Assembly: GCF_000147695.2 (NCBI RefSeq)
Contig: NC_015958.1
Location: 536,501-600,500 of the forward strand
Length of the DNA: 64,000 bases
DNA from: Thermoanaerobacter wiegelii Rt8.B1
Lineage (GTDB): Bacteria > Bacillota > Thermoanaerobacteria > Thermoanaerobacterales > Thermoanaerobacteraceae
Reading direction: 5' to 3'
Each line of letters begins with the position of its first letter. The stretch's first letter is position 1. Position numbers and translations under genes: made by a program. Under the pieces are notes generated by a model that ran no database searches, was not told where the DNA came from, and was given only the letters and a program-made list of their open reading frames with translations. Positions 1 to 64,000 of the stretch are shown here, one piece after another.

Positions 1-83
1 GAGCTTAGTTTTTTCGCTTTGGAACACCGGAGCTACGATCCAAAATATCCTATTTAAAAATTTTTGACTTTGTCAACAAGCTG
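1..83. mobile_element. terminal fragment of an IS1182-like element (cut by window edge)
   Basis: The reverse complement of the sequence ending at 83 starts CAGCTTGTTGACAAA. This closely matches the right end of the IS1182 element at 52157-54379, whose outward end reads CAGACTGTTGACAAA. As there, the end abuts a terminator-like hairpin (85-103). A short open frame ending at 57-59 crosses the fragment but cannot be identified. Inferred from end similarity only; the body of the element lies outside the window. Confidence 0.5.
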
Positions 84-84
84 T

Positions 85-110
85 AGAGTGCGATGAGCAC
101 TCTTAATTTT
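85..110 (+). terminator. hairpin, probable terminator and IS1182 target
   Basis: AGAGTGC (85-91) and GCACTCT (97-103) form a perfect 7-bp stem with a 5-nt loop, followed by TTAATTTT. Probably terminates a gene left of the window. It touches the IS1182-like end, matching the target preference seen at 52.1 kb. Confidence 0.45.
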
Positions 111-251
111 ATGCTATATTTAAGCCAATATTGCCAAAAAAAATAAGCTTTAAATTTTGCATAAAAAATTGTTGCTGCAGAAATATAAAGAAAAGAGAAG
201 ATTTTAAAAGATATCTATAAAAGAGCTTACTAAAATAACTTATTTTAGAAT

Positions 252-280
252 TTGTAACAAGAGATTAATAAAGTTATAAT
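252..280 (+). promoter_or_regulatory. sigma-A promoter of the nucleoside operon
   Basis: TTGTAA (252-257), a 17-nt spacer and TATAAT (275-280) lie about 85 nt upstream of the first gene. The rest of 111-362 shows no gene and no recognisable purine riboswitch. Confidence 0.6.
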
Positions 281-308
281 AAAGTTAGATGTCAGACAAG
301 TCTATATG

Positions 309-332
309 TTTACTACTTGTATAAGTAGTAAA
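309..332 (+). promoter_or_regulatory. inverted repeat, candidate GntR/HutC operator
   Basis: Perfect 10-bp arms TTTACTACTT (309-318) and AAGTAGTAAA (323-332) surround GTAT. The centre CTTGTATAAG resembles HutC-type GntR operators, and the operon encodes such a regulator at 4997. It lies downstream of the promoter, so binding would block elongation; an mRNA hairpin is the alternative. Confidence 0.5.
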
Positions 333-365
333 CGGTAACAAAAATTTTTTATAGGAGGTTATATG

Positions 366-1424
366 ATGAAGAAGTGGCGTGTTGTTTTAGCATCTGTGTT
401 GATCTTGCTGCTGTCAGTATCAGTATTCTTATCGGGATGCTCTTCAAAGACAAAGCAAGAAAGCACACAACCTCAAACTACTACACAAGAAGCTAAAAAC
501 AAAGATTTTAAAGTAGGGTTAGTTACAGACGTTGGTGGAATCAATGACCACAGTTTTAACCAAATGGCTTATGAAGGTTTACAAAGAGCTGCTAAAGAAT
601 TAGGTGTTACAGTTAACGTAATACAGTCAAAGCAGATGACAGACTATGTTCCAAATTTAACAAATTTTGCACAACAAGGTTATAACTTAGTAATTGCGGT
701 AGGTTTTATGATGCATGATGCTGTTGAAGAAGTGTCACAAAAATTTCCAGACACGAAATTTCTTATAATTGACTCAGAAGTGACAGACAGACCTAATGTT
801 TCATCAGCTATGTTCAAGACAGAGCAATGCGGCTATCTTGTAGGTGCTATGGCTGGATTAATGGAAAAAGAAAAAACTGGTAAAGTAAAAGGTACAAACA
901 TCATAGGTGTTGTTGGCGGAATGCAGATACCACCAGTTGATAGCTTTATTGCAGGTTATCAACAAGGAGCAAAAGCTGTAAATCCTGACATAAAAATTCT
1001 CATCAATTATACAAATAATTTCAATGACCCAGCAGCAGGTAAACAAATGGCTTTAACAGAAATAAGTCAGGGTGCAGAAATTATTTTCCAGGTTGCTGGT
1101 GGTACTGGTGACGGAGTAATAAAAGCAGCACAAGAGAAAAACGTATATGCTATCGGTGTTGATGCAGACCAAAGCTATTTAGCTCCGGATCATGTTTTGA
1201 CATCAGCAGTAAAAAGAGTTGATGTTGCAACATATGATGTTATAAAGGATACTTTAAATGGTAACTTCAAGAGTGGTATTGTATACTTTGATTTGAAAAA
1301 TGATGGTGTTGGAATAGGTAAAGTGAATAAAGATGTTCCGCAATCTATCATAGATAAAGTTAATCAATTAGCGCAAGATATAAAAGACGGCAAAATAACA
1401 GTATCTGATAAAGTTTCAAAATAA
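366..1424 (+). CDS. BMP-family nucleoside-binding lipoprotein of an ABC transporter
   Basis: Extracytoplasmic substrate-binding protein of the PnrA/Med/BMP family, which delivers nucleosides to the ABC transporter encoded directly downstream. A signal peptide ends in the lipobox LSGC, so the mature protein is a lipoprotein anchored at the Cys near residue 25. The opening after the linker (VGLVTDVGGINDHSFNQ) and the later GGTGDG motif are typical of BMP proteins. RBS AGGAGG at 353-358 fits the second ATG (366) better than the adjacent ATG at 363. Length is normal for the family. Nucleoside specificity is inferred from the salvage enzymes in the same operon. Confidence 0.93.
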   Translation: MKKWRVVLASVLILLLSVSVFLSGCSSKTKQESTQPQTTTQEAKNKDFKVGLVTDVGGINDHSFNQMAYEGLQRAAKELGVTVNVIQSKQMTDYVPNLTNFAQQGYNLVIAVGFMMHDAVEEVSQKFPDTKFLIIDSEVTDRPNVSSAMFKTEQCGYLVGAMAGLMEKEKTGKVKGTNIIGVVGGMQIPPVDSFIAGYQQGAKAVNPDIKILINYTNNFNDPAAGKQMALTEISQGAEIIFQVAGGTGDGVIKAAQEKNVYAIGVDADQSYLAPDHVLTSAVKRVDVATYDVIKDTLNGNFKSGIVYFDLKNDGVGIGKVNKDVPQSIIDKVNQLAQDIKDGKITVSDKVSK

Positions 1425-1441
1425 ACTAAAATCAAAAAAAC

Positions 1442-1467
1442 GGGGCTCGTACTTTGAGCCCCTTTTT
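1442..1467 (+). terminator. intra-operon terminator/attenuator
   Basis: GGGGCTC (1442-1448) pairs with GAGCCCC (1456-1462) and is followed by five T. The GGAGG of the next gene starts at the very next base. Such partial terminators let the binding protein be made in excess over the membrane and ATPase subunits. Confidence 0.8.
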
Positions 1468-1479
1468 GGAGGTAGGAGT

Positions 1480-3009
1480 ATGAGTGCTATATTGGAAGTA
1501 AAAAATATTACGAAAGTATTTCCTAAAGTTGTAGCAAATGACAATGTTAATCTTACAGTTGAAAAAGGAGAAATTCACGCTATACTTGGAGAAAATGGCG
1601 CTGGCAAATCTACTTTAATGAATATTATATATGGGTTGTATAAACCAGATTCAGGTAAACTTATTTTTGATGGGGAAGAACTCAATCTAACTGGTCCTCA
1701 TGAAGCTATTGAAAAAGGTATAGGAATGGTACACCAGCATTTCATGCTTATTCCTGTTTTAACAGTTGCAGAAAATATTGTATTAGGAGCAGAGCCTAAA
1801 GGTATAACTTATGATAGAAAAAAAGCAAATGAACTTATAAGAGAAATTTCACAAAAATATCATCTTGAAATAGACCCTGAAGCAAAAGTAAAAGATTTAT
1901 CTGTAGGTCTTCAGCAAAGAGTTGAGATTTTAAAAGCTTTCTATAGAAAAGCGAAACTTTTGATTTTAGATGAGCCGACAGCTATGCTTACCCCCCAGGA
2001 AACAGAAAAATTATTTGAAATAATGAGGGGACTTGTAAAACAAGGTATGTCTATAATATTTATAAGTCATAAGTTAGAAGAGGTATTGGAAATTTCTGAT
2101 AGAGTTACTGTTATGAGGCGAGGTAAAACTGTTGGTACTTTGAACACAAAAGAAACGAATGAGCAAGAACTTGCTAATTTGATGGTAGGTAGAGAAGTAG
2201 TACTCCGAATAGAGAAAACTGAGTACAAGCCAGGGGATGTCGTTTTAAGTGTTAAGAATTTAAATGTAGTTGACCAGCAGAACGTTCCTAAGGTTAAAGA
2301 TGTAAGTTTTGATATACACGAAGGAGAAATTTTCGGACTTGCAGGTATAGATGGAAATGGACAATTAGAATTAGTGGAAGCTATAATGGGATTAAGGCCT
2401 AAGAAGTCAGGCAATATTTTATTTTATGGAAAAGATGTTACAAATTTCTCTACAAAACAACTTTATAGAGAAGGAATATCCTATATTCCACAAGATAGGC
2501 AAGCAGATGGACTTGTTTTGGATTTTACAATTGCAGAAAATTTGATTTTAAGAGAATATAAAGATCCTACCTATTCTCGTCATGGTGTAATTCAATATAA
2601 AAAAGTTTATGAAAACGCCGAGAGAAAAGTTAAAGAGTTTGACGTAAGGCCTCCTGAGTACATGCTGAAGGCTCGTGGTTTATCAGGAGGAAATCAACAA
2701 AAAGTTATTTTGGCAAGAGAGGTAGGATACAATCCTAAGCTTTTAATTGCAGTTCAGCCAACTCGAGGAATGGACGTTGGTGCTATAGAATATATTCACA
2801 AGAGAATACTTGAATTAAGAGACAGAGGTGCCGCTGTATTTCTCGTTTCATTAGAATTAGAAGAGATAATGTCATTATCAGATAGAATTGGAGTCATATA
2901 CAATGGCCAGCTTATGGATATTTTGGACGGCAAGACTGCAACAAGAGAGCAAATAGGAATGCTTATGGCTGGTTCACGATTTGATAAGACGACATTGGAG
3001 GCGAGATAA
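1480..3009 (+). CDS. nucleoside ABC transporter, ATP-binding protein (two ABC domains)
   Basis: Cytoplasmic ATPase of the BMP-type nucleoside importer, 509 residues with two fused ABC modules. Module 1 has Walker A GENGAGKST (37-45), a divergent signature LSVGLQQR (about 140-147) and Walker B LLILDEP (160-166). Module 2 has a degenerate P-loop (GIDGNGQ, near 289-295), signature LSGGNQQK (401-408) and Walker B IAVQPTRG, where Gln426 replaces the catalytic acidic residue. This asymmetry is usual in RbsA/YufO-like proteins, so module 1 probably does most of the hydrolysis. The stop overlaps the next ATG by one base, indicating translational coupling. Confidence 0.93.
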   Translation: MSAILEVKNITKVFPKVVANDNVNLTVEKGEIHAILGENGAGKSTLMNIIYGLYKPDSGKLIFDGEELNLTGPHEAIEKGIGMVHQHFMLIPVLTVAENIVLGAEPKGITYDRKKANELIREISQKYHLEIDPEAKVKDLSVGLQQRVEILKAFYRKAKLLILDEPTAMLTPQETEKLFEIMRGLVKQGMSIIFISHKLEEVLEISDRVTVMRRGKTVGTLNTKETNEQELANLMVGREVVLRIEKTEYKPGDVVLSVKNLNVVDQQNVPKVKDVSFDIHEGEIFGLAGIDGNGQLELVEAIMGLRPKKSGNILFYGKDVTNFSTKQLYREGISYIPQDRQADGLVLDFTIAENLILREYKDPTYSRHGVIQYKKVYENAERKVKEFDVRPPEYMLKARGLSGGNQQKVILAREVGYNPKLLIAVQPTRGMDVGAIEYIHKRILELRDRGAAVFLVSLELEEIMSLSDRIGVIYNGQLMDILDGKTATREQIGMLMAGSRFDKTTLEAR

Positions 3010-4067
3010 TGAAAAATATTTTAAAAGAACTTTATATACCATTTGTAGCTGTGCTTATAGCCATCGTAATAGGTTCTATCATAATGATTATTACTGGTTT
3101 TAATCCTATTACTGCGTATGCTTCATTATTTATTGGAGCTTTTGGCTCGGTCAATAATATTGCAAACACTCTTGCAAATGCTGTGCCACTTATTTTAACA
3201 GGACTGGGCGTAGCCATTTCCTTTAAAGCTGGACTTTTTAATATAGGTGCAGAAGGTCAATATTGGATAGGAGCAATTGTAGGTGTATGGATTGGCTACA
3301 GTTTCAGTGGGCTCCCTTGGTATATTCATATACCTTTTGCACTTATAGCTGCGATGATAGCGGGAGGACTTTGGGCAGGACTCATTCCAGGACTTGCAAA
3401 AGCATATACCGGTGCGAATGAAGTTATAACTACCATGATGATGAGCTATATTGCGATATATTTTAGCCACTTTTTACTTGAGTTTGGTCCTATGATGGAG
3501 AAAGGAGGAACAATTCCTCAATCTCCTGTAATTAAGGAAAGTGCAGTGATACCATTTTTAATTAAGAATACGCAACTTTCTTATGGAATTTTTATTGCTC
3601 TTGTTGCCGCAGTTTTTGTATATTGGCTTATGTTTAAAACAACGTGGGGATTTGAAATGAGAGCAGTAGGATATAATCAAAGAGCAGCAAGATACGCAGG
3701 AATGAATGTGCCTTTGAATATGGTCTTTTCATTAGGGTTAAGCGGTGTATTTGCAGGGCTTGCTGGTGCTGTCCAAATGTTAGGAGTACAGCATAGACTC
3801 TATGACAGTTTTACTTCTGGATATGGTTATACAGCAATAGTTGTAGCGCTTCTTGCAAACAATAATCCGATAGGAGTTATATTTGCAGCAATTTTGTTTG
3901 CTGCTTTAGGTACAGGTTCTCAGTATATGCAGCTTAATGCGCAGGTACCGGGTCAAATGGCAGACGTTATTACAGGGCTTATAGTATTCTTCGTTGCAGC
4001 TCATAGGGTAGCAGAAGTTATAAAAGGTATGTTTGCTAAAAAGCAAAAGAAGGAGGCAGAAGCATGA
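3009..4067 (+). CDS. nucleoside ABC transporter permease 1
   Basis: Integral membrane subunit of the importer, 352 residues with about nine to ten hydrophobic segments. It belongs to the BPD_transp_2 family (YufP-like). The stretch GLGVAISFKAGLFNIGAEGQ is diagnostic, with the GAEGQ motif near residue 80. It is translationally coupled upstream (TAATG) and overlaps the next permease by 4 nt (ATGA). The larger of the two permeases of the heterodimeric channel. Substrate is inferred from the operon. Confidence 0.92.
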   Translation: MKNILKELYIPFVAVLIAIVIGSIIMIITGFNPITAYASLFIGAFGSVNNIANTLANAVPLILTGLGVAISFKAGLFNIGAEGQYWIGAIVGVWIGYSFSGLPWYIHIPFALIAAMIAGGLWAGLIPGLAKAYTGANEVITTMMMSYIAIYFSHFLLEFGPMMEKGGTIPQSPVIKESAVIPFLIKNTQLSYGIFIALVAAVFVYWLMFKTTWGFEMRAVGYNQRAARYAGMNVPLNMVFSLGLSGVFAGLAGAVQMLGVQHRLYDSFTSGYGYTAIVVALLANNNPIGVIFAAILFAALGTGSQYMQLNAQVPGQMADVITGLIVFFVAAHRVAEVIKGMFAKKQKKEAEA

Positions 4068-4987
4068 AAGAAATATTTTTGAACCCTCAACTTTGGGCAG
4101 CTACTTTGGCGATGGCCACACCATTGGCATTGCCTGCGCTAGGGGGTACCTTTTCTGAAAGGTCTGGTGTTGTAAATATAGCAATGGAAGGTATTATGCT
4201 TATTGCAGCATTTTTTGCAGTTGTCTTTGCTCATGCTACTGGTAGTGCTTGGTTAGGACTTTTAGGTGCTATGATAATTGGGCTTATAGTAGCTTTGATT
4301 TTTGCGTGGGCGGCTGTAAGCTTAACAGCTAATCAGATAATTTTAGGTATGGCCATTAATATTTTTGCATCGGGTATTACAGCATACCTTTTAAATACGA
4401 TGTATGGTTTTACAGGTACTCCTACTGATACTCCTATGCTACCTACTATAGAAATTCCGGGAATTAAAAGTATACCATTTTTAGGCCAAGTTTTAAGTGG
4501 GCACAGTGTTGTAGTATATTTGATGATAATAATTTTATTTATATCCGATTATTTTCTATTTCACACAAATTTAGGACTAAGACTTCGAGCAGTTGGTGAA
4601 AATCCTGAGGCGGCTGAAACAGCGGGTATAGATGTTATAAAATTAAGATATCTTGGAGTAGCTTTAAGTGGTATTCTTTCTGCGATGGGTGGCGCTTATC
4701 TGTCGATAGGTGCGTTAAATAGTTTCAACCCTGATATGACAAGTGGTAGAGGTTATATTGCGCTGGCAGCAATGATTTTTGGTAAATGGACACCTTTTGG
4801 GTCTTTTGGCGCTGCTCTTCTCTTTGGATTTGCAACGGCTCTTAGCATGCAGCTTCAAAATACGGCATTTTCTAAGAATATAATCATGATGTTGCCTTAT
4901 ATATTGACAATCCTTGCACTTGTGGGTGTGGGCGGAAAGAGCGTACCACCTGCTGCAGATGGAGTACCTTATACACCAAAGAAATAA
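4064..4987 (+). CDS. nucleoside ABC transporter permease 2
   Basis: Second membrane subunit (307 residues, YufQ-like, BPD_transp_2). The N-terminal half has the typical GGTFSERSGVVNIAMEG segment that precedes the permease core. The mid region LRLRAVGENPEAAETAGID is the conserved cytoplasmic loop that contacts the ATPase. Overlaps permease 1 by four bases, so the two are made in equal amounts. The protein ends nine bases before the regulator gene. Confidence 0.92.
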   Translation: MKEIFLNPQLWAATLAMATPLALPALGGTFSERSGVVNIAMEGIMLIAAFFAVVFAHATGSAWLGLLGAMIIGLIVALIFAWAAVSLTANQIILGMAINIFASGITAYLLNTMYGFTGTPTDTPMLPTIEIPGIKSIPFLGQVLSGHSVVVYLMIIILFISDYFLFHTNLGLRLRAVGENPEAAETAGIDVIKLRYLGVALSGILSAMGGAYLSIGALNSFNPDMTSGRGYIALAAMIFGKWTPFGSFGAALLFGFATALSMQLQNTAFSKNIIMMLPYILTILALVGVGGKSVPPAADGVPYTPKK

Positions 4988-4996
4988 GGGGATTTT

Positions 4997-5728
4997 ATGT
5001 CGATGTTATTACCTGAAAAAAAACCGCTGTATGAGCTCGCCTTAAGGAAAATGGAAGAACTTATCAAGACAGGGCAGTGGAAAGAAGGGAGCAAGCTCCC
5101 TTCTGAATCACAGCTTGCCAAACAATTTGGTATTAGTCGAGCTACTTTAAGGGAAGCAATGAGAATTTTAGAAGATGAAGGACTTATAGTGAAACAGCAA
5201 GGGGTAGGAACTTTTGTAAGGAGAAAACCACTTATAAAGAGTGGCTTGGAAGAGTTATTTAGTGTTACTACTTTAATTGAAAGACAAGGAATGGTACCTG
5301 GTACAAAAGACTTTACTGTATATAAACTTCCTGCTACGGAAAATGAGGCAAATCACTTAAAATTGAAGCCAGGAGATATTATATATAAAGTAGAAAGAGT
5401 AAGAACAGCAGATGAGGTCCCAGTGGTGTATTGTATAGACAGGTTACCACAAAGCATTGTAGGCGAATCTTTTACTGGATTTGAACAATCTGTGTTTTCT
5501 TACCTTGAAAATGAACACTCTATCACAATAACCTATGCAGTTTCTAATATAAGAGTTATAAAACATGACCCGGTTGTTGAGAAAAAACTGATGATGGACA
5601 AAAATGATTCAATACTTCTTTTAGAACAAGTGCATTACGATGAAAACAATATGCCGATTCTTTATTCTTCTAACTATTTTAATGCTTCTAAATTCGACTT
5701 CTATATTATACGCAAAAGAACGTTATGA
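4997..5728 (+). CDS. GntR-family (HutC/UTRA) transcriptional regulator
   Basis: DNA-binding regulator, 243 residues. The N-terminal winged helix-turn-helix (about 10-75) contains LPSESQLAKQFGISRATLRE, and the C-terminal part is a UTRA ligand-binding domain (GDIIYKVERVR, VVYCIDRLP). Its position inside a nucleoside uptake/catabolism operon suggests it senses a nucleoside or pentose phosphate and represses the operon. The inverted repeat at 309-332 is the best operator candidate. RBS AAGGGGA lies 4 nt before ATG 4997; ATG 5003 is an in-frame alternative. Confidence 0.88.
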   Translation: MSMLLPEKKPLYELALRKMEELIKTGQWKEGSKLPSESQLAKQFGISRATLREAMRILEDEGLIVKQQGVGTFVRRKPLIKSGLEELFSVTTLIERQGMVPGTKDFTVYKLPATENEANHLKLKPGDIIYKVERVRTADEVPVVYCIDRLPQSIVGESFTGFEQSVFSYLENEHSITITYAVSNIRVIKHDPVVEKKLMMDKNDSILLLEQVHYDENNMPILYSSNYFNASKFDFYIIRKRTL

Positions 5729-5743
5729 AAGTAGGTGCATAAA

Positions 5744-6151
5744 GTGGAATATAAAGATTACGAGAAGCTTATAGAATTAGCGAAAGAAGCAAGGGAGAAG
5801 GCCTATGTGCCTTACTCCCACTTTAAAGTAGGTGCATGTGTGCTTACTGAAGATGGAAAAACTTATCAAGGCTGCAATATTGAGAATGCTTCTTATGGTC
5901 TTACCAATTGTGCAGAAAGGACAGCGCTTTTTAGTGCTTATGCAAATGGAGATAGAAAACTAAAAGCAATTGCAGTAGTTGCAGATACTGAAGGTCCTGT
6001 TTCTCCCTGTGGTGCATGTAGACAGGTAATGCTGGAATTGGGTGGAGAAGACATGACGGTAATACTCAGCAATATGAAAGGCGATTATGCTGTTGTTACT
6101 GTTAAAGACTTATTGCCAGGTGCTTTTACCTCAAAAGATTTAGAGAAATAA
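5744..6151 (+). CDS. cdd: cytidine deaminase
   Basis: Deaminates cytidine and deoxycytidine to (deoxy)uridine in pyrimidine salvage; homotetrameric zinc enzyme of about 135 residues. Visible motifs are HFKVGAC near the N terminus, the catalytic NCAERTA (zinc Cys and proton-shuttle Glu) and the second zinc pair in PCGACRQV. GTG 5744 is preferred because GTAGGTG lies 7 nt upstream; GTG 5735 would place the start inside that Shine-Dalgarno sequence. The product uridine feeds the phosphorylase at 7369. Confidence 0.93.
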   Translation: MEYKDYEKLIELAKEAREKAYVPYSHFKVGACVLTEDGKTYQGCNIENASYGLTNCAERTALFSAYANGDRKLKAIAVVADTEGPVSPCGACRQVMLELGGEDMTVILSNMKGDYAVVTVKDLLPGAFTSKDLEK

Positions 6152-6183
6152 TACGGACATAAATTCATAGAAGAGGTGGTAAA

Positions 6184-7353
6184 ATGCTCAAAAGAGTCAT
6201 ACTAATAGTTTTGGATAGCGTAGGAGTAGGAGAATTGCCAGATGCATATAAGTTTGGGGATCAAGGTTCAAACACCTTAGGTCATGTGACAGAAAAGACA
6301 GGTGTTGAACTTCCTAATATGGGGCGATTAGGGCTAGGGAATATAATTCCTCTAAAAAGTGTTCCTGAAAACCCTAACGCTATTGGTGGATATGGCAAAA
6401 TGGCTGAGAAATCAGCAGGGAAAGATACTACTACAGGTCATTGGGAGATAGCGGGACTCTTTATTGAGAAACCTTTCCCTACTTATCCCCATGGTTTTCC
6501 TGATGAAATTATTAAAGAGTTTGAAAAAAGAATTGGAAGAAAAGTTTTGGGAAATAAGCCTGCCTCAGGTACAGAAATAATAAAAGAGTTGGGAGAAGAA
6601 CATGTAAAAACAGGTTTCCCGATAGTTTATACTTCTGCTGATAGCGTATTTCAAGTAGCAGCCCATGAGGATGTCATACCTCTTGAAGAGCTTTATAAAA
6701 TTTGTGAAATTGCCAGGGAAATACTTAAAGGCGACCATGCAATAGGAAGAGTAATTGCAAGACCTTTTACTGGTACTCCTGGAAATTTTGTGAGAACAGG
6801 AAATAGAAGAGATTTTTCTCTCAAACCTTTTGAACCTACAGTATTAGATATGTTAAAAGAGGATGGATATGAAGTTTTTGCTATAGGAAAAATTGAAGAT
6901 ATTTTTGCTGGGCAGGGCATTACTGGAAAAAATCATACTACAAACAATGACGATGGCATTACAGCTACTATAAAAGCAATGGATGAGGTTAAAAATGGGT
7001 TAATTTTCACAAATTTAGTTGATTTTGATATGGTGTATGGTCATAGAAATGACGTGGAAGGATATGCAAAAGCTTTGAAACATTTCGATAATAGACTGCC
7101 AGAAATTATGGAAAAACTCACAAAAGAAGATTTGTTAATTATAACTGCTGACCATGGGTGTGATCCTACTACTCCAAGTACTGACCATTCAAGAGAATAT
7201 GTGCCACTATTAGTTTATAGTCCTTTAATGAAACATGGAGTTAATTTAGGAGTAAGGAGCACATATGCGGATATTGCAGCTACTATAGCTGAAATATTCA
7301 AAGTAGGTCCTATGAAACATGGCACATCCTTCTTGAGGGAATTACCTTTATGA
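6184..7353 (+). CDS. deoB: phosphopentomutase
   Basis: Interconverts (deoxy)ribose 1-phosphate and 5-phosphate, linking nucleoside phosphorolysis to the pentose phosphate pathway or deoxyribose aldolase. The 389-residue length is typical. Metal-binding motifs of the alkaline phosphatase superfamily are visible: [11 protein letters not shown] at the N terminus, KDTTTGHWE in the middle with the phospho-acceptor Thr, and [18 protein letters not shown] near the C terminus. RBS GAGGTGG precedes ATG 6184. Followed 15 nt later by the phosphorylase gene. Confidence 0.95.
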
Positions 7354-7368
7354 CAGGAGGTATAATTT

Positions 7369-8664
7369 ATGCGGATGTATGACCTTATAATGAAAAAGAG
7401 AGATGGTGGAGTTCTTACAAAAGAAGAGATTGATTTTATAATTTCTTCTTATACCAAAGATTATCTTCCTGATTATCAGATGAGTGCTTTAGCAATGGCT
7501 ATATATTTTAGAGGAATGACGCCAGAAGAGACTGCACATCTTACTATGGCTATGGCTTACTCTGGCGATGTGATGGATTTATCAGCCATTAAAGGAATCA
7601 AAGTGGATAAACACTCAACTGGTGGCGTAGCTGACACTACTACACTGGTGCTTGCTCCAATGGTAGCAGCTTGTGGAGCACCTGTTGCAAAAATGTCAGG
7701 AAGAGGTTTAGGACATACCGGCGGGACGATAGATAAACTTGAGTCAATCCCAGGAATGAGAGTGGAACTTACTGAGGAGGAGTTTGTTGATAACGTAAAT
7801 AAATACGGCATTGCTATTATTGGGCAGACAAAAAACCTCACCCCTGCTGATAAAAAATTATATGCTTTAAGAGATGTTACTGCAACAGTAGATTCTATTC
7901 CGCTTATTGCGAGCTCTATTATGAGTAAAAAGATTGCCGCAGGTGCAGATGGGATAGTATTAGATGTGAAAGTGGGTAGAGGAGCTTTTATGAAAGATTT
8001 AGAAAGTGCCAAAGCTCTTGCTAAATTGATGGTAGATATCGGTAATTCTGTTGGCAGAAAAACTGTGGCGCATGTTACAAATATGGATTACCCACTGGGG
8101 CTTGCGATAGGAAATGCTCTTGAGATAATAGAAGCTGTTCAAGTTTTAAAAGGTCATGGCTCTAAAGATTTATTAGAAGTATGCATGCTTTTAGGTTCTG
8201 ACATGCTTCAAATTGCAGGCGTTGCCAAAGACGATACGGAGGCGAGGGCGAAACTAAAAGAAGCTCTTGACAGTGGCAAAGCCCTACAAAAATTTAAAGA
8301 GTTTATAAAAGCACAAGGTGGAGATGAAAGAGTTGTTGATGATTTAACACTTTTGCCACAGGCCAAATATGTAAGACCTTGGATTGCCGATAGGGATGTA
8401 TATATAAAAGACTTAATGGCCTTAGATTTAGGTCTTATAGCGATGAAGTTAGGAGCAGGAAGGGAGAAAAAAGAAGACAAAATAGATTTAGCAGTTGGTA
8501 TAATGTTGGGTGGAAAAGTTGGAGATATAATTAGGAAAGGAGAGCCTATTGTTACGATATATGCCAATGATGAAAATAAATTAGAATGGGCCTTTGGTGA
8601 AATCAAAAAATACATTCTGATTTCAGATGAGCCTGTAGAAAGGCCTACATTGATATTTGAGTAG
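7369..8664 (+). CDS. pdp: pyrimidine-nucleoside phosphorylase
   Basis: Cleaves uridine or thymidine with phosphate to the base and (deoxy)ribose 1-phosphate; last gene of the nucleoside operon. The 431-residue protein carries the thymidine/pyrimidine phosphorylase signature [16 protein letters not shown] and the phosphate-binding [10 protein letters not shown]. It ends in the C-terminal PYNP domain. RBS AGGAGG stands 7-8 nt before ATG 7369 (an in-frame ATG at 7375 is also possible). In Firmicutes this enzyme accepts both uridine and thymidine, hence pdp rather than deoA. Confidence 0.93.
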
Positions 8665-8672
8665 TATTTTGA

Positions 8673-8702
8673 GCGATTCTTACTAAGAAGAATCGCTTTT
8701 TT
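8673..8702 (+). terminator. terminator of the nucleoside operon
   Basis: Perfect 9-bp stem GCGATTCTT/AAGAATCGC (8673-8681, 8688-8696) with a 6-nt loop and six T. Confidence 0.93.
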
Positions 8703-8706
8703 GTGT

Positions 8707-8733
8707 TAAAGTTTCATTAATTGAAGCCGATAA
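8707..8733 (+). promoter_or_regulatory. sigma-28 (SigD/FliA) promoter of the chemoreceptor
   Basis: TAAA (8707-8710), 15 nt, then GCCGATAA (8726-8733): a perfect match to the bacterial sigma-28 consensus, 50 nt before the chemoreceptor start. Confidence 0.88.
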
Positions 8734-8783
8734 ATATATACTGAGGTTTTCTCAAATCTAATTTAGAAGGGGAGAAGTATTAA

Positions 8784-10429
8784 ATGGGAAAGACTATTCG
8801 CGCTCAGCTCATACGTTCATTTGTAATAGTAGGAGTCCTTATTACAATTTTATCTTTCACAGTTAATTTAGGCCTTATTAATACCATCAAAAATATTGAA
8901 AATCTAAGAAAATATGTAGTTAATCAGGTAATCAATGTATCAAGTGCTCAAGTTCAAATTGCGGTGTTAAGCGGCAATTTGCAGCAAACTTTGAATGATT
9001 ATATGCTTGGCAATACAACGAATTTTTCTATAGGGGCATCTGTCAGTTCCATGGAGACATATATTTACAATATAGAAAATACAGTAAAAGATTATAAAAA
9101 TAAGGAAAAATACAAAGAACTGCAAAATGACATTTCGCTCATGAAAGAAGATATTTCTAATTTAAAAAAGGTAATTAAAGATTTACCTGAAAAATATGAT
9201 CCGGTGGAAGACAGTGATAAAGTGACGAGCATTACCTATTACTTAAATCATCTTCAAAGTGCTTTAAGCGACTTTAGTTCTACATACTCCCAGGGCTTTT
9301 TACCGTATTTCAATCAAATGATAGAAGATAATAAAAAATTTTTTATATATCACTTGGTATAAGTAGTGCAATCATAGTGATAATCTTAATTTATGCATCA
9401 ATAATCGTGAGGAAGTTAAAGAAATTTGCAAAACTTATCAATTCCGAAATTGACAATGCAGTAAAACAATCAGAGGAAGTCATGAATTATGCGGTAAACA
9501 TAAGAGATAAATCAGAAGAAAATACTTTGAACATAACTTCTTCAAAACAAGGTTTAGAAGATTTAGTGAACGGAATTAACATAATTTCAGAAAATATAAA
9601 TGAAGTTGCTGAGTCTATTACTAAAGTTTCAGAGACTAATGAAAATTTGTCACAAGTTTCCGATAAACTTATGAGAGACATGAATGAAGCAATGATGAAA
9701 ATCAAAGAAATAGAAGAAAATGCAAACAGGCAAGGAGGAGAAGTTAAATCATTAATTGAATCTTTACAAGAAAGCTTGGAAACTTCTAAAAATACTTCGA
9801 AACAATTAAATGAATTGGAGAAAAGAATGGGTGGTATAAAAGATATTCTTTATTCAATATCAGATATAGCTGAGCAGACGAATCTTTTGGCACTTAATGC
9901 GGCAATTGAAGCAGCAAGAGCTGGAGAAAACGGAAGAGGATTTGCAGTTGTGGCAGAAGAAATAAGGAAACTTGCAGCGCAATCGACAGATAGTGTAGAA
10001 AGAATAGGAGAGATAATAGAATCTCTTACCAAATTTACAAGAGATACTGTTGATAATGTTATCAAAAACATTGATACTTCTACAAAAGCTTCCAGCGAGG
10101 TGAATAAAGTATTAGATATATTTGAACAGACAAAAGAAGGGTTTGACAAAGTTTCTGATGTTATTAGTGAGATTTCTGTTGCGGCAGAAGAGACAGCTGT
10201 AAGTTCTAGTCAAACGCTTAAAGCCATGAAAAACGTAATGGCAGCATCACAAAATATATCTGCACAAGTAGAAGAAATATTGGCTTCTTCCCAGCAACTT
10301 TTGGCAGAGATAAATGTAGTAGATGAAAATAATTTAAAAAATCTTGAACACATAAAAGAACAGGTTGAATATACTGAAGAGCAAAAGTCTAATATGCAAA
10401 AAATTACGAATATAGTAAAACAACTATAA
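8784..10429 (+). pseudogene. methyl-accepting chemotaxis protein, frameshifted
   Basis: Chemoreceptor read in two frames. The first frame (8784-9362) gives the N-terminal membrane helix and a helical sensor domain of about 180 residues. The second (open from about 9350 to 10429) gives transmembrane helix 2 and the cytoplasmic signalling hairpin with the conserved tip [20 protein letters not shown]. The switch falls in an A6T6 tract (9333-9344). Adding one base there joins the parts across TM2 with no other change, so one base is missing. No clear HAMP domain follows TM2. A consensus sigma-28 promoter drives it. Either a sequencing error or a real null; a canonical programmed slip site is not present. 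Confidence 0.85.
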
Positions 10430-10431
10430 TC

Positions 10432-10460
10432 TTGACACAGATACCTATATGGTTTATAAT
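10432..10460 (+). promoter_or_regulatory. consensus sigma-A promoter
   Basis: TTGACA (10432-10437), 17 nt, TATAAT (10455-10460), starting two bases after the chemoreceptor stop. It drives the leader and gene at 10551. Confidence 0.9.
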
Positions 10461-10470
10461 TTAATCAAAC

Positions 10471-10534
10471 AGCGTGCGACCAAGGAGGGCATGAGCTGGT
10501 AAGGTAACTATTACCTTGCCAGCTTTTAATTTTT
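10471..10534 (+). promoter_or_regulatory. RAT-like leader overlapping a terminator
   Basis: A long stem (10494-10507 with 10511-10524, one G-T wobble) ends in CCAGCT followed by TTTTAATTTTT, an intrinsic terminator placed before the gene. The preceding segment ends in GGCATGAGCTGG, resembling the end of the RAT box at 11636, and the promoter-leader layout is the same. Inference: controlled by the same LicT-type antiterminator (13753). The RAT is degenerate, so this is less certain than the second leader. Confidence 0.6.
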
Positions 10535-10550
10535 CGAAAGGAGGATTTTT

Positions 10551-11498
10551 ATGAAAAGGATATTTGAACTTACAATGAAAGACATTGAGAGAATGGACAA
10601 AAATACGCTTATTGAAACGATAAAGACTTCTGAAGGAAGGACGGTAATGGCAGAGACTATTGTTACAGTTCCACCGCTTATCTATGGGGTATCAAACATG
10701 GAGCTTGCAGCGGCTTTTGGCAGTGATATGATTACGTTGAATTTTTTTGACTTTCAAAAACCATTTATTTTCGGTATAGACGACATAGAAATAAACTTTT
10801 CGGCTGGACCTTCCGAAGTACAAAAAATAGTTGAAATAGCTTCCAAAAACGCAGAGGATTTTGACTATATTAAGAGACTCAAAAAGATAGTTGGAAGGTT
10901 TATAGGTGTAAATATAGAACCAGTTCCTGAAGGAGTAAAGTATGTAGAGGGACGAAAATTAAACAGAGAAAATCTTTTAAAAGCTAAAGAATACGGATTT
11001 GATTATATCGTTATAACCGGGAATCCCAATACAGGGGTAAGTGCCAGCACAATAATAAAAGGAATAGAATTAGCAAAAGAGATTTTGGGTGAAAATATGA
11101 TGATTATTGCGGGGAAAATGCACGGTGCTGGCTCAGGAAACATATTTGAAGACAAAATTTTAAAAGATTTTGTAAAAGCAGGTGCCGATTGTGTTTTGAT
11201 ACCAGCGCCTGGTACTGTTCCAGGAATTGATTTAAATCTTGCAAAAAGGCAGATAGATAGAGTACATGAGGAAAGTGCTTTAGCAATGACTACAATTGGT
11301 ACCTCACAGGAAGGTTCACAAAAAAGCACAATAGAATTTATCGGAGTTCAATCAAAAATGGCAGGGGCAGACATACAGCATATAGGAGATGCAGGATATG
11401 CAGGAATAGCACTTCCTGAAAATATAATGGCCTTGTCTATTGCCATAAGAGGGGTAAGGCATACTTATAGGAGAATGGCATATTCTTTGAATAAGTGA
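10551..11498 (+). CDS. conserved TIM-barrel-like protein of unknown function, PTS-linked
   Basis: A 315-residue soluble protein without signal peptide. Alternating beta/alpha pattern with late motifs AGADCVLIPAPGTVPGID and TTIGTSQEGSQ suggests a TIM barrel with a phosphate-binding end. Homologues are, as far as I recall, annotated only as DUF7916 or loosely as HAD-like, which the sequence does not support (no DxDGT motif). It has its own strong promoter and antitermination leader and sits just before the GlcNAc/glucose PTS genes. A role in handling a PTS-imported sugar phosphate is a reasonable inference, but the reaction is unknown. Confidence 0.75.
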   Translation: MKRIFELTMKDIERMDKNTLIETIKTSEGRTVMAETIVTVPPLIYGVSNMELAAAFGSDMITLNFFDFQKPFIFGIDDIEINFSAGPSEVQKIVEIASKNAEDFDYIKRLKKIVGRFIGVNIEPVPEGVKYVEGRKLNRENLLKAKEYGFDYIVITGNPNTGVSASTIIKGIELAKEILGENMMIIAGKMHGAGSGNIFEDKILKDFVKAGADCVLIPAPGTVPGIDLNLAKRQIDRVHEESALAMTTIGTSQEGSQKSTIEFIGVQSKMAGADIQHIGDAGYAGIALPENIMALSIAIRGVRHTYRRMAYSLNK

Positions 11499-11558
11499 TT
11501 TATGGTTACAAAAAGGCCTATACTGAATTTGACATAGGCAATGCGATTTAAAAATATA

Positions 11559-11609
11559 TTGCAAAATTGCAAGATGGTTATTGACAAAGCGAAATACAAG
11601 GTATATAAT
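11559..11609 (+). promoter_or_regulatory. PTS promoter with upstream TTGCAA palindrome
   Basis: TTGACA (11581-11586), 17 nt, TATAAT (11604-11609): a perfect sigma-A promoter. TTGCAAAATTGCAA at 11559-11572 lies 8 nt upstream of the -35 box; nearly the same motif stands 7 nt before the -35 box at 14650. Confidence 0.82.
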
Positions 11610-11635
11610 ATGGACGTAAACGAATACTAATATGC

Positions 11636-11698
11636 GGCGTGTTACTGCTAAAGCAGGCATGAGCCGGTGGAGGTGTTATTACCTTGCCGGCTCTTTTT
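11636..11698 (+). promoter_or_regulatory. LicT/BglG-type RAT antiterminator and terminator
   Basis: 11636-11665 matches the ribonucleic antiterminator consensus: GTTACTGC, a short loop, then GCAGGCATGAGCC. Its 3' end overlaps the terminator stem GAGCCGG (11661-11667) / CCGGCTC (11687-11693), followed by five T. Binding of the antiterminator to the RAT would prevent the terminator. Established mechanism for LicT/SacT/BglG; the protein is encoded at 13753. Confidence 0.9.
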
Positions 11699-11736
11699 AT
11701 ATTAAATGCCTGAAAAATAAAAAAAGGAGGTTTTTT

Positions 11737-13137
11737 ATGAAGTGGTTAGCAAGTGTTCAAAAACTTGGTAAAGCCTTGATGCTTCCAGTTGCAGTTTTAC
11801 CTGCAGCAGCGCTCCTTTTAAGACTTGGCGCACCTGATGTTTTCAACATTCCTTTTATCATGCAAGCAGGTGCAGCGGTATTTGACAATTTACCCCTTAT
11901 CTTTGCTATAGGTATTGCAATAGGTTTTGCAGAAGGGGACGGAGTTGCGGCTCTTGCTGCAGCGGTGGGCTATTTTGTACTGACAAAAGGTGCTACCACA
12001 ATAAACAAAGACATCAATATGGGTGTTTTAGGCGGTATATTGATGGGATTAATAGCTGGTTATCTGTATAACAAATATCATGACGTTAAACTCCCAGACT
12101 TTCTTGGCTTCTTTGGAGGCAAAAGATTTGTGCCGATTGTAACGGCTTTTGCTGCGATTATACTAGCACTTGTCATGGGTTATGTATGGCCTCCCATACA
12201 GAATGGTATATATGCGCTTGGTGAGTGGATAATTGGCGCGGGAGCACTTGGAGTATTTGTATATGGTGTATTAAATAGGCTTTTAATTCCTTTTGGACTT
12301 CATCACGTTATAAACAGTCTTGTCTGGTTTGTTTTTGGTACATTTAAGACAGCAGCCGGCAAAGTTGTAACTGGCGATTTAAACAGGTTCTTTGCAGGAG
12401 ACCCGACTGCAGGTATCTTTATGGCAGGATTTTATCCTATTATGATGTTTGGACTTCCAGCAGCAGCACTGGCTATGTGGGCAGCTGCTAAGCCAAATCA
12501 AAGGAAAGCTGTGTCTGGTGTGTTAATAAGCGCAGCTCTTACAGCTTTTTTGACAGGCATTACTGAACCTATCGAATTTGCATTTATGTTTTTGGCACCA
12601 GTACTTTATGTAATACACGCTCTTTTGACAGGTTTGTCTCTTGCTATAACTTATGTTCTTGGAATAAAAGCTGGTTTTGGTTTTTCAGCTGGTCTTATTG
12701 ACTACATTTTAAGCTATGGAATATCCACCAAACCGCTCTTACTTCTTTTGGTAGGTATTATCTACGGAGCAATATACTATGTAATTTTCTACTACGTAAT
12801 AGTAAAATTCAATCTGCCAACACCTGGAAGATTAGAAGAAGAAGCTGTTGACCAATATGCAGACATGTCAAAATCAGAAATTGGAGATATTGCTGCACAA
12901 TACGTAGAGGTATTAGGTGGAGTAGAAAATATACAGTCTTTGGAGGCTTGTATAACAAGGTTGCGCTTGACTGTAAAAGACGATACAATAATAGACGATG
13001 ATAAACTTAAAAAGTTAGGGGCAACAGGCGTAATGCGGATGGGCAAAAATGCGCTGCAGGTAATTGTTGGTACAAAAGCTGATTTGATTGCACAAGAAAT
13101 GAAAAAGCACATGAAAAAAGCAGGAGGTAAAATTTAA
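11737..13137 (+). CDS. PTS EIICB, N-acetylglucosamine/glucose type
   Basis: Membrane permease and phosphoryl carrier that imports and phosphorylates GlcNAc (or glucose), 466 residues. The EIIC domain (about 1-360) has some ten hydrophobic segments and family motifs GLHHVINSLVWF and GITEPIEFAFMFLAPVLY. The EIIB domain (about 385-466) carries the phospho-Cys405 in LEACITRLRL. The segment DLNRFFAGDPTAGIFMAGF resembles NagE/NagP more than PtsG, so GlcNAc is favoured. True start is ATG 11737 (AAGGAGG at 11724-11730); a longer open frame reads through the RAT leader and is not real. EIIA is separate (13250). Confidence 0.92.
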   Translation: MKWLASVQKLGKALMLPVAVLPAAALLLRLGAPDVFNIPFIMQAGAAVFDNLPLIFAIGIAIGFAEGDGVAALAAAVGYFVLTKGATTINKDINMGVLGGILMGLIAGYLYNKYHDVKLPDFLGFFGGKRFVPIVTAFAAIILALVMGYVWPPIQNGIYALGEWIIGAGALGVFVYGVLNRLLIPFGLHHVINSLVWFVFGTFKTAAGKVVTGDLNRFFAGDPTAGIFMAGFYPIMMFGLPAAALAMWAAAKPNQRKAVSGVLISAALTAFLTGITEPIEFAFMFLAPVLYVIHALLTGLSLAITYVLGIKAGFGFSAGLIDYILSYGISTKPLLLLLVGIIYGAIYYVIFYYVIVKFNLPTPGRLEEEAVDQYADMSKSEIGDIAAQYVEVLGGVENIQSLEACITRLRLTVKDDTIIDDDKLKKLGATGVMRMGKNALQVIVGTKADLIAQEMKKHMKKAGGKI

Positions 13138-13152
13138 GGTGAAAATGTTTTA

Positions 13153-13173
13153 GGCGGCCGCAAACTGGCCGCC
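13153..13173 (+). terminator. GC-rich hairpin between EIICB and EIIA
   Basis: GGCGGCC/GGCCGCC (13153-13159, 13167-13173), 7-nt loop, followed only by ATCAAAATTATTTT. A weak terminator or an mRNA 3' stabiliser that sets the EIICB/EIIA ratio. Confidence 0.6.
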
Positions 13174-13249
13174 ATCAAAATTATTTTAAGAAGTTTGAAA
13201 TATATGGGTATAATAAGATATTATAAAAAATACAGAAAGGGCTGATTAC

Positions 13250-13735
13250 ATGTTTAACATATTTAAAAAGAAAAAATACGTAGATATATATTCTCCTATT
13301 AATGGTATATTGTTAAAAATCGAAGATGTGCCAGACCCTGTATTTTCCCAAAAAATGGTAGGAGATGGAGTGGCATTAGAACCCACAGAAGGTATTGTAT
13401 ATTCACCGGTTAATGGAACTCTTGTGCAATTATTTCCTACAAAACATGCTTTGGGAATAAAAACAGAAGAAGGATTAGAAATACTAATTCATATTGGGAT
13501 GGACACAGTAGAAATGAAAGGAAATGGATTTGAAAGTTTTGCTTTAGAAGGTGAAAAAGTGAAAATTGGAGATAAGTTGCTTAAATTTGATATGGAATTG
13601 GTTAAAAAAGAACATCCCTTGACATCTCCAATTATTATTACTAATATGGATATAGTGGATAAAATTGTAAAAGAATCTGATGGTGAGGAAGCAAAAGCAG
13701 GAAAGACAAAGATTATGAGAGTATACCTCAAGTGA
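13250..13735 (+). CDS. PTS EIIA component, glucose family
   Basis: Soluble phosphocarrier (161 residues, EIIA-Glc/Crr fold) that passes phosphate from HPr to the EIIB domain of the upstream permease. The active-site His81 lies in LIHIGMDTVEMKG and the supporting His66 in PTKHALGI. No membrane segment. ATG 13250 follows GAAAGG. The stop overlaps the region of the antiterminator RBS, so the two genes are cotranscribed. Separate EIIA next to EIICB is common in Thermoanaerobacter-like PTS loci. Confidence 0.93.
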   Translation: MFNIFKKKKYVDIYSPINGILLKIEDVPDPVFSQKMVGDGVALEPTEGIVYSPVNGTLVQLFPTKHALGIKTEEGLEILIHIGMDTVEMKGNGFESFALEGEKVKIGDKLLKFDMELVKKEHPLTSPIIITNMDIVDKIVKESDGEEAKAGKTKIMRVYLK

Positions 13736-13752
13736 AAAGTGAGGTATTAATT

Positions 13753-14580
13753 ATGTATCAAGTGGTAAAAGTTCTTAACAATAATGTGTGTATGGTAAAA
13801 GATGATAAAGGTATGGAGTGCATAGTCGTTGGAAAAGGTATAGGGTTTGGCAAAAGACCAAGTGATATTATTGAAGAAGACAAGTTGGAGAAAATATTTT
13901 ATGTACAAGAAGATGCTAATAAAATTAAGTTTTCTGAGTTGATGGAAAAGATAAGAGGAGATGTAATAGGGATTGCAGAAGAAATAATAGCTATGGCAGA
14001 AAAAATAAAAGGCAAAAAACTTAATGAGCATATACACATTGCACTTGCTGATCACATTGCCTTTGCAATTGAAAGAATAAATATGGGAATAGAAATAAAA
14101 AATCCTTTTAATATAGAGATAAAAGCTTTATATAAAGATGATTACAATATTGCATTAAAAGCGTTAGAACTGATAAAGAAAAGGCTTAATATTTCACTAC
14201 CCGAAGATGAAGCAGGCTTTATAGCACTTCACTTGCATGCTGCTTTAGAAAATGCTGGCTTATCAAGCACTTTAAAAAATACTAGATTGGTATCTCAATT
14301 AGTGTCAACAATTGAAAACCACCTAGGGAAACATATTGATAGAGATTCGATTGATTATCTAAGACTTGTAACTCACCTGCGTTTTGCTATTGATAGATTA
14401 GAAAAAAATACACCAATAGCAAATGAACTTTTAGCCTCAATAAAGAAAAAATTTAAGAGAGCTTATAAGATAGCAATGCAGGTCTCAAAAGTAATAGAAA
14501 ATACGTTAGGAAAAGAAGTTCCTGAAGAAGAAATAGGATATATTGCAATACACATTCAACGATTAATCAATACTATTTAA
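13753..14580 (+). CDS. LicT/BglG-family transcriptional antiterminator
   Basis: RNA-binding antiterminator, 275 residues, close to the size of LicT. It has an N-terminal CAT RNA-binding domain (about 1-55: VKVLNNNVCMVKDDKG, GKGIGFGK) followed by two PRD domains whose conserved His residues (HIHIALADHIAFA, ALHLHAA, THLRFAIDRL, IAIHIQRL) are phosphorylated by the PTS. Proposed to bind the RAT at 11636 and perhaps the variant at 10471. ATG 13753 is chosen because GAGGT lies 7 nt upstream; the GTG at 13732 overlaps the EIIA stop and lacks an RBS. Confidence 0.92.
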   Translation: MYQVVKVLNNNVCMVKDDKGMECIVVGKGIGFGKRPSDIIEEDKLEKIFYVQEDANKIKFSELMEKIRGDVIGIAEEIIAMAEKIKGKKLNEHIHIALADHIAFAIERINMGIEIKNPFNIEIKALYKDDYNIALKALELIKKRLNISLPEDEAGFIALHLHAALENAGLSSTLKNTRLVSQLVSTIENHLGKHIDRDSIDYLRLVTHLRFAIDRLEKNTPIANELLASIKKKFKRAYKIAMQVSKVIENTLGKEVPEEEIGYIAIHIQRLINTI

Positions 14581-14584
14581 CAAA

Positions 14585-14616
14585 CCCGAACTAAAATTAA
14601 TTTTAGTTCGGGTTTT
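14585..14616 (+). terminator. terminator of the PTS operon
   Basis: Perfect 12-bp arms CCCGAACTAAAA (14585-14596) and TTTTAGTTCGGG (14601-14612), 4-nt loop, then TTTT. Confidence 0.93.
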
Positions 14617-14678
14617 GCAATTTTTATAATGCAAAATTGCAAAATACTATTGACTTTATAAGTAGTTACATATAAAAT
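14613..14678 (+). promoter_or_regulatory. promoter with long TTGCAA inverted repeat
   Basis: TTGACT (14650-14655), 17 nt, TAAAAT (14673-14678). Upstream, TTTTGCAATTTT (14613-14624) and AAAATTGCAAAA (14633-14644) form a perfect 12-bp inverted repeat around 8 nt, ending 5 nt before the -35 box. Likely a regulator site shared in part with 11559-11572. Confidence 0.65.
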
Positions 14679-14711
14679 ATCTTATAAAGAGTTTTTGAAG
14701 GGGGAAGCGGA

Positions 14712-15863
14712 ATGACTCTTAAAAAGGGCAAGAAAGTCTACATTGTTGACACGACTTTAAGAGATGGAGAGCAAACTGCAGGAGTTGTGTTTGCAAATAA
14801 CGAAAAAATCAGAATTGCACAAATGTTAGATGAAATTGGGATAGACCAATTAGAAGTAGGTATTCCCACAATGGGAGGAGACGAAAAAGAAACTGTTGCA
14901 AAAATTGCAAAGCTTGGATTGAATGCCAGCATAATGGCATGGAATAGAGCGGTAGTAAAAGATGTTCAAGAGTCTTTGGAATGTGGCGTTGATGCAGTTG
15001 CAATCTCTGTGTCTACTTCTGATATTCACATTGAGCACAAGCTTAAAAAGTCAAGACAATGGGTTTTGGATAATATGACCGAAGCGGTTAGATTTGCTAA
15101 AAAAGAAGGCGTATATGTCTCTGTCAACGCAGAAGATGCTTCTCGTACGGATATGGACTTCCTTATTGAATTTGCGAAGTGTGCAAAACAAGCAGGTGCA
15201 GATCGTTTGAGATTTTGCGACACCGTAGGATTTTTAGATCCTTTTAAAACTTATGACATGGTCAAAGCAATAAAAGAAGCAGTTGATATTGATATTGAAA
15301 TGCATACCCACAATGACTTTGGAATGGCTACTGCAAATGCTCTTGCTGGTATGAGAGCGGGGGCTAACTTTATAGGGGTTACTGTAAACGGCCTTGGAGA
15401 AAGAGCCGGGAATGCTGCTTTAGAAGAAGTTGTAATGGCATTAAAGCATGTCTACAAAATAGATTTAGGAATAGATACAACTAGATTTAGGGAAATTTCT
15501 GAATACGTTGCTTTAGCCTCAGGAAGACAGTTGCCAGCATGGAAAGCTATAGTTGGAACAAATGTCTTTGCTCATGAATCAGGTATTCATGTAGATGGTG
15601 CCCTTAAAAATCCTTACACATACGAAATATTTAACCCTGATGAAGTAGGCCTTGAAAGGCAGATTGTGATAGGCAAGCATTCTGGTACTGCAGCTCTTAT
15701 AAATAAGTTTAAAGAATACGGCAGAGTTTTAACAGAAGAAGAAGCAAATCAGCTTTTGCCTCATGTAAGAAAATTAGCTATACAGCTAAAAAGGCCGTTA
15801 TTTGATAAAGAGCTGATGTACCTTTATGAGGATGTTATTAAAAACAGAGAAAAGGCTATATAA
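14712..15863 (+). CDS. homocitrate-synthase-family protein, probable Re-citrate synthase
   Basis: Acetyl-CoA-dependent aldol enzyme of the DRE-TIM metallolyase family, 383 residues. Visible: the N-terminal [13 protein letters not shown], metal-binding [26 protein letters not shown] and the C-terminal IGKHSGT. By sequence it would be called NifV-type homocitrate synthase. However, no nif or lysine genes are nearby and an aconitase gene follows 24 nt later. The Re-citrate synthase of Clostridium kluyveri belongs to this family, and such an activity has been reported in Thermoanaerobacter. Citrate formation for glutamate synthesis is therefore the preferred reading; substrate choice cannot be proven from sequence. 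Confidence 0.8.
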
Positions 15864-15887
15864 AACTATGTTACAGGAGTGAAGGCA

Positions 15888-17807
15888 ATGAATCTTACGC
15901 AGAAAATACTATCTTCTCACCTTGTAGAAGGAGAAATGGTGAAAGGTCAAGAAATAGCAATTAAGATTGACCAAACTTTGACTCAAGACTCTACTGGTAC
16001 CATGGCGTACCTACAATTAGAAGCTCTCAGCATCGATAGAGTAAAAACTGAGCTTTCTGTTGCTTACATTGACCACAATACATTACAGCAAGGTCCTGAA
16101 AACGCGGATGACCACAGATACATCCAGACTGTTGCAGCAAAATATGGCATATATTTTTCAAGGCCTGGCAATGGAATCTGCCATCAGGTACATCTCGAAA
16201 GATTCGGAAGGCCTGGGAAAACTCTTTTAGGTTCTGATAGCCATACGCCAACAGCTGGTGGGTTAGGAATGTTAGCTATAGGAGCAGGAGGATTAGATGT
16301 TGCTTTGGCTATGGCAGGAGAGCCTTACAGAATTATTATGCCCTCTATTGTAAATGTAAGACTTACCGGTAAGTTAAGACCCTGGGTATCAGCAAAAGAC
16401 GTAATATTGGAGCTTTTAAGAAGACTTACAGTAAAAGGTGGCGTAGGCAAAATTTTTGAATACTCGGGAGATGGGGTAAAAACTTTATCAGTACCTGAAA
16501 GAGCCACAATAACAAATATGGGGGCGGAATTAGGAGCTACAACTTCAATTTTTCCATCAGATGAGAGGACTTATGAATTTTTAAAAGCCCAAGGGAGAGA
16601 AGATGCATTTGTGCCTTTGGCTGCCGATGAAGATGCCCAGTACGATGAGGTCATTGAAATAAACCTTGATGAATTAGAACCATTAGTAGCACTTCCTCAT
16701 AGTCCTGATAATGTTGTAAAAGTAAAAGATGCAGGAAGGCCAAAAGTTGACCAAGTTGCTATAGGGTCCTGTACCAATTCTTCTTATGCTGATTTGATGA
16801 AAGTTGCTTCTATATTAAAAGGGAAGGTTATTCCGGAACATGTAAGCCTTGTAATTGCTCCAGGTTCAAGGCAAGTCCTTAATATGTTAGCAAAAAATGG
16901 TGCGCTTTCTGATTTAATCTCAGCAGGTGCGAGAATATTGGAAAGTGCATGTGGTCCCTGCATTGGCATGGGTCAAGCTCCTGCAACAGGGGCAATTTCT
17001 GTAAGAACCTTTAATAGAAACTTTTATGGTAGAAGTGGTACTAAGTCAGCATCAGTATACCTTGTAAGCCCTGAAGTTGCTGCTGCTGCGGCTTTGACAG
17101 GCTATTTAATTGATCCTAGAGAATTAGGAGAAGCCCCTGAAGTCCCCTATGTAGAAAAGTTTGAAATAAATGATAACATGATTGTAAAACCACCGGAGGA
17201 TAGAGAAAAAGTTGAAGTAATAAAAGGTCCTAATATAAAACCATTTCCTCTTAACACTCCTCTTTCTGATATAGAAAAGAGGGTGCTAATTAAAGTAGGA
17301 GATGACATAACTACAGACCATATAATGCCTTCAAATGCTAAGTTGTTACCATTAAGATCTAATATCCCTGAGCTTTCGAAACACTGCTTCGAAATAATAG
17401 ATGAAAACTTTTCAAAAAGAGCGATTGAATGGGGCGGTGGTATAATTGTCGGTGGATCAAATTACGGACAAGGTTCCAGCCGAGAGCACGCAGCATTGGC
17501 TCCGCTTTACTTAGGAGTAAAGGCTGTCATAGCAAAGTCATTTGCGAGAATACACAAAGCAAACCTTATAAATAGTGGAATTCTTCCTCTTACTTTTGTA
17601 GATGAAAAAGATTATGAAAACATTGAGGTTGGGGATGTTTTAAAGATAGAAAATACGGTAGAACAAGTAAAAAGAGGTGGCAGGATCACAGTAAAAAATC
17701 AAACGAAAGGCACAACCTTTGAAGTAAATCTTGATGTTTCAGATAGAAACAGAGAAGTACTCATAGCAGGCGGAATGATAAATTATGTAAAAAGTAAAAA
17801 CTATTGA
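15888..17807 (+). CDS. aconitate hydratase (aconitase), Aquifex/clostridial type
   Basis: Isomerises citrate to isocitrate through a 4Fe-4S cluster; 639 residues with swivel domain at the C terminus. Cluster cysteines are visible in IGSCTNSSYADL and SACGPCIGMGQ. Substrate-binding motifs include GSDSHTPTAGGLGMLAIGAGG, GRSGTKSASVYL and GGSNYGQGSSREHAA. ATG 15888 is used because AGGAG lies 8 nt upstream; GTG 15879 is inside that RBS. Cotranscribed with the (Re-)citrate synthase candidate, giving two steps toward 2-oxoglutarate. A homoaconitase role is possible only if the partner makes homocitrate. Confidence 0.88.
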   Translation: MNLTQKILSSHLVEGEMVKGQEIAIKIDQTLTQDSTGTMAYLQLEALSIDRVKTELSVAYIDHNTLQQGPENADDHRYIQTVAAKYGIYFSRPGNGICHQVHLERFGRPGKTLLGSDSHTPTAGGLGMLAIGAGGLDVALAMAGEPYRIIMPSIVNVRLTGKLRPWVSAKDVILELLRRLTVKGGVGKIFEYSGDGVKTLSVPERATITNMGAELGATTSIFPSDERTYEFLKAQGREDAFVPLAADEDAQYDEVIEINLDELEPLVALPHSPDNVVKVKDAGRPKVDQVAIGSCTNSSYADLMKVASILKGKVIPEHVSLVIAPGSRQVLNMLAKNGALSDLISAGARILESACGPCIGMGQAPATGAISVRTFNRNFYGRSGTKSASVYLVSPEVAAAAALTGYLIDPRELGEAPEVPYVEKFEINDNMIVKPPEDREKVEVIKGPNIKPFPLNTPLSDIEKRVLIKVGDDITTDHIMPSNAKLLPLRSNIPELSKHCFEIIDENFSKRAIEWGGGIIVGGSNYGQGSSREHAALAPLYLGVKAVIAKSFARIHKANLINSGILPLTFVDEKDYENIEVGDVLKIENTVEQVKRGGRITVKNQTKGTTFEVNLDVSDRNREVLIAGGMINYVKSKNY

Positions 17808-17833
17808 AAAACCGGGTAATGTCCCGGTTTTTT
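17808..17833 (+). terminator. terminator after aconitase
   Basis: AAAACCGGG (17808-17816) and CCCGGTTTT (17823-17831) with a 6-nt loop and a T run. Confidence 0.92.
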
Positions 17834-18111
17834 CGATATCTAGGTGCTGTTATAGAGGAAAGGTATGGAATCAGTGCAAAGTGGAAAAGGAGATGAGATA
17901 AAGCTATAAAAAGCTAAAAGATTGATGATAAAAATTTTTTTATATTTTAAGAAGAAATTTAAAAAATAATGTCGAATATATAGAATTAAGATAATAAGAA
18001 ATTAGAAATAACATAAATTTACTTTAGAATATAGGAAGTTGTACATATAGCGTCATTTTAAGGAAGGCCGCAGTTGTTTTTCTGTTAAGTAGTATTAAAT
18101 TTTATTTTATA
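17834..18111. other. AT-rich intergenic region
   Basis: About 280 nt without an open frame of note or a recognisable RNA. Probably holds the promoter of the operon starting at 18155, but no -35/-10 pair stands out. Confidence 0.5.
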
Positions 18112-18146
18112 AACTTATTACGAACTTCTTAATAAGTTAGGGAGGT
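18112..18146 (+). promoter_or_regulatory. inverted repeat abutting the ROK regulator RBS
   Basis: AACTTATTA (18112-18120) and TAATAAGTT (18130-18138) form 9-bp arms around 9 nt. The 3' arm ends one base before the GGGAGGT RBS. Could be an autoregulatory operator or an mRNA hairpin that affects ribosome access. Confidence 0.45.
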
Positions 18147-18154
18147 AAAAGTAA

Positions 18155-19272
18155 TTGAGGCGAAAAAACAACTTAAAAGAATTAAAAGACAGAAACAAAA
18201 AATTAATCTTAAAAACACTTATTAATAAAGGTGCGTTGTCGAGAACAGAAATTTCACAATATACTGGTTTAAGCTTAACAGCTGTTTCAGATTTGGTTGA
18301 CGAATTAATAGAAGAAAATATTGTAAAAGAAAACGGAATAGGTACATCTACGGGTGGCAGAAGGCCCATTATGCTACAGTTTAATCCTGAAAGTGGATAT
18401 ATTTTAGTGGTTAAGGTTGATGAAAATAAAATAATAGCTTCTTTGTTTGATTTTTCTATGAATAAGATATCACAGAAGGAAATTAAATTTGATTATTTTG
18501 AAATATCTAAATTAGAGGCAAAAATAAAGGAATGCTATTTTTCTTTTGAAAAAGAAACATGTAAAGAGGGCAAAAAAATATTTGGTATAGGTATTTGTTT
18601 GAACAATGATGTTAAAACTTTAAAACCGAAAGGAATTTTAAATACATCTATTTCTTCAGAGTTTATAACGATAGAGCAGTCACTATCTTTGGAGCTTGGA
18701 CTTACTGTAGTTGAGGAAGATGAATTGAATTTAAAGGCCATGGTAGAATACCAAAACCTAAATACGAGGGAGAATCTTGCTTACATTAAAATAGATGAAG
18801 ATATTGAGTCTTCAGTAATTATAAAAGGGAAGCGCTTAGAAACTAGCATAAATATTGGACAAATGATTGTAGATAAAAATGGTCCAACCTTAGAAGCGGT
18901 AGTATCAATAAAATCAATAATAAAAAGAGCATTAATAATGATGATCGAAGAGCATGAAAAAGAACAAATTGATAATATACCTCCAATAAATATTGATAAT
19001 TTGTGTGAAATATTAAATGATGAGAAAAAAATCGTCTTATAAATGAAGTAAGTAACTATTTAAAAGTGGCTATTATCAATTTAAAAAATTTACTGGATAT
19101 AAAAGTCTTTATATTTGATGGTAAAATATTAAAATTATCAGCTCTTATTAATTCTCTGGCAAGATCTTGTGAGAATTTGGTGATTAAAAACCCATCTACA
19201 AAAGATGAGGATGTTATGAGAGAAGCAGCAAAGCTTACTTTAAAAAAAATAATAAATATACAGGAGGCGTAG
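18155..19272 (+). pseudogene. ROK/NagC-type transcriptional regulator, frameshifted
   Basis: The N-terminal winged helix (about 10-65: GALSRTEISQYTGLSLTAVSDLVDE, GGRRP) is that of ROK-family repressors such as NagC/XylR. The first frame stops at 19042. The rest continues one frame back (NRLINEVSNYLKVAIINLKN and on to 19272), as expected for the C terminus of a ROK protein. The switch falls in an A7 run (19025-19031); one missing A explains it. Starts at TTG 18155, 8 nt after GGGAGGT. First gene of the operon to 25349, so probably its local regulator if functional. Confidence 0.82.
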
Positions 19273-19276
19273 CTTT

Positions 19277-19954
19277 ATGGAATTTCTTGATTTGCTTAAT
19301 TCAAACAAAATGACATTAATAGTTAGTCTACCTGAAAACAAAGTAGAATTTGCACAGGCTGCTGTGAAAGGAGGTGCAGATGCGTTAAAGGTCCATGCTA
19401 ATGTTTATCATCCGGCGAGTGGCAATAATTTCGGAGGTGTAATGGAACAAAAGGAGGTGTTTGAAAAGATAATTAAATATGCCAATGTGCCTGTGGGCCT
19501 TGTTCCTGGCGCACAGTTATATGCAAGCAAAGATGAAATTAAAATTATAGAAGAAATTGGCTTTAGTTTTTTGTCTATGTTTGCGCATTATATGCCACTT
19601 TATATGATTGATTCAAATCTTGACAAGATGATTGCTGTTAATGAAACATATGATTTAGGTCATATCAGGGCAGTTAATAGAATAGGTGTAGATGTAATAG
19701 AAGCTGATGTTCTTCCCGATGATAGAAGAGAAAAAATTTATGTATTTGATTTAATGAGATATGGTAGGCTTGTTGAAAATGTTGACAAACCTGTTGTAGT
19801 TCCTACTCAAAGGATTATAGAACCGGATGAAGTAAGATTCTTATATGAATTAGGAGTAAAAGGGATAATGATAGGTGCAATTGTGACAGGAAATACCGTA
19901 GAAGGAGTTGAAAGAATAACCAGTTTGTTTAGAGAAGCAATAAATAAATTGTAA
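19277..19954 (+). CDS. TIM-barrel-like protein of unknown function
   Basis: A 225-residue cytoplasmic protein. The pattern of short strands and helices (AAVKGGADALKVHANV, VPVGLVPGAQLY, IGVDVIEADVLPDDRR, LGVKGIMIGAIVTG) is that of a small (beta/alpha)8 barrel like NanE, KDPG aldolase or phosphate-binding epimerases. The end GIMIGAIVTG could be a phosphate-binding loop. RBS GGAGG precedes ATG 19277. Placed between a ROK regulator and a permease, it is probably an enzyme of an unknown carbon-source pathway. I do not recognise a named family. Confidence 0.75.
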   Translation: MEFLDLLNSNKMTLIVSLPENKVEFAQAAVKGGADALKVHANVYHPASGNNFGGVMEQKEVFEKIIKYANVPVGLVPGAQLYASKDEIKIIEEIGFSFLSMFAHYMPLYMIDSNLDKMIAVNETYDLGHIRAVNRIGVDVIEADVLPDDRREKIYVFDLMRYGRLVENVDKPVVVPTQRIIEPDEVRFLYELGVKGIMIGAIVTGNTVEGVERITSLFREAINKL

Positions 19955-19967
19955 GGGGGTTTTTATC

Positions 19968-21254
19968 ATGCAGGCAGTATTGATATTGGTTCTTTTTTTA
20001 GCAATTGCAGGGCTTATGATAACAAGGAAGTTGCCGACGTTAATAGCACTTCCAATACTTGCGATAGGAATAGCGGTAATTGCTGGTGTTCCTCTAAAAA
20101 TGGTAGACCCTAAGACTAAAGTAGACACAGGGCTTTTAGCTTATGTGATAGATGGAGGAGCTATAAAACTTGCTGCTGCATATGCGGCTGTAATGTTTGG
20201 TGCATGGCTTGGGCAAATTATGAATCAGACTGGTATATCAAAAGCAATTGTTAAGACAGCAGCGGAGTTAGGTGGAGACCGACCTTTTATAATAACAATT
20301 TTAGTTGCAGTGGCAATAGCTTTACTATTTACGACTGTAGGTGGTCTTGGTGCTGTAATAATGATTGGCAGTATAACAATACCTATATTGATGTCAGTAG
20401 GTGTAGCTCCTATGACAGCAATTGCAGTATTTTTGTTTGGTATGGCGATAGGTCTTGAACTTAATATGGGAAATTGGGCTTTTTATATAACGGCCACTGG
20501 TGTAACGTTAGAACAAGTTAGAAATTTTGCATTGATTCTTATGGTTTTAACGGCTATTACTACATTAATTTTTGTAATAATAGAATTTAAACGCCAAGGT
20601 TTAAGATTTGCTTGGGCTGAAAAGAATATACAAGAGGTGGAGCAAAAAGTTAATTTTTTAGCATTGCTAACTCCAATTGTTCCTATTTTGTTTGTGTTAG
20701 TTTTTAAATGGTCAATTATCTCGTCTTTTATTGTAGGAATAGTTTACAGTATAATTACAACACAAAAATCAATTAAAAACGCCCTAAGTATAACTACTAA
20801 AACAGCATATGATGGCATAGCGGATGCAGCACCTGCTATTCTTTTAATGATAGGGATAGGTATGGTATTAAATGCAGTTATGCACCCTATGGTTGCAAAA
20901 AGCCTTGAACCCGTTTTAAAAAATATCATTCCGACATCCCACATTTCTTATATTATATTTTTCAGTTTACTTGCTCCCTTGGCTCTTTATAGAGGTCCTT
21001 TAAACTTGTGGGGATTAGGAAGTGGCATAGCTGGTCTTATAATTGGCTTAAAACTTTTGCCACCGACTGCAGTAATGGGTGCACTTTTATCAACAGAAAG
21101 AATTCAAGCGATAGGAGATCCAACAAATACACATAATGTTTGGCTGAGCAATTACGTAGGGGTAGATGTCAACAAATTATTATTAAAATTATTGCCATAT
21201 ATATGGTTGCTTGCTATTGCTGGTGTAATTACAGCCTCGATAATGTTTTTCTAA
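19968..21254 (+). CDS. multi-pass transporter, ion-transporter (IT) superfamily-like
   Basis: Integral membrane protein (428 residues, about eleven hydrophobic segments). Two similar halves each carry a long hydrophobic loop region (GGLGAVIMIGSITIPILMSVG and later LLAPLALYRGPLNLWGLGSG), as in GntP/DcuC/citrate-type secondary carriers. No ABC or PTS motifs. Starts 13 nt after the TIM-barrel gene, so cotranscribed. Substrate unknown; an organic acid or lactam-like compound would fit the HyuA-like gene downstream, but this is inference. Confidence 0.75.
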   Translation: MQAVLILVLFLAIAGLMITRKLPTLIALPILAIGIAVIAGVPLKMVDPKTKVDTGLLAYVIDGGAIKLAAAYAAVMFGAWLGQIMNQTGISKAIVKTAAELGGDRPFIITILVAVAIALLFTTVGGLGAVIMIGSITIPILMSVGVAPMTAIAVFLFGMAIGLELNMGNWAFYITATGVTLEQVRNFALILMVLTAITTLIFVIIEFKRQGLRFAWAEKNIQEVEQKVNFLALLTPIVPILFVLVFKWSIISSFIVGIVYSIITTQKSIKNALSITTKTAYDGIADAAPAILLMIGIGMVLNAVMHPMVAKSLEPVLKNIIPTSHISYIIFFSLLAPLALYRGPLNLWGLGSGIAGLIIGLKLLPPTAVMGALLSTERIQAIGDPTNTHNVWLSNYVGVDVNKLLLKLLPYIWLLAIAGVITASIMFF

Positions 21255-21271
21255 ATTTGAAGTAAAGTGAG

Positions 21272-21303
21272 GGGCTAAGCAAATCAGCTTAGCCCTTATT
21301 ATA
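21272..21303 (+). terminator. hairpin between permease and HyuA gene
   Basis: GGGCTAAGC (21272-21280) and GCTTAGCCC (21287-21295) followed by TTATTATAAAAATTT. The T run is poor, so probably an attenuator or processing site inside the operon. Confidence 0.65.
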
Positions 21304-21321
21304 AAAATTTAGGAGGAGATA

Positions 21322-23469
21322 ATGTTGAGAGTAAGAATCGGGATAGACGTTGGGGGAACATTTACAGATGCTGTGGCGATAAACAATGATACCTATGAAA
21401 TAATAGGTGCAGTGAAAATACCCACGACGCACACAGCAAAAGAAGGAGTAGCGAAAGGCATTATAGAAGTATTAAAAAAGCTTATGGAGGAATATAATAT
21501 AGAGCCTGAAGATGTTCTCTTTATTGCGCATGGTACGACACAGGCAACAAATGCTCTTTTAGAAGGCGATGTAGTACCTGTTGGTATTATAGCAGTAGGG
21601 AAAGGGTTAGAAGGCATAAAAGTAAGAAGCGATACAAACATTGGAGATATAGAACTTGCGCCAGGGAAGGTATTAAAAATTGTCAATAAATATATTGAAT
21701 TAGACGACAAATTTGAAGAGAAGATAGAAGAAACAGCGGAAGAATTTAAGGTGCAAGAGATAGGAGCAGTTGTTGCTGCTCAAGCCTTTTCAGTGGACGA
21801 TCCAACAACCGAGAATAGAATAATAGAAATTGTAGAACAAAAAGGACTTCCGGCGACAGCAACACACGAAATAACAAAACTATATGGGTTAAAAATAAGG
21901 ACAAGGACTGCAGCAATAAACGCATGTATACTTCCCAAAATGATAGAAACAGCAAACATGACAGAAGAAAGCGTAAAAAAATCCGGTATAAAGGCACCTC
22001 TTATGATAATGAGGTGTGATGGTGGCGTAATGGATGTATCAGAAGTAAGAAAAAGGCCAATACTTACGTTGCTTTCAGGGCCTGCTGCAGGTGTAGCGGG
22101 TGCCCTTATGTATGAAAAAATATCTGACGGCATATTTCTTGAAGTTGGAGGAACAAGTACAGACATCTCTGCAATAAAAAACGGCAAAGTAATGGTAAAT
22201 TATGCAGAAATTGGAGGGCATAAAACATATCTTAACTCTCTTGACGTAAGAACGGTAGGAATAGCAGGGGGAAGCATGGTAAGGCTTAGTGACAAAGATA
22301 TAGAAGACGTTGGACCAAGAAGCGCCCACATTGCAGGTTTACCTTATGCAGTCTACAGTGATCCCGAAGAAATAATAGAACCTGAAATAGTATATATAAA
22401 ACCTAAAAAGAACGATCCTGATAATTATGTTGCAATCAAAAGTAAAAATGGAAAAGTATTTGCAGTAACTGTATCCTGTGCAGCAAACGTATTAGGATAT
22501 GTAAGACCAGAAGATTATTCCTATGGTAATGTAGAAGCTGCAAGAAGGGCCTTAGAACCAATTGCAAAAAAACTTAATAAAACAGTTGAAGAAGTAGCAA
22601 AGAGAATTATGGACATTGCGAGCATGAAAGTAATAAGAGTTGTTGAACAACTTATCACTGATTACAAACTTGACAAATCTACTACAGTACTTGTAGGTGG
22701 TGGAGGAGGAAGTGCATCTATAGTTCCCTATGTTGCAAAAATGATGGGTATGAACCATAGAATAGCCAAAAACGCCCAGGTGATCTCTACAATAGGTGTA
22801 GCACTTGCAATGGTAAGAGAAATAGTAGAGCGTACCATACAAAATCCTACTGAAAAAGACATATTGTCAATAAGAAACGAAGCAAAAGAAGCAGTAATAA
22901 AATCGGGAGCATTAGATGAAACAGTAGAAATATATGTAGAAATAGACTCGCAAAAAAATATAGTAAGGGCAATTGCGACAGGAGCTACAGAGTTACGCTC
23001 GAAGGATATATTAAACAAAAATTTAGGAAGAGAAGAAATAAAAAAAATAGCAGCTCAATCAATGAAGTTTGAGTCAGCAAAAAACGTTCAGATAATTGAT
23101 GAAACAGGTTCAATGTATATCGTAAAAAGCATAGAACACAGGAAGAAATTTTTTGGATTGTTATCACAAAAAATTGAAAGCGTACTGGTAATAGACAAAG
23201 AAGGAGTTATAAGACTTAACAAAAATAACGGGAAAGTATATAGAACAAATATAACAAACTTTGAAAATGATTTAAACAAAGCATTAGAGCAAAACATATT
23301 TTACGGTGATGGTGGAGCTGAAATTCCTGACTGCTTTATCATACTATCAAATAGAATAGTAGACTTATCAGGACTCATTGACAAAGGACAAATAATTTCA
23401 CTGGCAAAAGTAGAAATAGGCGGTTTATCTGATAATGACCGGGTATTTATATTATTAAGTAAAAGGTGA
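21322..23469 (+). CDS. hydantoinase/oxoprolinase family protein (HyuA-like)
   Basis: ATP-dependent amidohydrolase family related to N-methylhydantoinase A, acetophenone carboxylase subunits and 5-oxoprolinase; 715 residues. N-terminal Hydant_A_N with the actin-like phosphate loop GIDVGGTFTDAVA, central domain with AHGTTQATNALLEGD, LLSGPAAGVAGA and VGGTSTDI, and a second nucleotide segment LVGGGGGSASIVPYVAKM. Family members usually act with a HyuB partner; none is in this window. Followed 4 nt later by the HExxH protein gene. Substrate unknown. Confidence 0.85.
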   Translation: MLRVRIGIDVGGTFTDAVAINNDTYEIIGAVKIPTTHTAKEGVAKGIIEVLKKLMEEYNIEPEDVLFIAHGTTQATNALLEGDVVPVGIIAVGKGLEGIKVRSDTNIGDIELAPGKVLKIVNKYIELDDKFEEKIEETAEEFKVQEIGAVVAAQAFSVDDPTTENRIIEIVEQKGLPATATHEITKLYGLKIRTRTAAINACILPKMIETANMTEESVKKSGIKAPLMIMRCDGGVMDVSEVRKRPILTLLSGPAAGVAGALMYEKISDGIFLEVGGTSTDISAIKNGKVMVNYAEIGGHKTYLNSLDVRTVGIAGGSMVRLSDKDIEDVGPRSAHIAGLPYAVYSDPEEIIEPEIVYIKPKKNDPDNYVAIKSKNGKVFAVTVSCAANVLGYVRPEDYSYGNVEAARRALEPIAKKLNKTVEEVAKRIMDIASMKVIRVVEQLITDYKLDKSTTVLVGGGGGSASIVPYVAKMMGMNHRIAKNAQVISTIGVALAMVREIVERTIQNPTEKDILSIRNEAKEAVIKSGALDETVEIYVEIDSQKNIVRAIATGATELRSKDILNKNLGREEIKKIAAQSMKFESAKNVQIIDETGSMYIVKSIEHRKKFFGLLSQKIESVLVIDKEGVIRLNKNNGKVYRTNITNFENDLNKALEQNIFYGDGGAEIPDCFIILSNRIVDLSGLIDKGQIISLAKVEIGGLSDNDRVFILLSKR

Positions 23470-23473
23470 TGAG

Positions 23474-24003
23474 ATGGTACCATCTGTATTTCTTGATAAA
23501 CAACAATTAATTAGCCAGGAGTTAAAATTTGATATTTATTACAATAGGATATGTGAATTTGATCTTAATGATATACTAGAAATGGCATGGGATAGAGGAA
23601 TCAAAGAGGCAAAAAAAATAAAAGACAAAAATATAAGGCAATTAATATCTCAAGAAAATATACTTGTAGAAACTGACGAAAAAAGTTATAATCCATATTA
23701 TGTTATTTTTAGTGATTATAACAGTGGAGAAGAAAAGATTACCCTCTATAAAAAAAATATACAAAACATATTTATTCCTTCCATACCAGATAACTATATT
23801 TTTTGGAGAGATTACGAAAAAGTTGTAGATTTATTTCTGAGCCATGAATATTTTCACCATTTAGAAACCAAATATATTGGATTAACAAGTGAAATAAAAA
23901 AATACAGATAAAAATCGGGCCATTTGTATTAAAAAGAAAATTGAGAGCCTTGAGTGAAATAGCTGCACATGCGTTTGTAAAAGAATTTTATGATATATGG
24001 TAG
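23474..24003 (+). pseudogene. small HExxH (zincin-like) protein, frameshifted
   Basis: The first frame (23474-23911) encodes 145 residues with the zinc-protease motif SHEYFHHLE near its end. One frame back the sequence continues to a stop at 24001-24003 with LRALSEIAAHAFVKEF. That Glu/Ala-rich helix stands where gluzincin-like proteins such as ImmA/IrrE carry the third zinc ligand. The switch lies in an A7 run (23896-23902), so a single missing A restores a protein of about 175 residues. No signal peptide or membrane segment. Overlaps the spacing region of the next gene. Function unknown. Confidence 0.65.
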
Positions 24004-24011
24004 GTGATAGA

Positions 24012-25349
24012 ATGAAACTATATGACGTAGTTGTTGTTGGTGGTGGCGTATCAGGGACAGTTGCGGCAATAGCATCTGCAAGAAATGGAGCTCAAACTCT
24101 TCTAATTGAACGATATGGATTCCCTGGTGGTTCACTCACAAATATGGGTGTTGGTCCCATGATGACGTTTCATGCGGGCGATAGACAGGTTGTAAGAGGA
24201 ATACCACAAGAGATATTAGATAACCTTGTGAAAGTTGGTGGAAGCCCTGGCCACGTAATTGACACAACTGGGTTTGTAAGTACTGTAACACCTTTTGATG
24301 TAGAACTTATGAAATATGTTTTGCAAAAGATGCTCATAGATAGTGGTGTAGAGATATTATTTCACAGCTATTTATTAGGCGTTGAGATGGATGGAAACAA
24401 GATAAAATCAATTAAAATTGTGAACAAATCAGGGGAAATGACTATAAAAAGCAAAATTTATGTAGATTCAACAGGAGATGCAGACCTTGCTATAAGGTGT
24501 GGCGTTGATTATTTATTAGGAAGACCTCAGGATAACTTGACACAACCGATGACAATGAATGTAAGAATAGGCAATGTGGACATAGAAAAAATAAAAGAAT
24601 ATATGCTAAATAATCCAACTGAATTTAGAATGGTGGATAAAGAAAAAATCATAAAAGCAAAAAGACTATCGGTAAACGGTTTTTATTCTATATTAAAAGA
24701 GGCAAGAAAAAAAAGAGAAATAAATATCGAAAGAGACATGGTGCTATTTTTTGAAACAAATACACCGGGTGAAGTTATAGTAAACATGACAAGAGTGCAA
24801 AGGCTAAACGGTACAGATATAGAAGATTTAACTAAAGGTGAAATAGTAGGCAGAATCCAAGCCATTGAATTATTTAACTTTATGAAAAGAAGAATACCTG
24901 GTTTTGAAAATTGTGTATTAATTTCAACAGGTCCACAAATAGGGGTGAGAGAGACTAGAAAAATAGTTGGTGAATATATATTGACAGCTGAAGACCTTAT
25001 TTCAAACAAGCGTTTTGATGATTGCATTGCAAAAGGAGGTTATCCAGTTGATATACATTCTCCTGATGGAGAAAATGTTGTTTACATGAGACTTAAAGAG
25101 GGGAGTGATTATGATATACCATATAGAAGTTTGTATAGTAAAAAAGTAGATAATTTACTTGTGTCAGGCAGGTGTATATCATCAACCCATGAAGCCAACG
25201 CAGCAGTAAGAGTTTCACCAATTGCTATGGCAACGGGGCAAGCAGCAGGGACAGCTGCAAGTATAGCAGCAAAGGAAAACCTAAAAGTTTGGAATATTGA
25301 TGTAGGGACTTTGAGAAATATTTTATTAAAACAGGGAGCTTATATTTAA
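24012..25349 (+). CDS. FAD-dependent oxidoreductase (FAD_oxidored family)
   Basis: Flavoprotein of 445 residues. The N-terminal Rossmann dinucleotide motif is DVVVVGGGVSGTVAAIASARNG, followed by LLIERYGFPGGSLTNMG typical of PF12831 proteins. The second FAD contact is seen in VDSTGDADLAIRCG, and the C terminus has LVSGRCISSTHEANAAVR. AGGTGAT precedes ATG 24012; an ATG at 23997 overlaps the previous gene and is not preferred. Last gene of the ROK-HyuA operon; substrate unknown. Its stop codon lies inside the terminator stem shared with panD. Confidence 0.85.
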   Translation: MKLYDVVVVGGGVSGTVAAIASARNGAQTLLIERYGFPGGSLTNMGVGPMMTFHAGDRQVVRGIPQEILDNLVKVGGSPGHVIDTTGFVSTVTPFDVELMKYVLQKMLIDSGVEILFHSYLLGVEMDGNKIKSIKIVNKSGEMTIKSKIYVDSTGDADLAIRCGVDYLLGRPQDNLTQPMTMNVRIGNVDIEKIKEYMLNNPTEFRMVDKEKIIKAKRLSVNGFYSILKEARKKREINIERDMVLFFETNTPGEVIVNMTRVQRLNGTDIEDLTKGEIVGRIQAIELFNFMKRRIPGFENCVLISTGPQIGVRETRKIVGEYILTAEDLISNKRFDDCIAKGGYPVDIHSPDGENVVYMRLKEGSDYDIPYRSLYSKKVDNLLVSGRCISSTHEANAAVRVSPIAMATGQAAGTAASIAAKENLKVWNIDVGTLRNILLKQGAYI

Positions 25350-25384
25350 TGGTAAAGGTACATTAAATATGTACCTTTACCATT
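25348..25384. terminator. bidirectional terminator between convergent operons
   Basis: Perfect 16-bp inverted repeat (25348-25363 and 25369-25384, 5-nt loop) with core GGTAAAGGTAC. It overlaps the stop codons of both the FAD oxidoreductase gene (+) and panD (-). Confidence 0.88.
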
Positions 25385-25739
25385 AAATTTTATTTATAGG
25401 TTTATTATTTTCATCTAGGAATATTACTTTGGGTTTGTAATTTTTGGCTTCCTCATCATCTATTATTGCGTAAGATATTATGATGATTATATCGCCCGTA
25501 TGACACAGTCTTGCTGCTGCGCCGTTTATGCGTATCTCTCCTGAGCCTCTTTCGCCTTCTATTGCGTAAGTGTCAAATCTTGCACCGGTGTTGATGTTTA
25601 AAACTTGTACTTTTTCATTTGGCAGTATATCAGCAAGTTCCATTAAATTTTTATCAATTGTTATAGAGCCTTGATAATTTAAATTTGTCTCCGTTACAAT
25701 TGCTCTGTGTATTTTTGATTTCATCATAAACCTTTGCAT
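25383..25739 (-). CDS. panD: aspartate 1-decarboxylase
   Basis: Makes beta-alanine from aspartate for pantothenate synthesis; pyruvoyl enzyme made as a proenzyme of 118 residues. The self-cleavage site Gly24-Ser25 lies in NYQGSITID at the canonical position when ATG 25739 is used. Other conserved parts are [10 protein letters not shown] and [12 protein letters not shown]. The ATG overlaps the panC stop (TAATG). An upstream ATG at 25757 in the same frame is inside panC and unlikely. Confidence 0.95.
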
Positions 25740-26590
25740 TATATATTTTCCCCCCACAATAGATTATCTATAAGCCTTGTTGTCCCAATAAAGCAAGCTA
25801 TTGCAATAAGTGCTTTATCTTTTATATAAGTTAAGTCTTCTAATGTATCAGGATGAACGCAGGAGACATATTGGACTTTGCATAAAGGTTCTGAGTTTAA
25901 GACTTCCTCTACTTTTTTTATTATAGTATTGGCATTTCTTTCGCCATTTAAAAGTAATTTTTCGGCTACTTTTAAAGATTTCGAAAGTATTGTGGCGGCT
26001 TTTCTTTCTTCAGGATTTAGATATACGTTTCTTGAGCTCATTGCTAAACCGTCACTTTCCCTTACAATAGGAGCTTTTATTATTTCTACAGGGAAATTTA
26101 AGTCTTCCACCATTTTCTTTATCACTGCAACTTGCTGTGCATCTTTTTGTCCAAAAACCGCTATGTCTGGTGTGAAGATGTTAAAAAGTTTTGCTACTAC
26201 TGTTGTTACACCTTTAAAATGCCCTGGTCTAAAGGCTCCGCAGAGTTTTTCAGTGATTTTATCTACATTTACTGTTGTGAGAAGCTCGGAAGGATACATT
26301 TCCTCAGTAGAAGGAGCAAAAACAAGGTCGCATCCTTCTTTTTCAAGAAGTTTTAAATCTCTTTCTAAATCTCGAGGGTATCTGTCAAAGTCTTCATTAG
26401 GTCCAAACTGAATTGGATTTACAAATATGCTTACAGCTACAAAATCTGAGTGTTTTTTTGCAATTCTTACAAGAGACAAATGGCCTTCATGGAGATATCC
26501 CATTGTAGGTACAAGCCCAATTTTTTTGCCTGATAGTTTTTGTTCTTTAATTACATTTCTTACATCATTAATTTTTTCTGTTACTATCAT
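25739..26590 (-). CDS. panC: pantothenate synthetase
   Basis: ATP-dependent ligation of pantoate and beta-alanine; 283 residues, usual length. The nucleotide-binding [14 protein letters not shown] carries the HxGH signature. Further motifs are [26 protein letters not shown] and the KMSKS-like AMSSRNVYL. Overlaps panB by 4 nt and panD by 1 nt, so the operon is tightly coupled. Confidence 0.96.
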
Positions 26591-27411
26591 TTATTCTCCC
26601 TCTTTTCTAAAGAAAAAGAATGTTCTTCATTTGGAAATAAACCTTGTTGTACTTCTTTAATGTAGGCATTTATGCCCTCTATCATTATTTTTTCAATATC
26701 TGCGTATTGTTTTACAAATTTAGGCCTATGACCTTGTGTTATACCTAACATGTCATGGGTGACGAGGATTTGGCCATCGCAGTAAGGACCTGCTCCTATT
26801 CCAATAGTTGGAACTGAAATATTTTCTGCAATGTCTTTTGCAAGCTCCATTGGGATGCTCTCAAGCACTAGGGCACATATGCCGGCTAGTTCTAATACTT
26901 TTGCATCGTTAAAAATTTTTTTGGCTTTTTCTTTTTCTTTGCCTTGGACTTTATATCCTCCCAATTGATGTACTGATTGAGGAGTAAGTCCGAGATGGCC
27001 TACCACCGGTATTCCTGCATCTACTATGGTTTTGACTATGGAAGCTATTTCTTCTCCGCCCTCCAACTTTACGGCGTGAGCTCCGCCTTCTGCAATAAGC
27101 CTTGCAGCATTTGCCATAGTCTGTTCTTTTGATATGTGATATGACATAAAAGGCATGTCGGCAACTACAAAGGCACGATTTACTGCCCTTGAAACGGCTT
27201 TTGTGTGATGTATCATGTCCTCCATTGTGACAGGTATTGTGCTTTGGTATCCTAAAACCACCATTCCAAGGGAATCTCCTACTAAAATCATGTCAATTCC
27301 GCAATTATCAAGGATTTTAGCTGTGGGGAAGTCATAAGCAGTTAAAGCTACAATCTTTCTTCCTTCTTTCTTAAATTTCCTTAGTGTGAGAGTTGTTACT
27401 TTTTCCTCCAT
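26587..27411 (-). CDS. panB: 3-methyl-2-oxobutanoate (ketopantoate) hydroxymethyltransferase
   Basis: Transfers a hydroxymethyl group from methylene-tetrahydrofolate to 2-ketoisovalerate; first committed step to pantothenate. 274 residues. Motifs include ALTAYDFPTAKILD, MILVGDSLGMVVLGY, the metal-site region VKLEGGEE and the catalytic VPTIGIGAGPYCDGQ. Its start overlaps the 3' end of the reductase-like gene by 41 nt. Confidence 0.96.
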   Translation of the reverse strand: MEEKVTTLTLRKFKKEGRKIVALTAYDFPTAKILDNCGIDMILVGDSLGMVVLGYQSTIPVTMEDMIHHTKAVSRAVNRAFVVADMPFMSYHISKEQTMANAARLIAEGGAHAVKLEGGEEIASIVKTIVDAGIPVVGHLGLTPQSVHQLGGYKVQGKEKEKAKKIFNDAKVLELAGICALVLESIPMELAKDIAENISVPTIGIGAGPYCDGQILVTHDMLGITQGHRPKFVKQYADIEKIMIEGINAYIKEVQQGLFPNEEHSFSLEKRENK

Positions 27412-28261
27412 TTAATATACCCTCCAATTCAAAGTATTTTTCATTGTTAAAACTTCCTTTTTCATAAGCAATCTCAAGAGTTAATTTACCCAAACTTTTA
27501 TAAAGCTCTTCAAGATTTGGATCTTTTATATTTTCAAGATGAAGATTTACAGTGTTTACATCCCCTCTTGCTATAGGACCTGTCAAAGCATCAGTTGTGC
27601 CTTTTTCTTTTATATTTTTTAAAGTTCCCTCCATTAAAGGGATTAAGGCATCAGGATAATTTTCAAAAGGAAAACCTGCTTCTTTTAGAAGAAGCAAACT
27701 AAATTTTGAAAGAGCTACAAGGTAATTTGAGGCTACAACACAAGCAGCATGATAAAGGGGTCTTACTATATTGTTTAAAACTATGTATTTACCTGATATT
27801 TTATTTACAATTTCTTTTCCAATTTCAACTGCTTTTTCATCCCCTTCTAAAGTGAAATAGGATTTTGGGAGAAGTTCTAAAGCTGATGATACAGAGGGAC
27901 ACGTTTGTATAGGATGCATTACCATGATAAAATTATTTTCATCTTTAAGAGGGTTTAAAACTTCTAAATTTAAAGCTCCACTTAAATGAGCAAAAGTTTT
28001 TTCTTTAAGTATTTCCTTGTACTGACTTAAATTATTTACTACTTCTGGTATGCTGTTGTCATTTGTGCTTATTATAATTACATCAGAATTTGTGATGACC
28101 TCTTCATAAGAAGAAAAGACACTGGATTGTGTAAATTCAGCCGATTTTTTGGCTGATTCTAAATTCCTGCTTAAAAAACCTGAAATATTAATACCATTTT
28201 GGGATAACAAAAAAGCGAGGCTTGTTCCTACAACGCCAGCCCCGACAAATCCAATTTTCAA
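27371..28261 (-). CDS. Rossmann/DUF2520 protein, probable ketopantoate reductase (PanG-like)
   Basis: First gene of the pantothenate operon, 296 residues. The N-terminal Rossmann motif GFVGAGVVGTSLAFLLS binds NAD(P); the C-terminal DUF2520 helical domain includes PLYHAACVVASNYLVAL and LTGPIARGDVNTV. No classical PanE is seen here, and ketopantoate reduction is the missing step between PanB and PanC. PanG, an alternative ketopantoate reductase described from Francisella and Enterococcus, has this type of architecture as far as I recall. Function by context: good; exact orthology to PanG: moderate. Confidence 0.75.
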   Translation of the reverse strand: MKIGFVGAGVVGTSLAFLLSQNGINISGFLSRNLESAKKSAEFTQSSVFSSYEEVITNSDVIIISTNDNSIPEVVNNLSQYKEILKEKTFAHLSGALNLEVLNPLKDENNFIMVMHPIQTCPSVSSALELLPKSYFTLEGDEKAVEIGKEIVNKISGKYIVLNNIVRPLYHAACVVASNYLVALSKFSLLLLKEAGFPFENYPDALIPLMEGTLKNIKEKGTTDALTGPIARGDVNTVNLHLENIKDPNLEELYKSLGKLTLEIAYEKGSFNNEKYFELEGILNGGKSNNSHTKEI

Positions 28262-28285
28262 TAGTTTTCCCTCCTTTTAATTAAG

Positions 28286-28313
28286 ACAAAAAACCTTCCA
28301 CGGATGGGAAGGT
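28286..28313 (-). terminator. leader terminator (attenuator) of the pan operon
   Basis: On the minus strand ACCTTCC/GGAAGGT (7-bp stem, 7-nt loop) is followed by six T, and stands between the leader stems and the RBS of the first pan gene. Confidence 0.85.
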
Positions 28314-28328
28314 AAATCTTCTTTATTT

Positions 28329-28415
28329 CCCGTCCCGGTCTTGTGATCCTGGCGGGGCATATAAGCCCTATTAAGTTTTTATGAAGTGTGTGGTTCTATG
28401 AAGATACCACCACTT
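28329..28415 (-). promoter_or_regulatory. structured leader, candidate pan-motif regulatory RNA
   Basis: Two stem-loops precede the attenuator. Stem 1 (28384-28415) has arms AAGTG and GTGGT pairing with ACCAC and CACTT, with a single bulged A between them. Stem 2 (28329-28357) has a CCCG/CGGG base with a bulged A at the same relative place. Tandem stems with bulged A upstream of panB-type operons resemble the reported pan RNA motif. The GGGAA after stem 2 can pair with TTCCC of the terminator arm, giving a possible switch. Confidence 0.6.
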
Positions 28416-28417
28416 TT

Positions 28418-28446
28418 AAAATAGCATAATGGGGTTTTGTAGTCAA
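28418..28446 (-). promoter_or_regulatory. promoter of the pan operon
   Basis: Minus-strand TTGACT (28441-28446), 17 nt, TATTTT (28418-28423), directly upstream of the leader stems. Confidence 0.65.
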
Positions 28447-28458
28447 TAAAGACAATTA

Positions 28459-29223
28459 CTATTCTAGCTTTCTTGCAAAAATGAGATAACCTGTGTGACC
28501 TACCATCAGGTCTTCTGGCCTTAACCTCTGAGGGATTAATTTATATTTTCTAAGCATAATTTCACTGACTTCTGAAATATAAAACCCATTTTTTTCAAGT
28601 GCAGCTAAACTTTCAGATACTTGATTTGTAGTGGGAACTAATATTCCTAAGTGTCCTGCAGGTTTTAGTGCTTTTCTTACTTCTTCTAAAACTTCCCATG
28701 GTTTTCTAACATCTAAGAAAAATGCGTCCAAATCTCTTTCTTTGATTCCATCATTTATAGATTTATTGTACATTATGACATTGTCAAATTCCAAAAATTC
28801 GCTGAGATTTTTTTGTGCAAGCTTATAAAATTCCTCTCTTTGTTCATATGTATATACTCTTCCATAAGGTCCCACAGCGCGAGAGAGGTATACAGTGAAA
28901 GCTCCAGAACCTGTTCCTGCTTCACCTACTCTTTTGCCTGGAAAAATGTCAAGGCGCATTGCTATGTAAGCTCCCTCTTTTGGATAGACAATTTGTGTTT
29001 GGCGCTTTAAGGAGTGCATTATGTAGTCAAAAGTATCACAATTAAGTACGTAATATTTTACTCCGTGTACTTCAAAACTATTGCCGGGTTTTATTTGGGA
29101 CAAAAAATCTGTATCAATTTGACCTTTTGGCAGTCCTATTTTAGAGGTAGAGGATAGATCAACTACTTTTTTAAAATTATCTGGCCCTATTATTACTCGT
29201 TTTGTAGTGATTTTTGAATCCAC
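28459..29223 (-). CDS. trmI: tRNA (adenine-N1)-methyltransferase, TrmI type
   Basis: SAM-dependent enzyme that makes m1A58 in the tRNA T-loop, a modification important in thermophiles; 254 residues. A small N-terminal domain is followed by a Rossmann methyltransferase with motif I GEAGTGSGAFTVYLSRAVG. The acidic motif DAFFLDVRKPWEVL and the conserved lead-in RQTQIVYPKEGAYI are family hallmarks. Stands alone on the minus strand upstream of the pan promoter. Confidence 0.92.
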   Translation of the reverse strand: MDSKITTKRVIIGPDNFKKVVDLSSTSKIGLPKGQIDTDFLSQIKPGNSFEVHGVKYYVLNCDTFDYIMHSLKRQTQIVYPKEGAYIAMRLDIFPGKRVGEAGTGSGAFTVYLSRAVGPYGRVYTYEQREEFYKLAQKNLSEFLEFDNVIMYNKSINDGIKERDLDAFFLDVRKPWEVLEEVRKALKPAGHLGILVPTTNQVSESLAALEKNGFYISEVSEIMLRKYKLIPQRLRPEDLMVGHTGYLIFARKLE

Positions 29224-29296
29224 ATTTTATTCCCCCTTTCTTTTAAAAGGGTTTTTTATGCCTATATTATAACACATTATATTATAAAGTTACAGA

Positions 29297-29680
29297 TTAA
29301 AGGATATTTTCAAGAGTTGGTTTTTCATTTTGGGGTATATGTCTTATTAACATTTTAATAGCTTTAAGCTGTGCCATGCTTAAATCTTTGTTTTTTGTTT
29401 CTACATAGCTTTTTAATTTTTCCATGTTTATTTCTATTTCGTCAATTTCTCTATGTTCTATCAGTATTGCCCATTTCTTGTCTATATTTTTCCATTCTTT
29501 TTCTGCTTTATCTATGTTTTTCTTTGCTTCAGTCCAGTTTTCCTTTTCTATATTTTGTTGAACTATTGTCAGCATTTTATCTAAATTTTCAGAGGTTTTA
29601 TCAAGGTATTTAAAAGATACAATATCTAAAAGCAGGACGAAAGCGACAATGGATATCATCAAAGGAACTACATATCGCAC
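29297..29680 (-). CDS. DUF4363 family protein
   Basis: A 127-residue protein with one N-terminal membrane helix (residues about 5-25) and an amphipathic, charge-rich helical remainder with a repeated ENW/EW-KNIDK pattern. Matches DUF4363, a Firmicute family commonly paired with DUF421 proteins as here (3 nt apart). Probably exposed outside the membrane as a helical hairpin. Function unknown. Confidence 0.8.
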   Translation of the reverse strand: MRYVVPLMISIVAFVLLLDIVSFKYLDKTSENLDKMLTIVQQNIEKENWTEAKKNIDKAEKEWKNIDKKWAILIEHREIDEIEINMEKLKSYVETKNKDLSMAQLKAIKMLIRHIPQNEKPTLENIL

Positions 29681-29682
29681 AT

Positions 29683-30357
29683 TTAACCTTCCTTTCTGTA
29701 AACAGTCAAAACTTTATTGGTATCTAAAGAGGCAAAAAGCACTTCTTTGACATTTTGTATTTTCCACATTTTAAGTTGTGCGTTTAGCCATTCCATGTCA
29801 ATACCCGCTTTTTGCATATTTTGGTGCATAATTCTTCCATCGATTATTATTGGAAGAGGCAAGCCTTCGTATTGAGGTGTCAAATTTAAATCTTGTGGTG
29901 TAACTGGCCTTTTATTGGATTTTGGTATTACGCTTAAACTGCCATTTGTTTCAAGTATTGCGTATTCTACATCAGCTATGTTAGGATATCCCTTGACTCT
30001 TAACTCTTCCAAAAGGTCATTTATGTTGTACCTTTCTTTTTGGAGCTGAGATGTAAGGATTTTTCCGTTTTCAACTAAAATTGTAGGAGTACCACAGATT
30101 ATAGCCCTGGCTCGCAAACTTTTTATTGACAAATAAGATAAAAAAAGCTGAGAGACTAATAAGGTTAAAATAGGTATAATACCTGATACAAGAGGTATCC
30201 CTTTGTTTTGCATAGGAATTGCCACTAAGTCTGCTATCATGATTGCTACAACTAACTCGTAGGGCTGAAGTTGACCTATTTGCTGTTTTCCCGAAATTCG
30301 CATGAATATTACGACGAGAGCATATAAAATTATTGTGCGAAAAAACAGTATCAGCAT
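29683..30357 (-). CDS. DUF421 (YetF/YrbG-like) membrane protein
   Basis: A 224-residue protein with about three N-terminal membrane helices (FFRTIILYALVVIFMRI, the PYELVVAIMIADLVAIP segment, and LLVSQLFLSYLSI). A cytoplasmic YetF domain follows (about 85-224) with PTILVENGKI and a conserved NDLLEELRVKGYPNIADVEYAILETNG. The RxSGKQQIGQL stretch is typical. In spore formers YetF-like proteins have been linked to spore or cell-envelope properties; exact role unknown. Confidence 0.88.
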   Translation of the reverse strand: MLILFFRTIILYALVVIFMRISGKQQIGQLQPYELVVAIMIADLVAIPMQNKGIPLVSGIIPILTLLVSQLFLSYLSIKSLRARAIICGTPTILVENGKILTSQLQKERYNINDLLEELRVKGYPNIADVEYAILETNGSLSVIPKSNKRPVTPQDLNLTPQYEGLPLPIIIDGRIMHQNMQKAGIDMEWLNAQLKMWKIQNVKEVLFASLDTNKVLTVYRKEG

Positions 30358-30579
30358 GTTTTCACCCTTTCTAAGTCTTCCATATATAGTATTGTTGAAG
30401 GATTTTGAAAATATTCATTTACATTTATTCCAATCTTTTGCAATAAAGTTTGTTAAAAAACTTTTTGTAATGTAAAATTTTCAGTGGTAACGTTTTATAA
30501 CAATTTATGATATAGTATGTAAATTTACAAACTGTTATAATATAGAGGAGGGATAAATAAAAAATAGGGGTTGAAGAAT

Positions 30580-31401
30580 ATGTATAAACTTTTTGTCACA
30601 GATGCTGATGGGAGCTTATTAAATAGTAATTCTGAAATCTCTGATAAAAATAAAGAAGCAATAAAAGAGGTGATTTCAAGGGGAGTCATTTTTACTATTG
30701 CTACTGGACGTATGTTTTCTTCTATTTTGCCTTATGCCTTTGAACTTAATGTTAATGCTCCGGTGATTTCTTATAACGGTGCTTTAATAAAAGATATTTA
30801 CACTAAAAAGGTGTATTATTACAATCCTATACAGACAGAAGATGCAATATTTGCAATAAGATTGCTAAAAGAAAGTGGATACCATATTAACCTCTATATT
30901 GATGATGAGTTATACGTGGAAGAAATAACTGATAGAGTAGAGTGGTACCTTTCTTTTAACAATGTTACTGTAAATGCGGTGGGGAATTTGGAGGAATTTC
31001 TTAAAAGAACGGGAAGCGTAACGGCTAAAATCTATGCGTTGAATGATATGAAAAATCCTATTTCTATTGATGCAGAAATTTACGACGAAATTTCAAAAAG
31101 ATTGACCATTTCTACTTCTGGAGGAGGACATTTAGAGATTAATGCAAAAGGAGTAAGCAAGGGAAATGCTTTAAAAACTCTTGCCAATATGTACAGTATA
31201 AAAAGAGAGCAGGTAGTGGCGATTGGAGACAATCTAAATGACCTGTCAATGATAGAATATGCAGGATTGGGAGTAGCTATGGGGAACGCTCCTGACATTG
31301 TAAAAATAAAAGCGGATTATACAACTTTATCAAATGATGAAGATGGAGTTGCTCATGTAATAGATAAATTTTTCTTAAATAAAAAGACAGTAGCTGTATA
31401 G
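30580..31401 (+). CDS. Cof-type HAD hydrolase
   Basis: Phosphatase of the HAD superfamily, Cof/YwpJ-like subfamily IIB, 273 residues; members dephosphorylate sugar phosphates or flavin nucleotides. Motif I is DADGSLLNS, with Ser where Thr is usual. Motif II is ATGRMFSS, the C2 cap follows, and motifs III/IV are KGNALKTL and GDNLNDLSMIEYAG. ATG 30580 is used with AGGGG upstream; TTG 30571 lies directly behind that RBS. Substrate not predictable. Confidence 0.88.
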   Translation: MYKLFVTDADGSLLNSNSEISDKNKEAIKEVISRGVIFTIATGRMFSSILPYAFELNVNAPVISYNGALIKDIYTKKVYYYNPIQTEDAIFAIRLLKESGYHINLYIDDELYVEEITDRVEWYLSFNNVTVNAVGNLEEFLKRTGSVTAKIYALNDMKNPISIDAEIYDEISKRLTISTSGGGHLEINAKGVSKGNALKTLANMYSIKREQVVAIGDNLNDLSMIEYAGLGVAMGNAPDIVKIKADYTTLSNDEDGVAHVIDKFFLNKKTVAV

Positions 31402-31426
31402 TAACCAGTTTAAACGAAAGGGAATA

Positions 31427-31460
31427 AAATATATTACCGCCCGGCGGTAATATATTTTTT
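31427..31460 (+). terminator. terminator after the HAD gene
   Basis: Near-perfect palindrome with core ATTACCGCC/GGCGGTAAT and a run of T at the end. Confidence 0.85.
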
Positions 31461-31477
31461 TATTTTAGGTGATGACC

Positions 31478-31630
31478 ATGGAAGGTATGGTTATAAAATT
31501 TATCAGTTTGGTTATTATATTTGTTGGGATTTTATATATGTTATTCTCTTTTTTGCCTCTATTTTGCGAAAAAGAACAAAAAAGAGAGTTAAAAGATGAG
31601 TCAGTCAAAAAAATTCATGAAAATGAATGA
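31478..31630 (+). CDS. small single-span membrane protein (50 aa)
   Basis: ATG 31478 follows AGGTGAT and opens a 50-codon frame: about 20 hydrophobic residues (FISLVIIFVGILYMLFSFLP) followed by a highly charged tail. Size, RBS and amphipathic logic support a real small membrane protein. Lies between a terminator and the LacI promoter. Function unknown. Confidence 0.5.
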   Translation: MEGMVIKFISLVIIFVGILYMLFSFLPLFCEKEQKRELKDESVKKIHENE

Positions 31631-31649
31631 AAAAAATTGAAAAAATCTA

Positions 31650-31702
31650 TTGACAAAATTCTTTTTAAAAAGTAAAATAACATAAAGCGAAAACGATTAA
31701 TC
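31650..31702 (+). promoter_or_regulatory. promoter and cre-like site of the LacI-family gene
   Basis: TTGACA (31650-31655), 17 nt, TAAAAT (31673-31678). GCGAAAACGATTAATC at 31687-31702, at the expected transcription start, matches the left half of the CcpA cre consensus, suggesting autoregulation. Confidence 0.75.
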
Positions 31703-31718
31703 CTGGGAGTGATGTGCA

Positions 31719-32735
31719 ATGAGTGCAACGATAAAAGATGTGGCGAGAGAAGCAAAGGTTTCAATTGCTACGGTTTCTAGAGTGTTAAATAACAGTGCTG
31801 TTGTTACAGACGAGACGAGACAGAGAGTATTAGAGGCTATAAAAAAGACGGGATATAAGCCTAATGCGTTAGCTCGTAGTTTAAAGATCCAAAAGACTCA
31901 TACTATAGGGCTTATAGTTCCTGATATTTCTAGTACTTTCTATCCTGAGGTAGTTAGAGGGATAGAGGATATTGCGGCGATGTATAATTATAACATATTT
32001 TTGTGTAATACTGACCAAAAAGAGGAAAAGGAAGTCAAATATATAGAAATATTAGGAGAAAAGCAAGTAGACGGGATTATCTTTATGGGGGATATTGTAA
32101 GGGATAGTGTTATACAAACGTTTAACGAATTTGGTGTACCAGTGGTGCTGGCAGGTACTCAGGACAAAGATAAGAGATTTCCTAGTGTTATGATTGACAA
32201 TGAAAAAGCCGCATACGACGCAGTAAAATATTTGATTTCTTTAGGGCATAAGAGAATAGGTATGATTTCAGGGCCTATGCATGATCCTATAGGAGGGCTT
32301 CAAAGAATTGAAGGTTACAAAAAAGCTCTCGAAGAACACGGCATAAAATATGACCCGGAATTAGTAGTAGAAGGAGAGTTTAAAACTCGCAAAGCGTATT
32401 TAGCTATGCTAAAGCTTTTGGAATACAAGGTAGATGCAGTGTTTGCAGCATCAGATGATATGGCTGCTGCTGCCATAAACGCCATATTTGACTCAAACCT
32501 TAAAGTGCCCGAAGATATCCATGTAGTGGGGTTTGACAATACTTACATTTCTACTATTTTTAGACCGACAATTACTACAATACAACAGCCTGCTTATGAT
32601 ATAGGGGCTGTGAGCATGAGGCTTTTAACTAAGCTTTTAGCAAAAGAACCTATTGAAGAAATGCATGTTATTTTGCCTCATCAGTTGATTGTAAGAGAAT
32701 CTACTGGCTTTGGAGAAGAAAAAAATAGCCGTTAA
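31719..32735 (+). CDS. ccpA: LacI-family regulator, CcpA-like
   Basis: A 338-residue repressor. The N-terminal LacI helix-turn-helix TIKDVAREAKVSIATVSRVLN and hinge helix (NALARSLK) are followed by a periplasmic-binding-protein fold (about 60-335). The sequence style (YPEVVRGIEDIAAMYNYNIFLCNTD and VDGIIFMG) resembles CcpA, the global carbon catabolite regulator that works with HPr-Ser-P, rather than sugar-specific LacI proteins. A cre-like site in its own promoter region supports this. Its stop overlaps the terminator stem. Confidence 0.8.
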   Translation: MSATIKDVAREAKVSIATVSRVLNNSAVVTDETRQRVLEAIKKTGYKPNALARSLKIQKTHTIGLIVPDISSTFYPEVVRGIEDIAAMYNYNIFLCNTDQKEEKEVKYIEILGEKQVDGIIFMGDIVRDSVIQTFNEFGVPVVLAGTQDKDKRFPSVMIDNEKAAYDAVKYLISLGHKRIGMISGPMHDPIGGLQRIEGYKKALEEHGIKYDPELVVEGEFKTRKAYLAMLKLLEYKVDAVFAASDDMAAAAINAIFDSNLKVPEDIHVVGFDNTYISTIFRPTITTIQQPAYDIGAVSMRLLTKLLAKEPIEEMHVILPHQLIVRESTGFGEEKNSR

Positions 32736-32748
32736 GGCTATTTTTTTT
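32721..32748 (+). terminator. terminator after the LacI-family gene
   Basis: AAAAATAGCC (32721-32730) and GGCTATTTTT (32736-32745) with loop GTTAA, then more T. Confidence 0.9.
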
Positions 32749-32788
32749 GTAAATTATTATGATATACTGGTGTCAGGGGGAGGTTTAG

Positions 32789-33466
32789 ATGGAAAAATTG
32801 TTGATTATAGACGATGAAGAGATGTTTGTAAAAGGTTTAAAACTTTCTTTAGAAGAAGAAGGGTTTGAAGTTGATACTGCCTACGATGGAGAAGAAGGGC
32901 TTGATAAGGTTCGTTTAGGGAATTATGACCTTGTAATTTTAGATATTATGCTTCCTAAGTTAGACGGTTTTTCAGTGTGTAGAGAGATAAGGACTTTTTC
33001 AAATATTCCCATAATTATGCTTACTGCAAGAGGAGATGATATTGACAAGATTGTAGGGATAGAAATAGGAGCTGATGATTATTTAGCGAAGCCCTTTAAT
33101 ACTAGAGAGCTTATTGCGCGAATAAGAGCACTTTTAAGAAGAGCTACAAATCCTTATACTAAGAGGAAAGACGAAATAAGAAGGGGAGAACTTTATATAA
33201 ATATTCCAGAAAGAGCAGTTTACAAGAGAGGCAAGAGAATTGAGCTTACAAATAAAGAATTTGAAATTTTAGTGTTGTTAGCTTCTAATCCAGGAAAAGT
33301 CTATACGAAAGATAAATTGTTAGACTTGATATGGGGATTTGATTTTTACGGTGATACTAATACTGTTACAGTGCATGTGAGAAAACTTAGAGAGAAAATT
33401 GAAGATGACCCTGCAAATCCTCAATATATTTTCACCAAATGGGGTGCAGGATACTATATGAAGTAA
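32789..33466 (+). CDS. OmpR/PhoB-family response regulator
   Basis: Two-component response regulator, 225 residues. Receiver domain 1-118 with the acidic pocket (IDDEE near 7-11), phospho-acceptor Asp in VILDIMLPKLDG and Lys in AKPFNTREL. C-terminal winged helix with LTNKEFEILVLLASNPGKVYTKDKLL and TVTVHVRKLREKIE. Cotranscribed with the sensor kinase 10 nt downstream. The tandem 11-bp repeats at 34898 are its likely target upstream of the GerMN lipoprotein gene. Confidence 0.92.
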   Translation: MEKLLIIDDEEMFVKGLKLSLEEEGFEVDTAYDGEEGLDKVRLGNYDLVILDIMLPKLDGFSVCREIRTFSNIPIIMLTARGDDIDKIVGIEIGADDYLAKPFNTRELIARIRALLRRATNPYTKRKDEIRRGELYINIPERAVYKRGKRIELTNKEFEILVLLASNPGKVYTKDKLLDLIWGFDFYGDTNTVTVHVRKLREKIEDDPANPQYIFTKWGAGYYMK

Positions 33467-33476
33467 AGGTGATAAG

Positions 33477-34877
33477 ATGAGTTTAAGGTGGAAAATCTTT
33501 TCTTTATATTTGATAATTTTAATAATTTCATTGGCATTAACTGGGTTTTATCTTTACCGTTATATTGAAAAAAGCTATTTAGACAATGTCAGAGTCAATA
33601 ATTTAATGCAAGCCAATATGGTATCTAATTTTGTATCAAGATTTGTAGGAACCTCTTCTTCTTATCTGATTGAGCCCACTATAATGGAGTATGCAAAACA
33701 AATAAATTCAAGGATACTTTTTACTAATATAAATGGAAAAGTATTGGTAGATTCTGCTTCCTCAAAGGAATTTGAAGGAAAAGTAATAAAGGATTACAGC
33801 GATATAAAAGAGGCTTTAAATGGCAAGGGTTCTACAAGTATTCATGATATAAATGGTGTAGGTTGGGCGATGTATACTGCAGTCCCCGTTATAGCAAAAA
33901 ACAATGTAGTAGGGGCAATACTTATATCTTCTTCTATAGATAACATAATAGACCTGTTAAACTCTATAAAGTATCGCATGATATATACTTTTACAGCTAT
34001 TGGATTTTTGGTAAGCCTTTTAAGCCTTTTAGTGGCTTCTTACATTACTAATCCCTTAAAACGATTAACAGAAGCAGCAAATATTTTATCTCAAGGGAAA
34101 TTGGATTATAAGGTGGACGTAAAAAGTAATGATGAAATAGGAAAATTGGCGAGAGCTTTTAATAAAATGAGTTTAAGCCTTATGCAGATTGATGAAGAGC
34201 GCAAAAGATTTGTTTCAGATGCATCTCATGAACTTAAAACTCCTCTTGCGTCAGTAAAGGCTTTGGTTGAATCATTAATAGATAGCAGAAATGAGGATGT
34301 ACATTTTTATAAAGAAATATTGAGGGATGTGGACAGTGAAATTGATAGGATGACAAGACTAGTTAACGACCTATTAGAGTTGGCAAGAATGGACAAAATT
34401 AAATCAGTGAGAGTGAAGAAATGCGAAATTAGTGAAATCATATTGGACGTCATAGAAAGTCTCGCTCCGCTTGCAAAGGCAAAAGAAATAAACCTTGCTT
34501 TTCAAGGCAAAAGTAATGTCTTCGCAGAAGTGGATGCGGATAGATTTTACAGAATGGTGTATAATATAGTAGAAAATGGAATAAAATACACCTATAATGG
34601 TGGCAATGTCATAGTGGGTTTGGAGGAAGATGAAAATAATATTTATTTAACAATTGCTGACAACGGAATAGGTATAAGTGAAGAAACTCTTCCCAAAATA
34701 TTTGACAGGTTTACAAGAGGAGATACCGCAAGGTCTAAAAAGAGCGGTGGTTTTGGCTTAGGACTCGCTATTGCTAAAGAGATAATAGACATTCATGAAG
34801 GCAAAGTCACAGTGGAAAGTAAAGTGGGAGAAGGAACTGTATTTAAAATTTCCCTGCCCAAAAAGAAAAAGGATTAA
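33477..34877 (+). CDS. sensor histidine kinase
   Basis: Membrane sensor of the two-component pair, 466 residues. TM1 (about 7-28), extracellular sensor domain (about 30-165), TM2 (about 167-190), HAMP (about 190-240), HisKA with phospho-His251 in FVSDASHELKTPLAS, then HATPase_c with N-box NIVENGIKYTYNGG and G boxes ADNGIGIS and GFGLGLAIAKEI. Architecture is like PhoR/WalK without a PAS domain. Signal unknown. Confidence 0.92.
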   Translation: MSLRWKIFSLYLIILIISLALTGFYLYRYIEKSYLDNVRVNNLMQANMVSNFVSRFVGTSSSYLIEPTIMEYAKQINSRILFTNINGKVLVDSASSKEFEGKVIKDYSDIKEALNGKGSTSIHDINGVGWAMYTAVPVIAKNNVVGAILISSSIDNIIDLLNSIKYRMIYTFTAIGFLVSLLSLLVASYITNPLKRLTEAANILSQGKLDYKVDVKSNDEIGKLARAFNKMSLSLMQIDEERKRFVSDASHELKTPLASVKALVESLIDSRNEDVHFYKEILRDVDSEIDRMTRLVNDLLELARMDKIKSVRVKKCEISEIILDVIESLAPLAKAKEINLAFQGKSNVFAEVDADRFYRMVYNIVENGIKYTYNGGNVIVGLEEDENNIYLTIADNGIGISEETLPKIFDRFTRGDTARSKKSGGFGLGLAIAKEIIDIHEGKVTVESKVGEGTVFKISLPKKKKD

Positions 34878-34897
34878 GCTTTTTTAATGATTTTTTT

Positions 34898-34943
34898 ATG
34901 TTTATTTAATGTTTATTTAATGTTTATGTAACAAAAGTATAGT
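34898..34943 (+). promoter_or_regulatory. three tandem 11-bp repeats in a -35 position
   Basis: ATGTTTATTTA is repeated at 34898-34908 and 34909-34919, with a one-base variant at 34920-34930, directly head to tail. TATAGT at 34938-34943 is a good -10 box but no -35 box is present. OmpR/PhoB regulators bind direct repeats with 11-bp period in exactly this place, so the upstream response regulator is the likely activator. Confidence 0.7.
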
Positions 34944-34971
34944 AAGATTAAACTAGAGGGAGGGAATAAAA

Positions 34972-36411
34972 GTGAAAAGAATTGCCTTAGTATTGATAGG
35001 TTTATTTATTTTGACATTGTCGGGGTGCTTTGCGAAAGTTAATAGCAATGATGAAAATGCTCCTATAAATCCAAAGCCTATGGTACAAGACGTATCAAAA
35101 GAGATTTCTCTTTATTTTTTAAATGATAAAATGAATGGACTTGTTTTAGAAAAAAGGCTTATTTCTAAGGATGCTGATGTTTTAAAACAAGTTGTAATTG
35201 AAATGATTAAAGGGCCGACAGATGAATACGCAAAACCGGTATTCCCTAGTGGCACAAAGCTAATCTCTATAGAATTACAAGAGGGAACTGCTTTTGTAAA
35301 TTTATCCAAAGAATTTTTACAAGACAGTGAAGATGAAGAAATAGACAAATTAAGAGTTGCGGCACTCATAAATGCTTTGACCGATATACCCGGAGTTGAC
35401 AGTGTTCAAATACTGGTAGAAGGAAATAAAATTGATGCGGTAGGGAAATATAAAATAGGTTTAGATCCTTTAAAAAGAATGATATTAATAGGAGATGTTT
35501 ACAATAACCCAGATAGGATAAAGAAATTACAAGAGAGAGCAGATTTAGGAAAAGAAACATGGCGTTTTGACCCTATCCAACTCCTTAGAAAAGAAGGCGG
35601 GATAATAGGGATTGGAAGTGAAGATGATTTGACTTTAAAAAGCGAAGATAATGGTGTAGCTTATGTAGAGGCGATACACGATAACAAAATGTACAGCATA
35701 ACATTGGTTCAGCCTCTTGGTAAAGGGAGTAACTATATTTGGGTTATAGACAATGTCAAAGCCAAGTTTACTCAAATACCTGAAGCAAATCCTCTTAAAG
35801 GAGAATCTTTCATATACGGTATAGTGAAGGCTATTGACTATCAAAACAGAATTATAACAATTGAAAGAGAATACCAGGACTCTCAGGACGTAAGAAATCA
35901 AGTAGGGCCGGATATAAAGGTATTGCCTGATGCTATTATACATTTTCAGGCGAAAGTAGGTTATGACAGCCAAGGAGGATTTAAGTATGCGGAAAAAGAC
36001 ATAAACTTTGCAGAAATAAAAATAGGTGATGAACTGGGTATAATACTAAATAAAGATAAAGAAGCGAGGGCTATAATAGTTTCGGATAGAAGTAACATAT
36101 CTTATGAGCCTAACATAAAAGTAATATCTCCTGTAAGAAACAATGTTGTGACAAGCCCATTTAAAGTAATAGGCAAAGCGAGAATATTTGAAGGGAATGT
36201 AAATATAAGGCTTGTTGACAGCAATGGAAATGTTTTAAATGAGACTTTTGTACAAGCAAGTAATGCTGCTCCTTCTTGGGGAGATTTTGAAGCTATAATT
36301 TCTTATAAACCTTTGAAAGAGCCTCAAAACGGTATTCTTCAGGTCTTCTCTTTAAGTCCTAAAGATGGTTCTGTGCAAAACCTCGTTTCTATCCCATTAA
36401 AACTTAAGTGA
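34972..36411 (+). CDS. GerMN/Gmad2 domain lipoprotein
   Basis: Secreted lipoprotein, 479 residues. The lipobox LSGC places the lipid anchor at Cys19. A GerMN domain (about 45-155, GPTDEYAKPVFPSGTKL, VNLSKEF, ALTDIPGVDSVQILVEG) follows, then a middle region of unknown fold, and a Gmad2 Ig-like domain at the C terminus (about 385-475, VISPVRNNVVTSPFKVIGKA). GerM-type proteins function in spore envelope/peptidoglycan remodelling. GTG start with GAGGGAGGG upstream. Third in line with the two-component genes, behind its own repeat-containing promoter. Confidence 0.86.
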   Translation: MKRIALVLIGLFILTLSGCFAKVNSNDENAPINPKPMVQDVSKEISLYFLNDKMNGLVLEKRLISKDADVLKQVVIEMIKGPTDEYAKPVFPSGTKLISIELQEGTAFVNLSKEFLQDSEDEEIDKLRVAALINALTDIPGVDSVQILVEGNKIDAVGKYKIGLDPLKRMILIGDVYNNPDRIKKLQERADLGKETWRFDPIQLLRKEGGIIGIGSEDDLTLKSEDNGVAYVEAIHDNKMYSITLVQPLGKGSNYIWVIDNVKAKFTQIPEANPLKGESFIYGIVKAIDYQNRIITIEREYQDSQDVRNQVGPDIKVLPDAIIHFQAKVGYDSQGGFKYAEKDINFAEIKIGDELGIILNKDKEARAIIVSDRSNISYEPNIKVISPVRNNVVTSPFKVIGKARIFEGNVNIRLVDSNGNVLNETFVQASNAAPSWGDFEAIISYKPLKEPQNGILQVFSLSPKDGSVQNLVSIPLKLK

Positions 36412-36413
36412 AT

Positions 36414-36923
36414 TTAGCATTTCAAGGCTAATTGAATACTTTTGGCAATTACTTCGGCTATGTTAAATACAAACCCTAATCTTACGGAATTTAAAGGAAT
36501 TGAGTCATATACATCGACAATGCCTACTATTGAAATATCTCCAACAGGAGGAAGCATTTTCCCCACACCTTTTCCAGGGTACAGTGGGGCTTTTTTTATT
36601 GAGATTTTTCCTATACTTTCTTTGTCTCCCAACGAAGCATCTATAGCTATAATTTTACTATTAGGATGCTTCTTTTTTATGTATTTTATATTTTCTTCTA
36701 AGTTCATAGCATGAATCGGAGACTTTAATGTGCCGTAAACGAAATAATTTGATGGAATAGTTTTGGAAAGCAAGTCACCCACAATAGGTCCTAATGAGTC
36801 GCTTATGAATTTGTCTGTGCCGATACATAAAAAAATTGAATTAGGACTTAAATATGTACTTAAAAAATTTGATATGAAATAAATTGCATTTGAGTCGTCA
36901 TATTTAAGTCTTAATTCCTCCAT
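36414..36923 (-). CDS. yyaC: spore protease YyaC-like
   Basis: A 169-residue protein of the YyaC family, related to Gpr-like/HybD peptidases. N-terminal FLCIGTDKFISDSLGPIVGD with the conserved acidic metal-binding residues; IAIDASLGDKESIG and YPGKGVGKMLPPVGD are family motifs. Known only from spore formers, so it supports a sporulating host. Converges with the GerMN gene, 2 nt between stops and no terminator stem. Confidence 0.88.
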   Translation of the reverse strand: MEELRLKYDDSNAIYFISNFLSTYLSPNSIFLCIGTDKFISDSLGPIVGDLLSKTIPSNYFVYGTLKSPIHAMNLEENIKYIKKKHPNSKIIAIDASLGDKESIGKISIKKAPLYPGKGVGKMLPPVGDISIVGIVDVYDSIPLNSVRLGFVFNIAEVIAKSIQLALKC

Positions 36924-37016
36924 CTATAAATAGCCTCCTTTAAAATAAGCTGAATTAAAACCTTTATGATAAGCAATAATAAAAATGTGCAATATTAATG
37001 AAAGGAATGGTTGTTG

Positions 37017-37622
37017 ATGAAGGGATTAAAATATTTGGCTTTGATTACTGCAATTGCTCTTTTTACTACTATGTTTATGTTGAAGACAAAGTTTGAAGAA
37101 CCTATTTATTTTTCTCAACAAGATTTGTGGGATAAAAGTGAAAACCAACTTACAAAAGAAAATGAGACAGTTTGTAAAGAAGAGCAAACTGCCAGTTCAA
37201 AAGTAGATAAAGAAGAAAAAGAAATGGCAAAAAGAAATCAAGGAAGTGAAAATGCCAAAAAAGTAAGGATTTTTAAAGAGAAAATGTTAGAGGACCTGAT
37301 TAAACAAAAAAACAGAGAAGTTTATGATTTGGAAAATAACAAAAAAACGGAAAAGGAAAATAGTGGCGATGACAACATAATAATTACTCCAGAAAAGATT
37401 TTACAAGTGCAAAATGAGATGAAACCTTCACAAAAAATCAAAGTAATGAATATTATCCTTAAATTAGGAACGGATGATATGAACGAAATTATGAAAATGG
37501 CTCAGAAGGGTTTGACACAGAAGGATAATGACAAAATAATGGAAATATTAAAAAATAAGCTTTCCTCTGAAGATGTTCAGTACCTTGTAGAAATAGCAAA
37601 TGAATATTTTGCAAAAAAATAA
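37017..37622 (+). CDS. hypothetical membrane-anchored protein
   Basis: A 201-residue protein with one N-terminal membrane helix (about 3-20). A low-complexity, Lys/Glu-rich linker (about 35-120) follows, then a small helical C-terminal domain (about 125-200) built from repeated KIMNIILKLGTDDMNEI / NDKIMEILKNKLSSED units. ATG 37017 follows AAAGGA; the TTG codons at 37011 and 37014 are less likely. I do not recognise a family. The helical tail looks like a protein-protein module facing outward. Confidence 0.7.
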   Translation: MKGLKYLALITAIALFTTMFMLKTKFEEPIYFSQQDLWDKSENQLTKENETVCKEEQTASSKVDKEEKEMAKRNQGSENAKKVRIFKEKMLEDLIKQKNREVYDLENNKKTEKENSGDDNIIITPEKILQVQNEMKPSQKIKVMNIILKLGTDDMNEIMKMAQKGLTQKDNDKIMEILKNKLSSEDVQYLVEIANEYFAKK

Positions 37623-37650
37623 ACCCCTCCTTAAAATTAGAAGGGGTTTT
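37621..37650. terminator. bidirectional terminator
   Basis: AAACCCCT (37621-37628) pairs with AGGGGTTT (37642-37649). T runs on both strands serve the convergent genes at 37017 and 37665. Confidence 0.82.
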
Positions 37651-37664
37651 AAATTTCGCTAAAT

Positions 37665-40028
37665 TTATTTATTTATAAGATTTTTAAACTGATAGTTTAC
37701 TTCTTTGCCATTTACCATTACAGAGATAAAACCAAAGTCATTGTATATGTCATTGGTATTGCCTTCTACGTCGGTACCATAAGTTGTGATGTATCTTATT
37801 TCATCATTTAAAGTAGTGTAAAACTTGCTTTTGCTGTTATATATAATCCACACATTTTTACCTGTATTTTTGTTAAATTCTTTTAGAGTCTCTTCAAATA
37901 AAGTAGCTTCTTTTACGTCTTTAAAACCATCACTTCCCCATACTGGTTTAGGAAGTATGACAAAAAGGTTATCTCCTTTTACGTTGCTGAGCTGTTCTTT
38001 AAACCAAGTCCATTGGTTTTTATCAGGATTTAAAAGACTTCCACTGCGATTATTAAGTACAATAAATGTTGAATTGTTATAATTATATACCTCATACTTC
38101 TCATTGGTGGTAATATATTTAACCTTCAAATTATTTAAAACTTTTTCATTTACATCTCCTAAAAATATAGCCAGTGGGTATTCTTTGTTTGCAATATCAG
38201 CCGCTTTTAAGGATATTTGCAACTTCAAAAGGGTATTGTATTTTGTATCACCAAATACCATAAATTTAAAAGAATTAGAAGTATTTTTCACAGGCACTTC
38301 TTTGTTAGCTGGGTCTATTTGTGTAAACTCTGTAACTTTAGGAAGTACTGACGTGTCAAATTGTGAACCTTGCCCTACTTTAACGGGTAAAATGGCTTTT
38401 TCTCCCAGTATATTTGCGACAAATGCACCACTCGCATCGAAATTAGAGGATATAAATACTCCCTTACTATCTATATTGCCAATGTTGTTATAAACATCCC
38501 AAGTGATACCTTGCGGTTCTATTAAAGCTCTGTAGCCTTTTATGTTCTTTGCAGTGACTGTTATGGGTACTGCTTTGTTTTTATCAACGACTATATTAGC
38601 TGGATTAAATCGTATGTCTACAGGTTTGTCAAGTGAAGTTATCTTGATAGTCCCAATAGCATTTCCTACTCTTGCAGTTATAACACCTTCTCCTACGCTT
38701 GTTGGCATAAAAGCATTACCACTAAATACTCCAGTAATTCCACTTACTGAAAACAAAACTTCTTCAGGATTAATTATGACAGGATTGTAATTTTCATCGT
38801 ATCCTTTAACTGTAATTGTCCTGTGAAGTCCTTTAAACACGTTAGTATCTGATACTTCTAATTTTAAAGCGTATAGATTTCCCTTAGGAGCTGTGTTAAA
38901 TATTCCTATTCCATTTACTATTTTTCTTTCATAGCCTTCAGGAGCATAATTTGCAAGTTTAGCGTCAGTATCCCCCATTGGTCTTATTGCCATTTGTGTT
39001 GACCCGCCACCGTCTAAGTTTAAAGCATCATATGCACCTAAGGATATCATTAAATTTGCCATTTCTGTTTGTGTCATTCCACGGCTTGAAGTACCGTCAA
39101 CAGTGGCGATGATCAAATATTTTTTGTCCTGAGTATAGCCTATTGCTGTTCGTGCTGTGTAGCCTTTTATTTCATGAGTGAAAGGCGCAATTTTTCCGTC
39201 TTTTACAAGGATTGTGCCGCCACTTACAGCCATTTTGAGATTTTGAAAGGGAGGATTTGTATTTATGTCTTTTTGTATTATATCTCCTGGCTTTAAAGTG
39301 AGTAAATTTTCACCTACATAACCTGCACCAGCCAACACATATCCGCCTTGTGGTATTTCGACAGAAGGCTGTCCTTGACGCACTTCTAATACTCTGTCAT
39401 TTTCATCTACAACGACTTCTACCAATTGAGGTACATTTTCATTTGCTCCCGGAGATGTTGTAAACCAATCCCTTGTGTACATTACTAAATACTCAAAAGT
39501 ATTGCTTATTTTATTTATTGCGGCAAGAGGAAGTTTCGTGCCGTTTGGAAGAGTAACGGACATACTTTTTGACCAATATTCTATAGAGGGAACTCCATTT
39601 GCGTCAATGGAGAAAGTGGCCAGTTTACCCTCATTTGAAGGGTCTGTTATTAACCTTCCATCTTTTACTGTTGCTCCTATTACGAATCCTGTTTTTGTAT
39701 CGAAGAAATCGCCGTTCACAGCAGCCACAGCACCATAAGAATTTGCCATTTCACGCACTGGCATTCTATCTTTTATGCCAGTAGGATTGAAAATTACTGA
39801 TACATCAGTATATTTATCAGTTAAGTCCACTTTTAACACGTTAATGTTTATCCATCCTTCAGTCGTAAAATAGGTTATATTTTTATGTACTACTCCTTTA
39901 CTTAAATTTTGTGCAAATTCTTTTGCCTCAAGGATTGTATATGTATCGGCCTTTACATTTTGCATTGGAAAAGCTAAAAATAGTAGAAGAGAGCTGATGC
40001 ATAAAGATAAGATTTTTTTAATTCTCAA
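37665..40028 (-). CDS. secreted phosphodiester glycosidase (NAGPA) domain protein
   Basis: A 787-residue exported protein: signal peptide (1-27, ending VKA), then a NAGPA/DUF2233 domain (about 70-375) with AVNGDFFDTKTG, ARTAIGYTQDKKYLIIATVDG and the hallmark LNLDGGGSTQMAI. A Big_2-like Ig segment (about 385-460, VSGITGVFSGNAFMPTSVGEGVITARVG) follows. The C-terminal 200 residues (FMVFGDTKYNTLL, LAIFLGDVNEK, FIVLNN) resemble a metallophosphoesterase fold lacking most metal ligands. Probably acts on cell-envelope glycopolymers; substrate unknown. Confidence 0.82.
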   Translation of the reverse strand: MRIKKILSLCISSLLLFLAFPMQNVKADTYTILEAKEFAQNLSKGVVHKNITYFTTEGWININVLKVDLTDKYTDVSVIFNPTGIKDRMPVREMANSYGAVAAVNGDFFDTKTGFVIGATVKDGRLITDPSNEGKLATFSIDANGVPSIEYWSKSMSVTLPNGTKLPLAAINKISNTFEYLVMYTRDWFTTSPGANENVPQLVEVVVDENDRVLEVRQGQPSVEIPQGGYVLAGAGYVGENLLTLKPGDIIQKDINTNPPFQNLKMAVSGGTILVKDGKIAPFTHEIKGYTARTAIGYTQDKKYLIIATVDGTSSRGMTQTEMANLMISLGAYDALNLDGGGSTQMAIRPMGDTDAKLANYAPEGYERKIVNGIGIFNTAPKGNLYALKLEVSDTNVFKGLHRTITVKGYDENYNPVIINPEEVLFSVSGITGVFSGNAFMPTSVGEGVITARVGNAIGTIKITSLDKPVDIRFNPANIVVDKNKAVPITVTAKNIKGYRALIEPQGITWDVYNNIGNIDSKGVFISSNFDASGAFVANILGEKAILPVKVGQGSQFDTSVLPKVTEFTQIDPANKEVPVKNTSNSFKFMVFGDTKYNTLLKLQISLKAADIANKEYPLAIFLGDVNEKVLNNLKVKYITTNEKYEVYNYNNSTFIVLNNRSGSLLNPDKNQWTWFKEQLSNVKGDNLFVILPKPVWGSDGFKDVKEATLFEETLKEFNKNTGKNVWIIYNSKSKFYTTLNDEIRYITTYGTDVEGNTNDIYNDFGFISVMVNGKEVNYQFKNLINK

Positions 40029-40368
40029 TTATATCCCTCCAGTTGGTTTTTATTGTGTTTTTACAGGTTAATTGTACCATTGCATTATTACAGGTGTATT
40101 ACAAAAACATAAATATTTGGTTAATATATTATTATTTGCTGAGTAGATAAAGTTAAAACATTAAGCTTATCCTAAGGATAGAGTTAGTTTGAAGAAAAAA
40201 TTCAAAAAATTCTTTGCTTCTATTTTAAATCAATTGATTTAAAATATGACGTATTCTTAAAAAATTTAAAGATTACAAGCGATAAATCAATAAAACGGCC
40301 ATTTTTAAGCTTCTATGCCTATTGTGAAATTTCATTTTTTCTATTATAATTTATTTCGTCACTGATGT
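40029..40368. other. intergenic region with 26-bp perfect palindrome
   Basis: No gene. Contains the AT-rich palindrome 40221-40246 (arm TATTTTAAATCAA), a small repeat TATCC/GGATA near 40170, the presumed promoter of the minus-strand glycosidase gene (not resolvable by eye) and the tRNA promoter at 40322. Confidence 0.6.
40322..40350 (+). promoter_or_regulatory. promoter of the tRNA cluster
   Basis: TTGTGA (40322-40327), 17 nt, TATAAT (40345-40350), 18 nt upstream of tRNA-Pro. Confidence 0.65.
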
Positions 40369-40444
40369 CGGGATGTGGCGCAGTTGGTAGCGCACGTGCT
40401 TTGGGAGCATGGGGTCGGGGGTTCAAGTCCCTCCATCCCGACCA
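40369..40444 (+). tRNA. tRNA-Pro (anticodon TGG)
   Basis: 76 nt with full cloverleaf: acceptor CGGGATG/CATCCCG, anticodon loop TTTGGGA reading TGG, T-loop GTTCAAG, and genome-encoded CCA. Confidence 0.97.
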
Positions 40445-40448
40445 TTGT

Positions 40449-40524
40449 GGTCGTATAGCTCAGCTGGGAGAGCACCTGCCTTACAAGCAGGGGGTCATAG
40501 GTTCGAGTCCTATTGCGACCACCA
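40449..40524 (+). tRNA. tRNA-Val (anticodon TAC)
   Basis: 76 nt; acceptor GGTCGTA/TGCGACC, anticodon stem CCTGC/GCAGG with TAC in the loop, T-loop GTTCGAG, encoded CCA. Four bases after tRNA-Pro. Confidence 0.97.
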
Positions 40525-40546
40525 TTTTCAAAAAATTAAATATTGT

Positions 40547-40632
40547 GGAGGGATACCCAAGTGGCCAAAGGGGGCAGACTGTAAATCTGTTGGCTGTCGC
40601 CTTCGATGGTTCGAATCCATCTCCCTCCACCA
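40547..40632 (+). tRNA. tRNA-Tyr (anticodon GTA)
   Basis: 86-nt class II tRNA with long variable arm; acceptor GGAGGGA/TCCCTCC, anticodon region CAGACTGTAAATCTG, T-loop GTTCGAA, encoded CCA. Confidence 0.97.
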
Positions 40633-40635
40633 TTG

Positions 40636-40661
40636 AAAAAAAAGACCGTGAGGTCTTTTTT
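40636..40661 (+). terminator. terminator of the tRNA cluster
   Basis: AAAAGACC (40640-40647) and GGTCTTTT (40652-40659), GTGA loop, T run. Confidence 0.92.
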
Positions 40662-40681
40662 ATTTTTCTCCTTCAAATATC

Positions 40682-40709
40682 TTGACATGGTAAAAAAGTG
40701 TAGTATAAT
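40682..40709 (+). promoter_or_regulatory. rubrerythrin promoter
   Basis: TTGACA (40682-40687), 16 nt, TATAAT (40704-40709). Confidence 0.85.
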
Positions 40710-40769
40710 ATTATTTGAAAGAGAAAATAATTATTTATTAATAAAAATTTGATTAAGGAGGAATCTTTT

Positions 40770-41273
40770 ATGAGAGAAATGACGAGACACAATCTTAGTG
40801 AAGCCTATGCAGGAGAGAGCCAAGCTCACATGAGATATCAAATTTTTGCTGATGTAGCTGAAAAAGAAGGCAAACCTAATATTGCAAGACTTTTCAGGGC
40901 TATTTCCTATGCTGAATTGGTACATGCCACAAATCATTATAAAACTCTTGGAGAAGTTGGAAATACAGTAGAAAATCTTGAAAAAGCTATAGAAGGGGAA
41001 ACCTTTGAAGTAGAAGAGATGTATCCTGCTTATAATGCTGTTGCAGAACTTCAAGAGGAATCTGGAGCTAAAAAAAGCATACATTATGCTATTGAGGCTG
41101 AAAAAATACATGCAAAATTGTACACTGAAGCAAAAGAAGCAGCATTAAAAGGAGAAGATATAAAGATATCAAAAGTTTACATATGTCCTGTTTGCGGATA
41201 TACCTCTGTTGATGTATTGCCAGAAAAATGTCCTGTATGTGGAGTTCCTGGAGAAAAATTTGTAGCATTTTAA
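40770..41273 (+). CDS. rbr: rubrerythrin
   Basis: Peroxide-reducing di-iron protein of anaerobes, 167 residues. The N-terminal ferritin-like four-helix domain (about 1-125) shows the two ExxH-type iron motifs (AYAGESQAHMRY, EAEKIHAKLY). The C-terminal rubredoxin-like domain has the CPVCGY and CPVCG iron knuckles. Strong RBS AAGGAGG 8 nt before ATG 40770; an upstream TTG in frame is not used. Monocistronic between its promoter and terminator. Confidence 0.94.
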   Translation: MREMTRHNLSEAYAGESQAHMRYQIFADVAEKEGKPNIARLFRAISYAELVHATNHYKTLGEVGNTVENLEKAIEGETFEVEEMYPAYNAVAELQEESGAKKSIHYAIEAEKIHAKLYTEAKEAALKGEDIKISKVYICPVCGYTSVDVLPEKCPVCGVPGEKFVAF

Positions 41274-41292
41274 ATATAATTTTTTAAAGAAA

Positions 41293-41319
41293 AGAGCATG
41301 TTTTGGCATGCTCTTTTTT
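41293..41319 (+). terminator. terminator after rubrerythrin
   Basis: AGAGCATG (41293-41300) and CATGCTCT (41307-41314), 6-nt loop, then TTTTT. Confidence 0.92.
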
Positions 41320-41332
41320 GATGCAAAAATAT

Positions 41333-41361
41333 TTGACATAGTAGATAAAGTGTGCTATAGT
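41333..41361 (+). promoter_or_regulatory. metK promoter
   Basis: TTGACA (41333-41338), 17 nt, TATAGT (41356-41361), about 25 nt before the riboswitch. Confidence 0.85.
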
Positions 41362-41385
41362 AGACATCAGAAAATTTAATAACAT

Positions 41386-41523
41386 GCTCTTATCAAGAGA
41401 GGTGGAGGGAAAGAGCCCGATGAAACCCAGCAACCTGTCCTATAGGACAAGGTGCTAATTCTCTCAGAAGCATGCTTCTGAAAGATGAGGGTATGTGCCT
41501 CTTCTTTTGGAAGGGGTTTTATT
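41386..41523 (+). ncRNA. SAM-I (S-box) riboswitch with terminator
   Basis: The conserved S-box core is plain: CTCTTATCAAGAGAGGTGGA at 41387, the GATGAAACCCAGCAACC segment, AAGGTGCTAATTC and GATGAGG. A terminator stem (CCTCTTC with GAAGGGG, 41499-41515) and T run follow, so SAM binding stops transcription before metK. Established mechanism for this class. Confidence 0.96.
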
Positions 41524-41549
41524 TTGTTTTTAAGGAGGAATAGAAAAAA

Positions 41550-42737
41550 ATGCGTAGGCTGTTTACATCTGAATCAGTCACAGAGGGGCATCCTGATAAA
41601 ATTTGTGATCAGATTTCTGACGCAATATTAGATGAAATTTTGAAAAAAGATCCCTATGCCAGAGTTGCTTGTGAGACTGCTGTAACTACCGGTTTGGTTT
41701 TAGTAATGGGAGAAATTACTACTCAGTGCTATGTAGATATTCCGAAAGTTGTAAGGAAAGTAGTAGAAGAAATTGGCTATACTAGAGCAAAATTCGGTTT
41801 TGACGCTGATACTTGTGCGGTTATCACTTCTATTGATGAGCAATCACCGGATATTGCCCTCGGTGTGGACAAGGCATTAGAAGCTAAAAGAGGAGAACTT
41901 TCAGATTCGGAAATTGAAGCTATTGGCGCTGGAGACCAGGGTTTAATGTTTGGTTTTGCTTGCGATGAAACAGAAGAATTAATGCCTATGCCTATAATGC
42001 TAGCTCACAAGCTTGCAAGAAGACTTGCGGAAATTAGAAAGAACGGGACATTAAGCTATTTAAGACCAGATGGTAAAACACAAGTAACAGTAGAGTATGA
42101 AGATGATAAGCCTGTGAGGGTAGATTCTGTTGTAGTATCAGCTCAACATGCACCTGAGGTTGACCATGATACTATTGAAAGAGATATTATTGAACATGTA
42201 ATAAAACCTATAATTCCTGAAAATATGATAGATGATAAGACTAAAATTTTTGTAAATCCCACAGGAAGGTTTGTAATTGGTGGACCTCAAGGTGATAGCG
42301 GACTTACAGGAAGAAAAATTATTGTAGACACCTATGGCGGATATGCAAGGCACGGGGGCGGAGCTTTTTCTGGTAAAGACCCTACAAAAGTTGATAGATC
42401 CGCAAGTTATGCTGCAAGATATGTGGCAAAAAATATTGTGGCAGCAGGACTTGCTAAGAAGTGTGAAGTGCAATTAGCTTATGCGATAGGTGTTGCTACA
42501 CCTCTTGAAATAGGTATTGATACTTTTGGCACAGGTAAAATATCAGATGAAAAGATTTCGGAAGTTGTAAAACAAGTTTTTGATTTAAGACCTGCAGCTA
42601 TAATTAGGGATTTAGATTTAAGAAGACCTATTTATAGACAAGTTGCAGCTTATGGCCACTTTGGAAGACACGACTTAGACCTCCCATGGGAGAAAACAGA
42701 CAAAGTAGATATATTAAAAAAGTTGGCAGGAATATAA
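41550..42737 (+). CDS. metK: S-adenosylmethionine synthetase
   Basis: Makes SAM from methionine and ATP; 395 residues, standard length. N-terminal [24 protein letters not shown] with the catalytic His, ATP-site [16 protein letters not shown], phosphate-binding [16 protein letters not shown] and C-terminal DLPWEKTDK. Controlled by the SAM-I riboswitch upstream, giving product feedback. Good RBS AAGGAGG. Confidence 0.97.
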
Positions 42738-42743
42738 ATTTGA

Positions 42744-42776
42744 AAGCCCGGGTAAACCCGGGCTTATGGCATTTTT
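42744..42776 (+). terminator. terminator after metK
   Basis: AAGCCCGGG/CCCGGGCTT (42744-42752, 42757-42765) with TAAA loop. A second weaker stem TATGGCATT/AATGCCATA extends to 42799 with T-rich loop. Confidence 0.85.
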
Positions 42777-42935
42777 TATATATCTTTTTTAATGCCATAG
42801 AATTTATGTTTTGTAAACGCTTCGCTACCTTAATTATACCACAAAAATTGAAAAAAAGAAATGAATTGGCTTTAATTTGCTTTAAATATAAGGTAAAATT
42901 AAATAAAGAAAAGAATTAAAACAGGAGAATCGGCT

Positions 42936-45143
42936 ATGATTGACATAGAGGGTGTAGTTGAAGAAATAATTTTTAGAAATGAACAAAATGGTTATACGGT
43001 TTTAGAATTAAGTACCCAAGATTTAGTAGTCACTGCTGTAGGTTATATGCCTTATGTAAACATTGGGGAAAGAATTAAAATTGAAGGAGAATGGGTAGAA
43101 CATCCTGATTATGGTGAGCAAATTAGGGTTTTAAATTATGAAACCTTGGCTCCCACCACTTTAGAAGGAATAGAAAAGTTTTTATCTTCTGGCTTAATTC
43201 CTGGAATAGGTCCTGTTACAGCAAGAAAAATTGTAAAAAAGTTTGGCGTTGATTCTTTAAATATAATTGAAACTGCACCAGAAAGATTAAAAGAAATAAA
43301 AGGTCTAAGCGATGAGAAGATAAAAAGAATTTGTGAAGCTTATGAAATGCAAAAGGGCATAAAAGAAGTGATGGTGTTTTTGCAGGGGTACGGTATTTCC
43401 ACTGCAATGGCTATAAAGATTTATAAAGAATACGGAAACAACGCGATTGAAATTATTAAGCAAAACCCTTACAGATTGGCTGACGATATATTTGGAATAG
43501 GATTTAAAACTGCAGACAAAATAGCAGAGAGCCTAGGAGTTGACCCTCATTCTCTATATCGCATATCTTCTGGTACTCGATATGTTTTGATGCAGTATGC
43601 GGCAAATGGTCACACCTATGTGCCGAAAGAATTGTTAAAAAAAGAAGCAGCAAGTTTGTTAGAAGTAAGCGAAGAAGAAGTAGAAGATTCTTTTGTGCTT
43701 TTAGTACAAAATGAAAAAATACATATTGAAACTTTTGAAGATAATACTGTAGGAATCTACTATATACCTTATTATATAGCTGAATTACACACAGCAGAGA
43801 GATTGTTTAACATGACACTAATGGAAAATGAAGATTTAGGTTTAGATGTCCAAAAAGAAATTAGAAATTTTGAAAAAGAAACAGGTATTTTGTTGGCAGA
43901 AAATCAAAAATTGGCTGTAGAAGAAGCTGTTAAAAATTCTGTTGTTGTCATAACGGGAGGTCCAGGCACAGGAAAGACTACGATAATAAATTGTATAATA
44001 CGTATTTTTGAAAAAGCTGGTAAAAAAGTGGCTCTTGCAGCCCCAACAGGAAGAGCCGCAAAAAGGATAACAGAAGCTACTGGAAAAGAGGCAAAAACTA
44101 TTCATAGGCTTTTAGAGTATACTTATTCGGAAGAAGAAGGGAAGGGATTTAACAAAAATGAAAAAGACCCATTAAAGTACGACGTTATAATAGTTGACGA
44201 AGCTTCAATGGTAGATATATTGCTTATGAATGCTCTATTAAAAGCCATACCTATAGGAGCAAAGCTGATTTTAGTAGGGGATGCTGACCAACTTCCATCT
44301 GTTGGAGCGGGAAATGTCCTAAGAGATATAATAGACAGTGGCATAGTAAAAGTGATACGATTAAAAGAAATTTTTAGACAACAAAAGCAAAGCTTGATAG
44401 TGGTAAATGCTCACAAGATAAATAATGGAGAATATCCCGCCTATAACGATAAAAATAGTGATTTCTTTTTTATAAATGCCAACACACAAGAGGATATATT
44501 AAAAACCATATTGGAACTTGTGACAAACAGACTTCCTAAAGCTTATGGATTTCATCCTATTAATGATATTCAAGTACTCACCCCTATGAGAAAGGGGATA
44601 ATTGGTGTTCACAATTTAAATTTAGAACTGCAAAAAACATTAAATCCCCACGACAAAACTAAAGCCGAAAAAATAATGAAGGAGTTTGTCTTCAGGGTAG
44701 GGGATAAAGTGATGCAAATAAAAAATAATTACAAGATAAAATGGAAAAAAGGCGATGAAGAAGGAGAAGGAGTGTTTAACGGAGATATAGGAATAATCCA
44801 ATCAATAGACGAAGAATTACAGGAATTGACTGTATATTTTGACGATGAAAAATTTGTCACTTATGACTTTTCTGATTTGGATGAACTAAATTTGTCTTAT
44901 GCTATAACAGTGCACAAAAGCCAAGGCAGTGAATTTCCTGTTGTCATAATGCCAATTACTTATGGGCCTCCTATGCTACTTACAAGAAACCTTTTGTACA
45001 CCGCCGTTACAAGGGCAAAGAAATTGGTTATTTTGGTGGGTCAAGAGAAATATTTGAAATTTATGATTGACAACAATAGAATCTCAAAAAGATATTCAGG
45101 GCTTCTTTCAAGGCTTAAAAAAGCACTTTTGTATGTAAATTAA
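42936..45143 (+). CDS. recD2: ATP-dependent helicase RecD2
   Basis: SF1B 5'-3' DNA helicase not associated with RecBC, 735 residues. An N-terminal OB-like region (1-90) and helix-hairpin-helix repeats (GLIPGIGPVTARKIVKKFG, IFGIGFKTADKIAESLG) precede the helicase core. Walker A GGPGTGKT (341-348), motif II VDEASMVD, motif III GDADQLPSVG and motif VI YTAVTRAKK are visible, with UvrD_C_2 at the end (ITVHKSQGSEF). Involved in replication-fork and repair functions in Firmicutes. Confidence 0.94.
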   Translation: MIDIEGVVEEIIFRNEQNGYTVLELSTQDLVVTAVGYMPYVNIGERIKIEGEWVEHPDYGEQIRVLNYETLAPTTLEGIEKFLSSGLIPGIGPVTARKIVKKFGVDSLNIIETAPERLKEIKGLSDEKIKRICEAYEMQKGIKEVMVFLQGYGISTAMAIKIYKEYGNNAIEIIKQNPYRLADDIFGIGFKTADKIAESLGVDPHSLYRISSGTRYVLMQYAANGHTYVPKELLKKEAASLLEVSEEEVEDSFVLLVQNEKIHIETFEDNTVGIYYIPYYIAELHTAERLFNMTLMENEDLGLDVQKEIRNFEKETGILLAENQKLAVEEAVKNSVVVITGGPGTGKTTIINCIIRIFEKAGKKVALAAPTGRAAKRITEATGKEAKTIHRLLEYTYSEEEGKGFNKNEKDPLKYDVIIVDEASMVDILLMNALLKAIPIGAKLILVGDADQLPSVGAGNVLRDIIDSGIVKVIRLKEIFRQQKQSLIVVNAHKINNGEYPAYNDKNSDFFFINANTQEDILKTILELVTNRLPKAYGFHPINDIQVLTPMRKGIIGVHNLNLELQKTLNPHDKTKAEKIMKEFVFRVGDKVMQIKNNYKIKWKKGDEEGEGVFNGDIGIIQSIDEELQELTVYFDDEKFVTYDFSDLDELNLSYAITVHKSQGSEFPVVIMPITYGPPMLLTRNLLYTAVTRAKKLVILVGQEKYLKFMIDNNRISKRYSGLLSRLKKALLYVN

Positions 45144-45253
45144 ATTTTGCATTAAATAAAAGGGAATTTAGTGTAAAATGATAATTTTCAATTAATTTTA
45201 ACAGAAGAGTGCCGATATAGATTATAAGAAAAAATATTGTAAGGGGTAAAAAG

Positions 45254-45943
45254 ATGATTTTTTTAGACCTTTTATTTCCGCCAAAAACAACCTGTATTAT
45301 TTGTAAAACTGCTATAAAAACAGGATATTTATGTGACAAATGCAAAAGCACATTAAAATTTATTGAGGGTAATAGGTGTAGTATTTGTGGTAAACCAACA
45401 GACTATGAAGGAACATGTCCTGATTGTTTGGAACATGGTCATGAATTTAAACAAAATATAAGTCCTTTTGAATACGATGGTGTTGTAAAAGACTTAATAG
45501 GGCGGTTCAAATATTTCAAAGAGAGAGAATTGGCACCTTTTTTTGCAGACTATATGGCTGATGCAGTTAAAAAAATGAACTGGCCTATAGATGTCATAGT
45601 ACCTGTTCCTCTTCACAAAATTAGACTTGACGAAAGAGGTTACAATCAGTCAGAACTTTTGGCAAGAGAACTTTCTTATCGGTTGAATATTTTTATGTCT
45701 AAAGCTTTAAGAAGAGTGAGAAATACAACAACACAGACTGCTTTGCACAAAGAAGAGAGGATAGAAAACGTAAAGGGTGCTTTTAAAGTGACTTACAAAG
45801 ATACTATTGTTGGGAAAAATGCGCTACTGGTAGACGACGTGTTGACAACAGGTGCTACTTTGGACGAGTGTGCCAAAGTCTTAAAAGAAAATGGGGCAAA
45901 AGATGTATATGTGGTTACTATAGCAACTGGCAAAAATATGTGA
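45254..45943 (+). CDS. comFC: ComF family phosphoribosyltransferase-like protein
   Basis: A 229-residue protein of the ComFC family, needed for DNA uptake in competent Firmicutes. An N-terminal zinc-ribbon has four CxxC pairs (CIIC, CDKC, CSICG, CPDC). The C-terminal PRTase fold carries LVDDVLTTGATLDEC (PRPP loop). Here, as in many Firmicutes, it heads the flagellar late-gene run. RBS GTAAGGGG upstream of ATG 45254. Confidence 0.9.
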   Translation: MIFLDLLFPPKTTCIICKTAIKTGYLCDKCKSTLKFIEGNRCSICGKPTDYEGTCPDCLEHGHEFKQNISPFEYDGVVKDLIGRFKYFKERELAPFFADYMADAVKKMNWPIDVIVPVPLHKIRLDERGYNQSELLARELSYRLNIFMSKALRRVRNTTTQTALHKEERIENVKGAFKVTYKDTIVGKNALLVDDVLTTGATLDECAKVLKENGAKDVYVVTIATGKNM

Positions 45944-45980
45944 TGGGGAGTTTGAAGTATCAAAAAGGGGATGAAAGGAA

Positions 45981-46424
45981 ATGGAAATAAGAAATTGTAA
46001 AAGGTGCGGAAGGCTTTACACGTATACAGGAATTGATTTATGTCCAGAATGTTATAGACAGGATGAAGAAGATTTTATGAAAGTGCGGGATTATTTAGAT
46101 GCTCACCCTTCAGCTACCATGCTGGAAATATCTCAAAATACACAGGTTTCTACAAAGAAAATAATGGATTTTTTAAAGGAAGGCAGGCTTATTTTAACCT
46201 CTAATAACGTCAATATAGGTCTTAGGTGCGAAAAATGTGGTAAACCAATACTTACAGGTAGGTTTTGTGACGAGTGCAAAACCAAATTAGCTAAGGAATT
46301 AATGAAAGGCTATTCAATTCAATCCGAGGATAAAGAAGAAGAAAAACAAACAGGAGAAAGGCTGTACGTTTATGAAAACCAAAAAAGAAAAAATGATTTT
46401 TATATTAAACTTTTAAATTATTAA
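45981..46424 (+). CDS. flagellar operon protein YvyF-like
   Basis: A 147-residue protein of the TIGR03826/YvyF family found next to flgM in Firmicutes. N-terminal zinc-finger-like CKRCGRLYTYTGIDLCPEC, a central helix-turn-helix-like segment (MLEISQNTQVSTKKIMDFLKEG), then a second CEKCGKPILTGRFCDEC knuckle. Probably a regulatory or chaperone-like flagellar protein; its mechanism is not known to me. Confidence 0.85.
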   Translation: MEIRNCKRCGRLYTYTGIDLCPECYRQDEEDFMKVRDYLDAHPSATMLEISQNTQVSTKKIMDFLKEGRLILTSNNVNIGLRCEKCGKPILTGRFCDECKTKLAKELMKGYSIQSEDKEEEKQTGERLYVYENQKRKNDFYIKLLNY

Positions 46425-46457
46425 GTCGATATTAGTAGTAGTACGGGGGTGTTAAAA

Positions 46458-46733
46458 ATGAAAATTTATAACAACAATATTGAAAAAATAATGTCAGTTT
46501 ATCGAGTAGATCCGGTAGAAAAGGTTACCAGCAAGAAAGCGGAGATAAAAGATAAAGTTGAGATATCAGAAGAAGCAATTAAACTTGCACAAAGTTCAAA
46601 TGAATTTGAAAAGATTAAGAATCAAAAGATTGAAAACATAAAGTCAATGCTTAATGCAGGAACTTACAATGTAAAAGCTGAAGATGTAGCGGATGCTATT
46701 CTTAAGGGAATATTGTTGAATAAAAAAATTTAA
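46458..46733 (+). CDS. flgM: anti-sigma-28 factor FlgM
   Basis: Holds sigma-28 inactive until the hook-basal body is complete; 91 residues. The C-terminal half (KDKVEISEEAIKLAQ, RI-type linker, IKSMLNAGTYNVKAEDVADAIL) is the conserved sigma-binding region; the N terminus is disordered. GGGGGT lies 7 nt before ATG 46458; GTG 46449 falls in this RBS. Sigma-28 promoters at 8707 and 50824 are its targets in this window. Confidence 0.9.
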   Translation: MKIYNNNIEKIMSVYRVDPVEKVTSKKAEIKDKVEISEEAIKLAQSSNEFEKIKNQKIENIKSMLNAGTYNVKAEDVADAILKGILLNKKI

Positions 46734-46749
46734 AAAGGGTGTGCTGGCA

Positions 46750-47224
46750 ATGGCTAATAGCCAAAAGCTTGTAGATGTATTAAGGGGAGAAACAGAAATT
46801 TACAAAGTTTTATTAGACTTAGCGATAAAAAAACTGATATTATAATTGCAGGAAAAATAAAAAATTAGATGAAATAGTGCAAATAGAAAAGCAACTTATA
46901 AAGAAACTTATGGAATTAGAAGAGCAAAGAGAGGATATACTGGAGAAGATTGATATAGAAGGCAAAATGACAATAACCGACTTGATAGAATCCATTTCTT
47001 CAGAAGAAGCAGAAAACCTTAAAGATATCAAATATAATCTGACTAATATTTTAAAAGAACTTGAAGAAAGAAACAAATTAAATGCTGCTTTAATTGAACA
47101 AGCGTTAGAATATATAAACTATTCTATTCAAACAATATCAAGTGCCTTAGAAAGTGATAATGGTGTTTATGGGAATAGTGGCAATATAAAAAGATACACC
47201 AGCCTAATTGACAAAAAGGCATAG
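46750..47224 (+). pseudogene. flgN: flagellar export chaperone FlgN, two frameshifts
   Basis: Chaperone for FlgK and FlgL export. ATG 46750 opens a frame (VDVLRGETEIYKVLLDLAIKK) that stops at about 46845. The next part (TDIIIAGKIKK) is one frame back, and the long helical remainder (KLDEIVQIEKQLIKKLMELEEQ to 47224) one more frame back. Each switch falls in an A run: A7 at 46827-46833 and A6 at 46859-46864. Adding one A to each restores an uninterrupted FlgN of about 158 residues. Position between flgM and flgK confirms identity. Sequencing error or real inactivation, undecided. Confidence 0.85.
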
Positions 47225-47234
47225 GGGGATGAAG

Positions 47235-48677
47235 ATGTCTACTTTTCAAGGATTAGAAATAGCAAAGACAGGATTGTTTGTAAGCCAAAAGGCTTTGGAT
47301 GTCACTGGACACAATATTGCTAATGCTAATACCACTGGGTATACTCGTCAAGTAGTAGATATGGCCTCAATTGCACCACCCACTACTTTTGGCATGTATG
47401 ACCAATGGGGAAAAGCCATAGGAGAAGGCGTAAAAATACAGGATATAAGGCAAATCCGCGACCAATTTTTAGACAATCAATACAGAAGGGAAAATAAATT
47501 TTTGGGCGAATGGGAAACAAAAGCGCAAGTTTTGGCCGCTGTTGAAAATATATTTAACGAACCTTCGGATAGCGGAATAAGCACAGTGCTTAATGACTTT
47601 TTTAATTCCCTTCAAGAACTTGCTAAAAACCCAGAAAGTTTAACTGTAAGAGCGGAAGTTAGAGAACGAGCTATTGCTCTTGCTGATACTTTTAATACTG
47701 TATATCAGCATCTTAATGATAAATTGAATGAATTAAATTCTACCATACAAAGTAGAATTGCCGAAATAAATTCATATGCCGACAGAATAAGCAAATTAAA
47801 TAATGAAATATATAGATTTGAACTTAGCGGACAAACAGCAAATGACTTACGAGACCAGAGAAATCTCCTTGTTGATCAACTTTCTAAACTTGTCAACATC
47901 ACCACATATGAAGATTCTAATGGAAATTTCAGGATTGATATAGCGGGACAAGCCTTGGTAGATGGGTCAACTGCGTTTACTATGGGTATTGACAAGGATG
48001 GAAAAGTAGTATGGGATTTGACAGGGTCATCTGTAAATCCTTCGAGTGGTATATTAAAAGGCTTACTTGATATGAGAGATGGAGATGGCAGCAACGGGAT
48101 AAAAGGAATACCATATTATATAAATGAATGGAATAAATTAGCATATAGTATAGCACAAGCGATAAATGAAGTACATAAAGCAGGTTATGGACTTGATAGC
48201 TCAACAAATATTCCTCTTTTTACTGATTTTGCAGATCCGTATGACCCTGTAGTTAAATATGCTCAATTAATTAAAGTCAGTTCAGATATTCTCGATTCAA
48301 ATGGCCTTCAAAAAATAGCTGCAGCATCAAGTAGTGCAACTCTTCCGGGTGACAATACAAATGCTTTGTTGCTTATAAATCTTAGAGACCAAGGTATTCC
48401 AGAACTGGATGGAGCAACTTTTGACGACTTTGCAAGGTCTTTAATATCAAATCTTGGAGTGGATGCACAGCAGGCCAATATGATGCAACAAAATCAGCAG
48501 GTCATGGTAAAACAAATTGATTTAAACAGACAATCGGTATCTGGAGTATCTTTAGATGAAGAGATGACAAACATGATAAAGTATCAAAAATCCTATGCTG
48601 CTTCTGCAAGAGTGATAACAGCTATGGACGAACTTTTAGATACTCTTATAAATAGAATGGGCATTGTAGGAAGATAA
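47235..48677 (+). CDS. flgK: flagellar hook-associated protein 1 FlgK
   Basis: Joins hook to filament; 480 residues. The N-terminal rod motif region STFQGLEIAKTGLFVSQKALDVTGHNIANANTTGYTRQ splits into typical heptad and ANANTTGY motifs, and the C terminus (SLDEEMTNMIKYQKSYAASARVITAMDELLDTLIN) forms the D0 coiled coil. Start ATG 47235 is 6 nt after AGGGGG; ATG 47229 touches the RBS. Confidence 0.94.
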   Translation: MSTFQGLEIAKTGLFVSQKALDVTGHNIANANTTGYTRQVVDMASIAPPTTFGMYDQWGKAIGEGVKIQDIRQIRDQFLDNQYRRENKFLGEWETKAQVLAAVENIFNEPSDSGISTVLNDFFNSLQELAKNPESLTVRAEVRERAIALADTFNTVYQHLNDKLNELNSTIQSRIAEINSYADRISKLNNEIYRFELSGQTANDLRDQRNLLVDQLSKLVNITTYEDSNGNFRIDIAGQALVDGSTAFTMGIDKDGKVVWDLTGSSVNPSSGILKGLLDMRDGDGSNGIKGIPYYINEWNKLAYSIAQAINEVHKAGYGLDSSTNIPLFTDFADPYDPVVKYAQLIKVSSDILDSNGLQKIAAASSSATLPGDNTNALLLINLRDQGIPELDGATFDDFARSLISNLGVDAQQANMMQQNQQVMVKQIDLNRQSVSGVSLDEEMTNMIKYQKSYAASARVITAMDELLDTLINRMGIVGR

Positions 48678-48693
48678 AAGGTAGGTGTAAAAA

Positions 48694-49587
48694 ATGAGAG
48701 TTACTGACGGAATGCTTGTTACGAATTTTTTGAATGACTATAACAATAACCTTGAACGGTTACAAAAAAATCAAAATATGTTATCTACAGGAAAAAGAAT
48801 ATCGAGGCCTTCTGATGACCCTGTTGCAGTAGCTGCAAGCCTACGTATTCGAACAGATATGGCAAGAAACGACGCTTATACCAAAAATGCTGATGATGCA
48901 AAATCATGGTTAGATATTACTGACTCTGCATTGAGTCAATTGAATGACCTGTTACAACGTACAAGAGAATTAGCAGTTGAGGGATCTAATGGGACTTTGA
49001 CACAAGAAGATATGCAAAAAATAGTTAACGAGATAGAGCAGTTAAAAGCACAGATGATACAAGTTGGGAATACTCAATACAATGGAAGATATATATTTGC
49101 AGGTTTTAAAACTACAACCCAGCCTTTTAGTGAGACCAATAATTCTTATAGTGGTGATAATGGTATAATAGAGTTTGAAATGGGACCAGGAGGAAACAAA
49201 ATAGCTGTAAATGTAACTGGAGACAAAGTTTTTAATGTAGATTCGACAGGAACTTCTCAACTTCTTGTTATGATGGATAATCTAAAAAGCGCTTTAGACT
49301 CGGGAGATCATCAGGCTTTAAGCAATTTAATAGCTGATGTGGATAAGCAGATGGAAAATGTATTGGCAGTAAGAGCAGAAGTGGGTGCAAAATCAAACAG
49401 AATTGACCTCATACAAAACAGGCTCCAAAATGATAACTACAATTTCACAGCTCTTCTTTCAAAAAATGAAGATGCAGATTTGGCACAGGTTATTACAAAT
49501 CTTCAAATGGATGAAAATGTATATAGAGCTTCATTAGCTGCAGGTGCGCGTATTATACAGCCCAGTCTTATAGACTTTTTAAGGTGA
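48694..49587 (+). CDS. flgL: flagellar hook-associated protein 3 FlgL
   Basis: Second hook-filament junction protein, 297 residues, flagellin-like. N-terminal RVTDGMLVTNFLNDYNNNLERLQKNQNMLSTGKRI and RPSDDPVAVAASLRIR are typical; C-terminal helix ends with NLQMDENVYRASLAAGARIIQPSLIDFL. Sixteen bases after flgK. Its stop overlaps the possible GTG of the next gene. Confidence 0.94.
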   Translation: MRVTDGMLVTNFLNDYNNNLERLQKNQNMLSTGKRISRPSDDPVAVAASLRIRTDMARNDAYTKNADDAKSWLDITDSALSQLNDLLQRTRELAVEGSNGTLTQEDMQKIVNEIEQLKAQMIQVGNTQYNGRYIFAGFKTTTQPFSETNNSYSGDNGIIEFEMGPGGNKIAVNVTGDKVFNVDSTGTSQLLVMMDNLKSALDSGDHQALSNLIADVDKQMENVLAVRAEVGAKSNRIDLIQNRLQNDNYNFTALLSKNEDADLAQVITNLQMDENVYRASLAAGARIIQPSLIDFLR

Positions 49588-49592
49588 TAATT

Positions 49593-50150
49593 ATGAACAT
49601 AGTTATACATCAAACTTTTGGCAGGATAGGTATAGACACTACTCCTGCCCAAATTTCTATAGAAAGCCAAAAAGCAGACCTTGAAATAAAACAAATACCT
49701 GCAAAAATACAAATAGACCAAAAACTTCCTCAGGTACATATAGATCAGTATCAATGCTTTTATGAAGCAGGCCTTAAAAATATTTTTGACCTTGTACACG
49801 ATGAGGCACAGTGGAGTAAGCAAATAGCACTTGATGCAATAGGTAAAATTGCTGAAGATGGGCGTTTTCTTGCTTCTATAGAAAACCATCAAAATGCTAT
49901 TGCAGAGTTAGCTAAAAAGGCGATGGAACATGAGGTTACATTTACAATTGACCTCATGCCAAAATCAAGACCTAAAATATGGTTTGAAGGATATTTAAAT
50001 ATAAATTGGCAATTAGGCGGCGTAGAGATAAAAGCGACACCCCACAAGCCTCAAGTATCAGTAGCACCGGCACATGTAAACATATATATGAGGCAATATC
50101 CATCAATAAAGATACAATATGTAGGAAATAATGTCGATAGGAGAATATGA
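49593..50150 (+). CDS. DUF6470 (YviE-like) protein
   Basis: A 185-residue protein of the YviE/DUF6470 family always found between flgL and fliW in Firmicutes. Beta-rich N terminus with repeated short QI/EI strands (AQISIESQKADLEI, AKIQIDQKLPQVHID), then a helical middle. ATG 49593 follows AAGGTGAT; a GTG at 49584 overlaps flgL and the RBS. Role unknown but linked to flagellar assembly. Confidence 0.85.
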   Translation: MNIVIHQTFGRIGIDTTPAQISIESQKADLEIKQIPAKIQIDQKLPQVHIDQYQCFYEAGLKNIFDLVHDEAQWSKQIALDAIGKIAEDGRFLASIENHQNAIAELAKKAMEHEVTFTIDLMPKSRPKIWFEGYLNINWQLGGVEIKATPHKPQVSVAPAHVNIYMRQYPSIKIQYVGNNVDRRI

Positions 50151-50165
50151 AAGTGAGGAATTAAT

Positions 50166-50618
50166 ATGCAGATAAATACAAAAAACTTTGGTATCATAGA
50201 GTATAACCCTGAAGATGTAATTTACTTCGAAGAAGGAATACCCGGCTTTGAAAACTTACACAATTTTTTAATAATCACTGACAACAAAGAAGACATGCCT
50301 TTTAAATGGCTTCAATCAATAGATGATACTGACATAGCTTTTGTAATTATGGACCCTCGTGTGTTTAAACCTAATTATACTTTTGAAATTGATGAAGAAT
50401 TAAAAGAAGAACTTCAAATAGAGGATGTAAACCACCTTCTTGTATACGTAATCGTAGTAATCCCTGATGAAATAGAAAAAATGACAGCAAACCTAAAAGC
50501 CCCTATAATTATAAATGCTAAAAATAACAAAGGCAAACAAATTATTCTTGACAATGATGAATATTTAATAAAGCATCCAATATTGGAGGAACTTAAAAAT
50601 GCTTATTCTAACGCGTAA
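50166..50618 (+). CDS. fliW: flagellar assembly factor FliW
   Basis: A 150-residue protein that binds flagellin and also sequesters CsrA, so it couples flagellin secretion to hag translation. Motifs FGIIEYNPEDVIYFEEGIPGFE and FKWLQSIDDTDIAFVIMDP are diagnostic. Overlaps csrA by 20 nt. Confidence 0.94.
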   Translation: MQINTKNFGIIEYNPEDVIYFEEGIPGFENLHNFLIITDNKEDMPFKWLQSIDDTDIAFVIMDPRVFKPNYTFEIDEELKEELQIEDVNHLLVYVIVVIPDEIEKMTANLKAPIIINAKNNKGKQIILDNDEYLIKHPILEELKNAYSNA

Positions 50619-50826
50619 AGTAGGTCAAGCCATAATTATAGGGGAAGATATAGAAATTAAAATATTGGAAATTGACGATGGTCAAATAAAATTGGGGATT
50701 ACTGCACCAAAAAATATATCTGTTTTAAGAAAAGAGCTTATAGAAATCAAAGACGAAAACATAAAAGCCGCATCTGTAAACAAAGAAGCTTTGAGTAAAA
50801 TAGAAAATTTTATTAAAAAACGCTAA
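50599..50826 (+). CDS. csrA: translational regulator CsrA
   Basis: RNA-binding dimer of 75 residues that represses flagellin translation in Firmicutes. N-terminal MLILTRKVGQAIIIGEDIEI and the RNA-contacting GITAPKNISVLRKE are canonical. Starts inside fliW, ensuring coupled synthesis of CsrA and its antagonist. Target hairpin at 50910 in the hag leader. Confidence 0.95.
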   Translation: MLILTRKVGQAIIIGEDIEIKILEIDDGQIKLGITAPKNISVLRKELIEIKDENIKAASVNKEALSKIENFIKKR

Positions 50827-50850
50827 AGTAAATTAAAAATATATCGATAT
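50824..50850 (+). promoter_or_regulatory. sigma-28 promoter of flagellin
   Basis: TAAA (50824-50827), 15 nt, ATCGATAT (50843-50850), close to TAAA-N15-GCCGATAA. It begins at the csrA stop codon, about 100 nt before hag. Confidence 0.8.
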
Positions 50851-50909
50851 ATATAGTGAAAACAAAAGATAAAGCAGTTGGCCAACTGTGGACCTTAAAA
50901 ACTTAAAAA

Positions 50910-50944
50910 GGCAAGGATGCCAAATAAAAATTCAAGGAGGAAGG
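50910..50944 (+). promoter_or_regulatory. CsrA-binding hairpin and RBS of flagellin
   Basis: GGC-AAGGAT-GCC (50910-50921) puts an ARGGAT motif in a hairpin loop, the preferred CsrA site. A second GGA lies in the Shine-Dalgarno region AAGGAGGAAGG (50934-50944), so a CsrA dimer could bridge both and block ribosomes, as known for hag in Bacillus. The palindrome CAGTTGGCCAACTG at 50875-50888 forms another leader stem. Confidence 0.8.
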
Positions 50945-50948
50945 TAAA

Positions 50949-52131
50949 ATGATTATCAACCACAACTTAAGCGCGTTAAACGCATGGAGAGCACTTTCAA
51001 TTAATACTACCAACACACAAAAAGTGTTAGAAAAACTTTCATCAGGTTATAGAATCAACAGAGCTGGTGACGACGCAGCAGGCCTTGCAATTTCAGAAAA
51101 AATGAGAGCACAAATAGCTGGTTTGAATCAAGCTCAAAGGAACGCTCAAGATGGTATATCACTCATTCAAACAGCGGAAGGTGCATTAACTGAAACTCAT
51201 GCAATACTTCAAAGAATGAGAGAACTTGTTGTACAGGCAGGTAACTTGGGTACCAATCAGAGCGAGGATTTACAGGCAATTCAAGACGAAATAAATCGTT
51301 TAAATGAAGAAATTACAGGTATTAGCCAGCGTACTCAGTTTAATGGAAAAACGTTACTTAATGGAGATTATTCAACTACAGCATTGGTATTCCAAATAGG
51401 TGCTAATCAAGGACAACAAATGAGTTTAACAATTGGTGCAATGGATGCTAGTACATTAGGAGTGGAAGGCATATCCGTAGCAACTTTCTCAACTTCTGCG
51501 GATATTGATACTGCATTGAGTGCGATTGATAATGCCATTAATACGGTTTCTTCTCAGCGTTCTGCTTTAGGTGCTACACAGAATCGTTTAGAACATACAA
51601 TTAATAACTTAGGTGTAGCTTCAGAAAACTTAACAGCTGCAGAATCCCGTATAAGAGATGTAGACATGGCAAAAGCGATGATGGAATTCACAAAAGACAA
51701 CATACTAAATCAAGCAGCGACAGCAATGCTTGAGGGAATGGCAGCATGAGCCATTTCTCACAGGCGTCCTGAGAAGCAATTCTCAGGAGTATCACCGGGT
51801 GAATTGCTGGAAAAGCCTTAGAGCCCTTTATACCACAGCATAGCCGGAAACGGCAAGTGCGATGGTTTGAAAAATAAAGGGATTGGCCAACCAGCAGCCA
51901 AGCTCCTGTACCGAAAGGTTGGAGAAGGTTCAACGATCAGGACATACCACCTATGGGCATAAAGCCTATGGTGATGAAGTCCGTAGGGTTAAAATATTTA
52001 GCCCGAAGCGCCCGGCTCCTATCAGATGACTGATAGGATGAAGATATGATCTATTCGGTATCCGAAAGGAACCGGCCTGGAGAGCTCAGGCAAATCAATT
52101 ACCACAGACAGTATTGCAATTACTAAGATAA
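50949..52131 (+). CDS. hag: flagellin, split by a group I intron
   Basis: Filament protein. Exon 1 is 50949-51730 and exon 2 is 52083-52131; joined they give 276 residues. The N-terminal D0/D1 region (MIINHNLSALNAWRAL, LSSGYRINRAGDDAAGLAISE) and C-terminal D1 are normal. Without splicing the frame stops at 51749 after AMLEGMAA, losing the last part of D0. Splicing gives MLAQANQLPQTVLQLLR, the standard flagellin end. A compact 276-residue form with almost no D2/D3. Expression is set by sigma-28, CsrA/FliW and splicing. Confidence 0.93.
51731..52082 (+). ncRNA. group I self-splicing intron (ORF-less) in flagellin
   Basis: The four conserved core elements are present. P is AATTGCTGGAAA (51802-51813) and Q is AACCAGCAGCCAAGC (51889-51903), pairing TTGCTGG with CCAGCAG (P4). 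R is GTTCAACGATCAGGACA (51928-51944) and S is AAGATATGATC (52041-52051), pairing GATCA with TGATC (P7). Exon 1 ends in T, the intron ends in G (rule-conforming) and the junction restores the flagellin frame. 352 nt, no ORF. The 5' junction could shift by a base or two. Confidence 0.92.
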
Positions 52132-52135
52132 TTTA

Positions 52136-52156
52136 AAGGGAGGCTTTGCCTCCCTT
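52136..52156 (+). terminator. flagellin terminator hairpin, left copy of the IS1182 target duplication
   Basis: AAGGGAGGC, loop TTT, GCCTCCCTT: perfect 9-bp stem 4 nt after the flagellin stop. The identical 21 bp recur at 54380-54400 beyond the IS, so this hairpin is both the terminator and the duplicated target. Confidence 0.88.
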
Positions 52157-52162
52157 CAGTTT

Positions 52163-52822
52163 GTGTGCGCCCGGCATGGGCGATAGCTAGGCGGTGAAAG
52201 TCCGCTGTGGGCTTGGTAGTGGGAACCACTAGCCGAGAGCAAGGGTGTCCATCGTGAGGTGGAATCTGAAGGAAGCTTAAGGCAAAATCTCGGTCTGATG
52301 AACAAGAACCAGATAAGAGGCTGAATTGGGATGGATGAGTTTGCACATCAAAACAAAGTCCAACACTACCCGAATCCCATACAGTAAATCTGGCAGATAT
52401 ATGAGATGAAAGCAATCGTTCTTACCCGGGGAGGTCTCAAGGATAAGTCATGGAAGTAAAATATGAAGTGACAACCCATACAGTGATGTATGGCTGAACC
52501 TTGAGAAGTCAGCAGAGGTCATAGTACTTATCTAGACATGAATAGATAAGGAAGGACTGAACATTAGGAGGTTTCGGAAATCTTATGAACTCGAGAGATA
52601 TGCGAAGACTGCAGACAACTCAACAAAGAGGCTATCCGTTGGATAGAGAAAGGGAATTTCAAAAGACAACGGAAGTGCATAGTATATCATCGGCGTCAAG
52701 GGATGGAAGAAATGATGTACTAAGAATTGTACATAATTCCTAATGAACCGCCGTATACCGAACGGTACGTACGGTGGTGTGAGAGGACGCTGAATAAAAT
52801 AATTATTCAGCTCCTACTCGAT
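52163..52822 (+). ncRNA. group IIC intron, maturase mostly deleted
   Basis: Starts GTGTGCGCCCGGCATGGGCG and closely follows the group IIC consensus (the Oceanobacillus iheyensis intron type), with blocks such as GAATCTGAAGGAAGC, GGATGAGTTTGCA and TTCTTACCCGGGGAGGTCT. Domain V (about 52744-52780) has arms ACCGCCGTA/TACGGTGGT with the CGC catalytic triad of class IIC. Domain VI has GCTGAATA/TATTCAGC, a bulged branch A in TCCTACTC, and ends CGAT. It sits 6 nt after a terminator hairpin, the usual IIC target. 660 nt; cannot move without a maturase in trans. Confidence 0.95.
52585..52743 (+). pseudogene. remnant of the group II intron maturase/reverse transcriptase
   Basis: A 52-codon frame in domain IV starts MNSRDMRRLQTTQQRGYPLD and continues with KTTEVHSISSASRDGRNDVL, the usual N terminus of IIC intron-encoded proteins. 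It then stops just before domain V. The reverse transcriptase, X and any later domains are missing. An RBS-like AGGAGG lies upstream. Confidence 0.75.
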
Positions 52823-54287
52823 TGACAAAGCGAAATTTAAGCCCCTGTTTTCTTAGTCCCGAAAACAGGGGCTGTATATATCTGGATAAAATTTTCTTTA
52901 AAGTTCCAAATAATGGGTAAAAATTTAAAGTGCCAAAAGGGCTCTTACCCCTCCTCCATAACCATGTTGCCATTTTCTTTAAATTCATGGCAGCAAAAAC
53001 AAGCATCGCTTGCATGGACAATTTTTCTTTCCCTCTTAATGTTGTCCATCGCAAACCATGCTTCTCCTTTAAATCCGCAAACACTCTCTCTATTGTCTCT
53101 TTCCTTCTCTCATATACTTCTTTACAATAAGGTGTATGTCTTAAGTGTTCTGCTTCTTCTACATATCCTTCCCATATGTGCCTGAATATCCTCTTTGTGT
53201 AGTCTTTACTTTGGGTACACTTTTCTCTTAAAGGACAATTCTTGCATTTTTCTGGATTTGATTTGTACTCTCTATATCCTTCTCTATTGGTTGTGACATA
53301 TGTTAGTATTTCATTTTGTGGGCATATGTAACAGTCATAATATTCATCATATACAAACTCATGTTTCTTCATAAAACCGTCTTTTGTTTTTGGTCTTGTG
53401 TATGGCACTGCTGGTATTATTTCTCTATTAAATATTGTCTTTAATATGTACGGATTTTTGTAGCCTGCATCTACTGCTATTGCTTTCGGTTTTCCTATTC
53501 TCTTTTCAACTTCTTCTAATACTTCTTCAAACATTACGCTGTCGTGGACATTTGCAGCTTCAACTTTTACTCCTAATACAAATCCGTTTTTATCGCAGGC
53601 TGTGTGAAAAGAATATGCAAAACATTTTTCTTTTCCATTTTTATTTAACATTCCACTATCTGGGTCTGTTTTGCTTACTTTTACTTCTTTCGTCTTTATT
53701 GTCTTGATTTTCTTTAATGGCTTTTTTCCATGAGCTTCTCTATCTTTGTTTATTTCTTCTTCTAGTTTTTCTTGATAAGTCCTGGCTTCTTGTTCTACTA
53801 TTTCTTTGGTGTATTTCTTTTTGTTGGCACTTGCTTTTACGTGAGTAGAATCTATGAATACTTCCTCTGCATTTACTAACCCATGCCTTATTGCTTCTTC
53901 TAAAATCTTCGTAAATATTTTCTCAAATATGTCTGTCCCTTTGAATCTTCTTATGTAGTTCTGGCTAAATGTTGAAAAATGAGGTATTTCTTCTGTTAGT
54001 CCATACCCTAAAAACCATCTATATGCAACGTTTGTTTTTATTTCTGCTATTGTTCTTCTTATCGACGGTATACCAAAAAGATATTGAATAAATAGTATTT
54101 TTATCAATACTACTGGATCTATGCTTGGTCTGCCGTGATCTTCGGAATATTTGTCTTTTACTAAATCGTATATGAAATTAAAGTCTATAACTCTTTCTAT
54201 CTTTCTTAAAAGGTGATCTTTTGGTACTAATTGATCTATGCTTACAAATTCTATTTGATGTCTTGCATCCTGTTTCTTTGTTAACAT
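52803..54287 (-). CDS. IS1182-family transposase
   Basis: DDE transposase of 494 residues. N-terminal DUF772-type domain (QLVPKDHLLRKIERVID, GRPSIDPVVLIKILFIQYLFGIPS), central catalytic part with IDSTHVKASANKKK and AVDAGYKNPYI, then a zinc-like CYICPQNE...CKNCPLREKC region, and the C-terminal ERVFADLKEKHGLRW with the third acidic residue. The last eight codons and stop lie in intron sequence (domain VI), so the intron altered its natural C terminus; the catalytic core is complete. Confidence 0.93.
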   Translation of the reverse strand: MLTKKQDARHQIEFVSIDQLVPKDHLLRKIERVIDFNFIYDLVKDKYSEDHGRPSIDPVVLIKILFIQYLFGIPSIRRTIAEIKTNVAYRWFLGYGLTEEIPHFSTFSQNYIRRFKGTDIFEKIFTKILEEAIRHGLVNAEEVFIDSTHVKASANKKKYTKEIVEQEARTYQEKLEEEINKDREAHGKKPLKKIKTIKTKEVKVSKTDPDSGMLNKNGKEKCFAYSFHTACDKNGFVLGVKVEAANVHDSVMFEEVLEEVEKRIGKPKAIAVDAGYKNPYILKTIFNREIIPAVPYTRPKTKDGFMKKHEFVYDEYYDCYICPQNEILTYVTTNREGYREYKSNPEKCKNCPLREKCTQSKDYTKRIFRHIWEGYVEEAEHLRHTPYCKEVYERRKETIERVFADLKEKHGLRWTTLRGKEKLSMQAMLVFAAMNLKKMATWLWRRGKSPFGTLNFYPLFGTLKKILSRYIQPLFSGLRKQGLKFRFVNRVGAE

Positions 54288-54379
54288 CTTCCTTTTCCTC
54301 TCCTCTTTTGCTTTATACTACTAAAAAACAAGGAACCCTTTTCATAATAACGGGTTCCCGATATTTTGTCAACAGTCTG

Positions 54380-54400
54380 AAGGGAGGCTTTGCCTCCCTT
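54380..54400. repeat. right copy of the 21-bp IS1182 target duplication
   Basis: Identical to 52136-52156. Probably part of the original bidirectional terminator between flagellin (+) and the endonuclease relic (-), whose TAA lies at 54399-54401. Confidence 0.88.
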
Positions 54401-54977
54401 AAATCATATTTTTGGCTTTCAAGTCTCTTATTTTCCATACTATGCCCCAATACGTTCTATTTAACTTATCAGCAATTTCTTTATCAGAGAAACCTCTTTT
54501 TTTAAAGTCAATGATTTTGTCTATCTCCTCATTTGTATACGAAAGGAATTTCCGACTATAAAAATTACTTAAATTTATTATTTTGTCGTTTTTGCTTTCT
54601 TAAGGATTCTTTTCTCAATATTCAATTTATAATCCATTCCATAATCTACATTCATATTGTTCTTGAGAAAAGTGTTCTCTATAATAAGCATTTCTGTTTA
54701 TTGGGACCTATGACAAATTTCCATCACCTAAAATACTACCAATAATTATATTTAACTGGTAATTGGTTGGATGCAAATCTGGAATAGTTGATAAATATTT
54801 AGCTTCTTTTGTTTTTAAAAGTAATTCATACTGTTTTTTCATATACTCTTTACTTTTTCTGATATTATATTTTGATGCTAATCTCCTCACTGATTGCTCA
54901 GATATACCAAGATGCTTTGCTAAAATTTTATTGTTCGTATTAGGATAATGTTTTTGTAAATATTCTAATTTGTCCAT
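54399..54977 (-). pseudogene. decayed LAGLIDADG homing endonuclease
   Basis: The first frame (54977-54708) starts MDKLEYLQKHYPNTNNKILA with a helix-turn-helix (AKHLGISEQSVRRLASKYNI) and reaches IIIGSILGDGNLS, a LAGLIDADG motif, then a stop. Further pieces follow in other frames: NRNAYYREHFSQEQYE and, at the end, TNEEIDKIIDFKKRGFSDKEIADKLNR, a second helix-turn-helix ending at 54399. The second LAGLIDADG half is largely deleted. Convergent with flagellin. A free-standing homing endonuclease next to an intron-bearing gene suggests a past link. Confidence 0.75.
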
Positions 54978-55010
54978 GAAATTATCAGTCCTTCAGATTA
55001 TTCTTGCTTT

Positions 55011-55015
55011 AATTA
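55011..55015. repeat. IS21 target-site duplication, left copy
   Basis: AATTA directly before the left IS21 end; same 5 bp at 59397-59401. Confidence 0.75.
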
Positions 55016-55115
55016 TGTAAATGATAAAATAAGAATGTACGAAAAGTGGAAAATAAAAATGTACAAATTTGTACATAAATTTGGTATCCTTCTGTTTGTA
55101 GGAGGGATACCAAAA

Positions 55116-55576
55116 ATGAAAAATCTATTAGGTCAAATTAGTATATTTAAGGCTATGGAGATAAAACCTAATTTTTCAGAATTAGCAAGAGAATATGGAA
55201 TAGATAGGAGAACTGTTAAAAAGTATTATGAAGGATATGAAGGCAAGCCAAAAACAAGAAATAAACAAAGTAAATTAGATAAATACTATGATGAAATAAA
55301 AGCAAAGCTTGAAATAAAGGGGGTTACGGTAAAGGGAGTATATGAATACTTTGTTTCTAAAAATTATGATATTGGGACATATTCTAATTTCAACAAATAT
55401 GTAAAGAGAAAGGGGCTGAAACCTACTAAAAAAGCAAGTGGTCATCCACGATTTGAAACTCCTGCGGGAAAACAGGCCCAGGTAGATTGGAAGGAAGACA
55501 TAAAATTAGTTTCGAGATATGGAGAAGAATTCGTTGTTAATGTATTTAACTATAAACTTGGATATTCAAGATATTG
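55116..55576 (+). pseudogene. istA: IstA (IS21 transposase), 3' truncated
   Basis: ATG 55116 (RBS GGAGGG) opens IstA: N-terminal helix-turn-helix (NFSELAREYGIDRRTVKKYY) and the first catalytic Asp in QAQVDWKED. After LGYSRY the frame runs into the left terminal repeat of the inserted transposon and stops at 55619. About 150 of the usual 400-500 residues remain, so it is inactive. Confidence 0.88.
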
Positions 55577-55582
55577 TGTCAA

Positions 55583-55660
55583 TTCTCAAATTAAATCTCC
55601 AAAGATTTTCAAATTATAATGGCATTTTTTAAGTGCATAAAAGTATTTTTTCTCAAATTA
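55583..55660. repeat. three transposase-binding-like repeats at the left end
   Basis: TTCTCAAATTA at 55583-55593 and 55650-55660, with TTTTCAAATTA at 55606-55616; spacing 23 and 44 bp. At the right end TAATTTGAGAA (58769-58779) and a variant TAATCTGAAAA (58736-58746) are inverted. Such end repeats are where TnsB/TniA-type integrases bind. Confidence 0.7.
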
Positions 55661-55788
55661 TTACAGCCTGATTAAAAATTTTTTTCACTTTCCAAGAGCA
55701 TTACCGCCAAAATATGTTAATATCTGTTATTGAAATTTTATTTAATTAATATATAATAAAATTGAGAGTAACACAAAAAGTGCTACTC

Positions 55789-56610
55789 TCATAAACTGAT
55801 TTCATTTTGTGCCTGGTATATTACTTCTTCGTCTATTTCTCTTAGCCTTTTAGAATACGCATAGAGTAAAGAAGCTGTTACCAGGTTATTTATTATCCTT
55901 GGGAGCCCTTTTGTTGGGGAATATATTGCTTCATATGCTGATGGTGTAAATATATCATCCATCATTCCGGCTATTTTCATTCTTGTTTTTATATAATCTT
56001 GAATTTCTTCTTTTTTTAGCCCTTGCATCACATACTTTATAGAAATTCTTTGCCTTAGTGCACTGTTTACATTGAGAGCTAGTTTGTTTCTTATGTGTGG
56101 TTGTCCTGAAAGTATCAATATATACGGGTTTTTAGAATCCATATTAAAGTTAAATATTATTCTCAAATCTTCAAGAACATCATTAGAAACCAGTTGTATT
56201 TCATCTAATATTATGACAGGAGTTATTTTCTGGCTATAGTAAAGTTCTGTTATCGCTCTTTGTATCTGGTAAAAGAGCGTTACTTTTTTGTATGAGGGTG
56301 TTTCGCCTAAAATCATAGCCAATGCTTGATAGAATTCTCTCACTGTAAGTGTAGATAAAGCGAAATAACATGGTTTAAATGTAGAACGGTTGAGGCTTTC
56401 AGCATATCTTCTTAATGCAGTAGATTTACCTGAACCGGCCTCCCCAACGATAAGTCCTATACCCCTTGTTTCTTGTAAATATTTTAACCTGGCATTTAAT
56501 TCAGCAATGTCTTCACTTATGTAAAGGTCGTTTACACTTATCTCTTTAGAAAATGGATTAAATTTCATTCCAAAATATTGGGTAAACACTTTAAGGCACC
56601 TCTCTTTCAA
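55789..56610 (-). CDS. transposon AAA+ ATPase (TniB/ExeA-like)
   Basis: Target-selection ATPase of Mu/Tn5053-type transposons, 273 residues. Walker A is GEAGSGKST (near 58-66) and Walker B is PVIILDEIQLV. Sensor and arginine-finger region SALRQRISIKYVM follows. The opening FGMKFNPFSKEIS is typical of ExeA/TniB-like proteins. Its ATG overlaps the integrase stop by 4 nt (ATGA). It is the only uninterrupted gene of this transposon. Confidence 0.88.
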   Translation of the reverse strand: MKERCLKVFTQYFGMKFNPFSKEISVNDLYISEDIAELNARLKYLQETRGIGLIVGEAGSGKSTALRRYAESLNRSTFKPCYFALSTLTVREFYQALAMILGETPSYKKVTLFYQIQRAITELYYSQKITPVIILDEIQLVSNDVLEDLRIIFNFNMDSKNPYILILSGQPHIRNKLALNVNSALRQRISIKYVMQGLKKEEIQDYIKTRMKIAGMMDDIFTPSAYEAIYSPTKGLPRIINNLVTASLLYAYSKRLREIDEEVIYQAQNEISL

Positions 56611-57923
56611 TCAATGATATCGTTAAAAGAGATTACTTTATGCTTGGTAAAATCACTTATTTCTTCATTTTCGTTTACGTCATTTTTGCCTTTTATATAC
56701 GCAGCAGGAATTTTAGCATTCTCATGAAAGTTCACTTTATACGCTTCCCCCACTTTTTTGCCCTCATAATAAAGTAGAAGCGGTGTATTATCCTTAAGCC
56801 ACTCAGGGTCATATCTGACTTCTAAGTGCATATTTTTAAACTTTTCTTCTGTTTCATAAAGTATATTTTCCACTTTAAGTGTAGCATCCTTATTTACCTT
56901 ACGATTTACTCTTATGAGAAAACATTCATTCAACATATCTATGTTACACATATTTATTCTTGATATTTGTGACATGAAAAAATCTAAAGGACTCATGCCA
57001 ATACTGCTGTGTTCTTTTCTGTTGTAATCTTCCTCCAGCCATTTAAAAAACATCATGTTGAGTTCATCTATACTCTTTACGGAGGTAGGATCTATTGTGC
57101 TTAAGAATCTCATTCTCACCGTATGAAAGAATCTTTTCTATTTTTTCCTTTTGAATGAGGTGAAAAAGGCTCAGCGTGAATAAGAGATGTGCCTAGTGAA
57201 GCACAGATATATTCCAATTGAGTGCTTCTATATATCTTTCCGTTGTCAGTGTAAAGCATTTTGGGTATCCCCCTTCTTTGCACCGCCTCTTTAAATGAGT
57301 CTCTTAAAGCTAAAAAATTCTGGGTATAGTAAAAGCGAGCATAGGTACAAAGCCTTGAAGCATCATCTATATATGGCAATAAGGTACGTTTGTCTTTTTG
57401 TTTTACCTTCTTTAATATATGGCCCATACATGACATCAGTTTGCCACAGTTCATTGATGTATTCATGGGAAAATCTCTTTGTTTTACCCTCTTTTTCTTT
57501 ATCTAGAGATTTTACAGGAATGTTTTTCAAAAACCTATAGAATGTCGAAAGGGATACTTTATTCGGTGATATTATTCCTTCTCCTATCAATGTCTCATAA
57601 AGAAGTTTGTTGGGCATTTCAGGATGTTCAAGCTTCTTTTGCTTTATTTTCTCTGAAAGTTCAAAGTCTATCTTTCTGTATTTGCCTCTGTCACTTCGAT
57701 AACCCGGCTTTAACGCTTCTATACCGCCTCTTAAATACTGATACAGCCACCCTCTAAGTGTCTTGGGAGTATATCTTCTCATTCCAAGATAAGGTATCTC
57801 AATAGGTTTATCGGAAAGAGCATCAAAATATTCTTTCTGATTTTTTACCTGTCCGTTTAACACCGGACTTATCAGTGGAAATCTCTTTAATGCTATAGCT
57901 TCTCTCGCTTTTTCATCAAGCAT
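56607..57923 (-). pseudogene. transposon DDE integrase (TniA/TnsB-like), multiply frameshifted
   Basis: Read in three frames. 57923-57363 gives N-terminal helix-turn-helix domains and the first catalytic Asp in LWQTDVMYGPY. 57466-57116 gives PYIDDASRLC and the second Asp in LYTDNGK. 57119-56607 gives the C-terminal beta-barrel domain. The first junction needs removal of one T near 57385. The second needs two base changes in A-rich sequence near 57140, where the expected KGKxERFF with the catalytic Glu is lost. A decayed gene rather than a single-error gene. Confidence 0.85.
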
Positions 57924-58059
57924 TTATATGTTCCCCCTTCACTTTTTTGATTTCTTAATCGTAATTTTAGCTCATATCTGGGGGACATTAAAGGAAAAAG
58001 CTATGTTGCTAAGAAAAAATCAAAATTTTTATTTAAATCTTTCATGTTTAATGCTAAAA
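57924..58059. other. gap between integrase and DUF6431-like remnants
   Basis: No gene. TTTAATGCTAAAATTATGTG near 58048 resembles the arm of the inverted repeat at 58666, so both may be sites for the same element-encoded protein. Confidence 0.4.
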
Positions 58060-58642
58060 TTATGTGAGAGGGGCCAGAAATGATTTTTGGCAATGAGCAT
58101 AAAACCGTTGGGAAAAGAGTGGTACAATGTTTATTATGTCCAAAATCTCTCTGGCCCTCTCTCTTTGAGAACTAACCTCGAATAACTTTATGTAAGGGTC
58201 TATTTGCCTTAATCCATATATGATAAAACTTAAATTATTCATTATCCTTTTGGTGTAAAAAATATATATGCTGTCTTGAAAATAGTATGGTAGGGAAGTT
58301 TCTTTTTAAGTCATTTATGAAAGAACTGAGAGTTTTTTCTCTTGTAAGTGTCTCTTTTAAAGACTTTACAATCATATTGAAAGAATACTGAAAATGAGGA
58401 ATACAGAAATCAGGGAGGTAGGAAAGAGTCCTTTTGCACACAGGGCATATATACCTTCTTATGGCTATTTTTACACAGTTAGGTCCATCTAAATAGTAAC
58501 GGTAGTAAAAACCGTGCTTTTTTAGTTTTACTCTGCACTTGCAGTCAGAATGAGGGCATCTGTCTGGTGGGTCAGGAAAATTGTAATCTTTACTTCTTTG
58601 CAAATATTCTTCAATGTTATCAACATGAAAAATTATTTGCAT
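58060..58642 (-). pseudogene. DUF6431-like zinc-ribbon protein of the transposon, frameshifted
   Basis: The first frame (58642-58235) has CPHSDCKCRVKLKKHGFYYRY and CPVCKRTLSYLPDFCIPHFQYS, a zinc-ribbon-like pattern found in DUF6431 proteins of transposons. The remaining 60 residues (NNLSFIIYGLRQIDPYIKLFE) continue in the next frame to 58060. One extra A in the run near 58245 explains the shift. Inference: plays the DNA-targeting or accessory role that TniQ plays in Tn5053. Confidence 0.65.
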
Positions 58643-58665
58643 AAAACAACATCTCCAATTAAAAA

Positions 58666-58717
58666 ATTAATGCTAAAAGAATGTGATGAATTTTTTTCAC
58701 ATTCCTTTAGCATTAAT
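58666..58717. repeat. long inverted repeat near the right end of the transposon
   Basis: ATTAATGCTAAA(A)GAATGTG (58666-58685) pairs with CACATTC(C)TTTAGCATTAAT (58698-58717): about 19 bp with one mismatch, in the promoter region of the DUF6431-like gene. Could shield the transposon from outside transcription or serve as operator. Confidence 0.7.
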
Positions 58718-58785
58718 TTTATCACAAGATTATTTAATCTGAAAAATTTTATCGGTTTTGGGCTGAATTAATTTGAGAAATGACA

Positions 58786-59337
58786 CTTGATGATTTTGAT
58801 TTTGAGTTTCAACCAAGCATAAACAAACAAGAAATTCTTGATTTAAAAAGCTTAAGATTTGTAGAAAATAACGAAAATATATTGTTTGTAGGAACCCCCG
58901 GCGTAGGCAAGACACATCTTGCCACCGCCATAGGGATAGAATGTGCTAAGCACAGATATTCTACATATTTTATTCATTTTCAAGAATTAATGTCTCAATT
59001 AAAAAAGGCATTAGCAGAAAACCGTTTAGAGATCCGATTAAAACATTTTTCAAAGTATAAAGTGTTAATAATAGACGAAGTAGGGTATTTACCAATAGAC
59101 ACAGATGCTTCAAATATATTTTTTCAGCTAATATCTAAAAGGTATGAAAAGCATAGTACTATTATTACAACTAATATGCCCTTTTCTAATTGGGCAGAAG
59201 TATTTGGATCAGCAACATTAGCCAATGCAATATTGGATAGATTACTTCATCATTCGCATGTTATATCAATAAAAGGGCCTTCATATAGATTAAAGTCAAA
59301 AGTTGAATATTTTAACAGTTCTTCGAATGCATCTTAG
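58786..59337 (+). pseudogene. istB: IstB (IS21 ATPase), 5' truncated
   Basis: Helper ATPase of IS21, lacking about the first 60 residues. The remaining part has Walker A FVGTPGVGKTHLATA, Walker B VLIIDEVGYLP and IITTNMPFSNWAEVFG, with a normal C terminus. The apparent ATG at 58780 lies inside the transposon end and is accidental. Confidence 0.9.
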
Positions 59338-59401
59338 TACATTTTTTGTACAAAATTATATTCCACTTTTTGTACAAAAATATATTGACTTTTACAAATT
59401 A

Positions 59402-59939
59402 TAACATAAAAAGCAAAATGTTATGAAATTTTAATTTTACATTATCTTTTTGTGATAAAAAGAATTAAAGGGAGAAATACAATAGTAAAATGAAGCGATA
59501 TAAAAATGACTTTGTTGCCGAAAAAATAATTAAAAAATTTTTGTGACTGTCGATGCTGGTTTACAAAAAGGAATTTGCTGTCAAAATATTATAGTAAAAA
59601 TAACAATAGGAAAAAGTAGATACAGAAATTTCTTTGAGTTTCTTAAATGTCTAAAGTGCAGAGGTACAATATTTGCTTAACTTTTATCAAAATCTGTCGA
59701 TATATTTAAGTAGTTAATTATGTATTAATGTACTAGAAGAATAAATATATGTCCAGGATGTTCATAGAAAAGAGACTATGTTAATAAATGTAATGAATTT
59801 TGCGTTTTATCTATTAGCAAAAGTAACAAATAAACATCTGCTACTTGCTTGAAATATCTTAAACTCCAATATTCTATAAATTAAATAAATATATAATAAG
59901 TGGCATGTATTAAAAAATAAATAATGGGGAGTGAAAGTA
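59402..59939. other. AT-rich intergenic region upstream of the glycosylation genes
   Basis: No convincing ORF. TTAA-N15-GTCGATAT at 59677-59703 could be a sigma-28 promoter; one base of the TAAA box differs. Small scattered coding-like fragments are not identifiable. Confidence 0.5.
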
Positions 59940-60728
59940 TTGTTTGGTACATATATTGGAAATAACAGGGTGCTTGTTTCTACAAAATGGGGTGGGATGT
60001 TATTAGTTAATTCTAGTGATTTAAGCTTAACGCCAACTCTGATTATTAATGGAATTTACGATGTTGGATTAACAAATTATCTAATAAAAAATATCAAAAA
60101 TGGAGATACAGTTGTTGATATAGGAGCAAATATAGGATATTTTACTGTTCTTATGGGTTATTTGGTAGGTAATGATGGAAAAGTTATTTCATATGAGGCT
60201 AATCCCAATCTTATTCCTTTAATACAAGATAATATTTCTATGAATTATATAGGGAATAGAGTTAAAATATATAATAAGGCAATATATTCGGATTTTAAAA
60301 AGTTATCTTTTTATATAACAGATAAATTTATGGGGAATTCTTCATTGCATAAGCATGATGATGGATATCTAAATAAATATAAAGGAGATTCAATAAAAGA
60401 AATTCAAGTTGATGCGGAACCTTTAGATGCAATTTACGATAATATTGACAAAATAACTTTCTTGAAAATTGATATAGAAGGTGGTGAATATCATGCCTTA
60501 AAAGGTATGGAAAAACTATTAGCATCAGGAAAAATTGAGACTTTAAGTTTTGAGCTTAATAGAGGAATGTTACAAGATGATTGGAATTTATTATATGAAT
60601 TTTTAAAAATACATAACGAAATGCACTATTATATATTAAATAATAATGGAGATATTATATCGATATCTCTTGATGATATTTTTAGACATGATGAAATACC
60701 TAATGTTATTATAAAAATAAAAATATGA
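59940..60728 (+). CDS. FkbM family SAM-dependent methyltransferase
   Basis: A roughly 262-residue O-methyltransferase of the FkbM family, which methylates sugars or glycans. SAM motif I is VVDIGANIGYFTVLMGYLVG, followed by KVISYEANPNLIPLIQDNI and the FkbM-typical FLKIDIEGGEYHALKGMEKL. TTG 59940 stands 9 nt after GGGGA; GTG 59931 in frame touches it. AT content is higher than in neighbours. Placed near flagellin and ahead of a large glycosyltransferase, so modification of flagellin or surface glycans is likely. Confidence 0.85.
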   Translation: MFGTYIGNNRVLVSTKWGGMLLVNSSDLSLTPTLIINGIYDVGLTNYLIKNIKNGDTVVDIGANIGYFTVLMGYLVGNDGKVISYEANPNLIPLIQDNISMNYIGNRVKIYNKAIYSDFKKLSFYITDKFMGNSSLHKHDDGYLNKYKGDSIKEIQVDAEPLDAIYDNIDKITFLKIDIEGGEYHALKGMEKLLASGKIETLSFELNRGMLQDDWNLLYEFLKIHNEMHYYILNNNGDIISISLDDIFRHDEIPNVIIKIKI

Positions 60729-60745
60729 AAAGGGGATAATATTTT

Positions 60746-63700
60746 ATGAATATTTTGTTAACTACGTTTTGGGAATATCCTCATGTAGGAGGAGTTTCAT
60801 CTTATATTACAACATTAAAAAACGGCTTTGAATCGACGGGAAATAATGTCTACGTTTTATCATATAATAATGTTAAGGAACAAATAGGTAAACAATATAC
60901 TTTAATATCACTTATTGAAAATTTTAAAGTAGTATTTTCCAGCTTGGTCAAGGAAATTTCTATAAAAAATAATATAGATATAATTGTTTGCAATGATGTA
61001 ATAGCATTATTAGCTTCAAAACAAGCACAGGTAAATATTCCATGTTTACTTACAGTACATGGATATTTAGCCGATGAATATATTGCATCAAATTCAATAT
61101 TAAAAGGAAGTATAGAAGAGAAATACTTAAGGTCACTTGAAGAAATTGCGTATAAAATAAGCGATAATATTATTACAGTTGGAGAGCGGTTAAAAAAATA
61201 TATAAATAAGATAACACAAAGAGATGTATTTGTTATAAATAACTTTGTTGATATAAACAAATTTAAATTTATTAAAATTAATAAACCTGATAATAAATTT
61301 ACTATATTATTTTCTGGTAGGCTTACTAAACAAAAGGGTGTAATTTTTTTAATTAAAGCAATGGAATTGTTGCTTAATGAGTTTAATAATATAGAACTCA
61401 TTATTATTGGTAATGGCGAGGATTATCATACATTAAAAAATTATATTAAGGACAAAAATCTGGATAATTATATTAAGTTTGAAGGAATTGTTGATAATAA
61501 ATTTATGCCAGAAATGTATAATAAAAGCGATGTAGTAGTAGTTCCGTCTATTAAATTAGATAATGTGGAAGAACCATTTGGAATTGTAGCAATTGAAGCA
61601 ATGGCTTGTAGGAAAGCTGTTATTGCATCGGGTATAGGCGGATTACGAGAAATAATAGTAGATGGGTATAATGGCTTTTTAGTTCCAGATAAAAATCCAG
61701 AAGCAATAGCTGAGAAAATAAAGTATATTATTTTAAATCCGGAATTATCAAAAGAAATAGGACAAAATGCAAGGAAAACCGTTGAAGAGAAATTTTCGAC
61801 AGAAATTGCAATAAAAAAATATTATAATATTTATAAAAAAACAATAGAAAAATATTATGAACTTAGACAATGGCCGTTCATTATAAAAAATTCTGCTACT
61901 AACATTGATAATAAAATGAGTATATTAAACGAAGAAGAAAAAAAGCTAATAGAAATCAATACTTTAATTATTGATGGAAGATACAAAGATGCAATTAATT
62001 TAATAAATTATATAAGCAATAACTTAATAAATAATAAATATAGCGATGTAATTAATTATATGAAAGCTATTAGTTTTACAAAAATTAATGATTTAGATAA
62101 TGCATTTAATTATATAAGTATGATAAATTCTATAAATAATGACAAATATAGATTGCTTTATGGAGATATATTACTTTTAAAAAATAATTATTCGGAAGCA
62201 ATTGAGCAGTATAGAAAATTAGAAGACGATAAGTTAAAGAAAATAAGATTATCGCTATGCGAATTTGTATCAGAAGGATATCTAAAATTAAAAAATCATG
62301 ATGATTTAATTAGCAAATGCATTAATATATTTAAAGAAAATAATTATAAATTAAATATTACTTACCTTCCAATTGTGAATGGTGTTACGGGTGGAATGAG
62401 AATAATTTATGAACAAATAAATAGATTAATAGAAAGAGGACATAATGTAGAGGCAATAAGTTATTATGGTAATCCTGATTGGTTTGATTTGAAGTTAAAT
62501 GTAAAAAAAATTAGTTTAGGTGAGAAAGTCGAGAAATATATAAGTAATACGGACGCTATTGTCTATACATTTTGGAATCAATGGTATGAGATAAATAATT
62601 TGGATAATACGTTATTTTTGATTCAAGGCGATGAATTTCTCTTTGATGATAATAAATTAGATACATCATTGAGAGAAACAGTTACAAATAGTTATATTTA
62701 TTCAGAGAGCAAATTTTTAGCAGTATCAAGATTTTTAAAGGAAACAATACAGGAAAAATATAATAGAAATTGTACAGTTATAAAAAACGCCATTGATACG
62801 GAAAAGTTTTATTGTAATTCAGAAATTAAACAAGGGGATAAGATAAGAATAATTATTGTAGGGAATGCAATGCTTAAATTTAAAGGATTTGATGATATAT
62901 TAAAAGCATTTAACATAGTGAAAGATAAAGGTTATGATTTTGAGGTAATATGGATTACACAATCACAACCAGAAATAAATCTCGAAAAATATATTAGAGT
63001 TTATGTAAATCCTCCACAAGAGAAAATTCCTGAGCTTTATAGAGTAGCTGACATATATGTAGCTGGCTCATATTACGAAGCGTGTCCATTACCACCGCTG
63101 GAAGCGATGGCTTCAGGGTGTGCTGTAGTTACGACAAATAGTGGTGGTGTAACTGAATATGCAAAAGATGGTTATAATTGTCTAATGTCAAAGCCAGGAG
63201 ATTTTTATGGTTTAGCAGAGAAGATAATACAGCTTATAAAGGATAAAGACTTAAGAAAGAAATTAGTAAAGAATGGTTTAGAGACAATTAAAGAATTTAC
63301 ATGGAATAAAGCAATAGATGTACTCGAAGATACTTTAATAGAAAATTATTTAGATGTTAAACCTATTAAATCTTCTCAATTTACACTAAATACACTCTCT
63401 CTCTGTCTTATTACAAAGGATGAAGAGAAAAACATTGCACGCTGTATAAATAGTGTTAAAGACATTGTTGACGAAATAGTTGTTGTTGATACTGGTTCAA
63501 CGGATAAAACGGTGGAGATTGCGAAGAGTTTTGGGGCAAAAGTCATACATGCAAAATGGGAGGATGACTTTAGTAAGGCTAGAAATATAGCGATAGAAAA
63601 TGCTACTGGTGATTGGATATTATTCCTTGATGCAGATGAAGAAATTAGAAAAGATGATGTATCAAGAATAAGGCTGCTTTTGAATGATGATACAGTAGAA

Positions 63701-64000
63701 GCATATATTTTCAAGTTTATAAATTATGGAGGAACAAATATAGCAAACGGTTTGACGGAAGTGCATTACAATTTTAGACTGTTTAGAAATAATGGAAAGC
63801 TAAAGTATATTTATCCCATTCATGAAAACTTAAGAAACGTAGAAGAAAACAGATTGCCTATTTTTAAAAAAGCAGATGTAACGATACTTCACTATGGATA
63901 TCTTTTAGAAACACGGATAGAAAAAAATAAAACGGAGAAATATATTAAGCTTATATCCAAGTACCTTGAAGAACATCCTGATGATAAATTCCAGCACGGT
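60746..64000 (+). CDS. multi-domain glycosyltransferase (GT4-GT4-GT2), partial at window end
   Basis: An open frame of 1085 codons without stop runs off the window. Domain 1 (about 1-370) is a GT4 transferase with the EPFGIVAIE retaining motif at 276-284. A helical, TPR-like linker follows (about 390-530). Domain 2 (about 540-870) is a second GT4 with an E-x7-E pair at 778/786 (SYYEACPLPPLEAMASG). Domain 3 (from about 884) is a GT2 of SunS type with VVVDTGSTDKT near 912-922 and the DAD motif at 962-964. Very AT-rich codon use suggests transfer. Probably builds a glycan on flagellin or the surface. Confidence 0.85.
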   Translation, partial: MNILLTTFWEYPHVGGVSSYITTLKNGFESTGNNVYVLSYNNVKEQIGKQYTLISLIENFKVVFSSLVKEISIKNNIDIIVCNDVIALLASKQAQVNIPCLLTVHGYLADEYIASNSILKGSIEEKYLRSLEEIAYKISDNIITVGERLKKYINKITQRDVFVINNFVDINKFKFIKINKPDNKFTILFSGRLTKQKGVIFLIKAMELLLNEFNNIELIIIGNGEDYHTLKNYIKDKNLDNYIKFEGIVDNKFMPEMYNKSDVVVVPSIKLDNVEEPFGIVAIEAMACRKAVIASGIGGLREIIVDGYNGFLVPDKNPEAIAEKIKYIILNPELSKEIGQNARKTVEEKFSTEIAIKKYYNIYKKTIEKYYELRQWPFIIKNSATNIDNKMSILNEEEKKLIEINTLIIDGRYKDAINLINYISNNLINNKYSDVINYMKAISFTKINDLDNAFNYISMINSINNDKYRLLYGDILLLKNNYSEAIEQYRKLEDDKLKKIRLSLCEFVSEGYLKLKNHDDLISKCINIFKENNYKLNITYLPIVNGVTGGMRIIYEQINRLIERGHNVEAISYYGNPDWFDLKLNVKKISLGEKVEKYISNTDAIVYTFWNQWYEINNLDNTLFLIQGDEFLFDDNKLDTSLRETVTNSYIYSESKFLAVSRFLKETIQEKYNRNCTVIKNAIDTEKFYCNSEIKQGDKIRIIIVGNAMLKFKGFDDILKAFNIVKDKGYDFEVIWITQSQPEINLEKYIRVYVNPPQEKIPELYRVADIYVAGSYYEACPLPPLEAMASGCAVVTTNSGGVTEYAKDGYNCLMSKPGDFYGLAEKIIQLIKDKDLRKKLVKNGLETIKEFTWNKAIDVLEDTLIENYLDVKPIKSSQFTLNTLSLCLITKDEEKNIARCINSVKDIVDEIVVVDTGSTDKTVEIAKSFGAKVIHAKWEDDFSKARNIAIENATGDWILFLDADEEIRKDDVSRIRLLLNDDTVEAYIFKFINYGGTNIANGLTEVHYNFRLFRNNGKLKYIYPIHENLRNVEENRLPIFKKADVTILHYGYLLETRIEKNKTEKYIKLISKYLEEHPDDKFQHG

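Follow-up and report, generated by a model that had tools for sequence, protein, structure and literature searches.

The pan leader and the operon behind it

The window analyzed here is a stretch of 64,000 nucleotides from Thermoanaerobacter wiegelii Rt8.B1. On its minus strand, a leader of about 150 nt is flanked on one side by a methyltransferase gene (28459-29223) and on the other by an operon of four genes encoding a DUF2520 protein, PanB, PanC and PanD (Table 1). The Rfam pan model (RF01749) matches this leader at 28413-28326 (-) over the whole model length, with 54.9 bits against a gathering cut-off of 36.2, and a search down to E = 1 found no further Rfam family in it. The element belongs to the known pan family and lies before pantothenate genes, upstream of panB, panC and an aspartate decarboxylase gene, as described for RF01749. 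A first-pass annotation made from the sequence alone had proposed both the pan motif and the position before the pantothenate operon. The gene content bears out the latter, and the Rfam score together with strong covariation (see below) bears out the former.

Table 1. Coordinates of the pan leader elements and the operon genes in the window.
Feature	Position	Strand	Evidence
Promoter-like site: TTGACT, 17 nt, TATTTT, TG before the -10 box	28418..28446	-	Consensus scan
Pan hairpin 1 (3 bp + 5 bp + 3 bp)	28386..28413	-	Rfam RF01749, module scan, covariation
Bulged As of hairpin 1	28405 (5' strand), 28389 (3' strand)	-	
Pan hairpin 2, proposed anti-antiterminator	28330..28355	-	Rfam RF01749, module scan, covariation
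Bulged As of hairpin 2	28347 (5' strand), 28333 (3' strand)	-	
Predicted antiterminator, 5' strand GACGGGAA, common to the 3' strand of hairpin 2	28327..28334	-	Duplex analysis of 114 leaders; folds
Predicted antiterminator, 3' strand TTCCCATC, common to the terminator 5' arm and loop	28303..28310	-	Duplex analysis; folds
Intrinsic terminator: hairpin ACCTTCC/GGAAGGT (28313-28293) and T run	28288..28313	-	Terminator scan
First gene, Rossmann-like + DUF2520 protein, TTG start	27371..28261	-	
panB, ketopantoate hydroxymethyltransferase	26587..27411	-	TIGR00222, PF02548
panC, pantoate--beta-alanine ligase	25739..26590	-	TIGR00018, PF02569
panD, aspartate 1-decarboxylase	25383..25757	-	TIGR00223, PF02261

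Judging from its context, the DUF2520 protein of the operon is probably the ketopantoate reductase, and thus likely a non-orthologous PanE. A DUF2520 gene heads many pan-controlled operons, in the place of ketopantoate reductase.

Elsewhere in the window, a SAM riboswitch (S box) is located at 41387-41491 (+, 87.7 bits). In 50949-52822 (+), a flagellin-like ORF extends into a match to group I introns (51746-52074); group II intron pieces (52248-52822) come next, and then a transposase ORF on the opposite strand (52803-54287, -). We read the region 50949-54287 as self-splicing introns, tandem or nested, that lie within or behind a flagellin gene.

Hairpin geometry and covariation

Both pan hairpins have a pair of bulged As, one on each strand, with 5 bp between them. 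The module scan of 156 leaders looked for 3 bp, 5 bp, a 5'-strand bulge, 2-3 bp and a loop, required one 3'-strand bulge at the opposite end of the 5-bp part, and left the identity of the bulged base free. The two bulges turned out to be A in 143 and 148 of the 156 leaders for hairpin 1, and in 147 and 150 for hairpin 2. The two stems postulated initially are thus present, but with two bulged As per hairpin in the module scan instead of one. The hairpins of the window stand in tandem with a linker of 30 nt, the second having a central A.G mismatch within its 5-bp part. Their two-module score of 19.2, compared to 7.1 +/- 1.8 for the null, was reached by none of 1000 dinucleotide shuffles. Across the family, the linker varies between 1 and 57 nt (median 31), and the apical loops (3-14 nt) have no fixed length and differ in sequence.

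When 26 diverse leaders are aligned, 92.4% of the cells are paired versus 77.0% in shuffles, a percentage (but not the covariation) that is inflated by the preselection of these leaders for canonical modules. When the partner is shifted by one column, pairing falls to 40-43%. Lack of covariation had been named beforehand as grounds for abandoning the motif; 18 of the 20 pairs vary on both sides, which none of 500 shuffles equaled.

Position of promoter-like sites and single-hairpin leaders

As had been suggested, the leader is preceded by a promoter-like site of its own. The consensus scan, with two such sites against 2.6 expected, is weak when taken alone and not significant, yet the location of the site is supported by the family. 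In the window the -10 box lies 4 nt before hairpin 1, matching a family-wide preference: among 131 tandem leaders, 78 have a -10 box that ends 2-12 nt upstream of hairpin 1, compared to 20.7 in shuffles.

Among the 78 named loci with enough upstream sequence, 41 have no convincing hairpin 1 at a score threshold of our own, which may have missed a few divergent copies. In 17 of these 41 loci (2.8 expected) a -10 box is found 2-12 nt before hairpin 2, mostly at a spacing of 7-8 nt, and therefore transcription would start at the hairpin itself. The start codon follows the lone hairpin after about 4-6 nt in loci L184, L199, L211, L236 and L246. A single pan hairpin thus seems to suffice, and a lone hairpin placed at +1 offers a minimal construct, which at some loci is separated from the AUG by 4-6 nt.

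Terminator and predicted competing antiterminator

The region holds three terminator-like sites versus 0.4 in shuffles, and the terminator assumed by the first-pass annotation was recovered as a hairpin followed by a T run. Such a terminator occurs within 130 nt in 114 of the 145 leaders having a canonical hairpin 2. The duplex segment tested in these leaders consisted of GACGG, the 3' end of hairpin 2, and the next 12 nt, set against the terminator 5' arm. Complementarity amounts to -10.9 kcal/mol for the leader's own terminator and -8.8 for the terminators of other leaders, with a permutation z of -8.1 in a set thinned to 74 distinct tails, statistics that are inflated by the relatedness of the leaders. 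The duplex extends into hairpin 2 in 111 of the 114 leaders, and the nucleotides behind hairpin 2 taken alone give a weak signal (z -2.4). The hairpin's own strand therefore carries the pairing signal, which makes hairpin 2 and the antiterminator mutually exclusive. The earlier proposal that the terminator 5' arm pairs with the 3' flank of the second stem is correct with respect to the pairing, but not with respect to the flank alone, as the paired segment includes the hairpin strand GACGG.

For the window leader, the rival folds differ by about 1 kcal/mol: hairpin 2 with the terminator yields -37.7 kcal/mol, the forced antiterminator -37.2 and the overall minimum -38.2. Mutually exclusive folds in the expression platform, as expected of a riboswitch, are hence predicted; they are also typical of protein-controlled attenuators and not specific to riboswitches. 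Given that hairpin 2 excludes the antiterminator, its stabilization should cause termination and turn the genes OFF.

A second pan leader before panT-coaX

An order-wide search revealed two pan matches in some relatives, the second one in front of two genes, first that of a PanT-like ECF S component and then coaX. The PanT ortholog of the present genome (G000:C1:2365115-2365645, minus) also has a tandem pan-like leader, as has every inspected PanT ortholog from two families of the order, one of them being that of the window. Hairpin 2 of the panT leader adjoins the Shine-Dalgarno sequence wherever this was measured, and in the window's genus its base deviates from the canonical form. With a purpose-built covariance model, the genome yields two sites and no more, the window leader (59.1 bits) and the panT-coaX leader (42.7 bits, E 3.8e-5); the latter falls below the Rfam cut-off, and the Rfam genome search reports the window site only. 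The putative identity of PanT is based on the coaX neighbor and on similarity to ECF S components whose structures have been solved (4rfs, a pantothenate transporter; E 2e-11). In a further genome, a pan match (L019, G002:C2:53584-53682) precedes what seems to be a second, broken PanT-like gene, with its similarity divided between two short pieces.

The pan regulon across bacteria

Pan matches are present in 159 of 398 Bacillota genomes. In most of the 117 loci examined the leader precedes panB, panC, panD or DUF2520 genes, the DUF2520 label having been assigned by similarity and possibly including other reductases. An uptake gene is present in 20 of the 117, in diverse arrangements: PanT, BirA-PanT-CoaX, BioY-PanT-CoaX, a PanS-like protein with panC-panD, DUF997 with PanF, or an OPT transporter. 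In the case of the latter, a pan leader precedes five of the six orthologs of one family whose upstream sequence is intact, and one genome with this combination (G303) lacks PanB and PanC. The pan-controlled OPT transporter is likely an importer of vitamin B5 or a precursor. Loci of this type are L099, L117, L119 and L167-L172.

A hairpin-2 sequence scan of named genomes returned at least 119 stretches. Among the 80 matches listed are records of Chloroflexota, Dormibacterota, deltaproteobacteria, Methylomirabilis, Nitrospinia and Myxococcales; in these records pan leaders are also located before whole ECF modules with PanT and CoaX, and before ThnT-like S58 peptidase genes in Dehalococcoidia-type operons. 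The peptidase gene comes first in L176, L191, L192, L200, L205, L225, L244, L251 and L254, mostly from Dehalococcoidia, and a role of its product in pantetheine or beta-alanine salvage is possible. An amidohydrolase gene occurs in or near pan-controlled operons as well, either as first gene (L105, L202) or farther downstream (L157, L204, L253).

The original description named only panB, panC and aspartate decarboxylase as pan targets (Weinberg et al., 2010; PMC2864571). Uptake and kinase targets, the form abutting the Shine-Dalgarno sequence and the many single-hairpin leaders go beyond it, and we found no earlier description of the second leader, the uptake branch, the exclusion of early intermediates, the antiterminator statistics or the single-hairpin frequency. 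The regulon predicts salvage functions for vitamin B5, pantetheine or beta-alanine in the OPT transporter, the BioY-like proteins and the S58/ThnT-like hydrolase.

The effector

The regulon narrows the choice of effector, which had comprised the whole pathway, to pantothenate and its products. Pantoate or ketopantoate as the signal would agree with the majority of leaders, which precede panB, panC or DUF2520 genes, and with the leaders before PanS, a family of ketopantoate/pantoate/pantothenate transporters. However, seven pan-bearing genomes with an estimated completeness of 95-100% lack both PanB and PanC, and PanC is missing from ten. The leaders examined in genomes of this kind precede PanT, BirA-PanT-CoaX, BioY-PanT-CoaX or OPT genes. 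Since such auxotrophs keep their pan leaders, the early intermediates are disfavored and we regard them as improbable ligands. From the candidate ligands listed at first, pantoate and ketopantoate thus become unlikely while pantothenate and CoA stay; the effector is probably pantothenate, its phosphorylated forms or CoA.

The BirA-PanT-CoaX and BioY-PanT-CoaX operons could suggest biotin as the signal, yet most targets are panB, panC, panD and DUF2520 genes, and because leaders before panB, panF and panS have no biotin link, we read the biotin genes as passengers. Moreover, PanU of B. subtilis is BioY-like, resembling biotin S components, and imports pantothenate (PMC11487621), so that pan-controlled BioY-like genes may carry pantothenate too. 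A biotin signal is accordingly very improbable.

That the pan ligand is not firmly established, as stated in the first-pass annotation, agrees with the literature searched (subscription journals and preprints lay outside, and a recent identification is possible), in which we found no ligand identification after 2010. Type III pantothenate kinases are not known to undergo feedback inhibition by CoA, and RNA-level control of supply would therefore be sensible.

Proposed mechanism and alternatives

Alongside the computed structure, covariation, exclusive pairing, regulon and presence in auxotrophs, we infer a polarity, a binder and an effector. On balance, we consider it probable, with moderate confidence, that the leader is a transcription attenuator acting as a feedback OFF switch, controlled by a trans-acting factor, likely a protein, that reports a metabolite of the pantothenate/CoA pathway. 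Without effector, the 3' strand of hairpin 2 (GACGGGAA) would pair with the terminator 5' arm (UUCCCAUC), the antiterminator would form and the pan genes would be read. With effector, the factor would clamp hairpin 2 through its two bulged As and keep GACGG away; with GACGG withheld, the terminator would fold and transcription would stop. Hairpin 1, a second site with identical geometry, may strengthen or dimerize the binding. The activity of the factor, most likely a protein, would report pantothenate or a downstream CoA-pathway metabolite according to the logic of PyrR. In the case of panT-coaX, the hairpin abutting the Shine-Dalgarno sequence would block translation under the same signal.

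Protein-mediated attenuation is preferred because an autonomous hairpin of about 27 nt with a free, unconserved loop and only two bulged As fits a protein site more easily, which favors a protein binder over direct metabolite binding. Two candidate proteins were considered. The DUF2520 protein as autoregulator is rejected, since nine pan-bearing genomes do not encode it and neither does the B. subtilis control, although a pan RNA is present there. CoaX as sensor is too widespread to be informative (156 of 159 pan-bearing versus 207 of 239 other Bacillota genomes; Fisher p 4e-5, kinship ignored), and three pan-bearing drafts do not have it. An RNA-acting protein conserved over several phyla would also be unusual, which counts against the proposed mechanism.

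This same wide phylogenetic spread without a known partner protein speaks for a true metabolite riboswitch, in which pantothenate, a phosphorylated precursor or CoA would be bound by one or both pan hairpins themselves, the anti-antiterminator logic staying unchanged and the tandem form being a dimeric or cooperative aptamer comparable to guanidine-II. The exact, repeated geometry and the several expression platforms behind one conserved hairpin, as riboswitches have, point in the same direction, and CoA has been singled out as a gap in the set of riboswitch ligands (PMC9971707). Against it, the conserved part is very small, the loops are free (3-14 nt) and single hairpins seem sufficient, leaving no obvious pocket; we consider this a serious but minority possibility. 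Its boldest form is doubtful; here one hairpin of about 27 nt, with two bulged As as its sole requirement, would itself bind pantothenate or a metabolite of the CoA branch. If true, the hairpin would fill the CoA-pathway gap among riboswitches, and several bacterial phyla would employ this unusually small natural sensor in every route of their vitamin B5 supply. Competition between hairpin 2 and the antiterminator provides an assay that could quickly settle the choice between protein and metabolite. A signal-independent role, i.e., a structured 5' end plus an ordinary terminator for fixed attenuation or mRNA protection, would be in line with the literature searched, where no experimental regulation was found for any pan RNA, and a terminator alone would yield fixed attenuation. 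It is scarcely credible in view of four nearly invariant bulged As, double-sided covariation, conserved mutually exclusive pairing and a pathway-specific distribution over unrelated genes in several phyla.

Comparison with known systems

Since 2010 the pan motif has remained an orphan; in that year it was suggested to be a dimeric protein-binding motif with most, but not all, stems in tandem (Weinberg et al., 2010; PMC2864571). The window leader shares with RF01749 the stems with two bulged As, the tandem order, the position before panB, panC and panD and a score above the cut-off, and shows no difference from it.

In PyrR-controlled pyr attenuators, an anti-antiterminator, an antiterminator and a terminator follow one another in a system of end-product feedback. 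The same order of elements is predicted for the pan leader, where an anti-antiterminator exclusive with the antiterminator is compatible with the sequence. The hairpin and the pathway are different, and PyrR is a protein binder whereas that of pan is postulated. Guanidine-II (mini-ykkC), once thought to be a protein-binding motif, similarly consists of two small similar hairpins and a variable linker, features that pan shares. Yet guanidine-II needs conserved loop sequences that kiss, while the pan loops vary in length (3-14 nt) and sequence, and single pan hairpins exist.
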